A DNA stretch of 64,000 nucleotides from Acetobacter vaccinii (lineage in GTDB: Bacteria > Pseudomonadota > Alphaproteobacteria > Acetobacterales > Acetobacteraceae): positions 1,222,001 through 1,286,000 of the forward strand of contig NZ_CP043506.1 of NCBI RefSeq assembly GCF_008365315.1. Direction: 5' to 3'. The position numbers and the translations under genes are program-made. Below are positions 1-64,000 of this stretch, in pieces (position 1 is the first letter of the stretch; every line of letters begins with the position of its first letter). The notes below the pieces were generated by a model that was not told the origin of the DNA, did not search any database, and worked only from the letters and a program-made list of their open reading frames with translations.

Positions 1-1
1 C

Positions 2-1384
2 ACCAACACCTCCAACCCGGCGGTGCTGATTGCGGCTGGTCTGGTGGCCCGCAAGGCGCGCGCTCTGGGCCTGACACCCAAGCCCTGGGTCAAGACATCC
101 CTCGCCCCTGGGTCCCAGGTTGTGACGGACTATCTCAACCGCTCCAACCTGACCGCTGACCTGGATGCCCTGGGCTTCAACACGGTGGGGTATGGCTGCA
201 CGACCTGCATTGGCAATTCCGGCCCGCTGCCGGGGCATATTGTTGACGCGATTGAAAACAACAGCCTTGTTGCCGTGTCCGTTCTGTCGGGCAACCGTAA
301 CTTTGAGGGCCGTATTTCCCCCAACGTGCGGGCCAACTATCTGGCCAGCCCGCCGCTGGTGGTGGCGTATTCCATCCTGGGCACCATGCGCAAGGACATC
401 ACGACCGAAGCGCTGGGCACCTCCAAGGATGGCAAGCCGGTCTATCTGAAGGACATCTGGCCCACCAACAAGGAAATTGCCGACCTGATTGCCTCCGCCA
501 TCTCGCGCGAGGAGTTTATCAAGCGGTACAGCAATGTTTCCAAGGGCACAAAGGAATGGCAGGATCTCAAGGTTGCGACCGGGTCCGAAACCTATACCTG
601 GGATCAGAAGTCCACCTACGTGCAGGACCCGCCGTATTTCAAGAACATGGCGGTCGAACCCAAGGCTCCGGGCAATATTGAAGGTGCGCGTATTCTTGCC
701 CTGCTGGGTGACAATATTACCACTGACCATATCTCCCCCGCCGGGTCCATCAAGAAGGACTCTCCGGCTGGCCGTTACCTGATCGAACACGGTGTGGACC
801 CCAAGGACTTCAACTCCTACGGGTCACGGCGCGGGAATGACCGGGTGATGGTGCGCGGCACCTTTGCCAACATCCGCATCAAGAACGAAATGCTGCCCGG
901 CACCGAAGGGGGCTATTCCAAGCACTACCCCGACGGTAAGGAAGGCGCGATCTATGATGTTGCCATGTCCTACAAGGCCGAGGGCGTGCCCCTGGTCGTG
1001 ATCGGCGGCAAGGAATACGGCATGGGCTCCTCACGCGACTGGGCGGCCAAAGGCACCCTGCTGCTGGGCGTCAAGGCTGTGGTGGCGGAAAGCTTTGAGC
1101 GTATCCACCGGTCCAACCTGGTGGGCATGGGCGTTCTGCCGCTAGTGTTCAAGGACGGCACCACGCGCCAGACACTGGGCCTGAAAGGGGACGAAGTCAT
1201 CAGCATCAAAGGTGTTGAAGAGCTGAAGCCCCGGATGGACGTCATTATGACAATTACAAGAAATGACGGTTCCACCCAGGATGTTCCGCTTCTGTGCCGC
1301 GTGGATACTCTGGACGAGGTCGAATATTACAGGCACGGTGGCATCCTCCAGTACGTCTTGCGTGGGATGACACAAGCTGCCTGA
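2..1384 (+). CDS. acnA: Aconitate hydratase A, 3' part (5' end outside window)
   Basis: This is the C-terminal 460 residues of an AcnA/IRP-type aconitase, which interconverts citrate and isocitrate in the TCA cycle. The reading frame is open from base 2 with the family motif TNTSNPAV before any start codon, so the gene begins upstream of the window. [14 protein letters not shown] carries two of the three cysteines that bind the 4Fe-4S cluster; the first lies outside. The C-terminal swivel domain has [21 protein letters not shown] and [16 protein letters not shown], which bind substrate. AcnA is normally about 890-900 residues, so roughly half is missing only because of the window edge. A strong hairpin follows 30 bases after the stop. 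Confidence 0.97.
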
Positions 1385-1412
1385 TACACAAGCCTTTCGA
1401 GGTGCTCGTGAG

Positions 1413-2210
1413 ATGGTCGGTCCGGAATATTCCGGACCGGCCTTTTTGACTGATGCTCCCGTTGTTCTGAGTGCGGAACAAATACACAAGAGCTTCGGGG
1501 AGGAGGACATCCTGCGTGGAGTGTCCATGCAGGTGCGCGAGGGGGAGCTGGTGTCCATCATCGGCCCTTCGGGCTGTGGCAAGTCCACCTTTCTGCGCTG
1601 CCTGAATTTTCTGGAAATTCCCGATCAGGGCTCCGTAACCGTCAAGGACGTGCATATTACGCGCGCGGGCGGGGCGTGGAGCCGTGCGGATGAGCACGCT
1701 GCCCATAAGCTGCGTACGCGCGTGGGCATGGTGTTCCAGAGTTTTAACCTGTTCCCGCACCTGAATGTGCTGGACAATGTTCTGCTGGCCCCGCGTGTGG
1801 TCAAGGGCGAGCGCTCCGCCACCATGCGTGACGAGGCCATGGCCCTGCTGGAAAAAGTGGGTCTGGCACAGGTGGCCATGCGCTACCCGGTGTCGCTGTC
1901 GGGTGGGCAGCAGCAGCGGGCCGCCATTGCGCGCGCCCTGGCCATGCGGCCCGAGATCATGCTGTATGACGAACCCACCTCCGCCCTGGACCCCATTGTG
2001 GCCGAGGAGGTGCTGGGGGTCATGCGCACCCTCGACAACGAGGGCATGACCCAGATTGTCGTGACCCACGACATGCGCTTTGCCCAGGTGGCGTCGGATA
2101 CTGTTGTGTATATGGATGGCGGGCTGGTGGTTGAAGCCGGGCCGCCGGAGGAGCTGTGCGTTAACCCTGTGGATGACCGAACCCGCCGTTTTCTAAGGAC
2201 AGTGCTGTGA
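1413..2210 (+). CDS. Polar amino-acid ABC transporter, ATP-binding protein
   Basis: This is the cytoplasmic ATPase of a GlnQ/HisP-type importer that powers uptake of a polar amino acid. The Walker A motif is GPSGCGKST, the signature is LSGGQQQR, and Walker B is [12 protein letters not shown] followed by a switch histidine in VVTHDM. The length is normal for the family. It overlaps the fused binding-protein/permease gene by four bases (GTGA), so the two are translationally coupled. The start is uncertain. ATG 1413 has a good upstream GAGGTG (1399-1404) but lies on the acnA terminator hairpin. A TTG at 1446, immediately after the hairpin, would give MTDAPVVLSAEQ but has no clear ribosome binding site. 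The substrate cannot be deduced. Confidence 0.9.
   Translation: MVGPEYSGPAFLTDAPVVLSAEQIHKSFGEEDILRGVSMQVREGELVSIIGPSGCGKSTFLRCLNFLEIPDQGSVTVKDVHITRAGGAWSRADEHAAHKLRTRVGMVFQSFNLFPHLNVLDNVLLAPRVVKGERSATMRDEAMALLEKVGLAQVAMRYPVSLSGGQQQRAAIARALAMRPEIMLYDEPTSALDPIVAEEVLGVMRTLDNEGMTQIVVTHDMRFAQVASDTVVYMDGGLVVEAGPPEELCVNPVDDRTRRFLRTVL
1415..1447 (+). terminator. Intrinsic terminator after acnA, overlapping the next reading frame
   Basis: The arms GGTCGGTCCGGAAT and ATTCCGGACCGGCC form a 14-bp stem with almost no loop, followed by TTTTT. It fits a Rho-independent terminator for acnA. It lies inside the first codons of the following ABC transporter gene if that gene starts at 1413. Confidence 0.75.
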
Positions 2211-3781
2211 GCCAGGCTTCTGTTTTGCGTTCGCTCCGCCGCAGGGCGGGGGTGTTCGGTCTTGCCTGCGCGCTGGTGGCGGGGTTGTTGTGTGCGGGTG
2301 CTGGCGCACAGGCCCAGACACCTGCCCAGAGCGTACCCCAGCAGAGCGCTGTCCGCTGGGCGGCCGATGCCTCGGCCGATGTGCCCTTTACCTTCCATGA
2401 TCTGGCTGACCCCGACCGGCTGACCGGGTTTGAATATGACATGATGGGCGCTTTGCAGCGCCACATGGGCATACCGCTCCAGTTTGTACAAAACGACTGG
2501 GACGGGCTGATCCCCGGCCTGCAACGTGGCCTGTACGAAATGGTGACCTGCGGGATCGAGATCACCCCCGAACATGCGGAAGCCATCGACTTTACACAGC
2601 CGTACTACATTACGTCCGAACGGATGGTGGTGCGCCGAGACGGGCCGCAGCTTTTAACGCTGGAGTCGTTGCACGGCCACGCTGTGGGCACCCTCAAGGA
2701 CACCCAGGCCGAGCGTATTCTCATGCACGAGCCGGGCGTGACCCTGCGGACGTATGAGGAAGAAACAAACGTCTTCATGGACCTGGCCGCAGGCCGGACG
2801 GATGCCGTGCTGATCGACGGCCCGATTGCCAAATACTACGGGGACACAAACCCCGCCCTGCATGTGGTGGGCGACCCCATAGGCCGGGTGGAATACGGCA
2901 TTGCCTTTGCCAAGGGGCAGCATACCGCCCTGCGTGAGCAGGTAAACACGGCGCTGACCTCCATGCTGCACGATGGCTCACTGCACGGTATTCTGGCCCG
3001 CTGGGGGCTGTGGACACCCGAGATGGTGCAGTTGACGGGCGACCATACCGTGCTGGATGTGCCCGCCACGGCATGGAATGCCTATGTGGCAGAACTGCAT
3101 GGCAAAAGCGGCTGGCGTGCCCAGTTGGACCGTTACCTGTCCTTTGTGCCGCTGGTTGTGCATGCCGCGTGGCTGACGCTTGCGGTGTCGCTGTGTGCCA
3201 TGGTGCTGGCGGTGTCGTTGGGGATGGTGCTGGCGCTTGTGCGGCTGTATGGCCCCCGGCCTCTGGCGTGGCTGGCCACCCTGTATGTGGAACTGGTGCG
3301 CGGCACACCGCTGCTGATCCAGATTTTGCTGATTTTTTACGGTCTGCCAGAGTTTGGCGTGCGGCTGACCCCCTTTATTGCGGGTGTTATCAGCCTGGGG
3401 CTGAACTACGCGGCCTATGAGGCTGAAAACTACCGGGCGGGCCTGCAATCGGTTGCCCCCGGCCAGATGGAAGCCGCACTGGCGCTGAACATGACCCACG
3501 CGCAGGCGCTGCGCCATGTGGTGGTGCCGCAGGCGTTCCGGTTGGTCATGCCCGTTATGACCAACGACTTTATTTCCCTGCTTAAGGACTCGTCGCTGGT
3601 CAGTGTCATTACCCTGACCGAGCTGACACAGACCTATGTGCGCCTGTCCTCGACCTATTTCGACTATTTTGGCACCGGGCTTATGATCGGTGGGGCCTAT
3701 CTGCTGCTTGGCCTGCCGTTTGTCCGGCTGGCCCGCTTTGCCGAGCGGCGGCTGGCGGCCCCGCATATGCGGCGTAAGTAA
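2207..3781 (+). CDS. Fused amino-acid binding protein and ABC permease
   Basis: One 524-residue polypeptide joins the two remaining parts of the importer. Residues about 10-37 form a signal peptide rich in Ala and Leu. Residues about 45-275 are a family 3 solute-binding domain (WAADASADVPFTF, GFEYDMMGAL, IDFTQPYY, DAVLIDGPIA). Residues about 310-515 are a HisM/GlnP-type membrane domain with several hydrophobic segments (VELVRGTPLLIQILLIF) and the EAA coupling loop EAALALNMTHAQALRHVVVP. The start is GTG, with AAGGAC six bases upstream and a four-base overlap with the ATPase gene. Fusion of binding protein to permease is known in some polar amino-acid transporters; it tethers the receptor to the channel. 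Confidence 0.92.
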   Translation: MSQASVLRSLRRRAGVFGLACALVAGLLCAGAGAQAQTPAQSVPQQSAVRWAADASADVPFTFHDLADPDRLTGFEYDMMGALQRHMGIPLQFVQNDWDGLIPGLQRGLYEMVTCGIEITPEHAEAIDFTQPYYITSERMVVRRDGPQLLTLESLHGHAVGTLKDTQAERILMHEPGVTLRTYEEETNVFMDLAAGRTDAVLIDGPIAKYYGDTNPALHVVGDPIGRVEYGIAFAKGQHTALREQVNTALTSMLHDGSLHGILARWGLWTPEMVQLTGDHTVLDVPATAWNAYVAELHGKSGWRAQLDRYLSFVPLVVHAAWLTLAVSLCAMVLAVSLGMVLALVRLYGPRPLAWLATLYVELVRGTPLLIQILLIFYGLPEFGVRLTPFIAGVISLGLNYAAYEAENYRAGLQSVAPGQMEAALALNMTHAQALRHVVVPQAFRLVMPVMTNDFISLLKDSSLVSVITLTELTQTYVRLSSTYFDYFGTGLMIGGAYLLLGLPFVRLARFAERRLAAPHMRRK

Positions 3782-3786
3782 ATCGA

Positions 3787-3836
3787 CCCGGCTTCATGCG
3801 CTCAACGCATAGGGCGTATGGGTGCAGGAAGCCGGG
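3787..3836. other. Nested inverted repeat after the transporter operon
   Basis: Outer arms CCCGGCTTC and GAAGCCGGG form 9 bp and enclose an inner ATGCG/CGCAT hairpin. No T-run follows, so it is only a possible terminator or RNA-end stabiliser for the transporter transcript. Confidence 0.4.
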
Positions 3837-3966
3837 GCTGATATTGTTTCCCCCTCCACCTTGCTGCACAACGAGGCTGACCCACAGGGGCGGCTAGTGC
3901 TGGCGCCGTAGTTGTTGACGGCGGCAGGGGCTAGGCTGTGTCCCGTGGGGCGCGGGGGCGGTAATC

Positions 3967-4953
3967 ATGGATCTTCTTTCAGCATTGCACAGTTTTGTCC
4001 GTGTTGCGGCCACGGGCTCGTTTTCCGCTGTCTCGCGGGAGACTGGGGTAAGCCAGCCCACCATATCGCGGCATATCGCGTTGCTGGAGGCCCATTACGG
4101 CACCACCCTGTTTGCCCGCACCACCCGCAGCCTGACCATGACGGAAGATGGCCGCAGCCTGCTGCCCCACGCCTACGAGGTGCTGGGTATTCTGGAAACA
4201 GCGGAAAACGTGCTGGGCCGCAGGCGGGCTTCTGTTTCCGGTCTGGTGCGGGTGGGGGTGACAACGGCGTTCGGGCTGTTCCTCAGCCGCAGGCTGGGTG
4301 CGCTGCTGGACCGCCACCCGGATCTGTCGGTTGATATTGTCATGCGCGACGGGTTTGGAGACCTGGTGGAAGAAGGGCTCGATCTGGCCGTGCGCGTGGG
4401 TGACATTGCCGAAGGCTCGCTCATTGCCCGCAAGCTGGGTGTTGTCAGAAAATGGCTGGTGGCATCCCCGGCGTTTTTGCGCCGTTACAAAGTATCCGAC
4501 CACCCGCGCGACCTGATGGAATACCCAGCCGTTGCCTATAACTACGGCACAAGCTGGCTGGACTGGAATTTTGAGCGCGATGGGGAGGAAAGCGTTATTG
4601 CGCCTTCCGCCGTGCTGCGCGCCAACAGCAGCGAGGCCGCGCTCTATGCTGCCGAGGCTGGGATAGGCATGGCGCTTCTGCCCGCTTTTCAGGTGCGGGA
4701 CGCGGTGGAAAACGGGCGGCTTGTGCGCCTGTTCCCTGACTGGAATATCCCGTCCATGCCCTTCCACGCCGTGCATACCGGCCCGCGCACCTTGCCTTTG
4801 CGGACCCGTACTGTGCTGGACTTTCTGGTGGAAATTTCGGCCGAACTGCTGCGCGATAACACGCCCCCGGCGGCCAGCCCGCCTAAAGGCCATGGCGGCG
4901 GGGGCGAGGGTGCGCCCATTCCCGCAGGTGTGGCCGAGGGCAAAGCACTCTAA
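3967..4953 (+). CDS. LysR-family transcriptional regulator
   Basis: This 328-residue protein has a LysR winged helix-turn-helix at residues about 10-60 (SFSAVSRETGVSQPTISRHI). An effector-binding domain follows from about residue 90, with GLVRVGVTTAFG, LDLAVRVGDI and AEAGIGMALLPAF, typical of the CrgA/PecT-like subgroup. The C-terminal 30 residues are a Gly/Pro/Ala-rich tail (SPPKGHGGGGEG) not usual in the family. It is followed by a minus-strand gene and preceded by the transporter operon, so its target is not obvious; the divergent partner usually seen with LysR genes is absent here. Confidence 0.88.
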   Translation: MDLLSALHSFVRVAATGSFSAVSRETGVSQPTISRHIALLEAHYGTTLFARTTRSLTMTEDGRSLLPHAYEVLGILETAENVLGRRRASVSGLVRVGVTTAFGLFLSRRLGALLDRHPDLSVDIVMRDGFGDLVEEGLDLAVRVGDIAEGSLIARKLGVVRKWLVASPAFLRRYKVSDHPRDLMEYPAVAYNYGTSWLDWNFERDGEESVIAPSAVLRANSSEAALYAAEAGIGMALLPAFQVRDAVENGRLVRLFPDWNIPSMPFHAVHTGPRTLPLRTRTVLDFLVEISAELLRDNTPPAASPPKGHGGGGEGAPIPAGVAEGKAL

Positions 4954-4977
4954 GAGAGCAGGGCCAGAGTGCTTTGC
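4940..4977 (+). terminator. Hairpin across the LysR stop codon
   Basis: GCAAAGCACTCT and AGAGTGCTTTGC form a perfect 12-bp stem with a 14-nt loop that spans the stop codon. It lacks a long T-run, so it is a probable but not classical terminator. Confidence 0.5.
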
Positions 4978-4997
4978 TCAAAAGCCTTAAAGGACGG

Positions 4998-5019
4998 TCG
5001 CCTTTTTGAAAAAAGGCGA
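4998..5019. repeat. Dispersed 22-bp hairpin repeat, copy 1
   Basis: This near-palindrome has arms TCGCCTTTTT and AAAAGGCGA. The same 22 bases occur unchanged at 62234-62255. It sits between the convergent LysR and bestrophin-like genes, where it could end transcription in both directions because both arms contain T/A runs. Confidence 0.7.
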
Positions 5020-5069
5020 TGTTCGGGGCGAGTTCTTCTTTTTTAAAGGCGGTTTGTGCCTGGCAAGGG

Positions 5070-5855
5070 TCAGCGCATGATTTCGTGCAGGTCCATCAAG
5101 GCCTGTTGGGAGACTGTAATTACGCCATCACTGGCTCTATCCAAATCAAGAATGATCAGAATGGCCAGGGTGAGCAGGAACAGCATCAGCCATGTCGTCA
5201 CCCGGTGCAGCCCGTCGTATGTTGCCGAGACCTCCCCCAGCATCAGGGACGCCAGTAGAATATACAGGAACAGCACATTCAGCACCCGGTCGGGGATGGT
5301 GGCCGAGCGCGCGGCCAGTCTGGATGTGGCAATGTCAAAGCTGTGAGACGTCGCATCCAGCAGGCTCTGGCTGATGGGCTCAACAGGCTCTGTCTTGACC
5401 GCGGCGGCCACAACCTTCCACAGCTCTTTCTGCTTGCGGTGTGTTTCGTTGATGTTTTCACGCCCTGCGTAAAGGGTGGACCATTGTAGCCTGTCCTGAA
5501 TGTAAAGGCGGAGCTGGGTGCTGACCTCTGTCCGGTATGGCTCGGCCAGGAGCTGCGTGTCGTCCCATATGGTGCGCAGGGCATTGGCTTCCTGCACGAC
5601 AAGGTCACGCCTGCCCTCAAAGCGGTTGAGGGAGAGGGAAAAGGTAAACCCAAGTAGCAACGCCATCAGGCCCAGCATGGCCGTGAGCAGATAATCCCGC
5701 CCCCCGCTGCCTAATGCCCGTTTGAGCAGAGGGTCTTTCCCCCGGCGGTTCATAACCCATACCGTGACCTGGTATCCCAGTTCGAGACACAGGATGGAGG
5801 ACGCAAACATGAAAAGACCAATAACGGTGAGCGGATAGTTATGCACCCAAGACAT
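5070..5855 (-). CDS. Bestrophin-like (DUF4239) integral membrane protein
   Basis: This 261-residue membrane protein has two N-terminal transmembrane segments (residues about 8-33 and 55-75) and two C-terminal ones (about 190-210 and 217-235), separated by a long soluble region. The motif ALLLGFTFSLSLNRFEGRR with VVQEANALRTIW is characteristic of the DUF4239 bestrophin-like family. Bestrophins are anion channels, but transport by this bacterial branch is not established, so the function is only inferred. It is a single gene with an ATG start at 5855 and no operon partners; both neighbours are separated by intergenic DNA. Confidence 0.75.
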   Translation of the reverse strand: MSWVHNYPLTVIGLFMFASSILCLELGYQVTVWVMNRRGKDPLLKRALGSGGRDYLLTAMLGLMALLLGFTFSLSLNRFEGRRDLVVQEANALRTIWDDTQLLAEPYRTEVSTQLRLYIQDRLQWSTLYAGRENINETHRKQKELWKVVAAAVKTEPVEPISQSLLDATSHSFDIATSRLAARSATIPDRVLNVLFLYILLASLMLGEVSATYDGLHRVTTWLMLFLLTLAILIILDLDRASDGVITVSQQALMDLHEIMR

Positions 5856-6244
5856 CCTTGCCGGCCTTGTCTAAAAATCAGGTTATAAAGTGGAACAGTT
5901 TTTTATTTTTTAATTCATACTGTGACTTATGGAAAATACCAGAGCCTGCACCTGCCGACTGTAATGATACCCCTACAGGGAACAATAAAGACACATCCTG
6001 CCCTGCCAGAGGCCGGGTGCCATCCGCTTATGCCTGTCGGGGCATGGTGGGAACATCAGTGTGCAGAGGCTGTCGCGCTGTAGATTCTTAAACTTAAACA
6101 CAGCGCAAGTCGTCTGGGCCATAGTTTAGGTTATGATAAAAACTTAAATATGGATGAGTGTCCCGTAGGCTATTTGGCGAGAGACTGCGTTAAAGCAAGC
6201 AGTTATCCAAAGCGTTCGGGCAACGGCGTTACGCAACAGCGCGG
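5856..6244. other. Gene-poor intergenic stretch
   Basis: No convincing gene was found in these 389 bases between two minus-strand genes. The AT content is locally higher. A 7-bp inverted repeat GCGCTGT/ACAGCGC (6075-6106) encloses an AT-rich loop, and ATGCC/GGCAT gives a small hairpin near 6033. The small open frames have no family resemblance and no good ribosome binding site. It probably contains the bestrophin-like gene promoter and the end of the sulfur operon. Confidence 0.5.
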
Positions 6245-6661
6245 TTAGATTGGCTTCCAGAGCGCAAAGGCTTTCATTCCGCCGATCAGACCCAGCAGAA
6301 AAACCAGACTTTGCCAGTGTCCCATTAACAGGGAGGCAACAGCGGGGCCGGGGCAAAAGCCAGCCAGCCCCCAGCCAAGCCCGAACAGGCAACTGCCTGC
6401 CATCAGGGGCCAGTCGATCTGGCGTGCGGTTGGTAGTTGGAAGGTTGTTTCAAAAACCGGGCGTGACAGGTGGCGCTGCAAGCGGACACCACAGAATGTC
6501 AGGCACACAGCCCCGCCTAAAACAAATAGCAGGGAGGGGTTCCAGTGTCCGGCAAGATTCAGAAAACCCAGAACAGTCGCAGGGTTGAGCATACCGCCCA
6601 GTATTAAGCCAAAGCTGAAAACAAGCCCGCACAGGAAGGCCACAAGCGTTCTGATAGCCAT
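6245..6661 (-). CDS. YeeE/YedE-family (DUF6691) membrane protein, PmpB-like
   Basis: This 138-residue integral membrane protein has about four hydrophobic segments. It carries family motifs SFGLILGGMLNPATVLGFLN and LFGLGWGLAGFCPGPAVAS, the latter with the conserved cysteine of the YeeE/YedE sulfur-transport superfamily (TsuA-type thiosulfate transporters). It is the second half of a split transporter pair with the upstream gene, seven bases away. In BigR regulons of other proteobacteria the two halves handle sulfur species, and the same is inferred here. It is last in a three-gene operon behind an ArsR-type repressor. Confidence 0.85.
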   Translation of the reverse strand: MAIRTLVAFLCGLVFSFGLILGGMLNPATVLGFLNLAGHWNPSLLFVLGGAVCLTFCGVRLQRHLSRPVFETTFQLPTARQIDWPLMAGSCLFGLGWGLAGFCPGPAVASLLMGHWQSLVFLLGLIGGMKAFALWKPI

Positions 6662-6668
6662 GGTCGCC

Positions 6669-7091
6669 TTATTTCCCTGTCAAAAAAGGTAAAAGTGTTG
6701 CTGTTATCACCCCTGTTCCCAAAAAGCAGATGACAGCGACCAGTGAGCGGCGCGAGAGACGGGCCAGACCCAGAACGCCGTGACCGCTGGTGCAGCCGCT
6801 GCCCAGACGGGTGCCAAAACCCACCAGAAACCCGGAGATGAGGAGCAGCGGCCAGGGGGCGGAGACAGTCATGTCAGGCCATGCTCCGGTTGCAAGGCGC
6901 CACAGCACAGGTCCGGCGGCCAGCCCAAGCAGCAGGGCCGCCCCCGGCCAGATGTTTTTGCCACCAAGTGTCCGCCCCAGAATCCCGCTAATGCCAGCAA
7001 TCCGGCCATCGAGGATCAGGTAGGCAGAACATGCCAGACCGATGAGCAGCCCCCCTGTAAGACTTTGCCAGTCAATCATGAGGATTTTCAC
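6669..7091 (-). CDS. YeeE/YedE-family membrane protein, PmpA-like
   Basis: This 140-residue membrane protein forms the first half of the YeeE/YedE pair. The hallmark GFGTRLGSGCTSGHGVLGLA contains the cysteine believed to relay thiosulfate or persulfide in TsuA-like transporters. Hydrophobic helices lie at residues about 10-30, 45-65, 75-95 and 110-135. The GTG start at 7091 overlaps the repressor stop by four bases (GTGA), which argues for translational coupling; an in-frame ATG four codons later is an alternative. The operon order is repressor, this gene, then the DUF6691 partner. Confidence 0.85.
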   Translation of the reverse strand: MKILMIDWQSLTGGLLIGLACSAYLILDGRIAGISGILGRTLGGKNIWPGAALLLGLAAGPVLWRLATGAWPDMTVSAPWPLLLISGFLVGFGTRLGSGCTSGHGVLGLARLSRRSLVAVICFLGTGVITATLLPFLTGK

Positions 7092-7387
7092 TTTGTCTTT
7101 GCACAGAAAATATCGTGGAGGGCGGCAATCACCTGCCCGGCCTTGTCGTCAGAAAGACGGTAGAAAACAGACACCCCTTCCTTACGGGCGGTTACAATCC
7201 GCGCGGCTTTGAGAACGGTCAGATGCCGTGAAAGGTTGGGCTGGTGGATATGCAGGGTGCTTTCCATCTGCCCGACGGAGAGCTCACGCTCGGCCAATGT
7301 GCAGGCAATCAGAAGGCGGTCGGGGTGGGAGAGGGTTTTGAGCAGTTCTGCAACAGGCCCAACATCTGCCTGCATCATGTCGATCAT
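7088..7387 (-). CDS. ArsR/SmtB-family repressor of the BigR/SqrR (persulfide-sensing) type
   Basis: This 99-residue winged-helix repressor begins ALKTLSHPDRLLIAC-like and has recognition helix HQPNLSRHLTVLK. Cysteines at residues 29 and 95 are 66 residues apart, the same spacing as the two dithiol-sensing cysteines of BigR and SqrR, where reactive sulfur forms a tetrasulfide bridge and releases DNA. No ArsR metal-binding CVC motif is present. It is first in an operon with two YeeE/YedE sulfur-transport genes, and a perfect 28-bp palindrome lies six bases upstream of its start. Autorepression relieved by sulfide or polysulfide is the likely mode. Confidence 0.87.
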   Translation of the reverse strand: MIDMMQADVGPVAELLKTLSHPDRLLIACTLAERELSVGQMESTLHIHQPNLSRHLTVLKAARIVTARKEGVSVFYRLSDDKAGQVIAALHDIFCAKTK

Positions 7388-7393
7388 GTTTCG

Positions 7394-7421
7394 ATTCTCT
7401 TATTATCGATAATAAGAGAAT
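7394..7421. promoter_or_regulatory. Perfect 28-bp palindromic operator of the BigR-like repressor
   Basis: The left half is ATTCTCTTATTATC and the right half is its exact reverse complement, centred on TCGA. It lies directly upstream of the repressor start and is AT-rich, as BigR operators are. It probably overlaps the operon promoter. Confidence 0.75.
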
Positions 7422-7590
7422 ATAGGGGCCAGAGCATTTGGCAAGGACTGCCGCCAGAAGGGTGCAGCAGCCTGTATGGCTTTTGATAAAATAGGCAGAA
7501 AAATCAAAATTTCCGGTGCATATTTTTCAAAAAATCGCTAAAGACCATGCCGTTTTTAGAAAAAAGCATCAGAAACTATTTGTCTTAGTG

Positions 7591-7628
7591 CACAAACCTG
7601 CCCCCAGCACAGCAGGAGCGGGTTTGTG
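7591..7628 (-). terminator. Hairpin downstream of the amidase gene
   Basis: CACAAACC and GGTTTGTG pair over 8 bp, with a further CTGC/GCAG inside. It ends eight bases from the amidase stop codon. No immediate T-run is seen on the minus strand, so termination is probable rather than certain. Confidence 0.45.
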
Positions 7629-7635
7629 CCCGCCC

Positions 7636-9000
7636 TTAGCCCGCCAGCATGCGTTCAAGCTGGGCGGCAATGTCAAACAGGGCCGCATCACCATTGGTGC
7701 GGCCCATGACCATCAGCCCGACCGGGGCTTCCCCCGGTGTGTGGCAGGGCAGGCTTATGGCGCAGCGGTCAAGGAAGTTGGCAAGGGTCGTGTTGCGGAG
7801 CAGGAGCAGGTTTGTGGCCACATAGCGGTCATTGTCGTCCATGTCGGCAATGCGGGGGGCGATAATGGGCACGGTGGGCAGGATGATCGCGTCGTACTGG
7901 TCCAGACCATCCGCAACCTGGCGGCCTATGCGCGCACGCGCCTGGCACAGGGTAATGTAGTCCACAGCACTCTGCTCGTTTCCGCGCAGGATACGGTGGA
8001 GCACAAACGGGTCATACGTGGCGCGGTGGCTGTCCAGCAGGGGCTGGTGCCATGTCAGGGACTGCGCTGCGGGAAAGCCCCCTTTGCTGTTGGCAGCGGC
8101 AATGTCCAGCAGCGGGGGGCAGGCCACATCTTCCAGCAGGGTGCCGTGCCCGGCCAGACGGTGCAGGCAGCGCTCCCATGTCTGGCTGACTGTGCTGTCC
8201 ATGCCGTCCATGACAATGGTGGACAGCACGCCAAGGCGCAGGGTGCGGCCCTCGCGCCCGGTGGGGGCGTTGTGCAGGGGCAGCGTGCCTGTTGCCATCA
8301 GGCTGTCGGCTGCCCAGCAACAGGCAACGCTACGCCCGATGCTGCCGATGGAATCCAGCGTGGTAGACAGGGGCACCGTGCCACGGGTGGCAATGCGGCG
8401 GGCTGTGGGTTTGTAGCCGACAAGCCCTGTCAGCGCGGCAGGGATCCGGCAGGACCCGCCCGTGTCGCTGCCAATGCCCACAAACGCCATGCTGTCACTG
8501 ACAGAAATGGCTGCGCCGGAGGACGACCCGCCGGGAATACGCCCCTCAGCCCGTTGCCACGGGTTGGCAGGGGTGCCGTAATGCGGGTTGATGCCAACGC
8601 CTGAAAACGCAAATTCGGTCATGGTGGTGCGGCCAATGCTGACCAGCCCCGCCTGTTTAAGTGCCTGTATGGCCGGGGCATCGGCACTGGCAGGGGGCGC
8701 GCCCTCCAGCACCTGAGAGCCTGCGCGGGTGGTGGATCCGGCCTCGTCAAACAGGTCTTTGACAGAGATTGGCAGGCCCGCAACGGCGGAGGGCGCATAG
8801 CCGTTGCGCCGGGCAACATCCATGGCATCGGCCTGATGGCGGGCAGCCTGGGCATGTACGGTCATGAACACGCGGGCACCTTCGCCCTGCGGGTCGGCAA
8901 TGCGGGCCAGAGCCTCTTCCACCAGGGTGCGGCTTGTCGTGCGTTCATGGGCAAGAGCCTGTGCGGCCTGGAGCAGGGGCGGAAAGGGGGAGGAAGACAT
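7636..9000 (-). CDS. Amidase-signature-family hydrolase
   Basis: This 454-residue enzyme of the amidase signature family hydrolyses C-N bonds of amides or ureides. The Ser-cisSer-Lys triad is visible: Lys81 in SVKDLFD, the serine cluster GGSSSG near residue 160 and the nucleophile Ser183 in GSDTGGSCR. It lacks the subunit context of GatA, because gatB and gatC are absent, so it is more likely a small-molecule amidase; AtzF/aryl-amidase-like activity is possible but the substrate is unknown. It lies 142 bases downstream of the Rieske gene on the same strand, so it may be the last gene of that cluster or separate. Confidence 0.88.
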   Translation of the reverse strand: MSSSPFPPLLQAAQALAHERTTSRTLVEEALARIADPQGEGARVFMTVHAQAARHQADAMDVARRNGYAPSAVAGLPISVKDLFDEAGSTTRAGSQVLEGAPPASADAPAIQALKQAGLVSIGRTTMTEFAFSGVGINPHYGTPANPWQRAEGRIPGGSSSGAAISVSDSMAFVGIGSDTGGSCRIPAALTGLVGYKPTARRIATRGTVPLSTTLDSIGSIGRSVACCWAADSLMATGTLPLHNAPTGREGRTLRLGVLSTIVMDGMDSTVSQTWERCLHRLAGHGTLLEDVACPPLLDIAAANSKGGFPAAQSLTWHQPLLDSHRATYDPFVLHRILRGNEQSAVDYITLCQARARIGRQVADGLDQYDAIILPTVPIIAPRIADMDDNDRYVATNLLLLRNTTLANFLDRCAISLPCHTPGEAPVGLMVMGRTNGDAALFDIAAQLERMLAG

Positions 9001-9142
9001 GGCTGGCGTATGGTCCTTGCGCGGGGTGTCCTACGGCCATGGCCCTGGGGGCCGTGGCGCGCCCGTGGGCAAGTGTATCATGATCGGGGTGTGTGGATAG
9101 GTCCGCCCTGTGGTGTAGCCTCGATGGCCTGCCGTTGTGGCG

Positions 9143-10189
9143 TCAGGGGGCCGGGTCTGCGGCGGGGCATGTCCGTTTGGCAGCCTGAACACAGGCCCGG
9201 AAATGGGCTATTTTTTCCTCGCTGTGTGACAGAATGCAGCCTGGGTCATCCAGGGGGAAATCCGGCGCAATACGGCGGCAGATGTCATGATCTTCCTGAA
9301 AGACCTTGTGATTGATGTCTGTCACAGAGGCAAAGAACGGCGCCATAATGGCCTCCCCACTGTCCGGGTTGGCCAGATGGGTGCTGAACATGCGGGTCGT
9401 AAAATGCGTAAGCTGCGGGTTGCGTGATGGAAAGAAGTTCTGCAACGCGTAAGTGTAACCAAATGTCGTGGACAGAAACGAAAATGGAAAAATAAAAATA
9501 GCTGTATAGGCTTTTGTATTATGGCTGGTGTTGAAAAAACGGCCAATACGGTTCAGTCCCCGCACGGTGTGCTCGTTGCGGATAGTGGCGGTCAGGACAG
9601 AGTTGCAGCCGTAATAGCTGTTCTGGCCCGCATCCAGCTCCAGCGTTCCCAGTGTGGTGGGGTGCACCATGGGCACGTGGTCTGGCTCCAGCGCGTTTTC
9701 TGCCGCAACCCGCCATTGGCATTCATACATATAGGCGTCGCGGTCGCGGCGGCGGTCTATGTCCTCCGACATGCCTGCCAGCACATCACCCAGCCCACCC
9801 AGTTGCGTGGCAAGGTCGGTCTGCGGAGTGATGGCGACAAACAGGAAATTGCCACACCATGCGGTCTGGAAAGTATTCAGCCGTGCCCGGTTGCGGTCGC
9901 AGGCGGTATAGTTGGCGGGTTTGGGAATAAGCAGCTTGCCCCCTCGGTACCCCCAGCCATGATACCCGCAGGAAATGGGCGCATTGCCCTGCGGCTCCAT
10001 AAAGAACCGTGCGCCCCTGTGGGGGCAGACATTGTCAAAGGCGATGATGGTGCCTTTGTCGTTGTAAAGGACAAGGTCGCCCAGCACCCATTCGAACCGC
10101 AGGAAGTCACGGTCATTGGGCAGTTCGCTGCGGTGGGCAACACAGTGCCAGTATGTCTGGGCCAGATGGCGGTCAAGGGGGGTGGACAT
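9143..10189 (-). CDS. Rieske-type ring-hydroxylating oxygenase, alpha-subunit-like
   Basis: This 348-residue protein has an N-terminal Rieske 2Fe-2S domain: Cys55 and His57 in CPHRG, Cys74 and His77 in CGYHGWG. A catalytic domain follows with the mononuclear iron motif EPDHVPMVH around residues 169-176. Such oxygenases insert oxygen into organic substrates using electrons from a reductase. No ferredoxin or reductase gene is nearby. It starts three bases after the NeuD-like gene and is transcribed with the ACP/ketosynthase genes, which suggests hydroxylation or another oxidative step on the product of that cluster rather than aromatic catabolism. The substrate is unknown. Confidence 0.85.
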   Translation of the reverse strand: MSTPLDRHLAQTYWHCVAHRSELPNDRDFLRFEWVLGDLVLYNDKGTIIAFDNVCPHRGARFFMEPQGNAPISCGYHGWGYRGGKLLIPKPANYTACDRNRARLNTFQTAWCGNFLFVAITPQTDLATQLGGLGDVLAGMSEDIDRRRDRDAYMYECQWRVAAENALEPDHVPMVHPTTLGTLELDAGQNSYYGCNSVLTATIRNEHTVRGLNRIGRFFNTSHNTKAYTAIFIFPFSFLSTTFGYTYALQNFFPSRNPQLTHFTTRMFSTHLANPDSGEAIMAPFFASVTDINHKVFQEDHDICRRIAPDFPLDDPGCILSHSEEKIAHFRACVQAAKRTCPAADPAP

Positions 10190-10192
10190 GGC

Positions 10193-10813
10193 CTACAGCC
10201 TGCGTGCGGGGGGAATATACAGGGTGACATCATCGCCTGTGGAGCGCACAACCACAGCCCCGGCACCAACGGTGCAGCGTTGGCCAATACGGACACGGGG
10301 CAGGATACGCGCCCCGGCCCCGACAAAGGTGGCCTCCCCGACCGTGACATTGCCTGTCAGGTCCACATGGGCTGACAGGGTGGCATAGGCACCAAGTGTC
10401 GCATCGTGGCCAACGCCGCTGTAGGCATTGATGGTGGCCAGCGGGCCTACGGTCGCATTGGCGGACACATGGGCAAAAACCCCGATAATGGCCCCTGCCC
10501 CAATGGTGGACGATGCCGAGACCCATGCGGTGGGGTGGATCAGGGTCGCAAACGCTGCGGTGCCCAGCTGGGCGGCAACCGCCTGCTTGCCCGCAGGCGC
10601 GCCAATGGCCATGACCAGCCTGTGGGCGGCGTCTGGCCTGTAGTCCACAATCCGGCCGAGTTGCGGCAGGGCATGGCCATAGGCCTGCATGGGGTTGTCA
10701 CCGTCATCCAGGTAGCCAACAAACCGGCTGCCCGCAGCGGTGAGTGAGGGGGTAAACCAGTCGTAAATCTCCCTGGCAAAACCACCCCCGCCAACCAGCA
10801 CATAGTCCGCCAT
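10193..10813 (-). CDS. NeuD/PglD-like sugar O- or N-acyltransferase
   Basis: This 206-residue protein has an N-terminal PglD-type nucleotide-sugar-binding fold (ADYVLVGGGGFAREIYDWF) and a C-terminal left-handed beta-helix of hexapeptide repeats (VSASSTIGAGAIIG, LTGNVTVGEATFVGAG). Enzymes of this family transfer acetyl or other acyl groups from CoA or ACP to amino or hydroxyl groups of sugars. The ATG at 10813 was chosen because it gives the exact family N-terminus and follows the SDR stop by five bases; a longer upstream frame overlaps the SDR gene and has no similarity. Next to an ACP and a sugar aminotransferase, it could acylate the amino sugar. Confidence 0.88.
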   Translation of the reverse strand: MADYVLVGGGGFAREIYDWFTPSLTAAGSRFVGYLDDGDNPMQAYGHALPQLGRIVDYRPDAAHRLVMAIGAPAGKQAVAAQLGTAAFATLIHPTAWVSASSTIGAGAIIGVFAHVSANATVGPLATINAYSGVGHDATLGAYATLSAHVDLTGNVTVGEATFVGAGARILPRVRIGQRCTVGAGAVVVRSTGDDVTLYIPPARRL

Positions 10814-10818
10814 AAGAC

Positions 10819-11574
10819 CTACCCCGCTGTATAGCCGCCATCCACACACCAGACCGCCCCCGTCACCCACGCCGCAGCGGGGGAGAGCAGGAATACGGCG
10901 GCATTGGCAATGTCGTCCGTCTTGCCAAAACCCAGCGCGTGGGCCTGTTCGTATTCGGCCAGCGCCTGCTCGGACAGGCCATTGCTCAGCCTGTCGTGCA
11001 TCTCGGTCTGCACACCGCCTGCGGCTATGGCGTTGACCCGCAGGGAGCGTGTCTCCCACGCCAGTGAGCGTGTCAGCCCCTCGATCCCGGCCTTGGCGGC
11101 GGAATAGGTGCTCAGCCCCTGCTGCCCCCGGTGTGCGGCGGCGGAGGACATAAAGACAATGGACCCGCCGGGCTTAAAAACATCCCGCTTGCCTGCCGCG
11201 GCAGCAATGCCGATGGCTCCAAACAGGGCGGCCCCAAAGACGGCATCTATCTGCTTTTGCTTGACCAGTCGGGCAGGGCGGCTCAGCTCCACCCCGGCGG
11301 AGTGGAAAAGCCCGTCCAGCCCGCCTGCTGTCTGGGCGGCCTCCACCACCAGCGCGGTTGTGTTTTCCGCCGTATCAAGGGTTGCGGCCATGGCGCTGTG
11401 GCCGCTGCCGGGCAGGCTGTCCAGCGTGGCAGCCAGGCGATCGCTGTCGCGCCCGGTTACAATCACGCGGCCGCCGCACTGGGCAATCAACCGGGCTGTG
11501 GCGCGGCCCAGCCCGGAGGATGCGCCTGTGACCAGAATGGTCCGGCCCTCAAGCGCTGTGGGTGTAAAAATCAT
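10819..11574 (-). CDS. SDR-family oxidoreductase, FabG-like
   Basis: This 251-residue classical short-chain dehydrogenase/reductase has the cofactor motif TGASSGLGRA at residues about 16-25, the catalytic serine in FMSSAAA and YSAAK with the catalytic Tyr and Lys. TGRD after the second strand suggests NADP(H). The C-terminus GAVWCVDGGYTAG is typical of FabG. It overlaps the upstream ketosynthase gene by four bases (ATGA). Its position between a KAS III and a NeuD-like acyltransferase suggests reduction of the beta-ketoacyl-ACP made by that ketosynthase, though a sugar or other substrate cannot be ruled out. Confidence 0.88.
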   Translation of the reverse strand: MIFTPTALEGRTILVTGASSGLGRATARLIAQCGGRVIVTGRDSDRLAATLDSLPGSGHSAMAATLDTAENTTALVVEAAQTAGGLDGLFHSAGVELSRPARLVKQKQIDAVFGAALFGAIGIAAAAGKRDVFKPGGSIVFMSSAAAHRGQQGLSTYSAAKAGIEGLTRSLAWETRSLRVNAIAAGGVQTEMHDRLSNGLSEQALAEYEQAHALGFGKTDDIANAAVFLLSPAAAWVTGAVWCVDGGYTAG

Positions 11575-12590
11575 ACGTGGATGACCGATGCACAGCGGAG
11601 CTGGACATTGCTGAACAGCGCACAGCCCCAGGACAGGCCAACCCCAAAACCTGACATCAGCACGGTGCGGGGGCTGGTTGTCAGCTCCTCGGCCAGGGTG
11701 GTGCAGAATAGCAGCGGGATGGAGGCCGAGCTGGTATTGCCAAACTGGTCGATGTTGATGGGCAGCCGCCCGGCAGGGATTTTCAGTTTTTTGGTAATAT
11801 GCTGGAGAATGAAGCGGTTGGCCTGATGCAGGGCAAAGAAGTCAACATCATCAATCTGGCGGTCAGCCTGGGCCAGAATACCGCGGATAATGGCGGGCAC
11901 AGTCCCGATGGTAAAACCAAAGACAGCACTACCGTCCATGCGCAGCGTATCGGGCTTGGTGTCCTGCGGGTCGGTGGGGCGGAAACCCCCGCCCGGCACG
12001 GTCAGATACTGTGCGCCTGTGCCATCGGTCCCAAGGTCAAAATAGGCGGTGGGGGCGTCGGGCGCGTATTCAAACGCGGTGGCGGAGCCTGCATCCCCAA
12101 ACAGCATGGCCGTGCTGCGGTCCTGTGGGTCTATCATGCGGCTGCTGGTATCACCCGCCAGCAGGATGATCCGGCGCAGCCCTGCATTCATCAGGGCCGA
12201 GACAAGCCACAGCCCATAGACATAGCCCGAACAGCCCAGCCCCACGTCAAACGCCTGACAGTGGTGGGCCAGCCCCAGCTTGCCATGCAGGATGCAGGCC
12301 GTGGCGGGCATGCGCTGGTCCGGGGTCTGGGAGACAAAAATAAGGGCGTCCACGCTGTCACGCGGCCATTGCAGGGTGTCCAGCAACTGTTCGGCTGCTG
12401 CCAGGCACAGGTCGCCGGTTGTCTGGTCCGGGCGGGCGATGTGGCGGGTGGTAACGCCTGTCAGCGCGCTGACATCGGTAATGGTTTTTTCGTCAAAACG
12501 TCCGACAAAGCTGTCATTCCCGATCTGTGTCTTTGGCACGGCACAGACCGCACCCTGGATGGTAACACCCGCGACGGAACATTTTGACAT
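11571..12590 (-). CDS. Ketosynthase III (FabH-like 3-oxoacyl-ACP synthase)
   Basis: This 339-residue thiolase-fold enzyme keeps all three FabH catalytic residues: Cys120 in VGLGCSGYVYGL, His255 in FALHQANRF and Asn285 in FGNTSSASIP. KAS III enzymes condense acyl-CoA with malonyl-ACP, and some relatives instead transfer acyl groups in secondary metabolism. A dedicated ACP gene lies 11 bases upstream and an SDR overlaps downstream, so this is a pathway-specific copy rather than the housekeeping fabH, which normally sits with plsX. The starter unit and product length are unknown. Confidence 0.9.
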   Translation of the reverse strand: MSKCSVAGVTIQGAVCAVPKTQIGNDSFVGRFDEKTITDVSALTGVTTRHIARPDQTTGDLCLAAAEQLLDTLQWPRDSVDALIFVSQTPDQRMPATACILHGKLGLAHHCQAFDVGLGCSGYVYGLWLVSALMNAGLRRIILLAGDTSSRMIDPQDRSTAMLFGDAGSATAFEYAPDAPTAYFDLGTDGTGAQYLTVPGGGFRPTDPQDTKPDTLRMDGSAVFGFTIGTVPAIIRGILAQADRQIDDVDFFALHQANRFILQHITKKLKIPAGRLPINIDQFGNTSSASIPLLFCTTLAEELTTSPRTVLMSGFGVGLSWGCALFSNVQLRCASVIHV

Positions 12591-12601
12591 CGTGCGTTTC
12601 C

Positions 12602-12823
12602 TTACTGTGCAGCAGCAGTAATGAGTTTTTCAATATCCGCGACAGAGGCACACTTGGCCAGGGCAGAGCCGGAAACCAGATGGCCGAATACTTCATCAAT
12701 CAGCGCAACGCAGGAGATAATGGCCATGGAATCCCAGTCATGGTCGGCAAGGCTGAGTTCCGGTTTGACCTGCGCTGCGGGCACTTCCAGAATTTCGGCA
12801 AGGCCTTCGTAAAATTCGTCCAT
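12602..12823 (-). CDS. Acyl carrier protein
   Basis: This small acidic 73-residue carrier protein has the phosphopantetheine attachment site at Ser32 in HDWDSMAIIS, which replaces the usual DSL with DSM. The start at 12823 was chosen because AGAGGA stands nine bases upstream and MDEFYEGLAEILEVP begins the first ACP helix; a longer in-frame extension has no family match. It carries the growing or transferred acyl chain for the neighbouring ketosynthase. It is distinct from the housekeeping acpP, which normally sits with fabG and fabF. Confidence 0.87.
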   Translation of the reverse strand: MDEFYEGLAEILEVPAAQVKPELSLADHDWDSMAIISCVALIDEVFGHLVSGSALAKCASVADIEKLITAAAQ

Positions 12824-12919
12824 CTGATCGGGTCCTCTGAGTTCGTGATTTTTAAAATCGGGCCAGCCCGTTAGGGGCAGGGCGTTGTATGCCAAGGCAT
12901 TCCCATGGTGTTGGCATGA

Positions 12920-14131
12920 TCATACAAAGACCAGCTCCTTTGGGATAGAGGCGTGGAAATGCTCCGCCGTTTTGATTTCCTCCGCGATTTTGAGCATGGC
13001 CAGCATGTAGGCCCTGCCGTCAAAGGTGCGGGCGGCGTAGCTGGCCCCGATCCGGGTTGCCTCTGTATAATCCGTGGGGGAGTGGTACAGCGCGGCCATC
13101 TGGTCGGCAAGGTCGGGGCTGTTGGGGTCAACGCCAAAAAAGGTCGGGATATCGGCCATGTGCTGGCGCGTAAAGGCATTGTGGTCGGAAATGACACAGC
13201 AGCGGGAATCCAGCCCCGATGCCACCCGCTCATGTACGTTCGAGGCAATGTTGGGGCTGGTGTTCAGGATAAACTGGGTGTCGGCGTAAACCCGGTTGAG
13301 TGTCATGGCATCAAAGGCGGGGTGAAAGCGCGCGCGTGTGGCCTTGTGGGCCAGATGGTCCCAGCCGCGCCCGTAAATATCCACCGGCAGGTCCAGCAGG
13401 GCGGTGGCAAAGGCTGTCATGCGGTGTTCGCGCACATACAGGTCCAGCTCACACATCAGGCCGAACAGGATATCCTTGCGGTGGTCGGGGCACAGGCCAT
13501 GGCTTTCATACGCAGCCAGAAAGATATCGGTAATATCCCCCGTCTCACACACGATGGCGCTGGCGGCGGCATCTTCCAGTATGGCGCGCCAGCGGGACGG
13601 AAAGTTGGCCCATTTCTGCCTGCGGGTCTGGGGGTCGCCTGCGGTTTTGATAAAGGCCATCCGCTGTGAGCGGTCACGCCAGGCAATGTCATCCCGGTGC
13701 GGGTTGGGCGGCACACCCACGGCATCCAGCACGGCGCTATACTGGGGGGAACCCACAAGCCGCCTTTGCACCTGTAGCCATTCCTTGAAGACATAGGCGT
13801 TGGCCACATAGCGCGATGGCATGAAGTGGTGGACAGGCATCCAGCACGGTGGGTCAGCCAGCACGGAAATAAACGGGATTTTGATAATATCCCACAGGAT
13901 CTGGTCATTATGCCGCAGCCCGGACCCCACCCCGGCACAGCCCCAGGCCATGGCAATCCCCTGGGGGAACAGGTCGTTGAACTTTTGCAGCCCATCGGGT
14001 GTGTGCAGGTCTATGACGTGACCAATATACCCGTCCGGGGCCAGCAGGGCCATCAGGTCGTGGCTGTACTGCCGCAGGATACCGTTTTCATTCTGGCCGA
14101 CAAACGCAACAATATTGCGGGGGGATGACAT
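12920..14131 (-). CDS. Glycosyltransferase-like protein (CgeB/Glyco_trans_1_2 type)
   Basis: This 403-residue cytoplasmic protein starts with a Rossmann-like strand (RNIVAFVGQNENG). Its C-terminal half resembles GT-B transferases of the CgeB group: FILNTSPNIASNVHERVASGL followed by CCVISDHNAF is the usual donor-binding region with the conserved Glu. No signal peptide or membrane helix is seen. It lies 34 bases after the aminotransferase gene and about 100 bases before the ACP gene on the same strand. A sugar-transfer step in the cluster product is inferred; donor and acceptor are unknown. Confidence 0.7.
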   Translation of the reverse strand: MSSPRNIVAFVGQNENGILRQYSHDLMALLAPDGYIGHVIDLHTPDGLQKFNDLFPQGIAMAWGCAGVGSGLRHNDQILWDIIKIPFISVLADPPCWMPVHHFMPSRYVANAYVFKEWLQVQRRLVGSPQYSAVLDAVGVPPNPHRDDIAWRDRSQRMAFIKTAGDPQTRRQKWANFPSRWRAILEDAAASAIVCETGDITDIFLAAYESHGLCPDHRKDILFGLMCELDLYVREHRMTAFATALLDLPVDIYGRGWDHLAHKATRARFHPAFDAMTLNRVYADTQFILNTSPNIASNVHERVASGLDSRCCVISDHNAFTRQHMADIPTFFGVDPNSPDLADQMAALYHSPTDYTEATRIGASYAARTFDGRAYMLAMLKIAEEIKTAEHFHASIPKELVFV

Positions 14132-14165
14132 GCGGCGTCTGTTCCTTTGTTGGAAGGGGCGGCCG

Positions 14166-15350
14166 TTAACCGGCGGTGTTCAGGTCCATGCTGTCCAGAG
14201 CCTGGGTCAGGGTAGCGCAGATGCGCAGAACCTGCTCCGTGCCGATATCCTGCCAGAACGGCAGGGCAAGGGCGCTGTGGCCAAGGCGTTCCGTCACAGG
14301 CAACGGCTGGCGGGTGCAGGTGGCGTAGGCAGGCTGGGTGTGGCACCCGGTACCCCACCAGGACACGCTGCCAATACCCTGCCCGGCCAGCGTGTCGGCC
14401 AACTGCGTGGCGCTGTCCGGCCACAGGATATTGAGGGTGGATGTTACCCAGTGATCACCACATCCGCCGGGGGGCAGGAGGGTGGCGGGCAGGTGTTGCC
14501 TGTACAGTGCGGTAGCTGCCTGCCAGTTGGCGCGGGTGCGGGGCCAGTAGTCCAGCCCGGCCAGCCCGACAGCCGCCGTATATTCCGATATTTTGGCGTT
14601 GATACCGGGTAACTGGGCAGCCCGCGTGCCTGCAAAGCCAAAACGGGCGAGGGTTCTGACCCTCTCCGCCAGCACCGGGTCGCGCGACAGCACGGCCCCC
14701 CCTTCGCCCAGCCCGAACACTTTGGTCGCATGCATGCTGACAACCGTTGTGCAGTGGGCCACAGGCATGGGGCCATCGGCGCGCAGGGTGTCAAAGGCGG
14801 CGGCGGCATCAATAATCACCGGTTTGCCGGTGCGCTGGCTGACACCGTCCCATACGGCCAGGTCTATGGGCGTGCCAAAGGGCACAACAACAAGCATGGC
14901 CCCGACATCGGGGGCCTGGGCCAGTGTTTCCATCTCTGTGGGGTCGGGGCACCAGGTATCGGCGCGCACGTCAACAAAATGCGGGCGTAGATGGGCTGCC
15001 ACAACGGCCCCGGCACTGGCGGTAAATGTCCAGGACGGCATCAGGCAGCGCAGCCCCGGCTGCACCTCATGCGCGTTCAGCGCCAGCGTAATGCCCGACG
15101 TGGCACTGGTTGTCAGGGCGACGTGCTCGTACTCCAGCCCCCAGAAACGCGCCAGTTGCTCCTGCAAGGCTGCGCAGAGCGGGCCGTGGTTGGTGTACCA
15201 GCGGTTGGTATCAATCTGCGCCAGATAGGGGATGATGTGCTCAAGCGTGGGCAGCCGTGGCAGAGCAACGGGAATATCAATTGCAGCAGGGCGGTGGGGG
15301 GCAAGGGTGGTGGGGTGACTGGGCGCGGGGTGGGTGGCAGGCTGGATCAC
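14166..15350 (-). CDS. DegT/DnrJ/EryC1/StrS-family PLP aminotransferase
   Basis: This 394-residue enzyme of the sugar aminotransferase family converts keto sugars to amino sugars with PLP. The Schiff-base lysine is Lys210 in HATKVFGLGEGG, the PLP-binding aspartate is Asp181 in IDAAAAFD, and TSATSGITLAL is the phosphate-binding region. The GTG start at 15350 is the first possible one; AAGGA lies about 14 bases upstream. It is the first gene of the minus-strand cluster that runs through the glycosyltransferase, ACP, ketosynthase, SDR, NeuD-like and Rieske genes, and suggests the pathway contains an amino sugar or another aminated intermediate. Confidence 0.88.
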   Translation of the reverse strand: MIQPATHPAPSHPTTLAPHRPAAIDIPVALPRLPTLEHIIPYLAQIDTNRWYTNHGPLCAALQEQLARFWGLEYEHVALTTSATSGITLALNAHEVQPGLRCLMPSWTFTASAGAVVAAHLRPHFVDVRADTWCPDPTEMETLAQAPDVGAMLVVVPFGTPIDLAVWDGVSQRTGKPVIIDAAAAFDTLRADGPMPVAHCTTVVSMHATKVFGLGEGGAVLSRDPVLAERVRTLARFGFAGTRAAQLPGINAKISEYTAAVGLAGLDYWPRTRANWQAATALYRQHLPATLLPPGGCGDHWVTSTLNILWPDSATQLADTLAGQGIGSVSWWGTGCHTQPAYATCTRQPLPVTERLGHSALALPFWQDIGTEQVLRICATLTQALDSMDLNTAG

Positions 15351-15508
15351 TCAGTCGAAATCTTTCCTTCAGGAGGGATGCTGTCAGTGGGCCTGCTGCC
15401 GTTGTCTGTTAAGGTATTGCGCCGTCTCCAGCCCCATGGCCACCCCAGTCATAGGGGTGGATGATACGGGCATTAGGGGGCAGCGCGCAAGGCGGCTGCC
15501 CCGGCTTT

Positions 15509-16486
15509 TCAGCCATGGAAAGCGGGGTCTGTCGCGGCGGCAGCCGGAGGGGGGGCTGTGGTGGACAGGCTGCCATCAAACCCCTGGCGCAGGTAGGGCA
15601 CCCAGCCCTGGAGCCATGCATTGCTACGCTGTACAAAGTCGGCCACAGCGGGGGAATCCGCCATGCCCGCGCGGGACCAGTTTTCGGGCGCGCCGGGCAC
15701 TTTGCGGCTGCCACTTTCCGCAGGGCTGAGCAGGATATGCACGCTCATAAAATCCACCCGCGAGCTGTCCTTGGTCTTTTCAATATGGTTCCACGCCGCA
15801 TCCACCAGCACGGGGGGCAGTTCAAACCCCATGACAGTCAGGCGCTGCACGGCGGGGGGGATAAACAGCGGGCTGCTGACCAGCGCCTGCAAAGCCTGGT
15901 TGGAGGTCAGGAACACCGAGTTCACAACCCGCACGGGGGAGGTCATCCAGCATTCCGTGCGTGCCCCGTCCTGGGGCAGGGATTCGGTCATGAAGTTGAA
16001 GGTGCTGTGGCACTCCTCCTGCACCACCTGCGTGTCGGACAGCGGGATGGACTGGGTGGTGGCCTGGGCAATCATCAACCCCGTCACAATACCCTGTTCC
16101 GAACGGACATAGAGAGATGTCAGGATTTCCCCGTGGGAGACATCGTCCTGATAGTTCAGCAGCGGGTGCCATTTACCCGCAGGCAGCGGCACGCGCCGCC
16201 CCGCAAAGGCGACCGAGCCTTCAAACTGGGCATCCATGGGGGGGACGGAGACTGTGCGCTGGTCTTCATCCGGGTGCAGGGCGCTGCCGTCCTCCGCCGT
16301 GCTGTCGGCGCTGCCCTGGCCGGGCAGGGCATGGCGGATGCTGGAGGCAAGGTGCGCATAGGCAGGCAGCCGCGTAGCCAGCCACGGGGCGGGAAACAGC
16401 ACGGACAGGGCCGTGCAGGCCCCCGTGGTCAAAAGGGCCGTGCGCCACAGCGGGGCACGGCGCCACAGGCGGGTAAAAGCGGACAT
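15509..16486 (-). CDS. Membrane-anchored protein of unknown function
   Basis: I do not recognise a family. The 325-residue protein has a basic N-terminus, one hydrophobic segment at residues about 16-40 and then a soluble, probably periplasmic part. That part contains VPLPAGKWHPLL, YVRSEQGIVTGLMIAQ and two cysteines around residues 160-180 (EECHSTFNF, TECWMTSP), with a Pro/Ala-rich tail. It lies 39 bases downstream of a membrane-anchored AAA+ ATPase on the same strand, and the module contains a third anchored protein. A role as partner or substrate receptor of that ATPase is only an inference from position. Confidence 0.75.
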   Translation of the reverse strand: MSAFTRLWRRAPLWRTALLTTGACTALSVLFPAPWLATRLPAYAHLASSIRHALPGQGSADSTAEDGSALHPDEDQRTVSVPPMDAQFEGSVAFAGRRVPLPAGKWHPLLNYQDDVSHGEILTSLYVRSEQGIVTGLMIAQATTQSIPLSDTQVVQEECHSTFNFMTESLPQDGARTECWMTSPVRVVNSVFLTSNQALQALVSSPLFIPPAVQRLTVMGFELPPVLVDAAWNHIEKTKDSSRVDFMSVHILLSPAESGSRKVPGAPENWSRAGMADSPAVADFVQRSNAWLQGWVPYLRQGFDGSLSTTAPPPAAAATDPAFHG

Positions 16487-16525
16487 ACGCGGGGCCTTAG
16501 CTGGGGTCGTGGGGGGTGGGTGCGG

Positions 16526-17794
16526 TCAGGGCACAAGCCGGGCGTCTGCCCCGCCGTCTTCCGCCACATGGGCCACCACGCTGCCGTCGGCCTCCTTGAG
16601 CAGGCGCACTTTGCCTGCCCCCTGCTGGCGCGCAACAATCAGCGACTCGCTGATCATGTCCTCAATGGCGCGCACCAGGTCACGGGCCGAGGCCGCGTCA
16701 CCCATGCGGCTCTGGCGGCGCATGACATCAATCAGCAGGGCCGGGTCAATCCCGCCTGTTTCCACCTTCAGCCCGTAGCCTTCGATCATGGTTTCGATTT
16801 CCAGCGCGGCCACGCGGGCAATATCCAGCCCGCGCAGGGCACGGAACACAAAAATGCGGTCCAGTCGGTTCAGCACTTCGGGGGCAAAACCGGCCTGGCG
16901 CAGGGCTTCCACCGACTCGGCACGCATGCGGTCGGGGTCATCATGCAGGCGGTCGGCAATTTCGGTCAGGGCCGTGGTGGCAATGTTGGACGTCAGCACA
17001 AAAATGGCCCGCACGGTGGAAATCTGCTGCCCGGTGGAGGCCTCGGTAATATGTCCGTCGTTCCATGCGGTCAGGAATTTCTTGAACACATCGGGGTGGG
17101 CTTTTTCAATTTCGTCCAGCAGCACCACGGCGTCGGGCTTTTCCTGCAACCCGCCGGTCAGCTTGCCGTAGGTGTCCGAGCCGACATAGCCCTTGGGCGA
17201 GCCAAAAAGCTGGGTGGCGGCGTGCGGGCTGCTCATCTGTGTCATGTCAAAATGCAGCAGCGGGCGTTCCAACTGGCGGGCAAGCTGTTTGGCCAGATAG
17301 GTCTTGCCAGTGCCCGGCGGGCCAGCCAGCAGGAAAATGCCCACAGGCTTGCCCCGGGTCTGCAACGCCAGGCGGCGGCGGAGCTGGGCGGCCATGTCCT
17401 CACACACCTGGTCCTGGCCGATAACACGGGCGCGCAGGTTGGCGGCCAGTTCCTCGGCATCAATGGCGGTTTCCCGCTGCTCGCGCGCCAGCATTTCCTC
17501 CAGCGCCGTGCGATTGGTCAGTCTGGCAAGAACGTCCATAAAGAACCCCCGTCGGCGTAGTAGCCCTTTGCGCGCGATTTTTTCGGCGCGAGTTTCAAAC
17601 AGTAGCCCGGCCACGGTCAGGCCCAGCCCCCCCAGTGCCAGAACCGGCCAGGCGGCCGCCGCCCATTGCAGGACATGCGTGATGGAATGCAGCGACAGGT
17701 GCAGGCTGAGCACGATCTGGATACTGGCCAGCAGCAGGAACACCAGCATCATCAACGGCATAAGCCGTGTCAGGGCGGGGAGCAGAGCCTTCAT
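16526..17794 (-). CDS. Membrane-anchored single-ring Clp-like AAA+ ATPase
   Basis: This 422-residue protein begins with two transmembrane segments (residues about 12-31 and 42-66), followed by one AAA_2 module like the second ring of ClpB/ClpA. Walker A is AGPPGTGKT (about 157-165) and the pore loop is GSPKGYVGSD (about 198-207). Walker B is VVLLDEIEKAH (about 233-243), sensor 1 is FVLTSN, the arginine finger lies in LNRLDRIFVF and sensor 2 in ASARDL. The Clp N-domain and the first ring are absent, and no ClpP-binding loop is obvious. It overlaps the upstream gene by four bases (ATGA). It probably unfolds or remodels proteins at the inner membrane; the clients are unknown. Confidence 0.88.
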   Translation of the reverse strand: MKALLPALTRLMPLMMLVFLLLASIQIVLSLHLSLHSITHVLQWAAAAWPVLALGGLGLTVAGLLFETRAEKIARKGLLRRRGFFMDVLARLTNRTALEEMLAREQRETAIDAEELAANLRARVIGQDQVCEDMAAQLRRRLALQTRGKPVGIFLLAGPPGTGKTYLAKQLARQLERPLLHFDMTQMSSPHAATQLFGSPKGYVGSDTYGKLTGGLQEKPDAVVLLDEIEKAHPDVFKKFLTAWNDGHITEASTGQQISTVRAIFVLTSNIATTALTEIADRLHDDPDRMRAESVEALRQAGFAPEVLNRLDRIFVFRALRGLDIARVAALEIETMIEGYGLKVETGGIDPALLIDVMRRQSRMGDAASARDLVRAIEDMISESLIVARQQGAGKVRLLKEADGSVVAHVAEDGGADARLVP

Positions 17795-18399
17795 TGTGCG
17801 AGAACCGTCAAGGACAGGGTATTCCCTTTATACAGGACAGGCAGCGCCTGTGGGCCAAAAACAGTGACGGCCCCACTGCCTGTGCCCATGGGGCCAGGGG
17901 GAGTGGCAGGCAGGATATCCACCGCACCGCTGATGGCAATGGGCAGGATGACCGTGGTGGGTGTGGGCAGCAGCGACACGGTGCGCTGCCACGGCCCGCA
18001 GACAATGGTAATGGCGCCCCCAGCCCCCGTGGCGTCATAAACAGGCATGGCCACCAGCTTGACCTCGTGCCGTTTGACGGCGGCCAGAATATCGGCCTGC
18101 TCAGCGGTGGAATAGCCCGAGTCGGCCAGGGCCTTGGGGGCATTGGCGGCGTTTATGACCGCCATTGTCGCATCGGCATGCAGGATGTTGGGGTCCTCGG
18201 CGGCGGCCACGGCCTGGGGGGCAGCGCTGTCCGCCGCCCCAGGGCGCAGGACATGCAGCGTCCCCCAGGCCACAAGGGCGCAGGCTGCCAGCCCTATCAG
18301 GGCGGTTCTGGTCGTGTGGGCCGCTGAGTGTGGTTCTGGCGCGGCCGCGGGTTCCTGGTCTTGGCGCATGGAAGGATCGGCCCCTGGCGAATCGGTCAT
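17791..18399 (-). CDS. Single-pass membrane protein of unknown function, partner of the AAA+ gene
   Basis: No family is recognised. From ATG 18399 the protein is about 202 residues: a cytoplasmic Gln/Pro/Ala-rich head, one transmembrane helix (RTALIGLAACALVAWGTL), and a compact periplasmic domain with SGYSTAEQADILAAVKRHEVKLVAMPVYD and a beta-rich C-terminus (VTVFGPQALPVLYKG). A longer frame to 18546 exists, but the extension looks non-coding and has no better start signal. The stop overlaps the start of the Clp-like ATPase gene (ATGA), so the two are co-translated. It is first of three genes and diverges from rimP. Confidence 0.72.
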   Translation of the reverse strand: MTDSPGADPSMRQDQEPAAAPEPHSAAHTTRTALIGLAACALVAWGTLHVLRPGAADSAAPQAVAAAEDPNILHADATMAVINAANAPKALADSGYSTAEQADILAAVKRHEVKLVAMPVYDATGAGGAITIVCGPWQRTVSLLPTPTTVILPIAISGAVDILPATPPGPMGTGSGAVTVFGPQALPVLYKGNTLSLTVLAQ

Positions 18400-18573
18400 G
18401 AGTGGCAAATATGTCGCAAGCAACTTAATAAAAGCGTTTGTTGCGTCGCGGCGCAATACGCGAACGTCAGTGTCGTTGCCTGGTGGGGGCACTGGCCCCA
18501 TTCCGTACTTGCGGTTTGGGCGGGTATCCCGTAAACACCACATCATCCTTCTTACTATAAATATGTTTCGGGG

Positions 18574-18599
18574 GGTGGCCTTGACGGGCCGCCTTTTTT
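18574..18599 (+). terminator. Intrinsic terminator or attenuator immediately upstream of rimP
   Basis: GGTGGCC and GGCCGCC form a 7-bp stem (one G-T pair) with loop TTGACG, followed by six T. It ends three bases before the rimP start. A TATAAA box at 18556-18561 lies just upstream, so transcripts starting there would meet this hairpin at once. It may attenuate the nusA operon or stop incoming transcription. Confidence 0.65.
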
Positions 18600-18602
18600 G
18601 CT

Positions 18603-19181
18603 TTGGACACTGATCTTTCCGCCCATTCCGGCCTTGAGGCCCGCATCGCCGCCCTGATTTCCCCCTCCATTGTCGAGATGGGGTATGAAATCGTGCGTGT
18701 GGCGGTGCTTGGGCGCGAGCGCCCGACCGTGCAGGTCATGGCTGACCGTGCCGATGGCGCGCAGATCAGCGTTGAAGATTGCGAACGCATCAGCCAGGCC
18801 GTCAGTGCCCTGCTGGATGTGGAAGACCCGATTCCCGGGGCCTGGACGCTGGAAGTGTCCTCCGCCGGGATTGACCGGCCCCTGTGCCGGGCAAAAGACT
18901 GGAATCGCTTTGCCGGGCATGAAGTCCGGGCCGAAGTCATGGTGCCGCTGGATGGCCGCCGCCGCTTTGCCGGTGTGGCCCTGGGGTCTGACGGCACGGT
19001 GGCGCGCATCCGGCTGGATGATGGCACGGAAGTTGCCCTCCCCCTGGCCGAAATGCGCCGCGCCCGCCTGGTGCTGACCGACGCGCTGATCGAGGCCAGC
19101 GCCCGCATGGCCCCACCCGCAGCGGGGGGCGATGACACGCCGGATGACGGGCCGACCCCGCCCGACCACAAGCTGCACTGA
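18603..19181 (+). CDS. rimP: Ribosome maturation factor RimP
   Basis: This 192-residue protein is needed for 30S subunit maturation. The N-terminal domain ([23 protein letters not shown]) is followed by [22 protein letters not shown], the family signature, and a C-terminal SH3-like barrel ([22 protein letters not shown]). The only start that fits the family N-terminus is TTG 18603; it has no Shine-Dalgarno sequence because the terminator hairpin and its T-run occupy the upstream bases. It is the first gene of the rimP-nusA-ylxR-infB-rbfA operon. The C-terminal tail is Pro/Asp-rich. Confidence 0.93.
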
Positions 19182-19211
19182 AACCGCTGCCTGTTTTGGA
19201 GAGCCAAAAGC

Positions 19212-20756
19212 ATGGATACCTCTGTTTCCCGTCCTGAACTGCTGCTGGTGGCGGACGCCGTCTCACGCGAGAAGGGTATCGAGCGTGAAGAGGTGCTGGA
19301 GGCCATGGAGCAGGCCATCCAGAAAGCCGGGCGCGCCAAATACGGCCACGAAAAAGACATTCGCGCCATGATCGACCGCCGCACGGGTGAAGTGCGCCTG
19401 TCCCGCTGGACAGAAGTTGTCGGTCAGGTCGAAAACGAGGACACACAGATTGCCCTCGACATTGCACGGCGTTTCCGCCCTGAAATTCAGGCCGGGGAAT
19501 ATCTGATCGATCCGCTGCCGCCCATCGACTTCGGGCGTATTGCAGCGCAGACCGCCAAGCAGGTGATTGTCCAGCGCGTGCGTGAATATGAGCGCAAGCG
19601 CCAGTACAACGAATTCAAGGACCGCGTGGGCGAAATCGTCAACGGCACGGTCAAGCGCACCGAATACGGCAACCTGCTGGTTGAAATCGGTTCCGCCGAA
19701 GCCCTGCTGCGTCGTGATGAGCTGATCCCGCGTGAGACCTTCCGCAACTCCGACCGCGTGCGTGCCTATATCTATGACGTGCGTGACGAGCCGCGTGGCC
19801 CGCAGATATTCCTGTCCCGCACACATCCGGCCTTCCTGGCCAAGCTGTTTGCGCAGGAAGTGCCCGAAATTTACGATGGCATCATCGAAATCAAGGCCGT
19901 TGCGCGTGACCCCGGTTCCCGCGCCAAAATGGCTGTGATCTCGCGCGATGCCGCAATCGACCCTGTCGGTGCCTGCGTTGGTATGCGCGGCTCGCGCGTG
20001 CAGGCGGTTGTGGCCGAGTTGCAGGGCGAAAAAATCGACATCATCCCCTGGAGCCCGCAGGCCGCCACCTTTGTGGTCAACGCCCTTGCCCCGGCTGAAG
20101 TCAGCAAGGTGGTGATGGATGAGGAAGCAGGCCGCGTGGAAGTGGTTGTCCCTGACGACCAGCTCTCTCTGGCTATTGGCCGGCGTGGGCAGAACGTGCG
20201 TCTGGCCAGCCAGTTGACCCGCTGGGACATCGACATCCTGACCGAGGCTGAAGAATCCGAGCGCAGGCAGGAAGAATTCCGCCGTCGGACCAACCAGTTT
20301 GTTGAAGCACTGGATGTGGACGACGTCATCGCCGGGCTGCTGGTCACCGAAGGCTATCATAGCATTGAGGAACTGGCCTATGCCGACCCCGAAGAGCTGG
20401 CAGCGATCGAAGGCTTTGACGACTCGGTGGTGGGTGAGCTGATCCAGCGCGCCGAAGCCCACCTGGTCCGTCAGGAAGAAGCCCTGGACGAACGCCGCCA
20501 AGCCCTTGGTGTTGTGGACGAAATTGCCCAGATGGGCGTGTTCACAAACCAGATGCTTGTGACTTTGGGTGAAAAAGGTGTAAAGACACTGGACGACCTT
20601 GCCGATCTGGCAGGGGATGAACTGGTCGAGCTTCTCGGGGCAGATGCCATTGAGGAAGAAGCCGCCAACGAAATTGTCATGGCAGCCCGCGCGCATTGGT
20701 TTGATGGAGAAGGCAGTGCCGACTCCAGCGCGCAGGATAAGGGTGCCGACGCCTGA
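19212..20756 (+). CDS. nusA: Transcription termination/antitermination factor NusA
   Basis: This 514-residue RNA polymerase-binding factor controls pausing, termination and antitermination. Order of domains: N-terminal RNAP-binding domain (residues 1-130), S1 (about 135-200, VGEIVNGTVKRTEYGNLLVEIG), KH1 and KH2 (about 230-345, GACVGMRGSRVQAVV and LAIGRRGQNVRLASQLT) and two acidic helix-hairpin-helix C-terminal repeats (about 365-500). GGAGAG lies upstream of the ATG at 19212. NusA is part of the standard bacterial operon with rimP and infB, and the terminator-like hairpin ahead of rimP would be a natural place for autoregulation. Confidence 0.97.
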   Translation: MDTSVSRPELLLVADAVSREKGIEREEVLEAMEQAIQKAGRAKYGHEKDIRAMIDRRTGEVRLSRWTEVVGQVENEDTQIALDIARRFRPEIQAGEYLIDPLPPIDFGRIAAQTAKQVIVQRVREYERKRQYNEFKDRVGEIVNGTVKRTEYGNLLVEIGSAEALLRRDELIPRETFRNSDRVRAYIYDVRDEPRGPQIFLSRTHPAFLAKLFAQEVPEIYDGIIEIKAVARDPGSRAKMAVISRDAAIDPVGACVGMRGSRVQAVVAELQGEKIDIIPWSPQAATFVVNALAPAEVSKVVMDEEAGRVEVVVPDDQLSLAIGRRGQNVRLASQLTRWDIDILTEAEESERRQEEFRRRTNQFVEALDVDDVIAGLLVTEGYHSIEELAYADPEELAAIEGFDDSVVGELIQRAEAHLVRQEEALDERRQALGVVDEIAQMGVFTNQMLVTLGEKGVKTLDDLADLAGDELVELLGADAIEEEAANEIVMAARAHWFDGEGSADSSAQDKGADA

Positions 20757-20770
20757 GGGCCAGATACCGA

Positions 20771-21436
20771 GTGAACGAAGAGTACGTGCCAGAACATGAC
20801 AGCCCGCTTGACGGCGGGCTGGAGGCGGAGGCCAAGGCCACCCACCGGCGGTGTATTGTTACCCGTACCGAGGGGTTGCCCGCCGAAATGGTGCGCTTTG
20901 CCATTTCGCCTGCCGGTGTGCTGGTGCCCGATTTGGACGCACGGCTGCCGGGACGGGGAATCTGGTTGAGTGCCCGGCGGGATGTGATAGAACAGGCTCG
21001 CATTCGTGGTGCGTTCGCACGCGCCGCCCGGATGCAGCTACAGGTACCGGACGATCTGCCCACCCAGGTGGAGGCAGGTCTGCTCCGGCGTATGATCGAA
21101 ATCGTGGGGCTGGCCCGGCGGGCCGGGCAAGCTGTCAGCGGTTTTGTGAAGGTGCGTGAATGGATGGCCCAGCACCGTGTTGGTGCCATTGTCCACGCAC
21201 TGGATGGAAGCCGGGAAGAGCGTGATCGCCTGCTTTCGGGTGGGCGGGATATTCCCGTGATAGAGACGTTGACGTCCGTTGAACTCGCCAGGATTTTCGG
21301 GCGTGAGCGGGTAGTGAATGTGGCGCTGGCGGCCGGCGGGCTGGCCACGCGTCTGTGTAATGAAAACAAGCGTTTCGCGGGAGTGTCGCAAGACAGCTCC
21401 CGTGTCCTGCCGGACCTCTCCGGCGGACGGGTGTGA
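20771..21436 (+). CDS. YlxR (DUF448) and L7Ae-like fusion, RNA-binding protein
   Basis: This 221-residue protein joins a YlxR domain (residues about 22-85, RRCIVTRTEGLP and PGRGIWLSARRDV) to an L7Ae/L30e-like domain (about 100-190, IVGLARRAGQAVSGFVKV and GAIVHALDGSREE). Alphaproteobacteria typically carry this fusion between nusA and infB. YlxR binds RNA and is proposed to act in transcription or RNase P modulation; the L7Ae fold binds kink-turn RNA. The start is GTG at 20771, 15 bases after the nusA stop. The role is inferred from family and operon position. Confidence 0.9.
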   Translation: MNEEYVPEHDSPLDGGLEAEAKATHRRCIVTRTEGLPAEMVRFAISPAGVLVPDLDARLPGRGIWLSARRDVIEQARIRGAFARAARMQLQVPDDLPTQVEAGLLRRMIEIVGLARRAGQAVSGFVKVREWMAQHRVGAIVHALDGSREERDRLLSGGRDIPVIETLTSVELARIFGRERVVNVALAAGGLATRLCNENKRFAGVSQDSSRVLPDLSGGRV

Positions 21437-21448
21437 ACAGGCGGGTCA

Positions 21449-24139
21449 ATGAGCGAAGGCAAGGATCAGGATCAGGGTAAAGGGCGTCTGTCCCTTCGTC
21501 CGGCAGGGCGTTCGGAGGTAGGGCGGACGGTTGATGCCGGGTCCGTGCGGCAGAGTTTCAGTCATGGCCGCTCCAAGGTTGTGCAGGTGGAGGTCCGCAA
21601 AAAGCGTGGCCCCGGCACACCTGGTGCGGGTGGCCGTTCAGGCGGGTCACGCGCAGGCGTGGGCCGTACCCTGACAGCAGCCGAACTGGCCATGCGCCAG
21701 CGCGTGCTGGAAGAGCAGAAAAAAGAAGCCGAACTGGCTGTCCAGCGCGAAGCTGAACGGCGCGAGGCAGAAAAAATCCGTATTCTTTCCGCGGCTGAAG
21801 AAGCCCGCCGGAAGGAAGAGGAAGACAAGCGCGCAGCCGAAGAAGCTCAGGCCCAGCAGGCCGCCGCCGAGGAAGAACAGCGCAAAAGCCGTATCGACGC
21901 CATCAAGCCGATCGAAACCCGCGACCCTGTTGTGTCCGCGGTGCCGATCCCTGGCGAAGTGACGCTTGCACCCCCGGTAGGCCGTCTGCGCCCGCTGGCG
22001 GAACGCGCAATCATGCCCGCTCGGCCCCTGCGCCCTGCGGCAACCCCTGCCGCCCCGGCCAGCCGTGCGGCTGACGGTGCAGCCGGTGCCGAGCGCGACA
22101 GCGCCGCCGCCCAGACCCTGCGCCTGCGCAGTGGCCGTGCAGCGGAAGGCGAGGACGAACCACGCCGTGGCCCCTCCCGCAAGGCTCCGCCCAGCGGGCG
22201 CAAGACCGGCGCAGGCCGTAAGGGCGAGGTCAGCAATGGCCGTCGCGCTGGCCGTATTGACGTGCAGGCCGCGATCGAAGGGGACGACGACAAGACCCGT
22301 TCGCTGGCGTCTGTCCGCCGTCAGCGCGAGCGTGAACGCCGCCAGGCCGAGTTGGAGCGCCTGCGTTCCGACCAGGTCAAGGTCGTGCGTGACGTTATCC
22401 TGCCCGAAACCATTACCGTGCAGGAACTGGCCAACCGTATGGCCGCCCGTCAGGGTGAGGTTATCAAAGCCCTGATGAAAATGGGCGTGATGGCCACGGT
22501 CACGCAGTCGATTGATGCTGACACCGCCGAACTGGTGGTGGAGGAATTCGGCCACCGTGTCCGCCGTGTGTCGGAATCGGATGTGGAACTGGGGATCGAA
22601 GGCGTGGAAGACACGGCCGACGACCTGCAGCCCCGTCCGCCTGTGGTGACGGTCATGGGCCATGTTGACCATGGCAAGACCTCCCTGCTTGACGCCCTGC
22701 GCACGACCGATGTGGCCGCGGGTGAAGCCGGTGGCATTACCCAGCATATCGGTGCCTACCAGGTTACTCTGGCGTCTGGTGCACGCATCACCTTCCTCGA
22801 CACCCCCGGTCATGAGGCGTTTACCGCCATGCGTGCCCGTGGTGCCTCCATCACCGACGTGGTGGTGCTGGTTGTCGCGGCAGATGACGGCGTGATGCCG
22901 CAGACGGTTGAAGCCATCAAACATGCCAAGGCCGCTCGCGTGCCTATGATTGTGGCCATCAACAAGATCGACAAGCCGGGTGCCAAGCCCGACCGCGTCC
23001 GTCAGGAACTGCTGCAGCACGAAATCGTGGTCGAATCCATGGGTGGTGACGTCCAGGATATCGAAGTGTCGGCCCTCAAGCGCGAAGGTCTGGATAAGCT
23101 GGAGGAGGGTATCCTCCTGCAGGCTGAAATTCTGGAACTGCGCGCCAATCCGGAACGTCCGGGTGAAGGTGCGGTGATCGAAAGCCGCCTTGACCGTGGC
23201 CGTGGGTCGGTTGCGTCCGTTCTGGTGCAGAAGGGTTCGCTCCGCCGTGGGGACATCGTGGTGGCTGGCGCCGAATGGGGCCGTGTCCGCGCTCTGGTGG
23301 ACGATCATGGCCGCCAGGTTGATGTTGCTGGCCCGTCCACCCCGGTGGAAGTGCTGGGTCTGTCGGGTGTTCCGGCGGCTGGTGCCCCCTTCGTGGTGGT
23401 CGAAAACGAAAACCGCGCCCGCGAGATTTCCGAGTTCCGTCAGCGCAAGCTCAAGGAACATCAGGTCGCAGGGCAGGTTGCCGCTCGTGGCACGCTCGAC
23501 CAGATGCTCGCCCGTATCCAGGCCGGGGACCAGAAAGAGGTTTCCGTACTGGTCAAGGCGGACGTGCAGGGTTCGGCCGAAGCCATCCAGACCACCGTGC
23601 TCAAGCTGGCTAACGAGGAAGTGGGCGTGCGCGTCCTCAACGCCTCTGTCGGCCAGATCACGGAAAGTGATGTGCAGCTTGCCAAGGCGTCGGATGCGGT
23701 CATCATCGCGTTCAACGTCCGCGCAACGGTGCAGGCCCGCCAGCTTGCCCAGCGTGAAGGCGTGGATATCCGCTACTACTCCATCATCTATCAGGTGGCG
23801 GACGACGTGGAGGCTCTGGTCCGCGGCAAGCAGGCTCCCAAGCACCGCGAGAAGTTCCTTGGCTATGCCGAAATCCGCAAGGTTTTCGAAATCAGCAAGA
23901 TCGGCAAGGTGGCTGGGTCTTACATCACAGAAGGCGTGGTCAAGCGCGGCTGTGGCGTGCGTCTGCTGCGTGATGGCGTTGTGATCCACGAAGGTGATCT
24001 CAGCCAGCTCAAGCGCTTCAAGGACGATGTCAAGGAAGTCGCCCGTGGCTATGAGTGCGGTCTCTCCTTCGCAGGCTACAATGACCTGCGCGAGGGTGAC
24101 GTGGTCGAATGCTTCGAAAGCGAGCTGGTTCCGGCATGA
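21449..24139 (+). CDS. infB: Translation initiation factor IF-2
   Basis: This 896-residue GTPase delivers fMet-tRNA to the 30S subunit. A long charged N-terminal region (residues about 80-160) is a predicted coiled coil rich in Glu, Lys and Ala, followed by Arg/Ala/Pro-rich linkers. An IF2_N module ([19 protein letters not shown]) precedes the G domain, which has GHVDHGKTS near residue 403, DTPGHEA and NKIDKP. Domains II to IV follow and end in [10 protein letters not shown]. The gene starts 12 bases after the ylxR stop and overlaps rbfA by four bases. Confidence 0.97.
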
Positions 24140-24597
24140 GCCGTCGGAACAGAGCATCGGGTAAAGTAGAGGGGCCAGCGGGTTATAGCGCTGGCCTTTC
24201 AACTTCCGGCCCGTCGCAGCGCCAGCTCCGTGTTGGTGAAGAAGTGCGCCGTGTGCTGGCCGAAGTGTTTGGCCGCACGGAATTCCGCGATCCTGCTCTG
24301 GTAGATGCCGCCATTACGGTTACGGAAGTCCGCCTTGCGCCCGACTTCCGGCACGCGACGGTGTTTGTCAGCCGTCTGGGCCGGAGCGATGTGGATGTAC
24401 TGCTGCCAGCCCTCAAGCGGGTTGCCCCGTGGCTGCGTACCCAGCTTGCCCATACCTTGCGCCTGCGTACCGTGCCGGAACTGCACTTTCAGCCCGATAC
24501 GGCGCTGGATACGGCCATGCATGTTGATACATTGCTGCGCCTGCCTGAAGTCCAGCGCGATCTGGGCAAGGACACCGACACAACGACTGACGAGTAA
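24136..24597 (+). CDS. rbfA: Ribosome-binding factor A
   Basis: This protein of about 153 residues binds the 30S subunit and helps mature the 5' end of 16S rRNA. The KH-like core is visible: [36 protein letters not shown] and [19 protein letters not shown]. The ATG at 24136 overlaps the infB stop (ATGA) and gives a typical N-terminus; an upstream in-frame start at 24109 would lie inside infB. It is the last protein gene of the operon; truB and rpsO, which often follow, are absent, and an AAGAGGCGC hairpin overlaps the stop. Confidence 0.95.
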
Positions 24598-24618
24598 GAG
24601 GCGCGTTCAGCGCCTCTT
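24596..24618 (+). terminator. Hairpin at the end of the rimP-rbfA operon
   Basis: AAGAGGCGC and GCGCCTCTT form a perfect 9-bp stem with a 5-nt loop, starting inside the rbfA stop codon. There is no long T-run; it is likely a terminator or 3'-end stabiliser. Confidence 0.55.
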
Positions 24619-24749
24619 GACGGTCACGGGTGGCTTGCCTGCCCTTGTGACTGCGGGCCAGGCCGGGCGTATTTTCCGGCTCTGCCCTCTCTCCCACGTG
24701 CTTCTGCCCCTTGCCGGTACAGGCTGCTTTCAGTATAGAAAGCGAGTGT

Positions 24750-25057
24750 GTCCGCGTAGCTCAGCAGGATAGAGCACAGGATTCCTAGATAATTGGGCAC
24801 CATGATGGGAAACCCCATGGTGAATCCGCTCAAAGTCGGGGAAAGCTACGGCCTTTACGGGCCTTGCCAATCCCGAGCCAAGCCGTTTGACGACGGAAGG
24901 TGTAGAGACTGGACGGGCGGTGCCTAAAGGCCTGTTTTACAGGCCCAGGGCAAAGGGACAGTCCAGCCCACAAACGCACCCTTTTTTGGGGGTGGCAGCG
25001 AAAGCTGTAGTGGGATGAATCCTGGGGCCGTGGGTTCGAATCCCGCCGCGGACACCA
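24750..25057 (+). tRNA. tRNA-Arg(CCT) interrupted by a group I intron
   Basis: The exons 24750-24786 and 25018-25057 join to a 77-nt tRNA. The acceptor stem GTCCGCG pairs with CGCGGAC, the D arm is GCTCAGCAGGATAGAGC, the anticodon stem CAGGA pairs with TCCTG, and the anticodon loop TTCCTAA gives anticodon CCT. The T arm is GTGGG-TTCGAAT-CCCGC, and the discriminator A and CCA are encoded. The intron follows the third anticodon base. It decodes AGG arginine codons. The tRNA does not fold without removal of the 231-base insert, so splicing is required for function. It lies between the rimP-rbfA operon and the NemR-like regulator. Confidence 0.95.
24787..25017 (+). other. Group I self-splicing intron in the anticodon loop of tRNA-Arg(CCT)
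   Basis: The 231-nt intron follows a U (24786) and ends in G (25017), the two invariant group I boundary bases. P1 can form as CCTAG with TTGGG, placing the splice-site U opposite G. A strong P2-like hairpin is CACCATG/CATGGTG (24798-24823). P7 is GACTG (24907-24911) with CAGTC (24959-24963), and P8 is GGCCTGT/ACAGGCC (24929-24945). A GAAA-tetraloop hairpin CAGC-GAAA-GCTG sits at 24996-25007. There is no homing endonuclease frame. Size and position match the tRNA introns known from Agrobacterium tRNA-Arg(CCU) and Azoarcus, so subgroup IC3 is likely. Confidence 0.92.
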
Positions 25058-25151
25058 GCACACATTTTTCCAGTTTTTTGCTGTTCTACTTCTCTCCTGT
25101 GCCGGTCAGTATGGGGCAGAGAGTTTTTGCTTTCGGGTTGGTCTCTAAAAA

Positions 25152-25166
25152 TAGACGACTGGTCTA
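25152..25166. promoter_or_regulatory. NemR-type operator upstream of the TetR gene
   Basis: The 15-base palindrome TAGACGACTGGTCTA has half-sites TAGAC and GTCTA. It resembles the E. coli NemR box (TAGACC-N4-GGTCTA) and recurs before the yqhD-like gene. It implies autorepression. Confidence 0.7.
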
Positions 25167-25211
25167 ATTTTTGAGTGGACACCTCCGCCCCCGTGTCGTA
25201 AAGACACTGGT

Positions 25212-25805
25212 ATGAAGATCGCAGAGAAACATCGCGCTGCCCGGCAGCATATCCTGCAAGCGGCCAAACCGCTTATTGGCCTGCGTGGTTTTTCGGCTGT
25301 TGGTCTGGCGCAAATCCTGGATGTTGCAGGTATCCCCAAAGGGTCATTCTATCATTACTTCGAATCAAAAGAGGCTTTTGGGGAAGAACTCCTGAGAACC
25401 TATATCGAAGACTATCTGTTGATGATGGAAGACCTGCTGAAAAAGGGAGACGGCAACGCAGCCCAGAAGCTGACGCGTTACTGCCAGTTCTGGCGGGACA
25501 CCCATCTGGAAGGGCAGGTGGGGGATAAATGCCTGATTGTCAAACTTGCTGCGGAAGTCTCGGATCTTTCTGAGCGGATGCGGGCCATTCTGGAAGTTGG
25601 CACCACGACTGTGATCGACCGTCTGGGCACGGTTATCACACAGGGGCAGGCAGAAGGCTCGGTGGGCAACCAGCAGACACCACAGATGCTGGCAGCAGCA
25701 CTGTACCAGCTCTGGCTGGGTGCGACATTGATGGTCAAGATTACCCGGAATGCACAGTCGTTTGACCACGCCTGGGAGGCGACCAGACGGCTTTTGGACA
25801 TCTAG
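25212..25805 (+). CDS. NemR-like TetR-family electrophile sensor
   Basis: This 197-residue TetR/AcrR repressor has an N-terminal helix-turn-helix (VGLAQILDVAGIPKGSFYHYF). The C-terminal domain matches NemR: CLIVKLAAEVSDLSERMR and LYQLWLGATLMVKITRN. Cys107 and Lys176 align with Cys106 and Lys175 of E. coli NemR, the pair that senses reactive chlorine and electrophiles through a sulfenamide bond. TAGAC-N5-GTCTA operators precede this gene and the next. It probably represses itself and the downstream aldehyde reductase, and releases DNA when reactive aldehydes or quinones accumulate. Confidence 0.85.
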   Translation: MKIAEKHRAARQHILQAAKPLIGLRGFSAVGLAQILDVAGIPKGSFYHYFESKEAFGEELLRTYIEDYLLMMEDLLKKGDGNAAQKLTRYCQFWRDTHLEGQVGDKCLIVKLAAEVSDLSERMRAILEVGTTTVIDRLGTVITQGQAEGSVGNQQTPQMLAAALYQLWLGATLMVKITRNAQSFDHAWEATRRLLDI

Positions 25806-25852
25806 CAGCAGGCGAGGGCGCAGTGGCGCTTGATGCTGCTTATTTAATAAGT

Positions 25853-25880
25853 GACCGGTCTAATATAGACGACCGGTCTA
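25853..25880. promoter_or_regulatory. Double NemR-type operator before the yqhD-like gene
   Basis: A full site TAGACGACCGGTCTA (25866-25880) is preceded by an extra half GACCGGTCTA (25853-25862), so three GTCTA/TAGAC halves lie in 28 bases. The full site ends just before the ribosome binding site AGAGG, so repressor binding would block initiation. Confidence 0.72.
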
Positions 25881-25892
25881 AGAGGAATGGCA

Positions 25893-27050
25893 ATGCAGAA
25901 TTTTGAATTCTACAACCCCACGCGCATCCTGTTCGGCAAAGGCATGATTGCCCGGCTGGACGACCAGTTGTCGCCCACAGCCCGCGTGCTGGTGCTGTAT
26001 GGCGGGGCCAGTGCTGAGCGCAGCGGCACATTGGCCGAGGTGCGGGCCGCTCTGGGCCAGCGGACCTTTCGGGAGTTTGGGGGCATTGAGGCCAACCCGA
26101 CTTACGAAACACTGATGAAGGCCGTCGCCCTGGTGCGGGAGGAAAAGCTGGATTTCCTTCTGGCTGTCGGTGGTGGTTCGGTCATGGATGGCACCAAGTT
26201 TGTCGCAGCGGCCGTGCCGTATGAGGGCGAACCGTGGGATATTCTGGTCAGCAAAGGCGAGGCTGCTCAAAAGGCGCTGCCACTTGGCACGGTGGTTACC
26301 CTGCCCGCCACAGGTTCGGAAATGAACTGTCTGAGCGTTATTTCGCGCCAGTCCACGGGTGACAAGCTGCTGTTTTCAAACCCGCTGGTGTACCCGCGTT
26401 TTTCCGTGCTGGACCCCATGCGTACCATGAGCCTGCCCATGAAGCAGGTGATCAACGGTGTGGTGGATTCCTTTGTGCATGTCATGGAACAGTACATGAC
26501 ATACCCGGTGGACAGCATGGCACAGGACCGCTTTTCGGAAGGGCTACTGTCCAGCCTTATCGAGATCGGGCCACGTATTATCGCAACACCCGAGGATTAT
26601 GACCTGCGTTCCAACCTGATGTGGGTTGCAACGCTTGCCCTCAATGGCCTGATTGGCGCTGGTGTGCCCGAGGACTGGACCACGCATATGATTGGCCATG
26701 AAATCACGGCAAAATATCATATTGATCATGCGCGCACGCTGGCCGTTGTGTTTCCTGCCCTGCTGAAAGTGCGCCGTGCGGAAAAGCGCGCCAAGCTTTT
26801 GCAATATGCCGCACGGGTCTGGAACCTGACCGAAGGCACGGAAGATGCGCGGATTGACGCTGTTATTCAAAAAACCGAGGCATTTTTTGAAAGTTTGGGT
26901 GTTCCAACCCGTCTGTCTGCCTATGACATCGGGGCTGACGGCATCACCGATCTGGTTCAGCAGCTTGCAGACCACGACATGACCGCCCTGGGTGAAAAGG
27001 GTGATGTCACGCTGGATGTCAGCCGCACAATTTTGCAAACCGCCGCCTGA
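25893..27050 (+). CDS. YqhD-like NADPH-dependent aldehyde reductase (iron alcohol dehydrogenase family)
   Basis: This 385-residue enzyme reduces aldehydes to alcohols in the cytoplasm. NPTRILFGKG opens the domain, GGGSVMDGTKF binds NADP, and the metal ligands are seen as Asp and His in GVVDSFVHVMEQY and two His in HMIGHEITAKYHIDHARTL. ATG 25893 was preferred to ATG 25887 because AGAGG lies seven bases before it and the resulting MQNFEFYNPT matches YqhD. The gene is downstream of the NemR-like repressor, with a double operator. In E. coli YqhD removes glyoxal, furfural and lipid aldehydes; the same role is inferred here. Confidence 0.9.
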   Translation: MQNFEFYNPTRILFGKGMIARLDDQLSPTARVLVLYGGASAERSGTLAEVRAALGQRTFREFGGIEANPTYETLMKAVALVREEKLDFLLAVGGGSVMDGTKFVAAAVPYEGEPWDILVSKGEAAQKALPLGTVVTLPATGSEMNCLSVISRQSTGDKLLFSNPLVYPRFSVLDPMRTMSLPMKQVINGVVDSFVHVMEQYMTYPVDSMAQDRFSEGLLSSLIEIGPRIIATPEDYDLRSNLMWVATLALNGLIGAGVPEDWTTHMIGHEITAKYHIDHARTLAVVFPALLKVRRAEKRAKLLQYAARVWNLTEGTEDARIDAVIQKTEAFFESLGVPTRLSAYDIGADGITDLVQQLADHDMTALGEKGDVTLDVSRTILQTAA

Positions 27051-27132
27051 TCAATCGGGCTATGACGGCCGGGCGACGCATCTGCGCGCTGCCCCGGCCT
27101 CTTTTCCACACGCTTATAAAACGAGGCTTCCA

Positions 27133-28524
27133 ATGGCTTACGCGACAACCAACCCCTATACTGGCGAGGTTATTGCCAGTTTCCCCGATGCAACGGACGC
27201 ACAGGTTCAAACGGCTCTGGACGAGGCCCATGCGGCTTTTGAGGTCTGGCGCGACACATCCTTTGCAGAGCGTGCCCAGGTCATGACGGCGGCCGCCGCC
27301 ATCCTGCGCCGTGACTGTGACCACTATGCCCGGCTCGGCACGTTGGAAATGGGGAAACTGTTTGAAGAATCCCGCAAGGAAGTCATTCTTTCCGCCGAGA
27401 TTTTTGAATACTACGCCCGGAATGCACAGGATCTTCTAAAACCTGAAGTGCTGCCCGTGGCTGACCCGGCCGAGGGTAAAGCCACCCTGGTGCATGAACC
27501 GCTGGGCATTGTGCTGGCGATTGAACCGTGGAATTTCCCCTTCTATCAGGTGGTGCGTATTATTGCGCCGCAGTTGTCGGCGGGGAATGCGGTGCTGCTC
27601 AAGCATGCGTCCAACCTGCCGCAGTGTGCTGCTGCCTTTGATACGCTGATGGCAGAAGCCGGTCTGCCCAAAGGGTTGTTCCGCAACCTGTATGCCGCCC
27701 GGCCCCATACAGCCATGATCCTGAATGATCCGCGCGTGTGCGGTGTTGCGCTGACAGGGTCGGAAGGGGCAGGCACGGTTATTGCCGGGATTGCTGGCAA
27801 GGCGTTGAAAAAGGCGACCATGGAGTTGGGTGGGGCCGACGCCTTTATCGTGCTGGATGATGCCGATGTTGCAAAAGCTGCCCGCTGGGCGGTTATTGGC
27901 CGGCATTGGAATGCGGGTCAGGTCTGTGTGTCTGCCAAGCGGCTGATTGTGGCAGATGCGGTGTATGACCAGTTTGTCGCGTTGTATAAGCAGGGTGTGG
28001 CCGCCCTTAAAGCGGGCGACCCGATGGACCCGGCAACCACTCTGGCCCCGCTCTCGTCCCAGGCGGCGGCGGATGACCTGCGGGACCAGGTGACACGGGC
28101 GATGGACCTTGGTGCCAAGGTTGAGGTTATTGGTGCGCCTGTGCCCGAACAGGGGGCGTTTTTCCAGCCGTTGCTCATGTCCAATCTGGATGAGAAAAAT
28201 GACGCCCGGCATTGGGAGTTTTTTGGACCCGTCACCCAGATCTACCGTGCAAAGGACGAGGCCGACGCCATCCGTATTGCCAATGACTCACCCTACGGTC
28301 TGGGTGGGAGTGTCTTTACACAGGATGAGGCCCGAGGGGCCAGGGTTGCGCGGGCAATCCGCACAGGGATGGTGGTGATCAACCACCCGCTGGCACCCAA
28401 GGCAGACCTGCCTTTTGGCGGGATCAAGAACTCTGGCTACGGTCGGGAACTGATCGGGCTTGGGATCAAGGAGTTCGTCAACCACAAGCTGATCAATGTG
28501 GTGGATATCGACGCGGCTTTCTGA
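27133..28524 (+). CDS. Aldehyde dehydrogenase, succinate-semialdehyde dehydrogenase (GabD) type
   Basis: This 463-residue ALDH oxidises an aldehyde to the acid with NAD(P). The catalytic Cys is in NAGQVCVSAKRLIV, the general-base Glu in MELGGADAFIVLDD, and the cofactor loop is TGSEGAG. IEPWNFPFYQVVRI and the C-terminus PFGGIKNSGYGRELIG fit the SSADH/GabD group. ATG 27133 was chosen because MAYATTNPYTGE is the family N-terminus; a longer frame overlaps the yqhD-like gene. It is co-oriented 82 bases downstream of that gene and is probably cotranscribed, giving both reductive and oxidative aldehyde removal. Confidence 0.9.
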   Translation: MAYATTNPYTGEVIASFPDATDAQVQTALDEAHAAFEVWRDTSFAERAQVMTAAAAILRRDCDHYARLGTLEMGKLFEESRKEVILSAEIFEYYARNAQDLLKPEVLPVADPAEGKATLVHEPLGIVLAIEPWNFPFYQVVRIIAPQLSAGNAVLLKHASNLPQCAAAFDTLMAEAGLPKGLFRNLYAARPHTAMILNDPRVCGVALTGSEGAGTVIAGIAGKALKKATMELGGADAFIVLDDADVAKAARWAVIGRHWNAGQVCVSAKRLIVADAVYDQFVALYKQGVAALKAGDPMDPATTLAPLSSQAAADDLRDQVTRAMDLGAKVEVIGAPVPEQGAFFQPLLMSNLDEKNDARHWEFFGPVTQIYRAKDEADAIRIANDSPYGLGGSVFTQDEARGARVARAIRTGMVVINHPLAPKADLPFGGIKNSGYGRELIGLGIKEFVNHKLINVVDIDAAF

Positions 28525-28535
28525 GCAGTATCAGG

Positions 28536-28564
28536 AGGAGGGGGCGTGTTACAGCCCCCTCCTT
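28536..28564. terminator. Bidirectional hairpin between ALDH and SDR genes
   Basis: AGGAGGGGGC and GCCCCCTCCT make a 10-bp GC-rich stem with an 8-nt loop, followed by TT. It separates the two convergent genes. Confidence 0.65.
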
Positions 28565-28573
28565 CAGCATGGG

Positions 28574-29335
28574 TTAGAGGGCCTGCCCGCCTGAGACTTC
28601 AATCCGTTGTGCGTTAACCCAGCGGTTTTCATCAGATAGGAGCGAGGCAATCATCGGGCCAATATCGTCGGGCAGTCCGGGGCGGCCCAGCGCGGTTGCG
28701 GCGGCAATGGCGCGGGCAATCTCCGGGTTGTCACGCACGGCCCCGTCTGAAAAATCAGTCTGGATCGCGCCGGGGGCAACGGTGTTGACGGCAATCTGGC
28801 GTGCCCCCAGTTCCTTGGCCATGTAGCGTGTCATCACTTCCACAGCCCCTTTCATGGAGGCATAGACAATCCGGCCGGGGTGTGAAAACCGTGTCAGCCC
28901 GGAGGAAATGTTGACGATCCGCCCGCCATCGGCAATCAGCGGAAGCAGCGCCTGGGTGAGAAAAAACGGGCCTTTGACATGCACGCGATAGGCGGCGTCA
29001 AAGTCGTCCTCTGTCACTTCGGTGATGAGGCCGCTATGCGATGTCCCGGCCATGTTGACCAGAAAATTGAAACGCTCCGCCCCCCATGCCGCCAGAGCAT
29101 GCTGCACCTCGGCCACAAAAGCGGGGAAAGCACGGGTGTTGCCCGTATCAAGGGCCAGGGCTTTTGCGTGGCCTCCGCTCCGGGTTACGCTGTCCACCAC
29201 GGCATCAGCCGCAGCTTTGTTGGTGTTGTAGGTCAGGAGGGAGGCAACCCCGCGCCGGGCAAGAGCCTCCACCGTTGCGCGGCCAAGGCCGCGGCTTCCG
29301 CCGGTAACAAGGGCAATACTGTGTGGTCCAGACAT
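28574..29335 (-). CDS. SDR-family oxidoreductase
   Basis: This 253-residue classical short-chain dehydrogenase/reductase has GGSRGLGRATV (cofactor loop, residues about 13-22), the catalytic serine in NISSGLTRF and YASMK with Tyr and Lys. VNTVAPGAIQTDF and ISGG-like end VSGGQAL complete the fold. It resembles FabG/glucose-dehydrogenase-type reductases, but the substrate is not evident. It diverges from a LysR regulator gene 101 bases away, a common arrangement in which the regulator controls the reductase. Confidence 0.88.
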   Translation of the reverse strand: MSGPHSIALVTGGSRGLGRATVEALARRGVASLLTYNTNKAAADAVVDSVTRSGGHAKALALDTGNTRAFPAFVAEVQHALAAWGAERFNFLVNMAGTSHSGLITEVTEDDFDAAYRVHVKGPFFLTQALLPLIADGGRIVNISSGLTRFSHPGRIVYASMKGAVEVMTRYMAKELGARQIAVNTVAPGAIQTDFSDGAVRDNPEIARAIAAATALGRPGLPDDIGPMIASLLSDENRWVNAQRIEVSGGQAL

Positions 29336-29436
29336 GAGACTCTCCGTGTGATGAGGGCCCCATGGTGGTCACATCTGCGGGCCCCCGATAAGACAGCTCT
29401 TTCCGACAGCATTGTTTTGCGTGGTAGAATAATCGG

Positions 29437-30336
29437 ATGGAGAGACTCGCCACACTGCATCTGTTTGTCTGTATTGTTGACCGGGGCAGCTTTAGTGCGG
29501 CGGCGGCGGCCTGTGGGGTGTCGCGCCCGGTGGCCACGGCGGCCATCAAGGCGCTGGAGAGCAGGCTTGGCGCACGGCTGCTGCATCGCTCCACCCGCAG
29601 TGTCCGCCCTACGGTCGAGGGGGAGGCTTACTATCAGCGCTGTCGCACGTTACTGGCTGATCTGGAGGATGCTGACCGGAGTGTCAGCGGTACTCTTGCG
29701 GGGGTGCTGCGTATGGATGTTGTCGGCCATCTGGCACGGACCATCATCCTGCCCGCCCTGCCGGATTTTCTTGCACGCCACCCCGGCCTGACCCTGCACC
29801 TGGGTGAAGGGGAACGCTTTGTTGATCTGATCCGCGAGGGCGTGGACTGTGTTGTGCGGGCCGGGCCGCTGGCTGACAGCGATATGGTGGCCCGCCGCCT
29901 GGGGGTGATGGAGGAAGTGACGGTGGCCAGCCCGGAGTATCTGGCACGGCATGGGGTGCCCGTCAGCCCTGACAGGTTGGAGGGCCACCAGATGGTTGGC
30001 TTTGTCTCCTCCCGCACCGGGCAGGCTCTGCCGCTGGAGTTTACGTCTGGCGGCAAGGTGGTGGAGGTTATGCTCCCTGCCCAGCTTTTGGTGGGTGGGG
30101 CCGACACCTGCGCGGCTGCGGCCCGGCTTGGCCTTGGCTTGGTGCAGGCCCCGCGCTACCGGTTTCAAAAAGACCTTGAAAACGGCACGCTGGTTGAGGT
30201 TCTGGCAGAGTTTCCACCACTGCCGACCCCGCTTTCACTGCTTTATCCCAGCAACCGGCAGTTATCGGCCCGGGTGCGTGTTTTTATGGACTGGCTGATC
30301 GAGATTATCAGCGCCAAAGTGCAGCCGGTTCCCTGA
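29437..30336 (+). CDS. LysR-family transcriptional regulator
   Basis: This 299-residue LysR protein has a helix-turn-helix at residues about 14-40 (SFSAAAAACGVSRPVATAAIKALE) and an effector domain with TLAGVLRMDVVGHLA and GVDCVVRAGPLADSDM. It belongs to the CrgA/DsdC-like subgroup that frequently controls a divergent dehydrogenase. The gene diverges from the SDR gene, and the 101-bp gap holds both promoters. Control of the SDR is inferred from layout. Confidence 0.88.
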   Translation: MERLATLHLFVCIVDRGSFSAAAAACGVSRPVATAAIKALESRLGARLLHRSTRSVRPTVEGEAYYQRCRTLLADLEDADRSVSGTLAGVLRMDVVGHLARTIILPALPDFLARHPGLTLHLGEGERFVDLIREGVDCVVRAGPLADSDMVARRLGVMEEVTVASPEYLARHGVPVSPDRLEGHQMVGFVSSRTGQALPLEFTSGGKVVEVMLPAQLLVGGADTCAAAARLGLGLVQAPRYRFQKDLENGTLVEVLAEFPPLPTPLSLLYPSNRQLSARVRVFMDWLIEIISAKVQPVP

Positions 30337-30395
30337 CACTGGCAAAAGGGTCTGGTGAGAATTTTTCTAAAAAGTGTCTAAAAGAAAAATACATT

Positions 30396-31061
30396 TCAAG
30401 ACCGCAGGCGGGCCTCGGTCTGGTGCAGCAGGTGGCTGCGCTGCGGGTCTGGTATGTGGGGCAGCAACGCCTTCATGGCCAGAAAGCAGTCCCTGAACCC
30501 CGTTTGCAAAACCTGCTGGAAACACTCTGCTGCTGCGGCATGGTCCCCGTCCTGTAAAGACAGGCGGGCGAGGTTTAAAAACCCCCAGCAGTCGCTGGCA
30601 TCTGCCGCGGCCTGATAATACTGGCGCGCGGCTGCGGTGGTGGTGGGGCAGGGGGGCTGTGTGTCTTCCAGCAGGAGGCCAAGCATGGTCAGGGCTTTGT
30701 AAACCCCCGCCTGTGCGGCGCGGATATACAGGGCCTGTGCCAGTGCCGTATCCTGCGGGATGTCCCGCCCCGCCATGTGCAGGTCGGCCAGGTTAAAAAA
30801 CGCCCAGCCATAACCCTGATCGGCTGCCATGTTAAAATAGGTTATGGCAGCAGGAATATTGCGTACAACGCCCCAGCCCCGCTCGTAAGCGCGGCCTAGC
30901 ATGTTCAGGGCGCGTGGGTCGGCACTTCTTGCCGCAACCTCCAGCATGCCAAAGGCTGCGGCGTAAAGGTGCTGGTCCAGATAGATCTGGGCCAGCATAA
31001 GCTGCACCTCCACAGTGTGGGGGGGCAGTCTGGTGTGTGGTGTAGGGTCCATCAAACGCAT
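30396..31061 (-). CDS. Sel1-like repeat protein
   Basis: This 221-residue alpha-solenoid protein has about three Sel1-like repeats: ALNMLGRAYERGWGVVRNIPAAITYFNMAA, AFFNLADLHMAGRDIPQDTALAQALYIRAA, and ALTMLGLLLED...AARQYYQAAA. No signal peptide is seen. Sel1 proteins act as protein-protein adaptors. The gene is 25 bases downstream of the TonB-dependent receptor gene on the same strand and is probably cotranscribed. In acetic acid and other alphaproteobacteria, TPR/Sel1 genes beside TonB receptors are recurrent but of unknown function. Confidence 0.8.
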   Translation of the reverse strand: MRLMDPTPHTRLPPHTVEVQLMLAQIYLDQHLYAAAFGMLEVAARSADPRALNMLGRAYERGWGVVRNIPAAITYFNMAADQGYGWAFFNLADLHMAGRDIPQDTALAQALYIRAAQAGVYKALTMLGLLLEDTQPPCPTTTAAARQYYQAAADASDCWGFLNLARLSLQDGDHAAAAECFQQVLQTGFRDCFLAMKALLPHIPDPQRSHLLHQTEARLRS

Positions 31062-31086
31062 GGGGTTTTATGAAAAACCGGCGTGC

Positions 31087-33393
31087 TTAGAACGTCACAC
31101 CAATATTGCCAATAAACGCCCGACCAGAGGCCGGAACCGCACGCCCGGTGGAGAAGGAGGATGCATAGTTGAGGTTATCGGTAATATTGTTGGCGTTGAA
31201 GGAAACGCGATAGTGCTTGTAGTCCCACGACAGCATGCCGTTGAAGTTGAACGTGTAGGGAATACGCGCCGTGTTTGAGGTGCTGGGGCCCGCCCAGTAG
31301 CCCGATGTGTACTGCACGCCACCACCGATTTTAAGGTCACCCCACTTGGGGTTCAGCACCAGGCGGGACAGGTCATAAGTGCTCCAGATGGACACGGTGT
31401 TGTGCGGCACCTGCGGTGCTGTCCGGCCGTTGTCCCCTGCGGCGCTGTGCGTGACAATACCGTCCATGTAGGAATAGGACGAGAAAATCTGCCAGTCACG
31501 CGTCAGTTTTCCGTTGGCGCTGAGTTCAATACCGCGAATACGCCTGCCGCTGCCCGCATCCCCAAAGCCCGTGCTCATGTCGCCGTTGACATCATAGTAG
31601 CGGGAATTGGTTTCGCTGATCTGGAAGAAGGAGATCGTGGTGCCAAGCCGCTTGTGCAGGAAGTCGGCCTTGGAGCCAAACTCAAACAGGTCGCTGCGCT
31701 GGGGTGACAGGTTGACCCCCTTCTGCGCCACATCGCCCGCCGTAGGCCGGATGGTGACAAGGGAGGACACATCCGTGCCGACCGGCTTATAGGAGCGCGC
31801 AAAGGTGAAGTAGAAGGAAGCATTGTCAAACGGGGCATAAACAATGCTGGCCGATGGGCTCCATCGGTCGGACTTCTGCTCGGCCCGGCCTGCACTCTGG
31901 TTGGAGCGCGCATAATACGTGCTGGAGAAGGAGTCCCACCGGGCGGTGCCAAACAGGGAAAGCTGTTTTGTCAGCTGGAACTTGTCGGCAAAAAACAGGC
32001 CGACATCGCGCGCATTGGCATTGCCATAGCCGGAGGACGGAAAGCTGAGGCTGGTGCCGGGGGCGGAGTAGTAGGGGGTGCGGATGGTCTGGTTGTTGGA
32101 GCGGTTGGCATAAACACCCGGCCAGCGCGAGTCACTGGCGTAGTTGATATCCACCCCGGCCTTGAGGTCATGTTTGATAAACCATGTTTTGAAACGTGCA
32201 CGGCCCATCAGCACGTTTTGTACCCCCCAGCCGCTCTGGCGGTAGGCAACGCCGCCACCGGCACCGTAGGGCAGGGTGGGGTTGCCACCGTTGAGGAAGG
32301 ATGTCGCACAGGCGCCGCTGCACGCGCTGGGGGTGGTTGCGGCGTAGTCGCGCTCGTACAGGCTCAGGCGCGTGTCGTTGGTAATGGTCAGCCAGCGGTT
32401 GACCTCGGACTTAAGGCCTGATGTCAGCATGTGGATGTTGGACTGGTCGCGGTCAAAGCTGCGGGTATAGCTGGTGTCGCGCGGCAGGCCGTATTCTGTA
32501 ATCGGGCGGTAAATGCCGCCAACCTGGATCATGCTCACCCCGTAGTCGGGGCTGCTGTCACCGTTCAGCCACTGCCATGTCATATGCCACGATGTTTTGT
32601 GCCGCAGCCCCACCCCGAAATCGACTGCCGTGCCATACCGGTTGGAGGTCACATTGTTACGCCCGACAATATCCTGCCGGTTGAACATGCCGTTGACACG
32701 AATGGCCATGTCGTCGTTGATCTGATAGTTGACATCACCCGCGCCACGGAACAGCGACCCGCTGCCAAAAGACTGGTCGTAGCTATAAACATTGCCAAGA
32801 TGGGCATGTTTTTGTGTCTGGTTGATAACACCGCCCACATTGCCTGCACCAAAATATTCGCCCGACGGGCCTTTGATCACTTCCACACTCTCGGTGTTGA
32901 AGGTGTCGTGGGTGTAGGTGCCAAAATCGCGCAGCCCGTCGGTGTAAATATCCTGCCGGGCCTGCAACCCGCGGATACGGAACTGGTCACCATTCAGCCC
33001 GCCAGCCCCTTCGCCGGTGGACATGGTAATGCCGGGCACGTTGCTGAGCGCCTGGTCCAGCGTAAAGGCGCGCTGCTGGCGGATCAGCTCTTGCGGGACC
33101 ACGTTGATGGTCTGCGGTGTGTCCCGCACGGAGGCAGGCATTCTGGAAATATTAAGAACCTGACTGTTGGTATTGCCCGCGGCATAGCTGCTCTGGTCGC
33201 TTTGGTCCGTATGGCCACCAACACGCACGGCTGGCAGTTTGATGGCGCTGTCTGACGGCGCGGCGTCTGGCGTGCTGGATAGATCCTGTGCGTCGGCCTC
33301 GGCGGCGGTCAGGCCAAGCCCCATGGAAACACCAAAGGCAACAGCCGCGCGCAACGTGCCGGATTGGGCAGGGGGCAGCTTTATGGGACGCAT
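31087..33393 (-). CDS. TonB-dependent siderophore receptor
   Basis: This 768-residue outer-membrane receptor has a signal peptide (residues 1-35, AAEADAQ cleavage region) and a plug domain (RDTPQTINVVPQELI, FRIRGLQARQDIYTDGLRDFG, VEVIKGPSGEYFGAGNVGGVIN). A 22-strand barrel region follows and ends in GNIGVTF with the terminal Phe used for membrane insertion. It resembles catecholate receptors of the Fiu type; the siderophore is not known. GAGGAG precedes the ATG. A Fur-box-like site lies upstream, and exbB-exbD-tonB diverge 470 bases away. Confidence 0.92.
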   Translation of the reverse strand: MRPIKLPPAQSGTLRAAVAFGVSMGLGLTAAEADAQDLSSTPDAAPSDSAIKLPAVRVGGHTDQSDQSSYAAGNTNSQVLNISRMPASVRDTPQTINVVPQELIRQQRAFTLDQALSNVPGITMSTGEGAGGLNGDQFRIRGLQARQDIYTDGLRDFGTYTHDTFNTESVEVIKGPSGEYFGAGNVGGVINQTQKHAHLGNVYSYDQSFGSGSLFRGAGDVNYQINDDMAIRVNGMFNRQDIVGRNNVTSNRYGTAVDFGVGLRHKTSWHMTWQWLNGDSSPDYGVSMIQVGGIYRPITEYGLPRDTSYTRSFDRDQSNIHMLTSGLKSEVNRWLTITNDTRLSLYERDYAATTPSACSGACATSFLNGGNPTLPYGAGGGVAYRQSGWGVQNVLMGRARFKTWFIKHDLKAGVDINYASDSRWPGVYANRSNNQTIRTPYYSAPGTSLSFPSSGYGNANARDVGLFFADKFQLTKQLSLFGTARWDSFSSTYYARSNQSAGRAEQKSDRWSPSASIVYAPFDNASFYFTFARSYKPVGTDVSSLVTIRPTAGDVAQKGVNLSPQRSDLFEFGSKADFLHKRLGTTISFFQISETNSRYYDVNGDMSTGFGDAGSGRRIRGIELSANGKLTRDWQIFSSYSYMDGIVTHSAAGDNGRTAPQVPHNTVSIWSTYDLSRLVLNPKWGDLKIGGGVQYTSGYWAGPSTSNTARIPYTFNFNGMLSWDYKHYRVSFNANNITDNLNYASSFSTGRAVPASGRAFIGNIGVTF

Positions 33394-33486
33394 GCAGTAT
33401 ACTCCTCATTCAGCCATCTGTGTGGGGCTGAACGCTGTCTGAACATGATGAAAACACGACTGACATAATTTTGCGGATGACAGATA

Positions 33487-33504
33487 TGCAAATGATTCTT
33501 AACA
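33487..33504. promoter_or_regulatory. Fur-box-like site for the TonB receptor
   Basis: TGCAAATGATTCTTAACA matches the left half and core of the alphaproteobacterial Fur-type consensus (TGCAAATGATT); the right half is degenerate. It lies 94 bases upstream of the receptor start. Confidence 0.45.
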
Positions 33505-33609
33505 GCAGGAATCGCTTGCCCCGACAGATTGTGTCAATTTTGTCACAATTCTGGGTCTGGTCATTTTTACGGAGTTTCAATTTTCCCTAGTTTTAAAAAG
33601 GGAATATCA

Positions 33610-33631
33610 AAACCCCTCATTTAAGGGGTTT
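33610..33631. other. Perfect hairpin in the divergent iron region
   Basis: AAACCCCT and AGGGGTTT form 8 bp with a 6-nt loop. It lies between two divergent promoters, where no transcript is expected to end, so it may insulate the two or be part of an untranslated leader. Confidence 0.45.
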
Positions 33632-33660
33632 GGTGGCACCCGCCCGGATTTCATTTTGAT

Positions 33661-33680
33661 AAAGATTCTTACTTGCAATT
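33661..33680. promoter_or_regulatory. Fur-box-like site for exbB-exbD-tonB
   Basis: GATTCTTACTTGCAA matches the core and the right half of the same consensus that the 33487 site matches on the left. It lies about 180 bases upstream of exbB. Confidence 0.4.
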
Positions 33681-33863
33681 AAAATATGATTTATGCGATG
33701 TCATCCCAAGGATTGCGGCCTCATAAAACCGCGCGTGGCACGCCTGTATCCGGTCCCCGGCTTTAAGCCCGTGGGCCTGCTTGCGCCCATGGTCTGGCGG
33801 CATGCGTGGTGCATTTGCACTGTGGCTGACAATGGCTAGAGTTTTCATCATCAAGGTTTCACC

Positions 33864-34604
33864 ATGCCCACTGACATGCGACTGCCCCCGGCTTTCTCTC
33901 CATGGGAGATGTTTTTAAACGCAGGTCCCGTCGTCAAGGCGGTCATGCTGGTCCTGATTGTGGCAAGTGTGCTGACCTGGACAGTCTTTATTGCAAAGAC
34001 CATCGAGTTCCTGCGTGTGCGCGCCCGTCTGGCCCGTGCCGAATCCGTGCTGGAGGAAGCCGACACACTGGGCGGGGGCGAGGTGGAAACACGCCATTGC
34101 CGCATTGCCCATACGCTGGTTATGGCAGCCGAAACCGAACGCGCCCGCTCAAGCGATATTCCTGATGATACAGACGGGCTGAAGGAACGCATTGTCCTGC
34201 ATCTGGAACGGCTGGAGGCCGCAGAGGGCAGGCGGCTCATGCGTGGCACCGGCCTGCTGGCCACGGTTGGTGCAACATCCCCCTTTGTTGGTCTGTTTGG
34301 CACGGTGTGGGGGATCATGACCTCCTTTACCGGTATTGCCGCCAGCAAGGCGACAACCCTTGCCGTGGTGGCCCCCGGCATTGCCGAGGCTTTGCTGGCC
34401 ACGGCCCTGGGGCTGGTGGCGGCTATTCCTGCGGTGGTGATCTACAACCATCTGGCCCGGCAGTCGGCGGCCTGCCGCGCGCAGGTGTCGGACCTGACAG
34501 CACTGGTCATGCGGCTGGTCTCGCGTGATCTGGGGCGGATGCAGGCGTTGCTGGCACAGGGGCAGATTGTGCGCCTGGGCAGCCGCGCTGCCGGGGCCGA
34601 GTAA
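33864..34604 (+). CDS. exbB: Biopolymer transport protein ExbB
   Basis: This 246-residue MotA/TolQ/ExbB proton-channel protein drives TonB with the proton gradient. Transmembrane segments are at residues about 20-42 (VKAVMLVLIVASVLTWTVFIAKTIEF), 130-152 (TGLLATVGATSPFVGLFGTVWG) and 175-200 (APGIAEALLATALGLVAAIPAVVIYN), with the conserved VGATSPFVGLFGTVWG signature. It starts a three-gene operon with exbD six bases downstream and tonB. The N-terminal periplasmic segment is short. Confidence 0.93.
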   Translation: MPTDMRLPPAFSPWEMFLNAGPVVKAVMLVLIVASVLTWTVFIAKTIEFLRVRARLARAESVLEEADTLGGGEVETRHCRIAHTLVMAAETERARSSDIPDDTDGLKERIVLHLERLEAAEGRRLMRGTGLLATVGATSPFVGLFGTVWGIMTSFTGIAASKATTLAVVAPGIAEALLATALGLVAAIPAVVIYNHLARQSAACRAQVSDLTALVMRLVSRDLGRMQALLAQGQIVRLGSRAAGAE

Positions 34605-34610
34605 CAGGGC

Positions 34611-35048
34611 ATGAGCATCCGTTTACGCCATACGGACGAAAGCCCGCACGAGGCGCATGAGATCAACGTCACGCCTTTTATTGATGTCATGCTGGTGCTG
34701 CTGATCATTTTCATGGTCACAGCCCCGCTGACCACGGTGAATGTGCCGGTGGACCTGCCATCCTCGACGGAAAAACCAACCCCTCGGCCCGATAACCCGG
34801 TGTTTCTGACCGTCAAGGCGGATCACAGTCTGGCCCTGGGGGAGGATGACATCGCCCCCGACGCGCTGGCCGCCACGCTGGAAACCGCGACCAAGGGCAA
34901 CAAGGACGAACGCATCTTCCTGCGGGCTGACAAGACGGTGGATTACGGCACGCTGATGGGGGTCATGGATAAGCTGCGCGCGGCAGGGTACCTCAAGGTG
35001 GCGCTGGTCAACCTGCAAGGGCAGGAAGAAGGCGCGCAACCGCAATGA
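34611..35048 (+). CDS. exbD: Biopolymer transport protein ExbD
   Basis: This 145-residue single-pass inner-membrane protein partners ExbB. The transmembrane helix FIDVMLVLLIIFMVTAPL (residues about 23-40) contains the essential proton-carrying Asp in IDVMLVLL. The periplasmic domain ends in DKLRAAGYLKVALVNLQ. It overlaps tonB by four bases (ATGA), and the operon order exbB-exbD-tonB is standard. Confidence 0.93.
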   Translation: MSIRLRHTDESPHEAHEINVTPFIDVMLVLLIIFMVTAPLTTVNVPVDLPSSTEKPTPRPDNPVFLTVKADHSLALGEDDIAPDALAATLETATKGNKDERIFLRADKTVDYGTLMGVMDKLRAAGYLKVALVNLQGQEEGAQPQ

Positions 35049-35887
35049 CCGCCAGCGCCCCGATCTCTCCTTTTTCCTTCCGCCGCTGGCAGGCCAGTCA
35101 GTTACGACATGAGCAGCGGCGCGAGGCCGTGTCCTGGGGGCTGTCGCTGCTGGCTGTCATGGCGGTGGGGGCGGGGTGTGTTGCGTTGCTGGTGCAGTTG
35201 CCCAAGCCCCCCCAGCCTGTGCCCGAGGCTCCCCCGGCCGCGATTGCCATAGATCTGGCACCCGAGGCCGTGGCAACGCCCTCCCCGCCGGATGATTCCG
35301 CCCCCGGCCCGCAGCAGACGCTGTCTCAGCCCGACCCGGACCCCGAGCTGCCGCCCGAGGTTGCAGCCCCGCTGGCCCCGGCCCCCAACCCGCCCGTGCC
35401 GGTGCCCGCGCCCGAAAAAATACAGAAGATCATCAAAAAGCGTAAACCGCTGCCCAGTGTTAAAACACCTGTGCCGGACAAAACCCATCAGGCCGACCAG
35501 ACAACGGCCCCGCCATCCGTGCAGGCCCCCCCGGCCCCGGCACAGGCGGCTCCGGCCCCCGGGGCTTCGACCACCCATGCCGCGCACGATCCCGTGACCT
35601 GGCAGGGCCTGCTGCTGGGTCGGTTGGAGCGTTTCAAGCGTTATCCCGCCCAGGCCCAGGCCGAACAACGGCAGGGAACCGCGTTTTTAACCTTTTCCAT
35701 GGACCGCAAGGGCCATGTGCTGTCAGCCCGGCTGGCCAGAAGCTCGGGGCATATAATGCTTGATCAGGAGACACTGGCTCTTGTACGCCGGGCAGAGCCG
35801 TTGCCCGTGCCACCCGATAGTGTTGCTGGAGACCCGGTAACACTGACGGTGCCTGTTGAATTTTATATCAGGCAGAATAGTGAGTGA
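35045..35887 (+). CDS. tonB: TonB energy-transducing protein
   Basis: This 280-residue protein has an N-terminal cytoplasmic part and transmembrane helix at residues about 28-55 (WGLSLLAVMAVGAGCVALLVQL). A long Pro/Ala/Glu-Pro-rich periplasmic spacer (about 60-175, with the Lys-rich stretch KIIKKRKPLP) leads to a C-terminal TonB_C domain (RFKRYPAQAQAEQRQGTAFLTFSMDRKGHVLSARLARSSG). The spacer lets it span the periplasm and touch the TonB box of the receptor. It probably serves the divergent siderophore receptor. Confidence 0.93.
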   Translation: MTASAPISPFSFRRWQASQLRHEQRREAVSWGLSLLAVMAVGAGCVALLVQLPKPPQPVPEAPPAAIAIDLAPEAVATPSPPDDSAPGPQQTLSQPDPDPELPPEVAAPLAPAPNPPVPVPAPEKIQKIIKKRKPLPSVKTPVPDKTHQADQTTAPPSVQAPPAPAQAAPAPGASTTHAAHDPVTWQGLLLGRLERFKRYPAQAQAEQRQGTAFLTFSMDRKGHVLSARLARSSGHIMLDQETLALVRRAEPLPVPPDSVAGDPVTLTVPVEFYIRQNSE

Positions 35888-35912
35888 AACCTTGAGCCGT
35901 AAGGGGAGTTGT

Positions 35913-35956
35913 AACCCCCATAATGGGGTTGCCCCACGCGGGTGTGGCGTGGGCAA
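35913..35956 (+). terminator. Tandem hairpins after tonB
   Basis: The first hairpin is AACCCC/GGGGTT (35913-35930) and the second TTGCCCCACGC/GCGTGGGCAA (35929-35956, one bulge). No T-run follows. They probably end the exbB-exbD-tonB transcript. Confidence 0.5.
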
Positions 35957-36025
35957 AGGCGTCCCGTGGTCAAAGCGGCTTATTTGATTAAGGCCAGCTA
36001 TACAGTTGTTATGAAGGAGGCCGTC

Positions 36026-36634
36026 ATGGCTTTTGAACTGCCAGCTCTCCCATATTCCACCAACGCGCTTGCCAGCAAAGGCATGTGCCAGGAAACACTG
36101 GAACTGCACCACGACAAACACCATCAGGCCTATGTGACGGCGCTGAATGGTTTTGTTGAGGCCAAGCCCGAATTACAGGGCAAATCGCTTGAGGATATTA
36201 TTCTGGCCGTCAAGGGCGACAGCGCCCTTGCCCCCGTGTTCAACAACGCGGGCCAGCATTGGAACCACAACCTGTTCTGGAACAACCTGTCCCCTACAGG
36301 GGGCGTTATTCCGCCGTCGCTGGAAGCCAAGATCAAGGAAGATCTGGGCAGCGTGGAAGCGTTCAAGGACGCCTTCAAGAAGGCAGCAATCGCCCAGTTC
36401 GGGTCAGGCTGGGCCTGGCTGGTGCTGACACCGCAAGGCAAGCTGGCTGTCACCAAGACTGCCAACGGCTCCAACCCGCTGGCCGAGGGTCAGGGCCATG
36501 CGCTGCTGGGGCTGGATGTGTGGGAACACGCCTATTACCTGGACTTCCGCAACCGTCGTCCGGACTATGTCACCAACTATCTGGACAAGCTGGCCAACTA
36601 CGAGTTTGCCGAAGCGCAGCTTCTGTCAGCCTGA
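36026..36634 (+). CDS. sodB: Superoxide dismutase [Fe]
   Basis: This 202-residue cytoplasmic enzyme dismutates superoxide. Metal ligands are seen in LELHHDKHHQAYV (His), NAGQHWNHNLFW (His) and LGLDVWEHAYYLDF (Asp and His). GQHWNHNLFWNN and AQFGSGWAWLV are typical of the iron form. ATG 36026 was chosen because GAAGGAGG lies five bases upstream and MAFELPALPYSTNAL is the family N-terminus; a longer in-frame extension is not conserved. It lies next to iron-uptake genes on its own promoter; a palindromic hairpin separates it from ilvD. Confidence 0.95.
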   Translation: MAFELPALPYSTNALASKGMCQETLELHHDKHHQAYVTALNGFVEAKPELQGKSLEDIILAVKGDSALAPVFNNAGQHWNHNLFWNNLSPTGGVIPPSLEAKIKEDLGSVEAFKDAFKKAAIAQFGSGWAWLVLTPQGKLAVTKTANGSNPLAEGQGHALLGLDVWEHAYYLDFRNRRPDYVTNYLDKLANYEFAEAQLLSA

Positions 36635-36643
36635 CCCTGTTCT

Positions 36644-36675
36644 CCTGTGTGCCGCATGGTTCTCTGGCGCACAGG
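36644..36675. terminator. Bidirectional terminator hairpin between sodB and ilvD
   Basis: CCTGTGTGCC and GGCGCACAGG pair over 10 bp with one G-T pair; the sequence continues GTCTTTC on the plus strand. Confidence 0.6.
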
Positions 36676-36769
36676 GTCTTTCAGCGTGGGGGCACAGGTG
36701 GCCTCCACGGCAGGCAGGGCCATGCGCGGGTGGGGGCTATGGCCCCGCACCCGCTCTGGTCTGCCGTTT

Positions 36770-38650
36770 TCAGCCCGCAGCGCGGGGCGGGGCGTGCAGG
36801 CGTTCCAACTGGCTGACATCACGCACCGCACCTCGGGCGGCACTGGTTGTCAGTGCGGCATAGGCCCGCAGGGCGTTGGAGACCGTACGGTCGCGCTTGG
36901 GCTGCCAGCCCGCACTGCCCAGATCGTTCATACGGGCGCGGCGGGCGGACAGCTCACTTTCCGACACGGCCAGCGACAGGTGGCGGGTGGGAATGTTGAT
37001 TTCAATCGTATCCCCTTCCTCCACAAGCCCGATCACGCCGCCTTCTGCGGCTTCGGGCGAGACATGGCCGATGGACAGGCCCGAACTGCCGCCCGAAAAC
37101 CGGCCATCGGTGATCAGGGCGCATTTTTCCGCCAGACCCTTGGATTTCAGGTAGCTGGTCGGGTACAGCATTTCCTGCATGCCCGGCCCGCCACGCGGCC
37201 CTTCATAGCGGATCAGCACGACATCACCGGGGTTGATGCGGTTGCCCAGAATGGCGGACACGGCATCGTCCTGGCTTTCAAAAATACGGGCCGGGCCGGA
37301 AAATGTCTCAAGCCCGGCAGCCACACCCGCCGTTTTCACAATGGCGCCGTCTTCGGCCAGATTGCCGTACAGCACGGCCAGACCGCCGTCCTGGTTATAG
37401 GCATGGGCACCATCGCGGATGGCGCCGTTCTGCTGGTCGGTATCCAGCGTGTGGTACTGGCTGGACTGCGAGAATGCCTCCGTCGTCCGCACCCCACCGG
37501 GGGAGGAGCGGAAGAAGTCCTGCGTCTGCGGCTGTACGGCGGTGCCGCCGCGCACGTCCCACTGGTCCAGAGCTTCGGGCAGGCTGTTGGCGTGTACCAT
37601 CGTGACATCACGGTGCAGCAGGTTCAGCCGGTTCAGCTCACCCATAATGGCGGGGATACCACCGGCGCGGTGCACGTCTTCCATATGCACGTCCGGGCGC
37701 GAGGGCGACACCTTGCACAGGTGCGGCACCTTGCGCGACAGGCGGTCGATGTCCTGCATGGTAAAGGGCACATTGCCCTCATGCGCTGCGGCCAGCAGGT
37801 GCAGCACCGTGTTGGTGGAGCCACCCATGGCAATATCGACCGACATGGCGTTTTCAAACGCTTTCATGCTGGCAACGTTGCGCGGCAGGATTGTGTCGTC
37901 ACCGTCTTCGTAGTGGCGGCGGGCCAGGTCCACAATGCGGCGGCCAGCCTCGACAAACAGGCCACGGCGGGCGGCGTGGGTGGCCACAAGGCTGCCATTG
38001 CCCGGCAGCGACAGGCCCAGCGCCTCGGTCAGGCAGTTCATGGAATTGGCGGTGAACATGCCCGAGCACGACCCGCAGGTGGGGCAGGCAGAGCGTTCAA
38101 TGGCCAGGGAGTCGGCTTCGCTCACGGTGGGGCTGGCGGCTGCGACCATGGAGGTCACAAGGTCCACCTTCTGGGCGATGTCGTCCAGAGTGACCCGGCC
38201 TGCTTCCATCGGTCCGCCCGACACAAAAATAGCCGGAATGTTCAGCCGCATCGCGGCCATGAGCATGCCTGGTGTAATTTTGTCACAGTTGCTGATGCAC
38301 ACCAGCGCATCGGCGCAGTGGGCGTTGACCATATATTCCACCGCATCGGCAATCAGCTCGCGCGAGGGCAGGCTGTACAGCATGCCGCCGTGGCCCATGG
38401 CAATGCCGTCATCCACCGCGATGGTATTGAATTCGCGCCCGATTCCCCCCGCTTCGGCAATGGACTGGCAGACAAGCTGGCCCAGGTCCTTCAGGTGTAC
38501 GTGCCCCGGCACGAACTGCGTGAAGGAGTTGGCGACGGCGATAATGGGCTTGCCAAAATCGGAATCCTTCACACCGGTGGCGCGCCACAGGCTGCGTGCG
38601 CCCGCCATGTTGCGTCCGTGAGTGGTGGTGCGAGAGCGGTAGCCGGCCAT
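36770..38650 (-). CDS. ilvD: Dihydroxy-acid dehydratase
   Basis: This 626-residue Fe-S dehydratase catalyses the third step of branched-chain amino-acid synthesis, making 2-oxo-3-methylvalerate and 2-oxoisovalerate. [20 protein letters not shown] is the family N-terminus, which fixes the start at 38650 against a longer frame to 38731. [12 protein letters not shown] and [18 protein letters not shown] hold the iron-sulfur cysteines. Later blocks such as [20 protein letters not shown] and RARMNDLG are as expected. E. coli IlvD has 616 residues, so the length is normal. Its neighbours are not biosynthetic. Confidence 0.97.
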
Positions 38651-38915
38651 AGGGTCTGGTCTTTCTTTTTGTGTGTTCCATGTCGTGCGCGGGTGCTGCC
38701 CCGTGACAGCGCGCGGCACATTACGCCACAAACCCCCCGCTGTCAGGCGGTGATTGCACGCCGGGGGCCAGGGTCATGCAGGTGTAACCAATTATACTAC
38801 AGTTTTGTGATATTGGCCGGCATGGTCCGCTTTGATCATACAGGCATGTTGCAGCCACGACACGTGTTCAGTATTCCTCAGGGCAATCCGGCTGGATATT
38901 CGGAACGGAGAGCAG

Positions 38916-39890
38916 ATGAACGTTTCCGCAGGGCAGGCTCCGCCTGTAGCAAGACAAGAACCCATGATGGCCAAAAGCCGGACAGGTGACCCGCTTTTCC
39001 GGGGCCTGGCCACGGCGACTGGCGTGGGGGTGCTTGTGGTCATGGGGGCTATCATAGCCGTCATGGCCGTGGGGGGGTGGAAGGCTTTTGCCTCCTTCGG
39101 ACCACAGTTTCTGGTTTCCAATGTCTGGAACCCGGTGACACAGCATTTCGGGGCCGCTGCCCCGGTGTTTGGGACTATTGTCAGCAGTGCGCTGGCCCTG
39201 CTGGTGGCTGTGCCGCTGGCATTTGGCACGGCCTTCTGGCTGACAGCGCTGGCCCCGCCGCTGGCGTCCTCCGTGATTGGCATGGCGGTGCAGCTTCTGG
39301 CTGCGGTGCCCTCCATCATCTTCGGTATGTGGGGCTTTTTTGTGATCGTGCCCGTGGTGGCGCATTATGTGCAGCCCATGGCGCGCCAGTTGTTCGGGCA
39401 TGTGCCCGGCCTGTCGGCTCTGGTGGCCGGCCCGCCGTTTGGCACGGGGCTGTTTACGGCCGCGTTCATTCTGGCTGTCATGATCACCCCGTCCATTACC
39501 GCCGTCATGCGTGATGTGTTTGTGTCCATGCCTACCGTGCTGCGTGAGAGCGGATACGGCCTGGGGGCCACACGCTGGGAAGTCATGCGCCATGTGGTGC
39601 TGCCCTGGTCCCGCCAGGGGCTTGTGGGTGGTATTGTGCTGGGCATGGGCCGCGCCATGGGCGAAACCATGGCCGTGACCTTTGTGATCGGTGACAGCAA
39701 CCGCATTGGCTGGTCGCTGTTTGCCCCTGCCAACTCCATTGCCTCCCTCATCGCGCTGGAATTTCCCGAAAGCCCGGCAGGCAGCCTCAAGCTGGCATCG
39801 CTGCTGGCGCTGGGGGCGATCCTGATGGCTATTTCCTTCATCACCCTCTGGTGTTCGCGCTGGCTGCTGGCGCGTGGGGATAAGGTATGA
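38916..39890 (+). CDS. pstC: Phosphate ABC transporter permease PstC
   Basis: This 324-residue inner-membrane permease is one half of the PstSCAB phosphate importer. Six hydrophobic segments begin at residue about 30 (GVGVLVVMGAIIAVMAVGGW). The EAA-like cytoplasmic loop is LRESGYGLGATRWEVMRHVVLPWSRQG. LAAVPSIIFGMWGFFVIVP is the PstC signature. The start at 38916 is preceded by GGAGAG and starts MNVSAGQAP; a longer frame upstream is not conserved. The operon is pstC-pstA-pstB-phoU; the binding protein gene pstS and phoB-phoR are not present here, so phosphate capture must be encoded elsewhere. Confidence 0.95.
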   Translation: MNVSAGQAPPVARQEPMMAKSRTGDPLFRGLATATGVGVLVVMGAIIAVMAVGGWKAFASFGPQFLVSNVWNPVTQHFGAAAPVFGTIVSSALALLVAVPLAFGTAFWLTALAPPLASSVIGMAVQLLAAVPSIIFGMWGFFVIVPVVAHYVQPMARQLFGHVPGLSALVAGPPFGTGLFTAAFILAVMITPSITAVMRDVFVSMPTVLRESGYGLGATRWEVMRHVVLPWSRQGLVGGIVLGMGRAMGETMAVTFVIGDSNRIGWSLFAPANSIASLIALEFPESPAGSLKLASLLALGAILMAISFITLWCSRWLLARGDKV

Positions 39891-40762
39891 ACGCGTCCTC
39901 CTCCCTCATGCGGGCTGACCGGTCCGCCTCTCTGGCGCTGCGCCGCCGCATGACGGACAAGCTGGCCACGGCGGCAAGCTGGCTGGCCATGCTGCTGGTG
40001 GTGTTCCTGCTGGGTTCCATCCTGTGGACCCTGCTGCGCAACGGCATTGCCGGTCTGAGCGTGCATCTGTTCACCCGTTCCATGGCCGCGCCGGACCAGG
40101 ACGGCGGGTTGGCCAACGCTATTGTGGGCAGTCTGCTCCAGACCGGTCTGGCCATTCTGCTGGGTGCGCCCGCAGGCCTGCTGACCGGGATCTATCTGGC
40201 TGAATATGGCGCAGGCAGCGGTCTGGCCCGCACTGTGCGCTTTGTGTCCGACATGCTGCTGTCGGCCCCGTCCATTCTGATCGGTCTGTTCATTTACATG
40301 GTGCTGGTGGCAACTCTTGGCCACTTCTCCGGTTTTGCTGGTGGTCTGGCGCTGGCGCTGTTGGCCATGCCCATTATTGTCCGCACGACCGAGGATATGC
40401 TGCGCCTGGTGCCCGTTGCCATGCGTGAAGCCGGGATTGCACTGGGTGCGCCCAAGTGGCGGGTTATCCTGTTTATCTGCCTGCGTGCAGCGCGTGCGGG
40501 CGTTATGACCGGTATCCTGCTGGCTCTGGCCCGCGTGGCGGGTGAAACCGCACCCCTGCTGTTTACCTCGCTCGGCAATTCCGAATGGTCGCTCGACATG
40601 GGCCGCCCCATGGCCAGCTTGCCGGTTGCCATCTACCAGTATGCCGGGTCCGCCTATCAGGACTGGATGCAGCAGGCCTGGACAGGCGCGCTGCTGATTA
40701 CCGTTGGCGTGCTGATCATCAATATCGCGGTGCGGGTGGGAACCCGCGGAGGACGGACATGA
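39887..40762 (+). CDS. pstA: Phosphate ABC transporter permease PstA
   Basis: This 291-residue second phosphate permease has six membrane segments. Family blocks are [33 protein letters not shown] and the coupling loop [29 protein letters not shown]. It overlaps pstC by four bases (ATGA) and pstB by four bases (ATGA), showing tight translational coupling. It forms the transmembrane channel with PstC. Confidence 0.95.
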
Positions 40763-41646
40763 CCCTTGGAGCCCAGCCCCTGCAGGACCTGACCCCGATG
40801 CAACAGAACACACCTTCCCACGGCCATGTGCAGACCTCTGTGGACTTTACAGCCGCCCAGGCCGACCACGAGGTTACGGACCGTTCCAACCTGCCTGCGG
40901 CCCTGCAGGTGCGTGGCCTTAACTTTTACTACGGCAGCTCTCACGCTCTGCACGACATTTCGCTCAACTTCCCCGAGCGCAGCGTGACGGGCATGATCGG
41001 GCCTTCGGGTTGTGGCAAGTCCACCCTGCTGCGTGTGCTCAACCGCATGTACGACCTGTACCCCGGCCAGCGCGCAACGGGCGAGGTGCTGTTTGACGGC
41101 AAGAACATTCTTGACCCGCGGGTGGACCTGAACGTCCTGCGCTCGCGCGTGGGCATGGTGTTCCAGAAGCCGACACCTTTCCCCATGTCGATCTACGACA
41201 ACATTGCCTTTGGTATCCGCCTGCATGAGCGCGTGTCCCGTTCGGAACTGGATGGCCGGGTTGAGGACTCGCTGCGCCGTGTGGCCCTGTGGGCCGAGGT
41301 GCAGGACCGGCTGAATGCCTCGGCCATTGCCCTGTCGGGTGGCCAGCAGCAGCGGCTGTGCATTGCCCGCACCATCGCGATCCGGCCCGAGGTCATTCTG
41401 CTCGATGAGCCGACATCGGCACTCGACCCGGTCTCGACCGCCCGCATCGAGGAACTGCTGGATGAACTCAAAACCGAGTTCACCATTGCCATTGTCACGC
41501 ATAATATGCAGCAGGCAGCCCGGTGTGCGGACCAGGTGGCTTTCTTCTACATGGGCCGCCTGATTGAAGTGGACAGCACACCGCGCATGTTCACCACGCC
41601 CAAGGAAAAGCAGACGCAGGACTATATCACCGGCCGGTTTGGCTAA
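40759..41646 (+). CDS. pstB: Phosphate ABC transporter ATP-binding protein PstB
   Basis: This 295-residue ATPase energises phosphate uptake. Walker A is GPSGCGKST, signature [13 protein letters not shown], Walker [48 protein letters not shown] and [18 protein letters not shown] are PstB-specific. ATG 40759 has GGAGGA before it and overlaps pstA; the Gln/Thr-rich N-terminal 35 residues precede the conserved core. Longer in-frame readings run into pstA. Confidence 0.95.
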
Positions 41647-41679
41647 GAACGCCCCGGCGCAGGCACGAAAGAGACCACC

Positions 41680-42411
41680 ATGGTAAACGAAGCGGCACAC
41701 ACCATTACCCGGTACGATCAGGAACTGGAAAGCCTGCGCGGCATTGTGGCCCGCATGGGCGGGCTGGTTGAGCGGCAGACCGCGCAGGCCATAGCCGCCG
41801 TTGTGAACCAGAATGAAGAGGCCGCGCTGGAAGCCCCGGCGCTGGACCCTGAAGTGGATGCCCTTGAGCGCGAGGCTGAAATCCTGGGTATTCGCCTGCT
41901 GGCCCTGCGCGCACCCATGGCGTCGGACCTGCGGATGGTTGTTGCCGCCCTGAAAATGAGCGGTGATCTGGAACGTGTGGGTGACTATGCCTCCAGCATT
42001 GCCCGCCGCGCCATGAAGGTGGAGCCACTGGGGGGTGCGTTTTCCTTCAGCGCCCTGCGCGCCATGGGCCGCCTTGTGCAGGAAAACCTGCATCGCGCGG
42101 TGGAAGCCATGGCCGACAGCGATGCCGAACGCGCGCGGGAAGTCTGGAGCGCCGATACCGTGGTGGACGAACTCTACACCACCATGTTCCGCGAACTGGT
42201 CACCTATATGATGGAAGACCCCCGTAATATCGGGCCGTGCATCCATCTGCTGTTTGTGGCCAAGAATCTGGAACGTATTGGTGACCACGCCACCAACATT
42301 GCCGAGCGCGTGTATTACGCTGTCACAGGCGATATGCTGCCGTCCGAGCGCCCCCGTGGTGGTGAAGCCGCCAAGGACGCCAATGCGGGTGATGACACCG
42401 ACGAGGACTAA
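41680..42411 (+). CDS. phoU: Phosphate signalling protein PhoU
   Basis: This 243-residue alpha-helical protein has two PhoU three-helix repeats (first RYDQELESLRGIVARMGGLVERQ, EAEILGIRLLALRAPMASDLRMVVAALKMSGDLERVGD; second YMMEDPRNIGPCIHLLFVAKNLERIGDHATNIAERVYY). It links Pst transport to PhoR signalling and represses the phosphate regulon when phosphate is plentiful. It is last of the pst operon, 33 bases after pstB. The C-terminus is acidic. Confidence 0.95.
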   Translation: MVNEAAHTITRYDQELESLRGIVARMGGLVERQTAQAIAAVVNQNEEAALEAPALDPEVDALEREAEILGIRLLALRAPMASDLRMVVAALKMSGDLERVGDYASSIARRAMKVEPLGGAFSFSALRAMGRLVQENLHRAVEAMADSDAERAREVWSADTVVDELYTTMFRELVTYMMEDPRNIGPCIHLLFVAKNLERIGDHATNIAERVYYAVTGDMLPSERPRGGEAAKDANAGDDTDED

Positions 42412-42738
42412 AGCCCGACCTGACAGCCCACCCGGCTCAACGGGGTGGGCCTGTTGGGGAAACAGCCCGATAGCGGATTTTACTGCGCCTGATGGGGGTC
42501 TTCCAGCCTTCACAGGCGCAGTTTTTTTATGGGCTGGTCTAAGGCAGTCCTGCGATACAGCTTGCGCGCCATTAAAGATCAGCCTTGGAAAGACAGTCGT
42601 CTTGTTCATTAGCACGTTGCTTTGGGTGTGCTGTTAAAGCCCTCCAAAGCCGCATCCTGCCTGGCAACGCTCTGCGCCGGTCTTAGCGCAGCGCCCTGAA
42701 AAACCAGCGCGTGGGATACTCCCCCTCAGACAATGTGC
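42412..42738. other. Intergenic region after phoU with two hairpins
   Basis: This 327-bp gap between convergent genes holds no supported gene. It contains GCCCACCC/GGGTGGGC (42426-42450) and, at 42483-42528, a real intrinsic terminator listed next. The rest up to 42738 has no recognisable feature. Confidence 0.6.
42483..42528 (+). terminator. Intrinsic terminator of the pst-phoU operon
   Basis: CTGCGCCTG and CAGGCGCAG form a perfect 9-bp stem around a 21-nt loop, followed by seven T. Confidence 0.78.
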
Positions 42739-43629
42739 TCAGTCAGTAAATGTGCGGGCCAAGCCGCTTGCCAGCCCGGTCGGGCTTACTCCCAGCAGGG
42801 TTTGCATGGGGGTGGTGTTAAAGGCTTTGTCTTCCGTCAGGCGGCGGATTTCATTCGGGCTGATGGTGGGCAGAAAAGGCAGATACGGGGTGGCCCGTGC
42901 CGCCAGCCGCAGGAACCCGGCGGGCAGGCTCAGCACGGGTCTGGGTGTGAGGCCCGCCGCCTGAGCCACCATCTGGGTAAAGCGCCAGTAGGGAACAGCC
43001 TCTGCCCCGGCGATAATAATGGCCTGCGGGCCATGCCATGGGGCGTGCAGGGCCGCCAGAATACAGGCGGTGACATCATCCTGATAAATGGGCTGCACCA
43101 GCGCCTTGCCTCCTACAGGCAGGGGTACTACGGGCAGGTATCGTAAAAGGGCCGCCAGTCGCTGCACATTATTTTCGCCGCGTGCGCCGTAGATCATGCT
43201 GGGGTGCAGGATGGCCCCTGACCTGCCGGATTCCAGCAGTGCGCGCTCCCCTGCCAGAACACCATTACCGTGGGCATCGGGCCAGCGTGTCAGCTTGCGG
43301 GTGCTGCCAAGGCAGACAAGCCGGGCCGTGGGTGGGGCAGCCGCCAGCAGGGCAGGCAGCAGGCGGGCATGGGCTGTGCAGACAATATGTGTGGCATCGG
43401 CCAGAGCCGCACGTAGCGTGCCAGCCGGGTCGGTCAGGTCTGCGGTGCGGGGTGTCAGGCCGGGGTTGGCGGTCAGGCCGCTGCCATGCAGGCGGGCTTG
43501 GCTGCGGGCAAGGGCCACAACCGGCGTGCCGCGTTGCAGCAGAGCCCTGCAAACAGCCTGCCCACACCGGCCCGAGGCCCCGATAACATGGACAGGCCCG
43601 CCCCCGGTGGTGGGGGCGTGGGAGATCAC
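42739..43629 (-). CDS. Atypical SDR / NAD(P)-binding protein (NDUFA9-like)
   Basis: This 296-residue protein has a Rossmann N-terminus HVIGASGRCGQAVCRALLQRG (GxxGxxG variant) and later SGAILHPSMIYGARGENN with Tyr, as in complex I NDUFA9-like and NmrA-like atypical SDRs. It lacks the YxxxK dehydrogenase motif, so it may bind NAD(P) without being a typical reductase. It overlaps the upstream membrane-protein gene by four bases (ATGA), suggesting a joint role. The substrate is unknown. Confidence 0.75.
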   Translation of the reverse strand: MISHAPTTGGGPVHVIGASGRCGQAVCRALLQRGTPVVALARSQARLHGSGLTANPGLTPRTADLTDPAGTLRAALADATHIVCTAHARLLPALLAAAPPTARLVCLGSTRKLTRWPDAHGNGVLAGERALLESGRSGAILHPSMIYGARGENNVQRLAALLRYLPVVPLPVGGKALVQPIYQDDVTACILAALHAPWHGPQAIIIAGAEAVPYWRFTQMVAQAAGLTPRPVLSLPAGFLRLAARATPYLPFLPTISPNEIRRLTEDKAFNTTPMQTLLGVSPTGLASGLARTFTD

Positions 43630-45050
43630 GGCGTGTTAACGCTCAGGCCAATCTGCTGGCTGATCTGCGGTGCTGTGCCCAGTGTGCTCAAGGCGGCCAC
43701 AATGCCCAGAATCGGCATGGGCTGGGCCGGGTGGATGGTCAGGTTCAGTGGTTTGTCGCCTGGGTGCGACAGGAAGGTGATAATTTTATCCACCGGGCCG
43801 GGGGTATGGCCTGCTCCACCCTGCCCCTGGGTGCGCATGGCGGTCAGCAGGTCCTGGGTGGAAATATCATGCGCGGTGGCAACAGCCTTCAGCGCCCGTG
43901 GGGCCAGCCCGCGGTCGAGGTAATTGAGGGTCATGGAGACCACCCGCATGTCCGGGCCAGCATTGGCCAGCACCGACCCTGCCGCCTGTTGCAGGAAGTC
44001 ACCATGCAGGTGCAGGCGGCCCATCTCCGGGGCGTCCACGCTCAGCTCCTCCACATGCATCACACCTGTTTTCAGGTCATGCGAGTCGTTGAGGACAACA
44101 GAGGCACGAAAGCGGTCATACCCCAGCAGCGGCAGCCAGCCCAGATTGGGGACTTCGGGCCAGAGTTCGACATTCTGCGCGCTGGAGACTTCCTGCTCGC
44201 TCGTATCGTTCAGGTTGGCGTGGGACAGAATCCGCCCCACCCGCAGCAGGGGGGCCGGACCGTCGATAGCGACATCGAGAATTTCAACATCCCGAACACC
44301 GGGGCGGGTGGTCAGGGGGGTGCCGGTGGCCAGACTGCGGCACAGCCCGGCCAGATCGACCCCGTCTATGCTGATGCTGGCGGCGGTAAAGCGGCGCGGG
44401 GGCGCAACATCGGTGGCCAGCCGCACTGCCTTGGCCAGCAGCCGGGAGGAAACATTGTCGCCAAAGTCATCCACAACAACCGACTCGGCCGTAATGTCGG
44501 ATTGCAGGGAACTGATAAAGCCGTGCAGCTTGCTGGCGTGGGCATGGCCAATGCTGGGCAGCGGCGTAGGGGCTGCCGGGTCATCGCCGCGTGTGGGCAG
44601 GACCAGACCGTCGATACTGAGCTGCTCCACCTGCAGGCTGCCTGCGGGGTCGGTCAGTTGAATATTATGGAACGACAGGTGGTTGATGTTGGGTGTGTCG
44701 TCGTTGCGGGTGTCGGGGCGTGACAGTTCCGCCTGCTCGGCGGTTATGGTTTCAGCCCCCTGCCGGTACACCAGCCCGGTAAACACCACGCTGCGGCCCA
44801 GCAGGCCCGGATTGGCCGAGGCATAGGTCAGCGACGTATCTGGCCCCAGTGTCTGGCGTAGGGTGTCTATGTTCTTGTCGAGCATGACACGTTCGGCATG
44901 GCGCGCGCCCAGCCAGGCGATGCAGCCCATGACTGCAATGCCGGAGACCGTCAAAAGGGTGTGCTTTTTCAAACGCCGGGAATCCTGCTGTTTTTTCGGG
45001 CCTGTGGTCCAGATGTAATGCATGGCGCGGGGCAGGGCAAGCAGGGGCAC
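43626..45050 (-). CDS. Inner-membrane-anchored protein of unknown function
   Basis: The 474-residue protein has a short basic N-terminus and one transmembrane segment (HTLLTVSGIAVMGCIAWLGA, residues about 29-48). A long periplasmic part of beta-type repeats follows (LSFHNIQLTDPAGSLQVEQLSIDGLVLP, RFTAASISIDGVDLAGLC), reminiscent of AsmA/DUF945-like proteins. I do not recognise a named family. The GTG start at 45050 is the first possible, but an in-frame ATG at 45023 is also plausible; neither has a strong ribosome binding site. It overlaps the SDR-like gene and diverges from rplM. Confidence 0.65.
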   Translation of the reverse strand: MPLLALPRAMHYIWTTGPKKQQDSRRLKKHTLLTVSGIAVMGCIAWLGARHAERVMLDKNIDTLRQTLGPDTSLTYASANPGLLGRSVVFTGLVYRQGAETITAEQAELSRPDTRNDDTPNINHLSFHNIQLTDPAGSLQVEQLSIDGLVLPTRGDDPAAPTPLPSIGHAHASKLHGFISSLQSDITAESVVVDDFGDNVSSRLLAKAVRLATDVAPPRRFTAASISIDGVDLAGLCRSLATGTPLTTRPGVRDVEILDVAIDGPAPLLRVGRILSHANLNDTSEQEVSSAQNVELWPEVPNLGWLPLLGYDRFRASVVLNDSHDLKTGVMHVEELSVDAPEMGRLHLHGDFLQQAAGSVLANAGPDMRVVSMTLNYLDRGLAPRALKAVATAHDISTQDLLTAMRTQGQGGAGHTPGPVDKIITFLSHPGDKPLNLTIHPAQPMPILGIVAALSTLGTAPQISQQIGLSVNTP

Positions 45051-45064
45051 GGTAACATGTTACC
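45051..45064. promoter_or_regulatory. Perfect 14-bp palindrome in the rplM divergent gap
   Basis: GGTAACATGTTACC is its own reverse complement and abuts the GTG start of the membrane-protein gene. It could be an operator; the bound factor is unknown. Confidence 0.4.
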
Positions 45065-45108
45065 TCAAGAAAAGTGCCTGAAAATACCGCGTATAACGGC
45101 AAAAATGC

Positions 45109-45137
45109 TTGACTGTGGCCGTTGCAGGCAGCATAAG
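45109..45137 (+). promoter_or_regulatory. Probable sigma-70 promoter of rplM-rpsI
   Basis: TTGACT (45109-45114) and CATAAG (45132-45137) are separated by 17 bp. They lie 45 bases before the rplM start. Fit to the consensus is 5/6 and 4/6. Confidence 0.5.
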
Positions 45138-45181
45138 GCACCACCAATTTACGTAACCGTCCTTATATGGAATTCAGTGTC

Positions 45182-45658
45182 ATGAAGACGACTCTCTCGC
45201 TGAAGCCCGCGGAGGTGACGAAGAACTGGATCCTGATCGATGCCGAAGGTCTCGCTCTGGGTCGTCTTGCCGTCATCATTGCTCTGCGCCTGCGTGGCAA
45301 GCACAAGCCTCAGTTCACCCCGCACGTTGATTGCGGCGACCATGTCGTTGTTATCAATGCCGAAAAGGTAGCCCTGAGCGGCCGTAAGGAAGAGCAGAAG
45401 CTGTTCCACTACCACACGGGTTATGCCGGTGGGATCAAGACCCGCACCGTGCGCCAGCGCCGTGAAGGCAACCACCCCGACCATCTGGTGGTCAAGGCGG
45501 TTGAGCGCATGATCACGCGCGGCCCGCTGCAGCGCGCCCAGATGCGTAACCTGCATGTGTACGCCGGTGGCGAGCACCCGCATGGCGGCCAGAATCCCCA
45601 GAAGCTCGATGTTGCGGCCATGAACCGCAAGAACGTCGTCAACGTTCAGAAGGGTTGA
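45182..45658 (+). CDS. rplM: 50S ribosomal protein L13
   Basis: This 158-residue ribosomal protein binds 23S rRNA early in 50S assembly. [38 protein letters not shown] and [32 protein letters not shown] are the conserved blocks. ATG 45182 was chosen because [12 protein letters not shown] is the usual N-terminus. It is followed by rpsI, the standard L13-S9 pair. Confidence 0.96.
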
Positions 45659-45663
45659 AAATC

Positions 45664-46152
45664 ATGTCTGAAACCCAGGAACGTACAGGCACGCTGGCCG
45701 ACCTCAAGACCGTAGCTCCGGTTGTTGCAGCCGATGCCCCGGTTTACGAAGCCAAGCGCGACGCGCAGGGCCGCTCCTACGCCACCGGCCGTCGCAAGGA
45801 CGCCGTTGCCCGCGTGTGGATCAAGCCGGGCAAGGGTGAAATCACTGTCAACGGCCGTCCGGTTGTTCAGTATTTCGCACGCCCCGTGCTGCGCATGCTG
45901 CTGTCCCAGCCCTTCCTCGTCTCTGACCGCTACAACCAGTTCGACGTTGTGTGCACGGTTACGGGCGGTGGTCTGTCCGGGCAGGCTGGCGCAGTGCGCC
46001 ACGGCATCAGCCGTGCACTGACACATTACGAGCCGGAACTGCGCAGCATCCTCAAGGCTGCTGGCTTCCTGACCCGTGACTCCCGTCAGGTTGAACGTAA
46101 GAAATACGGTCGCGCCAAGGCCCGTCGCTCCTTCCAGTTCAGCAAGCGCTGA
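45664..46152 (+). CDS. rpsI: 30S ribosomal protein S9
   Basis: This 162-residue ribosomal protein touches the P-site tRNA through its C-terminal tail, which ends in RRSFQFSKR. The core shows [28 protein letters not shown] and [18 protein letters not shown]. The N-terminal 35 residues are an Ala/Thr/Val-rich extension. ATG 45664 follows AAGGG; an in-frame TTG at 45655 is less likely. It is cotranscribed with rplM, and a strong terminator follows. Confidence 0.96.
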
Positions 46153-46206
46153 TCTGGAAGGGCGTGCCACCGGGGCTTCGGTCCCAGGTGGTGGGCACCG
46201 CACGGC

Positions 46207-46241
46207 AAAGGGCGGGGGAACACAGTTCCCCCGCCCTTTTT
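46207..46241 (+). terminator. Intrinsic terminator after rpsI
   Basis: AAAGGGCGGGGGAAC and GTTCCCCCGCCCTTT form a 15-bp perfect stem with a 3-nt loop, then TT. It is strong and palindromic, so it also serves the minus-strand gene beyond. Confidence 0.85.
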
Positions 46242-46325
46242 GCGTTCTGGCCCAGTGTGTAAAGGCCCCGGTTAGGGGTTTGGCACCCCCCTGCGCTGGT
46301 TTGGGCCAGCACAGGGGCTGGTGCG

Positions 46326-47936
46326 TCAGGGGGCCAGAAAGGCCCGCACACCTTCGGCCAGGGCGGCACGGCTGTCGGCGCGCGTGTACATCATATGCCC
46401 GCCCGCATAAGTGTGCAGCCCGATCCGGTTGCGCCCGACCGGAATGTGCGACGCCACCCAGCGGGACGACGCATAGGGGCACACAAGGTCGTAATACCCG
46501 TTGGCAATAAAGACCCGTAACGTGGGGTTAAGCGCCAGCAGGCGGCGCAGGGTGGGTATGGGCCGCACAATCAGATCCGATCCATCGCGGTAATCCCAGG
46601 CGGCATTGACCTGCAGGTTCAGCAGGTCATAGGTCACGCTGGTATGAAAATGCAGTTCCGACCCGGCATAGTGGGTAAAGGCACTGCCATAGGCGCGGGT
46701 AAAACCGTCCAGCACCGGGTCGGGGCTGGCGCTGTTGTCCACCCCTTCGGGGAAAGGGTCGGCAATGGAGAGGGTGGCGTCGTACAGGGAATACAGGCGG
46801 CCATCGCGGCTGCGGATCTCATGCGCTTCGGGCTGGGGGCGGCCCTGCGCACGGGCGATAGTCTCCTGCGGCAGGCCGGTGTGGGTGGCGACTTCCTCGT
46901 AAAAATCCTCCGCATCATCCTCGTCTGGCAGTGGGCCAGCTAGAGCAGACAGATACGGCCCCAAAGCGTAGCGATAGGCGCTGTCCAGAAAGCCCCCGGC
47001 GTTTTCGGGCGTAAGCTTGTGGTGCAGCGCCAGATTGGCCATTTCCATGGAGGGCAGGACAAAGGTTTGCGCCAGCAGGTTGTTGGCGGTGTCCAGCAGG
47101 GTCATGTCCAGCGCGGGCGAGACCATGATGATGCCGTTGACCAGAATACCCTGCTGGTCAGCCAGAGCTTCGGCCACCTCAATGGCGCGTAGGCCCCCAT
47201 AGCTTTCCCCTGCCAGATAGCGGGGGGACTCCAGCCGCCCGTTGCTTTCCCCCCAGAGCTGGATGGCCTTGGCAAAGGTGCGGGCATCCTGCTTGACGCC
47301 GTAAAACTCCTCCTTGGCCTTTTTGGGGTCGGTCGGGACAGACCAGCCTGTTCCCGGCGCGTCAATAAACACAAGGTCGGTCGCGGCCAGCCAGCTATCG
47401 GGGTTGGCGCGCAGGTGGGCGTTCGCGCCGTCCGTGGGGTTGCCTGCGGGAAAAGCCAGAACCTGCGGCCCGGCGGCCCCAAGGTGCAGATACGCCGTAG
47501 CTGCCCCCGGCCCCCCGTTAAAAACATAGGTTACAGGCCGGGTGTCAGCCCCCGAGCCATCCTTGGTGTAGGCGGTGTAAAACAGTCGGATGGTCGGCTT
47601 GCCGCTCTCGTCCCGCAGGGTCAGCGTACCGGCATGGGCGGTGTAGGCCATTTTCTGCCCGCCAAAGGTGCCGCTGTGGTGGGTTATGGCATCGGCTGGC
47701 AGCAGGGCCGCGGTGTCGTGGAAGTTCTCGGCAGTACCCGGGGTGTCGGGCGTGTGTGCCTGGTCCGTGGCGGCGGGGTTTGCGGCTGTACGTAGCACAG
47801 GGGCAGGGGTGAGTGTGTCGGCCCTGCTCACTCCGGTGGACAGGGCCGTAGCGCAGAGAAATGACAGGCACAGGCCCGCAGCACGCCAGCGTCCCGTGTG
47901 TGAGGGAGAAAGGGGGGAGGGGTCATGATACATCAT
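46326..47936 (-). CDS. S10-family serine carboxypeptidase, secreted
   Basis: This protein of about 536 residues resembles serine carboxypeptidases. The nucleophile is in LAGESYGGLRA (GESYG), the catalytic Asp in NGYYDLVCP and the His in YAGGHMMYTR; NGGPGAATAYL and FIDAPGTGWS form the oxyanion region. A signal peptide covers residues 1-38 (LCLSFLCATALSTGVSRA), so it acts outside the cytoplasm. ATG 47936 (or 47933) was chosen since the longer frame has no signal-peptide logic. It is a single gene. It may trim peptides in the periplasm; the substrate is unknown. Confidence 0.88.
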   Translation of the reverse strand: MMYHDPSPLSPSHTGRWRAAGLCLSFLCATALSTGVSRADTLTPAPVLRTAANPAATDQAHTPDTPGTAENFHDTAALLPADAITHHSGTFGGQKMAYTAHAGTLTLRDESGKPTIRLFYTAYTKDGSGADTRPVTYVFNGGPGAATAYLHLGAAGPQVLAFPAGNPTDGANAHLRANPDSWLAATDLVFIDAPGTGWSVPTDPKKAKEEFYGVKQDARTFAKAIQLWGESNGRLESPRYLAGESYGGLRAIEVAEALADQQGILVNGIIMVSPALDMTLLDTANNLLAQTFVLPSMEMANLALHHKLTPENAGGFLDSAYRYALGPYLSALAGPLPDEDDAEDFYEEVATHTGLPQETIARAQGRPQPEAHEIRSRDGRLYSLYDATLSIADPFPEGVDNSASPDPVLDGFTRAYGSAFTHYAGSELHFHTSVTYDLLNLQVNAAWDYRDGSDLIVRPIPTLRRLLALNPTLRVFIANGYYDLVCPYASSRWVASHIPVGRNRIGLHTYAGGHMMYTRADSRAALAEGVRAFLAP

Positions 47937-48276
47937 GGAATAGGGACTATGCCTCCACGGGTTGCCAGCAAGGGGCTGTTGCAAAAAACCCGCCCCAAAG
48001 GGCAGGCGGGGTAGCCCTGCGGGCTGGAAAGAAACGGCCCAGCCCACATGTGGTGGGGCCGAGGCAACAGGACAACGCCTTCACGTCCGGCAGGAGCCTG
48101 TCAGAATAACCTGAATGTCTTTTTAAACAGTATTTTAACAATGCTGCGACTGTGCGGCTTTTCCCGCAAGGGCATGGCAGCTTCTTTTTTGCCCGGACTA
48201 TCTTTTGCCAGAATTCCGTGGTCATGGATGGGGCCTGGTCCGCCCCTTTTGGGCAGGACACGGGAAAGGAAAGCAG

Positions 48277-48843
48277 ATGCGTCTTATCAAGAAAGTTGCG
48301 GTTCTGGGGCTGCCGTTGGTCATGGCTGCGGGCGTTGCCCATGCGGCTCCGTGTGTTACGGCGGCTTCGTGCATCCAGAACGATGCGCGCGACCAGCTTG
48401 GCCTGGCCCGCAACACGGCGCAGCAGAATGCCCGCCAGCTTGAAAACGGCGTGACCAACGCCCGCAATAACGCCACCTCGGGCCTGACCAACGCAGCCGA
48501 ACAGCAGCGCGAGCGTATTGCCGCCCAGCGTGACCGGCTGGAATCCAGCCAGCAGGCTGCCCAGAAGCGCCTGAGCACCAGCGCAGAGCAGCAGCGTGAG
48601 CGTATTACCGCCCAGCGCGACCGGCTGGAAGCCGCCCCGCAGGCAGCCGAAAAGCGCCTGACCAACAGTGCTGAACAGCAGCGCGAGCGCATTGCCGCCC
48701 AGCGTGACCGCCTGGAATCCGCCCCGCGCGCGGCCCAGAATCGCCTGCACCAGATGGGCACCAATGCGCATAACCAGGCCCAGGGCGCTGCCAACAGCGT
48801 GTCCTCCAGCCTGCGTGATGCAACGACTCTGCCGCATTTCTAA
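48277..48843 (+). CDS. Periplasmic coiled-coil repeat protein
   Basis: This 188-residue protein has a signal peptide (residues 1-23, PLVMAAGVAHA) and two Cys close to the mature N-terminus (PCVTAASCIQ). Three perfect-phase 29-residue repeats follow at residues 70-156, each beginning L-[ST]-[NT]-[AS]-A-E-Q-Q-R-E-R-I. The repeats are amphipathic, rich in Ala, Gln, Arg and Glu, and predicted to be one long helix or coiled coil. No family is recognised. The ATG is preceded by GGAAAGG. A structural or envelope-associated role is inferred. Confidence 0.8.
   Translation: MRLIKKVAVLGLPLVMAAGVAHAAPCVTAASCIQNDARDQLGLARNTAQQNARQLENGVTNARNNATSGLTNAAEQQRERIAAQRDRLESSQQAAQKRLSTSAEQQRERITAQRDRLEAAPQAAEKRLTNSAEQQRERIAAQRDRLESAPRAAQNRLHQMGTNAHNQAQGAANSVSSSLRDATTLPHF
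48484..48744 (+). repeat. Three tandem 87-bp coding repeats
   Basis: Units at 48484-48570, 48571-48657 and 48658-48744 encode near-identical 29-residue repeats. They are in frame, so unit gain or loss lengthens or shortens the helix without a frameshift. Confidence 0.8.
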
Positions 48844-48876
48844 GAAACGGTTTGAGACCCAAGGCTGAGAATGCCC

Positions 48877-49088
48877 GGGGTGCTGCTTTTTCTGGCAGGA
48901 CAACCTTCTTGAAGTCAGGCACCCTCAGGCGTTTTCAGCCAGAGGCAGAGTGTTCCACAGGCTTGCTTCTGGTGCACTCTGCAACGCTCGGGAATAGTCC
49001 GACCGAGCACAGCCGCATATGTCGCGCATTGGCCGGGGGCACCCCGTCGCCAGCGGGGCCAACAGCCCCTACGGGCATGCGGCACCCC
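48877..49088 (+). ncRNA. Candidate structured RNA in a convergent intergenic gap
   Basis: This 212-nt stretch folds into a closed multi-helix shape. P1 pairs GGGGTGCTGC (48877-48886) with GCGGCACCCC (49079-49088). P2 is TCTGGC/GCCAGA (48891-48943), P3 GCAGAGTG/CACTCTGC (48945-48982), P4 GCTCGG/CCGAGC (48986-49008), P5 TTGGCC/GGCCAA (49029-49062) and P6 GCCC/GGGC with loop CTAC (49065-49076). The helices follow each other almost without gaps. The single P1 wobble (T-G) is valid only for plus-strand RNA. It does not match tmRNA, RNase P, 6S, SRP RNA or a cobalamin riboswitch as I know them. No promoter is assured. Confidence 0.45.
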
Positions 49089-49195
49089 AGCGTTTAAGCC
49101 ATCAATATCAGCTTATGGCAGCGTAACCCGGCTTAAGCCGTTGCGTGCCTGTGCCTTAGGGCGGCAAAGGCAGGGCTGGGGTTTTACAGGCTGGA

Positions 49196-49226
49196 ATAAA
49201 AAAACTCCGGCCACGGGGCCGGAGTT
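49196..49226 (-). terminator. Intrinsic terminator of the DEAD-box helicase gene
   Basis: On the minus strand AACTCCGGCC and GGCCGGAGTT form a 10-bp stem followed by a run of T (A-run at 49198-49204 on plus). Confidence 0.85.
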
Positions 49227-49238
49227 CTAAAGGTTGTA

Positions 49239-51008
49239 TCAGCCTTTGCGCTTGCGCGATGACGGGGCTTTGCTCGGCCCGCCGCGTGGCTTCATGGGGC
49301 GGCGTTCGGCATTGGCCGGGCGGCCAGCGCCACCACCAGCACCGCCACCGCCGTGGCTGTGGCCGCCCTGGGGGGCGCGGGCGGGTTCGATGCTGATTTC
49401 GTCCGGGTCGGTGGCAGAGGCGCATTCGGCAAAGCGCTGGGCCTTGTCGTTGGCAATTTCCACCAGCGTATGGTCGCCCGCAATCCGGATAACCCCGATG
49501 TCCTGCTTGCGGATACCGCCAAGCTTGCACAGCATGGGCACCAGCCACTTGGGGTCTGCCCGGTCGGCGCGGCCGACAGACAGGCGGAACCAGCTACCGT
49601 CCATGGCAGGGCCACGATCCCGGTCGCGTTCACGCTCACGCGGGGCGGGAGCGCCATCGCGCATGGGGCGGCTGCGGGCGGCATCGGCGTTAATCACGCG
49701 CACATCCACAGGCTCAGGCAGGCTGGCGCTCCACAGGCCGACAAGGGCCGTGGCAAGCTGCTGCGGCGTGTGGTTGGCCAGCAGGCGCTCTGTCAGTTCC
49801 TGCGAGGCACCTTCCCCTTCCGGGGGCAGGGCGGCCAGCACAGGGGCGTTCAGCAGGCGTTCGGCATCGGCCTGGGCAATGGCCTGGCGGGTGGGGGCAC
49901 CGCTCCATTCCGCAGTGATTTTTGCGGCCTGAAACAGGCGTTCAGCCACGCGGCGGCGTGCGGGCGGCACCAGCAGCACGCACACGCCCTTGCGGCCCGC
50001 ACGGCCCGTACGGCCCGAACGGTGCAGCAGTGTAGCCGGGTTGGACGGCAGGCTGGCGTGGATGACAAGCCCAAGCTCGGGAATATCAATCCCGCGGGCC
50101 GCAACGTCGGTGGCTACGCACACGCGGGCCTGCCCGTGGCGCAGGCTGTCAATGGCGCGGCTGCGCTCGTTCTGCCCCAGGTCGCCCGAAATGGCGACGG
50201 AGGAAAAGCCGCGCTCGGTCAGGATACCCTGCAACTGCCGCACGGCTTCACGCGTGTGGCAGAACACAATGGCGGTCTGGGCTTCTTCCAGCCGCAGCAC
50301 GTTGACAACAGCCCCGGCCATGTCGGGCTGGTCGGCCAGAACGGCGCGGTAGGTAATGTCGGTATGCGGGGTGTTGCCGCCGCTGGTGTCCAGGCGCAGG
50401 GCGTCATGCTGGTAACGGCGTGCCAGCGACGCGATTTCCCGCGCGATGGTGGCCGAGAACAGCAGCGTGCGGCGGTCCTTGGGGGTGGCGTCCAGCAGGG
50501 TTTCCAGCTCGTCGCGGAAGCCCAGGTCAAGCATTTCGTCCGCTTCGTCCAGCACCACAGCCTTGATCTGCGACAGGTCGAGGTTGCCACGCTTGAGGTG
50601 GTCGCACAGGCGGCCGGGGGTGCCGACAACAATGTGGCAGCCCATGGACAGGGCGCGAGCCTCGCGCCGGGGCTCCATGCCACCAACGCAGGAAACAGTG
50701 CGTGCCCCTGTTTCGGCGTACAGCCAGTCCAGTTCGCTGCGGACCTGAAGGGCGAGTTCACGCGTGGGGGCCACAACAAGGGCGACCGGCGCGGTGGTGA
50801 AGGAGCAGCGCTCCCCCCCGTTCAGCAGCAGGTCGGCCAGTGTCAGGCCGAAGGCAACGGTTTTACCGGACCCTGTTCTGGCGGATACCAGCAGGTCCCG
50901 GCCCTTGGCTTCGTCAGCAAGGACGGCAGCCTGCACGGAGGTGGGGGCGGCAAAGCCGCGCGCTGCCAATGCGCGTGCAAGAGGGGCGGGGGCGTTCTGA
51001 AAGGGCAT
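49239..51008 (-). CDS. DEAD-box RNA helicase, DbpA-like
   Basis: This 589-residue ATP-dependent RNA helicase has a Q-motif (GFAAPTSVQ), Walker A SARTGSGKT, PTRELALQ, TPGR, DEAD (VLDEADEMLDLGF), SAT and the C-terminal helicase motifs VATDVAARGID and HRSGRTGRAGRKG. A C-terminal DbpA RNA-binding-like domain (SWFRLSVGRADRADPKWLVPML, GIRKQDIGVIRIAGDHTLVEI) is followed by a Gly/Arg/Lys-rich tail. It likely remodels rRNA in 50S assembly. ATG 51008 is used. Confidence 0.9.
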   Translation of the reverse strand: MPFQNAPAPLARALAARGFAAPTSVQAAVLADEAKGRDLLVSARTGSGKTVAFGLTLADLLLNGGERCSFTTAPVALVVAPTRELALQVRSELDWLYAETGARTVSCVGGMEPRREARALSMGCHIVVGTPGRLCDHLKRGNLDLSQIKAVVLDEADEMLDLGFRDELETLLDATPKDRRTLLFSATIAREIASLARRYQHDALRLDTSGGNTPHTDITYRAVLADQPDMAGAVVNVLRLEEAQTAIVFCHTREAVRQLQGILTERGFSSVAISGDLGQNERSRAIDSLRHGQARVCVATDVAARGIDIPELGLVIHASLPSNPATLLHRSGRTGRAGRKGVCVLLVPPARRRVAERLFQAAKITAEWSGAPTRQAIAQADAERLLNAPVLAALPPEGEGASQELTERLLANHTPQQLATALVGLWSASLPEPVDVRVINADAARSRPMRDGAPAPRERERDRDRGPAMDGSWFRLSVGRADRADPKWLVPMLCKLGGIRKQDIGVIRIAGDHTLVEIANDKAQRFAECASATDPDEISIEPARAPQGGHSHGGGGAGGGAGRPANAERRPMKPRGGPSKAPSSRKRKG

Positions 51009-51135
51009 GCGTGATTAGGTCCAGGCAACAGGGGGAGAAAAGGGGATTAAAGCCTATGCCCCAGAAAGGCCAGCCCCTTGAGCCCCTTGTATGTACGTTT
51101 CTCTGGCCGCCGTTGCGCGGATGCCAGAGTTGACG

Positions 51136-53058
51136 TTACTGGAATGGCAGGTAGCGGAAGTCCATAAACAGGGCGCTCAGGCTTGTATCGGGGGCGGCAC
51201 CCTGGCCAACCCAGGCGCTGCGCTGGGTGTAGGCAAGCTGCACGCCGCCTTCCACCGTGCCATAATGACCTTTGAAGAAGCGGTACCACGCGCCCACTGT
51301 CGCTTCTATCACGCGGCGGGTGTTGCCTGTGCAGGCGGTGGACAGTTCCACCATGCAGCCGGTGTTGTCATAGGCAGGGTTGCCGTAACCATAGGACGAG
51401 CCACTGGCGTTAAAGTAGCTGCGGCCCGCCTGCTGCATGCCAAAAAAGCCGTAAACATCAATCTTGGGCGTGGGGTGGCCGACAATGCCCGCTGTAGCCT
51501 GGGCCGAAAACAGCGGCGCGGGCGCGCCCTGGGCGTTGAGTGTGGCGTCAGGCAGCAGGACCGAGCCGTAACGGCCGATTCCCGTCCCCACAAGCCCAGC
51601 CAGCCGGATTTCCATGGTGTGGGGGATGACGGGCAGAACCATGGAGCCCCCGCCACCACCGGCAATGGCCGTGTTGTTGTGGCCGTGGCCCAGGGTGGAC
51701 ACGCGGTCATGCGGGAAATGCAGGATACCCTCGACCTCGTAATGGCCCCAGTGCGGGTCCCAGGCGATCTTGCCGATGATGTCGGGTGCAATTTCGTTAG
51801 AGAACAGGGCGTTGTTGGTCAGGCCGGTGCCGGGGCTGCCAATGGTGGCAAGCTGGCCGTTGGGCATGACAATCTGCCCGTCGGACGATGTGGTCATGCC
51901 TGTGGTGTCATACAGTGTTGCCGAGTTTTCGATCGACAGACCTGTCCACAGCCGGTGGTTGAAAAAGTCCTTCACGAAGCGGAACTGGAGCTGCCGCGCC
52001 CATGTCTGTCCTGCCAGCATGGAGGATTCAATGGTTTCGGGCAGGCTTTCCTGGCGCGGGGTAATGCCCACGCGGCCGGGGGTCAGCATGCTCCAGGCCT
52101 GCCCAGCCAGGAAGTGGAAGTTCAGGTCGCTGTTGTCATAGGCCATATAGGCCTGCCGCAGGCGGAAGGCGTAGCTGTTGCTCTCATAGGCATCGGTCGT
52201 GGCAGCACCAGCGCCGAAATCCATTTCAAAAAAGCCGGAAATGGTGGAGTGCGTGTCCACATTGCCACGCGCCATGAGCGAAATACGGCTATAGCGCGCG
52301 CTGCCCTCAAAGTTGTCAGTGTGGTAGCGCGCCTGATTGGCAAACGGAATGTCCTGATAATACTGGAAGGTGCCCGTGGCCGTATGCCGGTTTTCCTCCA
52401 CCGCGGCAGCGTCGAGGAAGCCGCCGAGGATCAGCGTGACAGGCCCCATGTGGAACACGCCGTGGTCGCCCAGCGCACCGGCGGCCTGTGCGCCCACGGT
52501 TTCCCGCGCATGGGGGCCAACATTGTTGTCTGCCAGGCGGGAAATGACATCCTCCGCCCTGTGGCCGATGACGGAATCCACCTCGGGCGTATCGGTCGCG
52601 CCAGAAAAACTGGGCTGCACATCGGCCCCGGCCACCATGCGGGCGCGGCCATGGCGGGTGGCGCGTACGGGGGTGGGTTCCACCAGCCCTGGGCCTTCTT
52701 CTTCCTCGCTCTGGGTGCTGGCAAGGCCTGTCAGGCCGTGCAGCCCGCCTGTGGCATGGCCTTGCGCTACGGCAACCCCGCTGCCCCCGCCTGTGGCGGC
52801 GCGCGCCTGCATGCCGCCATGCCCCCGGCCTGTCCGATGTGCCGCAATCTGTTTTTGCACCGAGACAAGGGCTTTTTGCAGTTCATGCTGCTCGGCCTGG
52901 ATACGGGCTACCTGCTGTTCCAGCAGGTCCAGGTCATCGGCATGGGCGGGGCGGTCCAGCCACCCGGCCAGGCTGCCTGAAAGAAGCACGGTGCCTGCGA
53001 ACAGGCTTTTCCTCAGATACGGAGCCAGAAAACATGGCGACATTCCGAAAGGGCGCAT
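51136..53058 (-). CDS. DcaP-like outer-membrane porin
   Basis: This 640-residue protein starts with a signal peptide (SLFAGTVLLSGSLAGWLDRPAHA, about residues 18-42) and a short coiled coil (DLLEQQVARIQAEQHELQKALVSVQKQ), then a beta-barrel domain. TISGFFEMDFGAGAATTDAYESNSYAFRLRQAYMAY and FHFLAGQAWSMLTPGRVG are DcaP trimeric-porin signatures. The C-terminus LSALFMDFRYLPFQ ends in Gln instead of Phe. ATG 53058 was chosen because the longer frame upstream has no coherent signal. It presumably allows uptake of anionic solutes; ligand unknown. Confidence 0.85.
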   Translation of the reverse strand: MRPFGMSPCFLAPYLRKSLFAGTVLLSGSLAGWLDRPAHADDLDLLEQQVARIQAEQHELQKALVSVQKQIAAHRTGRGHGGMQARAATGGGSGVAVAQGHATGGLHGLTGLASTQSEEEEGPGLVEPTPVRATRHGRARMVAGADVQPSFSGATDTPEVDSVIGHRAEDVISRLADNNVGPHARETVGAQAAGALGDHGVFHMGPVTLILGGFLDAAAVEENRHTATGTFQYYQDIPFANQARYHTDNFEGSARYSRISLMARGNVDTHSTISGFFEMDFGAGAATTDAYESNSYAFRLRQAYMAYDNSDLNFHFLAGQAWSMLTPGRVGITPRQESLPETIESSMLAGQTWARQLQFRFVKDFFNHRLWTGLSIENSATLYDTTGMTTSSDGQIVMPNGQLATIGSPGTGLTNNALFSNEIAPDIIGKIAWDPHWGHYEVEGILHFPHDRVSTLGHGHNNTAIAGGGGGSMVLPVIPHTMEIRLAGLVGTGIGRYGSVLLPDATLNAQGAPAPLFSAQATAGIVGHPTPKIDVYGFFGMQQAGRSYFNASGSSYGYGNPAYDNTGCMVELSTACTGNTRRVIEATVGAWYRFFKGHYGTVEGGVQLAYTQRSAWVGQGAAPDTSLSALFMDFRYLPFQ

Positions 53059-53231
53059 GCGTTCACTTTCAGGTTTTGCAAGAGCGGGAGTGTTTAAAGA
53101 TGTGTGAACCACTTTCGTGACTGTTTCGTAAAGAGGACGGTTTTTAAAAAATATTTTCAATAAAAGCTCTTTTACTTTAAATAACGCCGCCGCCAGAATT
53201 TTTACGTTTATAAAGAGGGGAGAGAACACCC

Positions 53232-53633
53232 ATGGCCAGACTGATTCATTCCATGCTGCGTGTGCTGGAGGAGGACAGGTCCGTCCGTTTCTACGCGGCA
53301 ACACTGGACCTGCATGTGGTGGAGCGTTTTGTGTTTGACAGCTTCACCCTGGTCTATCTGGCTGCACCGGGGGAAACGTTTGAACTGGAACTGACAATCA
53401 ACCATGATCGTACAGAGCCTTATGCTCTGGGCGACGGCTATGGTCATCTTGCGGTTTCGGTGGCTGATGTGCAGGCGGAACACGCCCGGATCAGCGCTGC
53501 GGGCTACCCTGTCACACCCGTCAAGGCGCTGGAGCATCAGGGCCGTGTTGTGGGGCAGTTCTTTTTTCTGACCGACCCGGATGGCTACCGGATCGAGGTG
53601 TTGCAGCGTGGGGCGCCGGGGCGTTTTCTGTAA
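53232..53633 (+). CDS. Glyoxalase/VOC-family protein (lactoylglutathione lyase-like)
   Basis: This 133-residue protein has the two beta-alpha-beta-beta-beta modules of the VOC superfamily. Likely metal ligands: His6 in RLIHSML, Glu in ELELTINHD, His in GYGHLAVSV and Glu in YRIEVLQRG, consistent with glyoxalase I. GloA isomerises the glutathione adduct of methylglyoxal. Gene length fits GloA. GGGGAGAG precedes the ATG. It stands alone, between the porin and dapF, and ends at a CTGCCCCGG hairpin. Confidence 0.87.
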   Translation: MARLIHSMLRVLEEDRSVRFYAATLDLHVVERFVFDSFTLVYLAAPGETFELELTINHDRTEPYALGDGYGHLAVSVADVQAEHARISAAGYPVTPVKALEHQGRVVGQFFFLTDPDGYRIEVLQRGAPGRFL

Positions 53634-53640
53634 CCACGGG

Positions 53641-53662
53641 CTGCCCCGGTTTGCCGGGGCAG
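53641..53662 (+). terminator. Hairpin after the glyoxalase gene
   Basis: CTGCCCCGG and CCGGGGCAG form a 9-bp stem with loop TTTG; no T-run follows. Confidence 0.5.
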
Positions 53663-53726
53663 TGATGACGCGCCCCCACGTTATCCGCCATGGTATCCGG
53701 TTTGGAATTCGCATATAAGGCGCGCA

Positions 53727-54542
53727 ATGCGGACACAGTTTTACAAGATGCACGGGCTGGGGAATGATTTTGTCATTTTTGACGAACGTCCCGCCCTCCT
53801 GCCCCTGACCCCCACCCGGATTGCGGCGCTTGCCCACCGCAAACGTGGCATCGGCTGCGACCAGCTTGTCACGCTGGGCAAGCCCGAGGCGGAGGGGGCC
53901 GACGTGCTGGTACGCTTCTTCAACCCCGATGGGTCCGAGGCCGGAGCCTGCGGCAATGCCTCGCGCTGTGTGGCCGCGCTGGTGGCGGGGCAGGGTGGGG
54001 GCGCGCACCCCGTGTTGCAGACCCGTGCTGGCCTGTTGCCCGCCCATATGCAGGCCGATGGTCTGGTCACGGTGGACATGGGGCCGCCGCGCACCGACTG
54101 GCAGGATGTGCCGCTGGCCTCCGCGATGGATACGCTGTGCCTGCCCCTGCCGGGGCAGCCCGCAGCTCTGTCCATGGGCAACCCGCATGCGACATTTTTT
54201 GTGCAGGACTTCAGCCTGCTGGCACAGGGATACGCGCTGGAGCACGACCCGCTGTTTCCCCAACGGGCCAATATCGGGCTGGCCATTATGGAAAACCGCA
54301 GCCGCATGCGCCTGAAAGTGCATGAACGCGGTGCCGGGCTGACCGAGGCCTGTGGGTCCGGGGCCTGTGCCGCCGTGGTCAATGCCGTGCGGCGCGGTCT
54401 GGCCGAGCGTGTGTGTGAGGTTGTGCTCGATGGCGGCGTGCTGCGTATTGAATGGTCGGCGCAGAACGACCATGTGCTGATGACCGGCCCCGTGGCCACT
54501 ACCTTTGAGGGAACGGTCGATCTCGCCGCCTTTGCATCATGA
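53727..54542 (+). CDS. dapF: Diaminopimelate epimerase
   Basis: This 271-residue enzyme converts LL- to meso-diaminopimelate for lysine and peptidoglycan synthesis. The two catalytic cysteines are in [12 protein letters not shown] and [27 protein letters not shown] is the N-terminal substrate loop. The start ATG at 53727 has a typical N-terminus. It overlaps mtaB by four bases (ATGA), so dapF, mtaB and ftsY are one transcription unit. Confidence 0.96.
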
Positions 54543-55834
54543 CAGAGCCGACTGACCTGCCGCCCCCGCCCCCCGCTGTGTCCACGGCCTCTGGCGCGCC
54601 CGAGATCCTGACATTCGGCTGCCGCCTGAACACGTGGGAAAGCGAGGTCATGCGTAATCACGCGCAGGGGCTCGACAATGTGGTCATCATCAACACCTGC
54701 GCGGTGACGGGCGAGGCTGAGCGGCAGGCCCGTCAGGCCATCCGCCGCGCCCATCGCGCTAACCCCGATGCCCGCATTGTGGTGACAGGCTGCGCCGCCC
54801 AGATCGACCCGGCCAGCTGGTCGGCCCTGCCCGGCGTGGCCCGTGTGCTGGGCAATGAGGAAAAGCTGAAGGCCGAAAGCTGGTCCCCCGCCGCCATGGC
54901 GGAGGCTGTGGCTGTGTCCGATATTATGGCCGCGCGGGAGACGGCGGCACATCTGGTGACCGAATTTGCCGGGCGCACCCGTGCCTTTGTGCAGGTGCAG
55001 CAGGGGTGTGACCACCGCTGCACGTTCTGCATCATTCCCTTCGGGCGTGGGCCGTCGCGGTCGGTGCCGGTGGGGGCTGTGGTGGAGCAGGTGCGCGCCC
55101 TTGTGCGCTCGGGCTACCGTGAGGTCGTGCTGACGGGTGTGGATATGACATCCTGGGGTGCCGACCTGCCCGGTCGGCCCGGCCTGGGGCAGTTGTGCCG
55201 CCGGGTGCTGCGGCTGGTGCCCGAGCTTGAACGGCTGCGCCTGTCCTCGGTCGATCCGGTGGAGATTGATGAGGACGTGTGGCAACTGCTGGAAATCGAT
55301 CCGCGCTTCATGCCCTATCTGCACCTGTCGTTGCAGGCGGGGTCGGACCTTATCCTCAAACGCATGAAGCGGCGGCACCTGGTGGCCGATGCCGCCCGTG
55401 TGGTGGCCCGTGCCCGCGCCCTGCGCCCCGATATCGGGATTGGCGCGGATGTTATTGCCGGGTTCCCCACCGAGGACGACGCCCTGTTTGACCAGACACG
55501 GGCGTTTCTGACCGACATGGCGCTGCCTTACCTGCATGTGTTCCCCTACAGCGAGCGCCCGGGCACGCCTGCGGCGCGTATGCGTGCGGTGCCGGTGCCA
55601 GAGCGCAAGGCCCGTGCGGCCACGCTGCGCGCCGTGGGGGAGGCTGCGGCTGCGCGTTATCATGCCAGCCTGCTGGGCCAGCCCCTGCGTGTGCTGATGG
55701 AAACCCCCACCACGGGGCATAGTGAACAGTTTGCCCCGGTGCGTCTGGCACGGGGGGAAGCCGGAGTGGGGGATATTGTGACACTGGTGCCGCTGGCGGT
55801 TGAAGGCGGCGGGCTGGTGGCGGAAAGGATTTAA
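54539..55834 (+). CDS. mtaB: tRNA t6A37 methylthiotransferase MtaB
   Basis: This 431-residue radical-SAM enzyme converts t6A37 to ms2t6A37 in ANN-reading tRNAs. The N-terminal methylthiotransferase domain carries [14 protein letters not shown] and [19 protein letters not shown] with Fe-S cysteines. The radical-SAM motif is [16 protein letters not shown] (CxxxCxxC). [16 protein letters not shown] and a C-terminal TRAM-like domain follow. The MtaB (rather than MiaB) assignment rests on GCRLNTWE and length. It overlaps dapF and precedes ftsY by 5 bases. Confidence 0.92.
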
Positions 55835-55839
55835 GAAAC

Positions 55840-56769
55840 ATGGCGCTTGGTTTTTTCTCCCGTCTCAAGCAGGGGCTGTCGCGTTCGACACAAAAGCTGG
55901 GAGGCGGGCTGAGCGGCATGTTCACCCGGCGCAAGCTGGACGACGCCGCGCTGGAAGAGCTGGAGGAACTGCTGATAACGGCCGACCTTGGGCCAGCCGT
56001 GGCAGAACGCGTGATCGAATCGTTCCGCTCCAGCCGTTTTGGGACAGAAGTGACGGATGAGGAAATCCGCACCGCTCTGGCCGATGAAATTGCCAGTATT
56101 CTCGAACCCGTAGCCAAACCGTTTGAGCCAGATACCACCCACAGCCCGCATGTGGTGCTGGTGGTGGGGGTCAACGGCGTGGGCAAGACCACGACCATTG
56201 GCAAGATGGCACGGTTTTTTACCGACCAGGGCCGCAAGGTCATGCTGGTTGCGGGCGATACCTTTCGCGCTGCTGCGGTCGAGCAGTTGCAGGTCTGGGG
56301 CGAGCGCACAGGCTGCCCGGTGATTGCAGGCCCCCCCAAGGCCGATGCGGCTGGGCTTGCGTTTGAGGCCCTCAAGCGTGGCCGGGCCGAAGGGGCGGAC
56401 CTTCTGTTCATGGACACCGCAGGCCGCCTGCACAACAAAAGCGCGCTGATGGAGGAACTGGCCAAGATCATCCGCGTCATGCGCAAATTTGATGAAACAG
56501 CCCCCCATTCCGTCCTGCTGGTGCTGGATGCCACGACAGGGCAGAACGCGGTGGAGCAGGTGCGGGTGTTTTTGGAGCTGGTGAACGTGACCGGCCTAGT
56601 CGTGACAAAGCTCGACGGTTCGGCCCGTGGCGGCATTGTTGTTGCTCTGGCCGACACATTTGGCCTGCCCGTGCATGCCGTGGGTGTGGGCGAACAGGCC
56701 GAAGACCTGCGCCCCTTTGCTGCCGCCGATTACGCCCGCGGGCTTGTCGGTGTGGCAGCGCAGGAGTGA
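55840..56769 (+). CDS. ftsY: Signal recognition particle receptor FtsY
   Basis: This 309-residue GTPase docks SRP-ribosome complexes at the membrane. The NG domain has GVNGVGKTTTIGKMA (P-loop), DTFRAAAVEQL, DTAGRLHNK, TKLDGSARGG and GVGEQAEDLRPF. The acidic A domain found in E. coli is lacking, giving the short alphaproteobacterial form. ATG 55840 is five bases after the mtaB stop. Confidence 0.96.
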   Translation: MALGFFSRLKQGLSRSTQKLGGGLSGMFTRRKLDDAALEELEELLITADLGPAVAERVIESFRSSRFGTEVTDEEIRTALADEIASILEPVAKPFEPDTTHSPHVVLVVGVNGVGKTTTIGKMARFFTDQGRKVMLVAGDTFRAAAVEQLQVWGERTGCPVIAGPPKADAAGLAFEALKRGRAEGADLLFMDTAGRLHNKSALMEELAKIIRVMRKFDETAPHSVLLVLDATTGQNAVEQVRVFLELVNVTGLVVTKLDGSARGGIVVALADTFGLPVHAVGVGEQAEDLRPFAAADYARGLVGVAAQE

Positions 56770-56831
56770 GCACAGGCGGCGTGCGGAGGGGCAGAATGCA
56801 AGTTTTTGGTGCAAAGCCCTGTCATGCTTTC

Positions 56832-56859
56832 TTGACAGGACATGGTAGCGCCGTTAGCA
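56832..56859 (+). promoter_or_regulatory. Possible promoter of the atp operon
   Basis: TTGACA (56832-56837) and TTAGCA (56854-56859) lie 16 bp apart, 31 bases before atpI. The -35 overlaps a CCTGTCA/TGACAGG hairpin (56818-56839) that may end ftsY transcription. The -10 is weak. Confidence 0.4.
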
Positions 56860-56889
56860 AGCGCCTGCACCCTTCGGGAGGTGTGAGGA

Positions 56890-57192
56890 ATGGATAAGGA
56901 CCACGACGATTCCTTCAACGCTCGGTTGAAGGCGGCAGAACGCCGCCACGGCCTGGTTGAGGAGGAAAAAAAGCCTGATCCGGTTCAGGCGGCTGATCAG
57001 TCGCTTGCCAGTCTGGCGTTGCGGGCAGGGACAGAAATGATCTCGGCTCTTGTCGTAGGCGTTGCCATCGGGTGGGGGCTGGATCACTGGCTTGGTACCC
57101 GGGCAATTTTTCTTGTCCTCTTCGCGCTGCTCGGCGGCTGTGCCGGAGTGTTCAATGTCTGGCGTCTTGTCAGGCTGATTGACGGGTCATAG
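56890..57192 (+). CDS. atpI: ATP synthase subunit I (AtpI-like)
   Basis: This 100-residue membrane protein has a charged N-terminus (EERRHGLVEEEKKPD-like) and two transmembrane segments (residues about 47-66 and 72-94: AGTEMISALVVGVAIGWGLDHWLGT and IFLVLFALLGGCAGVFNVWRL). AtpI proteins help assemble the c-ring of F0. It opens an operon atpI-atpB-atpE-atpF'-atpF, 51 bases before atpB. Gene name is given by position and family. Confidence 0.88.
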   Translation: MDKDHDDSFNARLKAAERRHGLVEEEKKPDPVQAADQSLASLALRAGTEMISALVVGVAIGWGLDHWLGTRAIFLVLFALLGGCAGVFNVWRLVRLIDGS

Positions 57193-57243
57193 AAAACAGA
57201 ACCCCGAGACACGGATTCGGGCGCAGTGTTTAGGAGAGCGGTT

Positions 57244-57993
57244 GTGGCGGGTGGTTCCAGCATCAACGTACTTGAACAGTTTGAGCTCCATCCCCTTTTT
57301 GGTGGCATGGGTGAGGCGCTGCGTTTCAGCCAGGCCCCCCTGTACATGATTGTGGCTGTCTGCATCGTGCTGGCGTTCCTGTATTTTGGCATGCGGCCTG
57401 CCGCTGTTGTGCCGGGGCGTTTCCAGGCTGCGGCAGAAGTGTGCTACGAATTCATCCGCAACATGGCGGTCGACACCATCGGGCCGGAAGGTGCGTCCTT
57501 CTTCCCGTTCCTGTTCGCGCTGTTCTTCTTCATTCTGGTGGGCAACTACATCGGTCTGCTGCCTTTCCAGTACACTTTCACCAGCCACATCGCGGTTACC
57601 TTCGCGCTGGCGCTGATGGTGTTCGTGCTGACAGTCGTGGTTTCACTCAAGACCCAGGGCCTGCGCTTCTTCGCGCACTTCATGCCCGCCGGTGCTAGCC
57701 CTTTCCTTGCGCCGCTGCTGGTCCCGATTGAAATCCTGTCCTTTCTGTCCCGTCCCGTCAGCCTCTCCATCCGACTGTTCGCCAACATGGTTGCCGGGCA
57801 CGTCATGTTCGATATTTTCGCCAGCTTTGTCATCATGCTCGCCAGCTTCGGCGTGGTGGGTGACGTGTTCGCGATCGGGCCTATCGCCATCAATGTGGCG
57901 CTTATGGCTCTTGAGTTGCTTGTCGGTGTGTTGCAGGCCTATGTGTTTGCCATTCTGACCTGCATCTACCTGCGGGAGGCCGTGGCTCACTGA
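57244..57993 (+). CDS. atpB: ATP synthase F0 subunit a
   Basis: This 249-residue membrane protein forms the proton half-channels. The essential Arg is in SLSIRLFANMVAGH; multiple helices precede it. GTG 57244 was chosen because AGGAGAG is five bases upstream; a longer frame starting at 57226 overlaps this site. Operon order matches alphaproteobacteria. Confidence 0.95.
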   Translation: MAGGSSINVLEQFELHPLFGGMGEALRFSQAPLYMIVAVCIVLAFLYFGMRPAAVVPGRFQAAAEVCYEFIRNMAVDTIGPEGASFFPFLFALFFFILVGNYIGLLPFQYTFTSHIAVTFALALMVFVLTVVVSLKTQGLRFFAHFMPAGASPFLAPLLVPIEILSFLSRPVSLSIRLFANMVAGHVMFDIFASFVIMLASFGVVGDVFAIGPIAINVALMALELLVGVLQAYVFAILTCIYLREAVAH

Positions 57994-58047
57994 GGAGCTG
58001 CTTTGCCCGTTTCTTTTCAAACTGTCTTGAACAAGGAAGTGACTGAT

Positions 58048-58272
58048 ATGGACATCGCTGCAGCCCGGGAAATCGGTGCAGGTATCGCCGTGATCGCCCT
58101 TGCCGGCGTTGGTATCGGCCTCGGCAACATCTTTTCAACGCTGGTCAGCAGCATTGCGCGCAACCCGGCATCTCGCCCGCATGTGTTCGGTCTGGGCATG
58201 CTCGGCTTCGCCCTGACGGAAGCTATCGCGCTCTTCGCTCTGCTGATCGCGTTCCTGATCCTCTTCGTCTGA
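58048..58272 (+). CDS. atpE: ATP synthase F0 subunit c
   Basis: This 74-residue proteolipid has two transmembrane helices. The conserved proton-binding Glu is in [13 protein letters not shown]; the polar loop is ARNPASRP. The glycine-rich first helix [11 protein letters not shown] is typical. ATG 58048 is preceded by AAGGAAG. It lies 54 bases after atpB. Confidence 0.96.
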
Positions 58273-58302
58273 GGTTAGGGCTTTCAAGGAGGAGACATTT
58301 CC

Positions 58303-58902
58303 GTGGCTGTGACGACGAAGACAGTTCGTGCCGGACTTCTGATGACGGTTTGCGGCATTTCCCTGCTGGTCGCATCAGCGCCTGGCGCATACGCCACGGG
58401 AATGCCTCAGCTTGATTTCGCCAACCCACTTGTGACCGGTCAGGTCCTGTGGGGGGCGGTTATCTTCTTTATCTTCTACATCGCGCTGAGCCGGGTCATG
58501 CTGCCCCGCGTTGGCCGCGTGCTGGAAGACAGAAGCAAGCGTATTTCCGGTGACCTCGATGTCGCCCGTGCTGCCAAGCACGACGCGGACAAAGCCGTTG
58601 CCGAACTTCAGCAGGCCCGCAAGGACGCCATGGCAGAAGCCCAGGCCCACCTGCAGTCCGTGCTGGATGAAGAACATCGCGCTGCCGAAAAGCAGATGCA
58701 GGACATCAACGCCCGGCTGGCGACAGAAATCGCCCAGGCCGAACAGCGGGTGGCCGAAGAAAAAGCGCGCGCTCTGAGCGCCCTTAAGGAAATTGCTGCT
58801 GACACCACCCAGGCTCTTGTCCAGCGCCTGACCGGTGTCGCGCCCGATGCACAGCTTGTTGCCCAGAAGGTCCAGGGCGCTTGCGCCCAGCGGACCCTCT
58901 GA
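58303..58902 (+). CDS. ATP synthase F0 subunit b'
   Basis: This 199-residue subunit has one N-terminal transmembrane segment (VLWGAVIFFIFYIALSRVML, residues about 49-68) after a signal-like stretch (LLMTVCGISLLVASAPGAYA). A long charged helix with heptad-like Ala/Glu/Lys pattern follows (AAKHDADKAVAELQQARKD). It forms the peripheral stalk with subunit b. The start is GTG with AGGAGGAG in front. Split b and b' subunits are typical of alphaproteobacteria and photosynthetic bacteria. Confidence 0.9.
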   Translation: MAVTTKTVRAGLLMTVCGISLLVASAPGAYATGMPQLDFANPLVTGQVLWGAVIFFIFYIALSRVMLPRVGRVLEDRSKRISGDLDVARAAKHDADKAVAELQQARKDAMAEAQAHLQSVLDEEHRAAEKQMQDINARLATEIAQAEQRVAEEKARALSALKEIAADTTQALVQRLTGVAPDAQLVAQKVQGACAQRTL

Positions 58903-58927
58903 GCCTGCTTTCTGGAGAATTTTCGAT

Positions 58928-59431
58928 ATGTCTGGAATTTTTCACGAAGCCGGTTTCTGGGTCGCTGTCTCGTTTGTCCTGTTCTTTGTCCTTGTGGGCA
59001 AAAAGCTGTGGACCCCTATTGCTGCTGTGCTTGACAGCCGCGCGGAACTGATCCGTCGCGAACTGGACGAAGCCGCTCGCCTGCGCCGCGAAGCCGAGCA
59101 GATGCTTGAAGACGCCACGCGTGAGCGTGAGCAGGCTCTGGCCGAAGCACGCTCCATGGTTGAACAGTCCCGCAAGCAGGCTGAAGACATGGCCGCCAAG
59201 GCCCGTGCCGAAGCCGAAGCCGCTGTCCAGCGCCACGAGCAGATGGCCCGTGACCGCATTAGCGCTGTTGAGCGCGCTGCCCTGAAGGAAGTGCGCCAGC
59301 TTGCCATTGATGCGGCAGTTGATGCAGCCCACGCCATTATCCCCCAGACACTGGACGACAAGGCGGCCTCCGCCCTGGTTGATCAGGCTCTGGCCGGGCT
59401 GCCTGCGGCCATGGCGCGCCAGGCCGCCTGA
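58928..59431 (+). CDS. atpF: ATP synthase F0 subunit b
   Basis: This 167-residue subunit has an N-terminal transmembrane helix (AGFWVAVSFVLFFVLVGKKLW) and a long stalk helix (AEQMLEDATREREQALAEARSMVEQSRKQAEDMAAKARAEAEA). ATG 58928 follows TGGAGA. It partners subunit b' as the peripheral stalk. The operon ends here; F1 genes atpHAGDC are not in the window, as in other alphaproteobacteria with split ATP-synthase operons. Confidence 0.94.
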   Translation: MSGIFHEAGFWVAVSFVLFFVLVGKKLWTPIAAVLDSRAELIRRELDEAARLRREAEQMLEDATREREQALAEARSMVEQSRKQAEDMAAKARAEAEAAVQRHEQMARDRISAVERAALKEVRQLAIDAAVDAAHAIIPQTLDDKAASALVDQALAGLPAAMARQAA

Positions 59432-59457
59432 CCTGCCCTTGCAGGCCAGCTCATCTT

Positions 59458-59495
59458 CGCGGGGGGACGCCAAGGGCCTCCTGGCTTCCCCCGCG
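59458..59495 (+). terminator. Hairpin after the F0 operon
   Basis: CGCGGGGG and CCCCCGCG form an 8-bp outer stem with GCCA/TGGC inside. It lies 27 bases after atpF. No T-run follows, and it sits in the 5' part of one possible reading of the next gene. Confidence 0.6.
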
Positions 59496-59519
59496 CTTCA
59501 TGATAACGATGCCCAGCCT

Positions 59520-60236
59520 GTGCTGAGCATCGTTATTGCCGTTTTGGACGAACAGGATAACCTGCCCCAGGTCTGCCAGGAACTGGCCGAAGCCTTGCAG
59601 GACCTGCCCCCGACTGAAATCATTTTTGTCGATGACGGCAGCCAGGACGCCACGGTTGATGTCCTGCGCCGCTTGCGTAACGACAGCCTGCCCGGTCTGC
59701 GGGTGCTGGCGCATGACAGGCGCTGCGGTAAGTCAGCGGCCCTGCGTACGGGCATAACCGCAGCTCAGGGCACATGGATTGCCACCATTGATGGTGACGC
59801 CCAGGACGACCCGCGTGAACTGCCCGCTCTGCTGGCGCTCGCGCGTACTGCGGCCGGTGTGCCGCCGCTGGTTGTCGGCGTGCGCCAGAAACGGCGGGAC
59901 GGCTGGTCGCGGCGCTTTGCCACGCGCTTTGCCAACGGCCTGCGCCAGCGCTTGTTGCAGGACCACTGCCCTGACACGGGGGCACCGATCAAGATTTTCC
60001 GGCGCGAGGATTTCTTGCGTCTGCCCCAGTTTGAAGGGCTGCACCGTTTTCTGCCTGCCCTGCTGGGGTCTTATGGCGTGCCGCTGGTGTGCCACCCGGT
60101 CACACACCGGCCCCGGCTGCATGGGCAGTCCAAATACACCAATTTCAACCGTGCGGTTGTGGGTGTGCGCGATCTGCTGGGTGTTCTGTGGCTGCGTAAC
60201 CGCACGCGCCTGCCACGCTCGGTTCGTGAATGTTGA
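59520..60236 (+). CDS. GT2 glycosyltransferase, dolichol-phosphate-mannose-synthase/ArnC-like
   Basis: This protein of about 238 residues is a family 2 glycosyltransferase: LSIVIAVLDEQDN, IIFVDDGSQDATV, TIDGDAQDDPRELP (DxD-like) and KIFRREDFLRLPQF are visible. Its likely role is to link a sugar to undecaprenyl phosphate at the cytoplasmic face. GTG 59520 was chosen because it lies after the terminator hairpin and directly before the GT2 core; TTG 59439 is an alternative. No C-terminal membrane segments follow, unlike ArnC. It overlaps the next gene by seven bases. Confidence 0.8.
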   Translation: MLSIVIAVLDEQDNLPQVCQELAEALQDLPPTEIIFVDDGSQDATVDVLRRLRNDSLPGLRVLAHDRRCGKSAALRTGITAAQGTWIATIDGDAQDDPRELPALLALARTAAGVPPLVVGVRQKRRDGWSRRFATRFANGLRQRLLQDHCPDTGAPIKIFRREDFLRLPQFEGLHRFLPALLGSYGVPLVCHPVTHRPRLHGQSKYTNFNRAVVGVRDLLGVLWLRNRTRLPRSVREC

Positions 60237-62035
60237 AACCGACACTCTGGTTACAAAACCTGCTGACACTGCTGGGCTGGCGGCACTCCGGGCTTAAAAC
60301 CCCCATGCCGGGCCGCTGGCTGGCCATGCTCGGGCTTGTGGCCTTTGTGCTGTTCCTGCCCGGTCGCGCCAGTATTCCGCCCTTCGACAGGGACGAGCCG
60401 CGCTATATGCAGGCAACGGCCCAGATGCTTGAGAGCCACAATTTTGTGGATGTGCGCTTTCAGGACAATCCGCGCTACCTGCAACCAGCCGGTATTTACT
60501 GGCTGGAGGCCGCAGCCGTCAGCCTGGTCGGGCCGCAGTATGCCCATGCTGTGTGGCCGTATCGTATCCCCTCGCTTCTGGCCATGACGGCGGCGGTCGT
60601 GCTGACAGCCCTGATCGGCGGCCTGCTGTTTGGCCCGCAGGCAGGGCTTGGTGCCGGTATTCTACTGCTGGCCAGTGTGCTGGTGACAGCGGAAAACCGC
60701 ATGGCCACCATTGATTCGTGCCTGCTGGTCAGTGTGCTGGTGGCGCAGCTTGCTCTGGTGCGCGCCCTGCTGGACAGGCAGGCAGGCCAGCCAACACCCA
60801 CGGGCACGGCTGTGCTGTACTGGGTGGCCATAGGTTGTGGGCTTATGCTCAAGGGGCCGGTTATTCTTATTCCCTCGCTCGCAACTCCGCTCGCGCTTGC
60901 GGCGCTGGAACGGAACGCGAGCCTGTGGCGTAGAATGCGCCCCGGTTGGGGCTGGCTGGTGGCCGTGGCTGTGGCGCTGCCATGGTGTGTGGCTATTGGC
61001 GTTGTCAGCCATGGCGACTTTTTTCGCCGGGCCGTGGGGGTCAATTTTCTGGGCAAGGTGGCGTCTGGCCAGCAGGCGCATGGCTTGCCACCGGGCTACC
61101 ACCTGCTTGTGTTTCTGCTGGCGTTCTGGCCGGGGTCGTATTTTGCAGCCAGTGTTCTGCCTCAGGTCTGGCGGGACAGACAGGCGCTGAGAGTGCGTTA
61201 CCTGCTATGCTGGATTGTGCCGCATTGGGTGGTGTTTGAGGCCATTGCCACCAAGCTTCCGCATTATGTGCTGCCAGCGTACCCCGCCATTGCCATCCTG
61301 ACCGCCGGACTGCTGGCACAGGGGGGTGAGGTCTGGCGCGGCGGGCCGCAGTCCCGCTGGGGGCGGGTACTGCTGGGCGTTTATGGTCTGGCATGGTGCT
61401 TGGTTGGCTGCTTTCTGGCCCTGGCTGGCCCGGTGCTGCTGTGGAAGCTTGAACACACGCTGTCGTTGCCAGCACTGGTGCTGGCCGCAGGTGTGCTGCC
61501 GCTGATCGGGCTGGCCATGTTGCAGATCTGGCGGGTGGAACTGCGCCGGGCAGTGCTGACCAGCGCTGCGGCGGCTGTTTTGCTGTATGTGGGCCTGTTT
61601 ACTGTGGTGGTGCCTGCTCTGCGGACCATCTGGCTGGCTCCGCGTCTGGCCGAGCTGGTGCATGACAGGCAGCCCTGCGCGCAGACAGACGTGTATTCGG
61701 TATCGTTTTCTGAGCCCAGTCTGGTGTTTCTGCTGGGGGGGCGTGTGCGCCTGACGGGGGCGGCACAGGCCGCACAGGCCATGCGCGCCCATCCGACCTG
61801 CACGGTCGCACTGGTTGACCGGCGCGACCGGGCTGCCTTTATGGCCGCACTCGGGGCTGCACAGGGGCGGGTCACCAGCCGTGGCACTGTGAGCGGGCTT
61901 AACTATTCCAATGGCCGTGTGCTGGAAATCAGTCTTTACGCGCTGAACATCACACAGCCAGAAACCTCCGCCAGCCCCGTTGACGGACGTGTTGACAGCC
62001 AGCACCCCATGGAACAAGGCAGCCTGAGCCGCTGA
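60230..62035 (+). CDS. GT39-family glycosyltransferase (ArnT/PMT-like)
   Basis: This 601-residue polytopic membrane protein has a long series of hydrophobic segments and the GT39 motif DRDEPRYMQATAQML after the first transmembrane helix; LQPAGIYWLEA is the second conserved loop. ArnT uses undecaprenyl-phosphate sugars to modify lipid A in the periplasm. The GT2 gene directly upstream could make the lipid-linked donor. The 3' end runs into an octanucleotide repeat in which the stop codon TGA lies (62033-62035), giving a C-terminus ...GSLSR. Confidence 0.87.
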   Translation: MLKPTLWLQNLLTLLGWRHSGLKTPMPGRWLAMLGLVAFVLFLPGRASIPPFDRDEPRYMQATAQMLESHNFVDVRFQDNPRYLQPAGIYWLEAAAVSLVGPQYAHAVWPYRIPSLLAMTAAVVLTALIGGLLFGPQAGLGAGILLLASVLVTAENRMATIDSCLLVSVLVAQLALVRALLDRQAGQPTPTGTAVLYWVAIGCGLMLKGPVILIPSLATPLALAALERNASLWRRMRPGWGWLVAVAVALPWCVAIGVVSHGDFFRRAVGVNFLGKVASGQQAHGLPPGYHLLVFLLAFWPGSYFAASVLPQVWRDRQALRVRYLLCWIVPHWVVFEAIATKLPHYVLPAYPAIAILTAGLLAQGGEVWRGGPQSRWGRVLLGVYGLAWCLVGCFLALAGPVLLWKLEHTLSLPALVLAAGVLPLIGLAMLQIWRVELRRAVLTSAAAAVLLYVGLFTVVVPALRTIWLAPRLAELVHDRQPCAQTDVYSVSFSEPSLVFLLGGRVRLTGAAQAAQAMRAHPTCTVALVDRRDRAAFMAALGAAQGRVTSRGTVSGLNYSNGRVLEISLYALNITQPETSASPVDGRVDSQHPMEQGSLSR

Positions 62036-62116
62036 GCCGCTGAGCCGCTGAGCCGCTGAGCCGCTGAGCCGCTGAGCCGCTGAGCCGCTGAGCCGCTGAG
62101 CCGCTGAGCCGCTGAG
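62024..62116 (+). repeat. Octanucleotide microsatellite (CTGAGCCG)11
   Basis: Eleven full units of CTGAGCCG plus CTGAG occupy 93 bases. The first two units include the end of the GT39 gene and its stop codon. Units are identical, so slippage is likely. On the minus strand the repeat has no stop in any frame and encodes RLSGSAAQ repeats. Confidence 0.95.
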
Positions 62117-62233
62117 TGTGGGCGATATGCTCTGGATACAGGTCCAGCCCTTGTAAAACATGTCTGACGATATGGAGGGAAAGGGCCTGGCAGTTTTTTG
62201 GGGGCGCTTTGTTTCAACACGCGTCAAAGAGCA

Positions 62234-62255
62234 TCGCCTTTTTGAAAAAAGGCGA
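62234..62255. repeat. Dispersed 22-bp hairpin repeat, copy 2
   Basis: This copy is identical to 4998-5019 (arms TCGCCTTTTT and AAAAGGCGA). It lies between the convergent GT39 and antiporter genes, where it can serve as a bidirectional terminator. Confidence 0.7.
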
Positions 62256-62300
62256 CACCCAAAAACTTTTATCCAGTGTTGGACACAAAAGAGCGGGGCA

Positions 62301-63521
62301 TTACCCCGCCGGTTGTGGTTGGCGGGGTGCGACAAGCTGGAACAGTGGGCCTGTCAGCAGGGTGGACAGCACAGCCAGTACCATGAGCGAGGCAAAGGCG
62401 AAGTCCGACAGCATGCCCTGACCATGCAGGATGGTGGCGGCTACAATTTCCATCAGCCCTTTGCACTGCAACAGCGCCCCGATCGCCAGAGCCTGCCGCT
62501 TGCTCAGCCCCGGAGCAGGCGGGAAGACGTAGACTGAGGCCACCTTGGCAACAATGGAAATGGCAACAAGCGCCAGAGATGCCACAACCGAAGGCCATGT
62601 CAGCGCATCGCCATTAATGTGCAGACCACTGTGCCCGAAGAACAGGGGAGCCAACCACACAAGGCTGAATGCTCCCACGCGCTCTACCGGCAGGCGGCGG
62701 ACCCAGCTTGGGGGCATAATGGCCCCGGCAAAATACGCTCCAATCAGCTCGTGCAGGCCCAGTTGCTCGCTCGCCCAGGCACCAACAGCCAGATAAGCAG
62801 GCACTGCTGCCCAGATCAGCCAGAGCGGGGGGTGCCGGAAATGGCGTGATGCCCAGGACCCGGCAAGGGCCAGCACGATGAGAGAGGCCAGAGCAACAAA
62901 TTCCAGCCCGCTCCAGCCATGCAGGGCGCTGCTGCCTTTTTCCGCAAATTGCAGCGCGGCCAGCCCGATCCACAGGGCGGCATCATCCACAACCGCCAGT
63001 TTTAGCGCCAGTTGGCCCAAGGGGCGCTGGGTGCTGTCCAGTTCGCGCACAACACCGATCAGCACCGGCAGGGCGCTGACAGCCACGCACAGCCCGATAG
63101 AGGCCGCAGCCACCCAGGGGGTAGCATGGGGGGCCTGCCAGCCCGGCAGCGGCAGAAAGACCAGATAGGCCAGTGTGGTGCCGATCAGCAGCGGGCCGCC
63201 AAGGGCCACCGCCGCACCAGCCAGAAGCCTGCCAAGAGACGGGGCTGGCAGGGTATGGGGCGAACCATCCTCACCCGGGTGCTGCCACATTTCCAGCCCG
63301 GCGGTAAAAGCCAGCACCAGCACGGCAACCCAGCCAATGGTGTTGCCATAGGTGGAGGGTATTCCCGCAGCACCGACAGGGATATGCCATACGGCAATAC
63401 TGATCCCGACAAGTATAGGAATGACAACAATGGGTATTGTTTTACCCAATATGCGCCATAATACCCATGGCAGGATCACAAACAGGGCCGTGTCTGCAAC
63501 AAGATGGATGATATCCGCCAT
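62301..63521 (-). CDS. CPA2-type cation/proton antiporter
   Basis: This 406-residue membrane protein of the Na+/H+ or K+/H+ antiporter CPA2 family has about 12 hydrophobic segments. LVLAFTAGLEMW, KLAVVDDAALWIGLAAL (with the conserved Asp pair) and LIGAYFAGAIMPPSW are family blocks. ATG 63521 follows GGAGAGGAGAAAGG and gives MADIIHLVADTALFVILP; a longer frame to 63581 includes the 5' untranslated part. It may regulate cytoplasmic pH or K+ in an acid environment. Confidence 0.85.
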   Translation of the reverse strand: MADIIHLVADTALFVILPWVLWRILGKTIPIVVIPILVGISIAVWHIPVGAAGIPSTYGNTIGWVAVLVLAFTAGLEMWQHPGEDGSPHTLPAPSLGRLLAGAAVALGGPLLIGTTLAYLVFLPLPGWQAPHATPWVAAASIGLCVAVSALPVLIGVVRELDSTQRPLGQLALKLAVVDDAALWIGLAALQFAEKGSSALHGWSGLEFVALASLIVLALAGSWASRHFRHPPLWLIWAAVPAYLAVGAWASEQLGLHELIGAYFAGAIMPPSWVRRLPVERVGAFSLVWLAPLFFGHSGLHINGDALTWPSVVASLALVAISIVAKVASVYVFPPAPGLSKRQALAIGALLQCKGLMEIVAATILHGQGMLSDFAFASLMVLAVLSTLLTGPLFQLVAPRQPQPAG

Positions 63522-63828
63522 CCTTTCTCCTCTCCGCGTTAGATGATCGGTAGAGTAGTCGGGACGTATCCTGTTATGCAATTTTTATATTTAATTTATG
63601 ATATTAATGTATTTGTTTTTCTACCATCACTCCTGCGCGATGGTGGGGTTTATGGGCAGGGCCTGCCGCCACTACCCTGCTGTATCCTGTAAAAAAACGC
63701 ACGGTTATGCCGGGTGGGAGAGCAGGTAGGCTGTACGCCACAGGGCAAGGGCATAAAGGGCCAGACACCGCAGGGCAGCGTCATAAACCGGGATTTTGAC
63801 TGTAAGGGGAATAACCACAGGGGAAACA
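63522..63828. other. Intergenic region between antiporter and tRNA-Thr
   Basis: This 307-bp gap has no supported gene. It is AT-rich next to the antiporter start (63570-63620), which suits the promoter, and contains a hairpin ACCATC/GATGGT (63623-63644). Nothing else recognisable. Confidence 0.5.
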
Positions 63829-63904
63829 TGGTGCCCGCTGGCGGATTCGAACCACCGGCCCCATCATTACGAATGACGTGCTCTACCAACTGAGCTAAGC
63901 GGGC
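63829..63904 (-). tRNA. tRNA-Thr(CGT)
   Basis: On the minus strand the 76-nt tRNA has acceptor GCCCGCT/AGCGGGC, D arm GCTCAGTTGGTAGAGC, anticodon stem CGTCA/TGATG, anticodon loop TTCGTAA (anticodon CGT), T arm GGTGG-TTCGAAT-CCACC, discriminator A and encoded CCA. No intron. Confidence 0.97.
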
Positions 63905-64000
63905 TTTCACCGTGTGTGGCAGGCTGCTTATCACGCTCCGCCACACCACGCAACTGCAAACCTGCCAAAAATGAGGCTATGGGTGCCGGAAGCTGGTTTG

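Follow-up and report, generated by a model that had tools for sequence, protein, structure and literature searches.

The window, i.e. the whole 64,000-nt stretch of Acetobacter vaccinii DNA that was analysed, carries in this order infB, rbfA, a split tRNA-Arg(CCU) gene and a TetR-type gene. The tRNA gene (positions 24750-25057, plus strand) is interrupted after anticodon base 36 by a group I intron of 231 nt (Table 1). In its intron mode, ARAGORN reported a tRNA-Arg(cct) split by 231 nt; joined in silico, the exons gave a normal tRNA-Arg(cct) cloverleaf with the loop TTCCTAA. Both results agree with an earlier note on this DNA, which had placed a 231-nt intron directly after the third anticodon base. 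Run by default, ARAGORN does not report the gene, and the split shows why a default tRNA search overlooks tRNA-Arg(CCU) here. The promoter scan found no consensus promoter for the split gene (chance expectation 0.1). Among the genus loci, viewed with flanks of about 1.5 kb or less, rbfA adjoins the split gene only in the window and in one 1.7-Mb genome (locus L006).

The motifs that the same note had listed are all present: a U directly before the 5' splice site, a G as the last intron base, a P7 (GACTG/CAGTC), a P8 stem and a GNRA hairpin, of which we found two, both with GAAA loops. A U.G pair marks the 5' splice site, which, like the terminal G, is as expected of a group I intron. No endonuclease gene was seen, the three minus-strand ORFs overlapping the gene being without Pfam match. 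Since 231 nt leave little room for such a gene and these frames gave no match, we consider it absent, as had been claimed.

Table 1. Coordinates of the split gene, its neighbours, the intron elements and the related introns discussed in the text (window positions unless a locus is named)
Feature	Position	Strand	Basis
infB, before rbfA	21449-24139		place in window and genus search
rbfA, upstream neighbour	24109-24597	+	PF02033, E 6.6e-27
5' exon of tRNA-Arg(CCU), ending C34 C35 U36	24750-24786	+	ARAGORN tRNA-Arg(cct), joined exons and intron mode
Group I intron, 231 nt, without endonuclease gene	24787-25017	+	Intron_gpI match, covariation, no Pfam match
3' exon of tRNA-Arg(CCU), CCA encoded	25018-25057	+	ARAGORN on joined exons
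P10 guide ATT, pairing with 3' exon AAT (25018-25020)	24792-24794	+	sequence and covariation alignment
Internal guide GGG, pairing with exon CCU (24784-24786) in P1, U.G at splice site	24795-24797	+	sequence
P2 hairpin, GAAA loop L2 (24809-24812)	24798-24822	+	97.3% paired
P3 5' strand, pairing with 24915-24920	24826-24831	+	100% paired, two-sided change in 4 of 6 pairs
P4 (24836-24841 / 24871-24876), enclosing P5	24836-24876	+	100% paired
P6	24878-24900	+	two helices, 100% and 98.6% paired
P7 5' strand GACTG, with CAGTC (24959-24963), pseudoknotted with P3	24907-24911	+	100% paired in 37 introns
P8 hairpin	24921-24952	+	covariation alignment
P9 region, GAAA loop L9 (25000-25003)	24967-25014	+	covariation alignment
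tRNA-Thr(UGU) intron, Acetobacter lambici (G015)	L008, 1478-1768
tRNA-Thr(UGU) intron, A. lovaniensis (G016)	L009, 1478-1774
tRNA-Thr(UGU) introns, M. molischianum and Paraburkholderia	L145, 2855-3147; L146, 2756-3039
Putative tRNA-Leu(UAA) gene with intron, pCTX-M3	L264, 4930-5225		R1, 185.7 bits
tRNA-Leu gene with intron, Bradyrhizobium plasmid	L266, 1445-1735

Ribozyme structure of the intron

The Rfam model RF00028 (Intron_gpI) aligns with the intron from end to end (model positions 1-253; 39.9 bits, E 1e-8 in this stretch), and this is its single match in the whole host genome (E 1.2e-8). The score lies under the gathering score of 50 that decides membership, and the intron is therefore absent from a default Rfam scan. 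This cut-off is severe for these introns, since only 6 of the 49 Acetobacter genomes exceed it. Because of this sub-threshold score, we tested the structure directly by covariation. For this purpose, 37 different introns of the genus (35 from tRNA-Arg and 2 from tRNA-Thr) were aligned, and a structure with P1 to P10 and the P3/P7 pseudoknot was drawn on the window's intron.

Pairing was found in 98.9% of the 2358 cells of this structure. Two-sided changes occurred at 40 of the 64 pairs, against a mean of 20.8 in shuffled alignments (none of 500 as high), a comparison to be read with the caveat of the covariation tool that related sequences can beat shuffles without any structure. When the partners were slid by 1-3 columns, pairing dropped to 30-41%, the drawn structure being favoured over the slid versions since it derives from the window's own intron. 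As an example, one P3 pair is CG in 18, UA in 17 and GC in 2 of the 37 introns. The conserved core P3-P8 with its pseudoknot is present, P3, P4 and P7 being paired in 100% of cases; P7 shows a two-sided change in one of its five pairs, the four others being invariant. The earlier note had made the group I assignment depend on the covariance-model score and on the P3-P8 core: the score falls short of the cut-off, and the core is in place. Together with the end-to-end Rfam match and the exact borders, the covariation bears out the assignment itself.

The guide ATTGGGC, P7, the GAAA loops L2 and L9 and the terminal G are kept in all 48 tRNA-Arg introns of the genus. The classic 11-nt GAAA receptor was also considered in P8 and is not claimed, the exact motif occurring in only one of these 48 introns. 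By its likeness to described tRNA introns, the intron probably belongs to subgroup IC3. Compared with 100 shuffled sequences, the 308-nt transcript had the better fold every time (z = -3.59), and the 236-nt stretch 24785-25020 was surpassed or equalled by only one of 200. The minimum-energy fold of the whole precursor does not exactly reproduce the intended P1/P2 arrangement; this type of folding cannot represent the P3/P7 pseudoknot.

Inheritance in Acetobacter and occurrence in the family

We investigated the distribution of the intron in 49 Acetobacter genomes, with RF00028 and with a pattern search. It occupies the same tRNA-Arg site in 48 of them, and ARAGORN identified each of the 48 genes as tRNA-Arg(cct), the intron measuring 226-265 nt. 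RF00028 matched 36 genomes at 38 places (36 tRNA-Arg(cct) and 2 tRNA-Thr(tgt)), while the pattern combining the 5' exon and P7 matched 45; the three intron-bearing genomes missed by this pattern (G007, G008 and G038) were detected by RF00028. The sole exception is a 1.5-Mb genome (G039), where the InfB match is also partial (best E 3.7e-12), so that this absence says little. An exact intact anticodon arm was found in none of the 49 genomes, and none of 13 near matches (1-2 mismatches) lies in a tRNA visible to ARAGORN. The surroundings of the split gene seem to vary within the genus while the intron stays.

The tree distances between introns agree with those between InfB sequences in 45 genomes (Mantel test, Spearman rho = 0.765; none of 999 permutations as high, the highest reaching 0.152), G022, G031 and G044 having been left out of the 48 for a fragmented InfB match. 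In addition, the six introns nearest to the window's copy among the 73 compared all come from the genus, with 78.7-85.7% identity. A search of phage sequences with the intron gave no match. This agreement with InfB and the presence throughout the genus indicate an old intron, passed on vertically in Acetobacter and not newly acquired. The genus thus offers a case of an intron kept vertically for long without any homing gene. To the question whether such introns are ancestral or transferred, raised in the earlier note, this gives an answer at the level of the genus.

Then, a model built from the introns of the genus (R1) was run on an even sample of 150 genomes of the family. R1 matched 71 of them, 56 with at least 190 bits, a cut that we chose ourselves and that is not clean: two lower matches, L058 (155.7 bits) and L088 (153.7 bits), can also be read as tRNA-Arg introns, the latter by ARAGORN only, splice modelling having read it differently. 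The exact intact arm was found in 42 genomes, none of them among the 56 with a strong match and 6 of them with a weaker R1 match; 43 genomes lack both the R1 match and the intact arm. Of 11 strong matches fetched outside the genus, 10 were assigned to tRNA-Arg(CCU) at first rank and one (L066) at second rank. Of the 12 intact loci fetched, 11 contain a complete tRNA-Arg(cct) gene and one lies at a contig end. The site therefore appears polymorphic in the family, which may reflect an early gain followed by losses as well as several gains.

Predicted splicing, rival readings and known relatives

Borders, a conserved ribozyme structure and guide pairing observed at the locus, and vertical inheritance observed across the genus, lead us to read the element, with a probability of about 95%, as a small group I intron of the tRNA type that encodes no endonuclease and probably belongs to subgroup IC3. 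It interrupts the one tRNA-Arg(CCU) gene detected in the genome, and the precursor would splice, perhaps with the help of proteins, into a normal tRNA. Splicing and the use of GTP are predicted from these features. Once the precursor is transcribed, P1, formed by exon CCU and guide GGG, would present the 5' splice site, and an exogenous G would attack after U36. The freed exon would then attack after the terminal G, with P10 aligning the 3' exon, and the joined tRNA would have its normal seven-base loop.

The need for this splicing is another matter. All 48 tRNA matches of the host genome were read and none is a second tRNA-Arg(cct), a point that the earlier note had wished to see checked. This list is incomplete, since tRNA-Ile(GAT) and tRNA-Ala(TGC) are missing from it, perhaps because rRNA operon sequences were not covered or the search overlooked these genes. 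The genome also holds one intact tRNA-Arg(tct) gene, and tRNAs of the tRNA-Arg(UCU) type usually read AGG too by wobble. For this reason, it is doubtful that AGG depends solely on the split gene, and the earlier claim that its decoding depends wholly on splicing was overstated.

This intact tRNA-Arg(tct) could make the loss of the split gene tolerable, and an intron that has decayed and lost its splicing, so that the tRNA gene is now a pseudogene and tRNA-Arg(UCU) reads AGG, would also fit an Rfam score below the cut-off. We nevertheless judge such decay very improbable, as P3, P4, P7, both GAAA loops, the guide, the terminal G and the exons are all intact in the window, and the structured RNA persists across 48 genomes of the genus. 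The same low score is all that speaks for a fortuitous intergenic palindrome between two tRNA halves; against an E of 1e-8 and a strong covariation, the latter being the strongest evidence against chance, this deserves practically no credit.

For a recent arrival of the intron in this strain, by horizontal transfer from a different alphaproteobacterium, speak its sporadic presence across the wider family and the description of this intron family as sporadic and horizontally moved, to go by the title of a 1999 study by Paquin. Such an origin is nonetheless very improbable, slightly more so than decay: 48 of 49 genomes of the genus have the intron at the same site, none of the 49 has the exact intact arm, the intron tree tracks InfB and the six closest of the 73 introns compared are all congeneric. 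We consider a recent transfer into this strain to be largely ruled out by the genus-wide presence and the InfB-like tree. A self-splicing intron, long resident in Acetobacter, is thus the reading that we retain.

The small, endonuclease-free intron of the Azoarcus tRNA-Ile(CAU) has a three-base P1; it lies in another tRNA and in another class, and is likened here by description. The insertion directly after the anticodon of tRNA-Arg(CCU) is the site of an established family. The introns of Agrobacterium and of Bartonella bacilliformis (BbgpI) split the same tRNA-Arg(CCU) and are flanked by CCT as here, and BbgpI has been shown to self-splice in vitro and to be spliced in vivo as well (PMC7717549). 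The window's copy, without endonuclease and from a different genus, is likened to them by description and not by alignment, its own splicing being predicted. Closer to the host, a footnote to Table 1 of a 2015 paper (PMC4596401) records one tRNA (Arg) as interrupted by a group I intron homologue in five acetic acid bacteria, namely Acetobacter pasteurianus, Asaia bogorensis, Gluconobacter oxydans, Gluconacetobacter diazotrophicus and one taken as Komagataeibacter; Granulibacter is not marked as split in the same table. The kind of gene and the family are those of the window, and one species belongs to the same genus; the footnote itself gives no anticodon, borders, structure or distribution. 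The intron is thus a well-preserved member of a family already reported from such bacteria, and the object is known in kind and, since A. pasteurianus is named, very probably in the genus. The novelty that the earlier note had seen in a copy from an acetic acid bacterium does not stand.

Related introns in other tRNA genes and on plasmids

A. lambici and A. lovaniensis have an extra intron, which follows U34 of tRNA-Thr(UGU); its guide is GAG and its P10 has four bases. It shares about 60% identity with the tRNA-Arg intron present in the same genome, but 75.4% with its tRNA-Thr(UGU) counterpart in Magnetospirillum molischianum and 75.5% with a tRNA-Leu intron of another family (L072). A genome scan with a strict pattern returned 39 stretches. 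Four of them hold the Thr intron, one each in these two species, in M. molischianum and in Paraburkholderia sp. CNPSo 3272, while 35 gave no match with R1 and seem fortuitous. The window's genome holds an intact tRNA-Thr(tgt), which differs from the split Acetobacter gene at many positions and is therefore not shown to be the same locus.

A sample of 385 genomes of the class was screened as well. Matches (E 1e-4) were found in at least 50 genomes and at least 58 places, at least 8 genomes having two; these are lower bounds, as 5 candidates were scored per genome and any search of more than 40 genomes runs with stricter filters. Splice modelling placed these introns in tRNA-Arg(CCU), in tRNA-Leu(UAA) at 34/35, in tRNA-Lys, in tRNA-Thr(GGU) and tRNA-Thr(CGU) and in others, several hosts being chosen between near-equal candidates and 9 of the 67 modelled matches giving none. 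The guide mostly fits the exon. The relatives that many Alphaproteobacteria carry at 34/35 in a different tRNA, where the guide is GAG, share the ribozyme type and the anticodon-loop site.

The phylogeny was computed for 74 introns from 202 columns; its deep part is weak, and of its 71 inner branches 37 are open. Host tRNAs cluster on the tree, with 19 changes against 44.9 in shuffles. FastTree joined 36 of the 38 tRNA-Arg introns, including the window's (0.986), L071 and L075 falling among the Leu introns; such stronger-looking clades are to be read in light of the weak deep resolution and of the AU test. The latter rejected neither the union of all 38 tRNA-Arg introns (p = 0.372; Agrobacterium and Bartonella introns outside the set) nor that of the four Thr(UGU) introns (p = 0.51), nor that of the Acetobacter Thr and Arg introns (p = 0.147), the last despite a log-likelihood lower by 37.5. 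Neither one origin nor several origins can be considered shown for the tRNA-Arg introns.

Plasmids carry relatives of the intron as well. A distant search with the window's copy returned 1265 plasmid records, mostly from enterobacteria. On pCTX-M3, a 296-base stretch is readable as a complete tRNA-Leu(UAA) gene with an intron of this type; its name rests on likeness to alphaproteobacterial tRNA-Leu genes, the intron mode of ARAGORN giving a different border and a different tRNA name. The gene has an AAA ATPase gene and aac(3)-IId as neighbours, and in the second of the two enterobacterial regions viewed (L265) an aac(3)-II gene is also nearby. None of the 16 matches listed has an annotated feature under the stretch. 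It matches 1280 of 72,556 plasmid records (1273 with at least 99% identity, 1257 with at least 80% of the stretch in one place). Among 5426 complete E. coli genomes, 635 match, 624 of them with 80% or more of the stretch. Its nearest relative among 398 sampled genomes of the phylum is in an alphaproteobacterium (G260, 86%). A tblastn search with five proteins of the pCTX-M3 region found nothing in the fetched flanks of G260 and of the other matched genomes. The likeness points to an alphaproteobacterial source for the plasmid tRNA-Leu gene, and we claim no more; the gene may serve as a pointer to the source of that segment. In the open-access literature, subscription journals being outside the scope, we recognised no paper that describes either the Thr(UGU) intron or the tRNA-Leu intron of the plasmids.

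Tentatively, and with slightly more doubt than belief, we suggest that a tiny endonuclease-free intron lineage repeatedly switched host tRNA in Alphaproteobacteria (Arg, Leu, Lys and three Thr isoacceptors), its P1 and P10 guides being rewritten at every switch to suit the anticodon loop newly entered, as would be expected for reverse splicing into tRNA and subsequent recombination. The Acetobacter tRNA-Arg copy would be a vertically fixed branch, the Thr(UGU) intron a second copy gained in two Acetobacter, and the Leu(UAA) intron a copy carried on drug-resistance plasmids. The survey makes it testable how endonuclease-free introns reach new tRNAs, natural pairs with matched guides being available, e.g. 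the Arg and Thr(UGU) introns of one genome. Finally, a tRNA-Leu gene with such an intron also occurs on a Bradyrhizobium plasmid, four records sharing the match.
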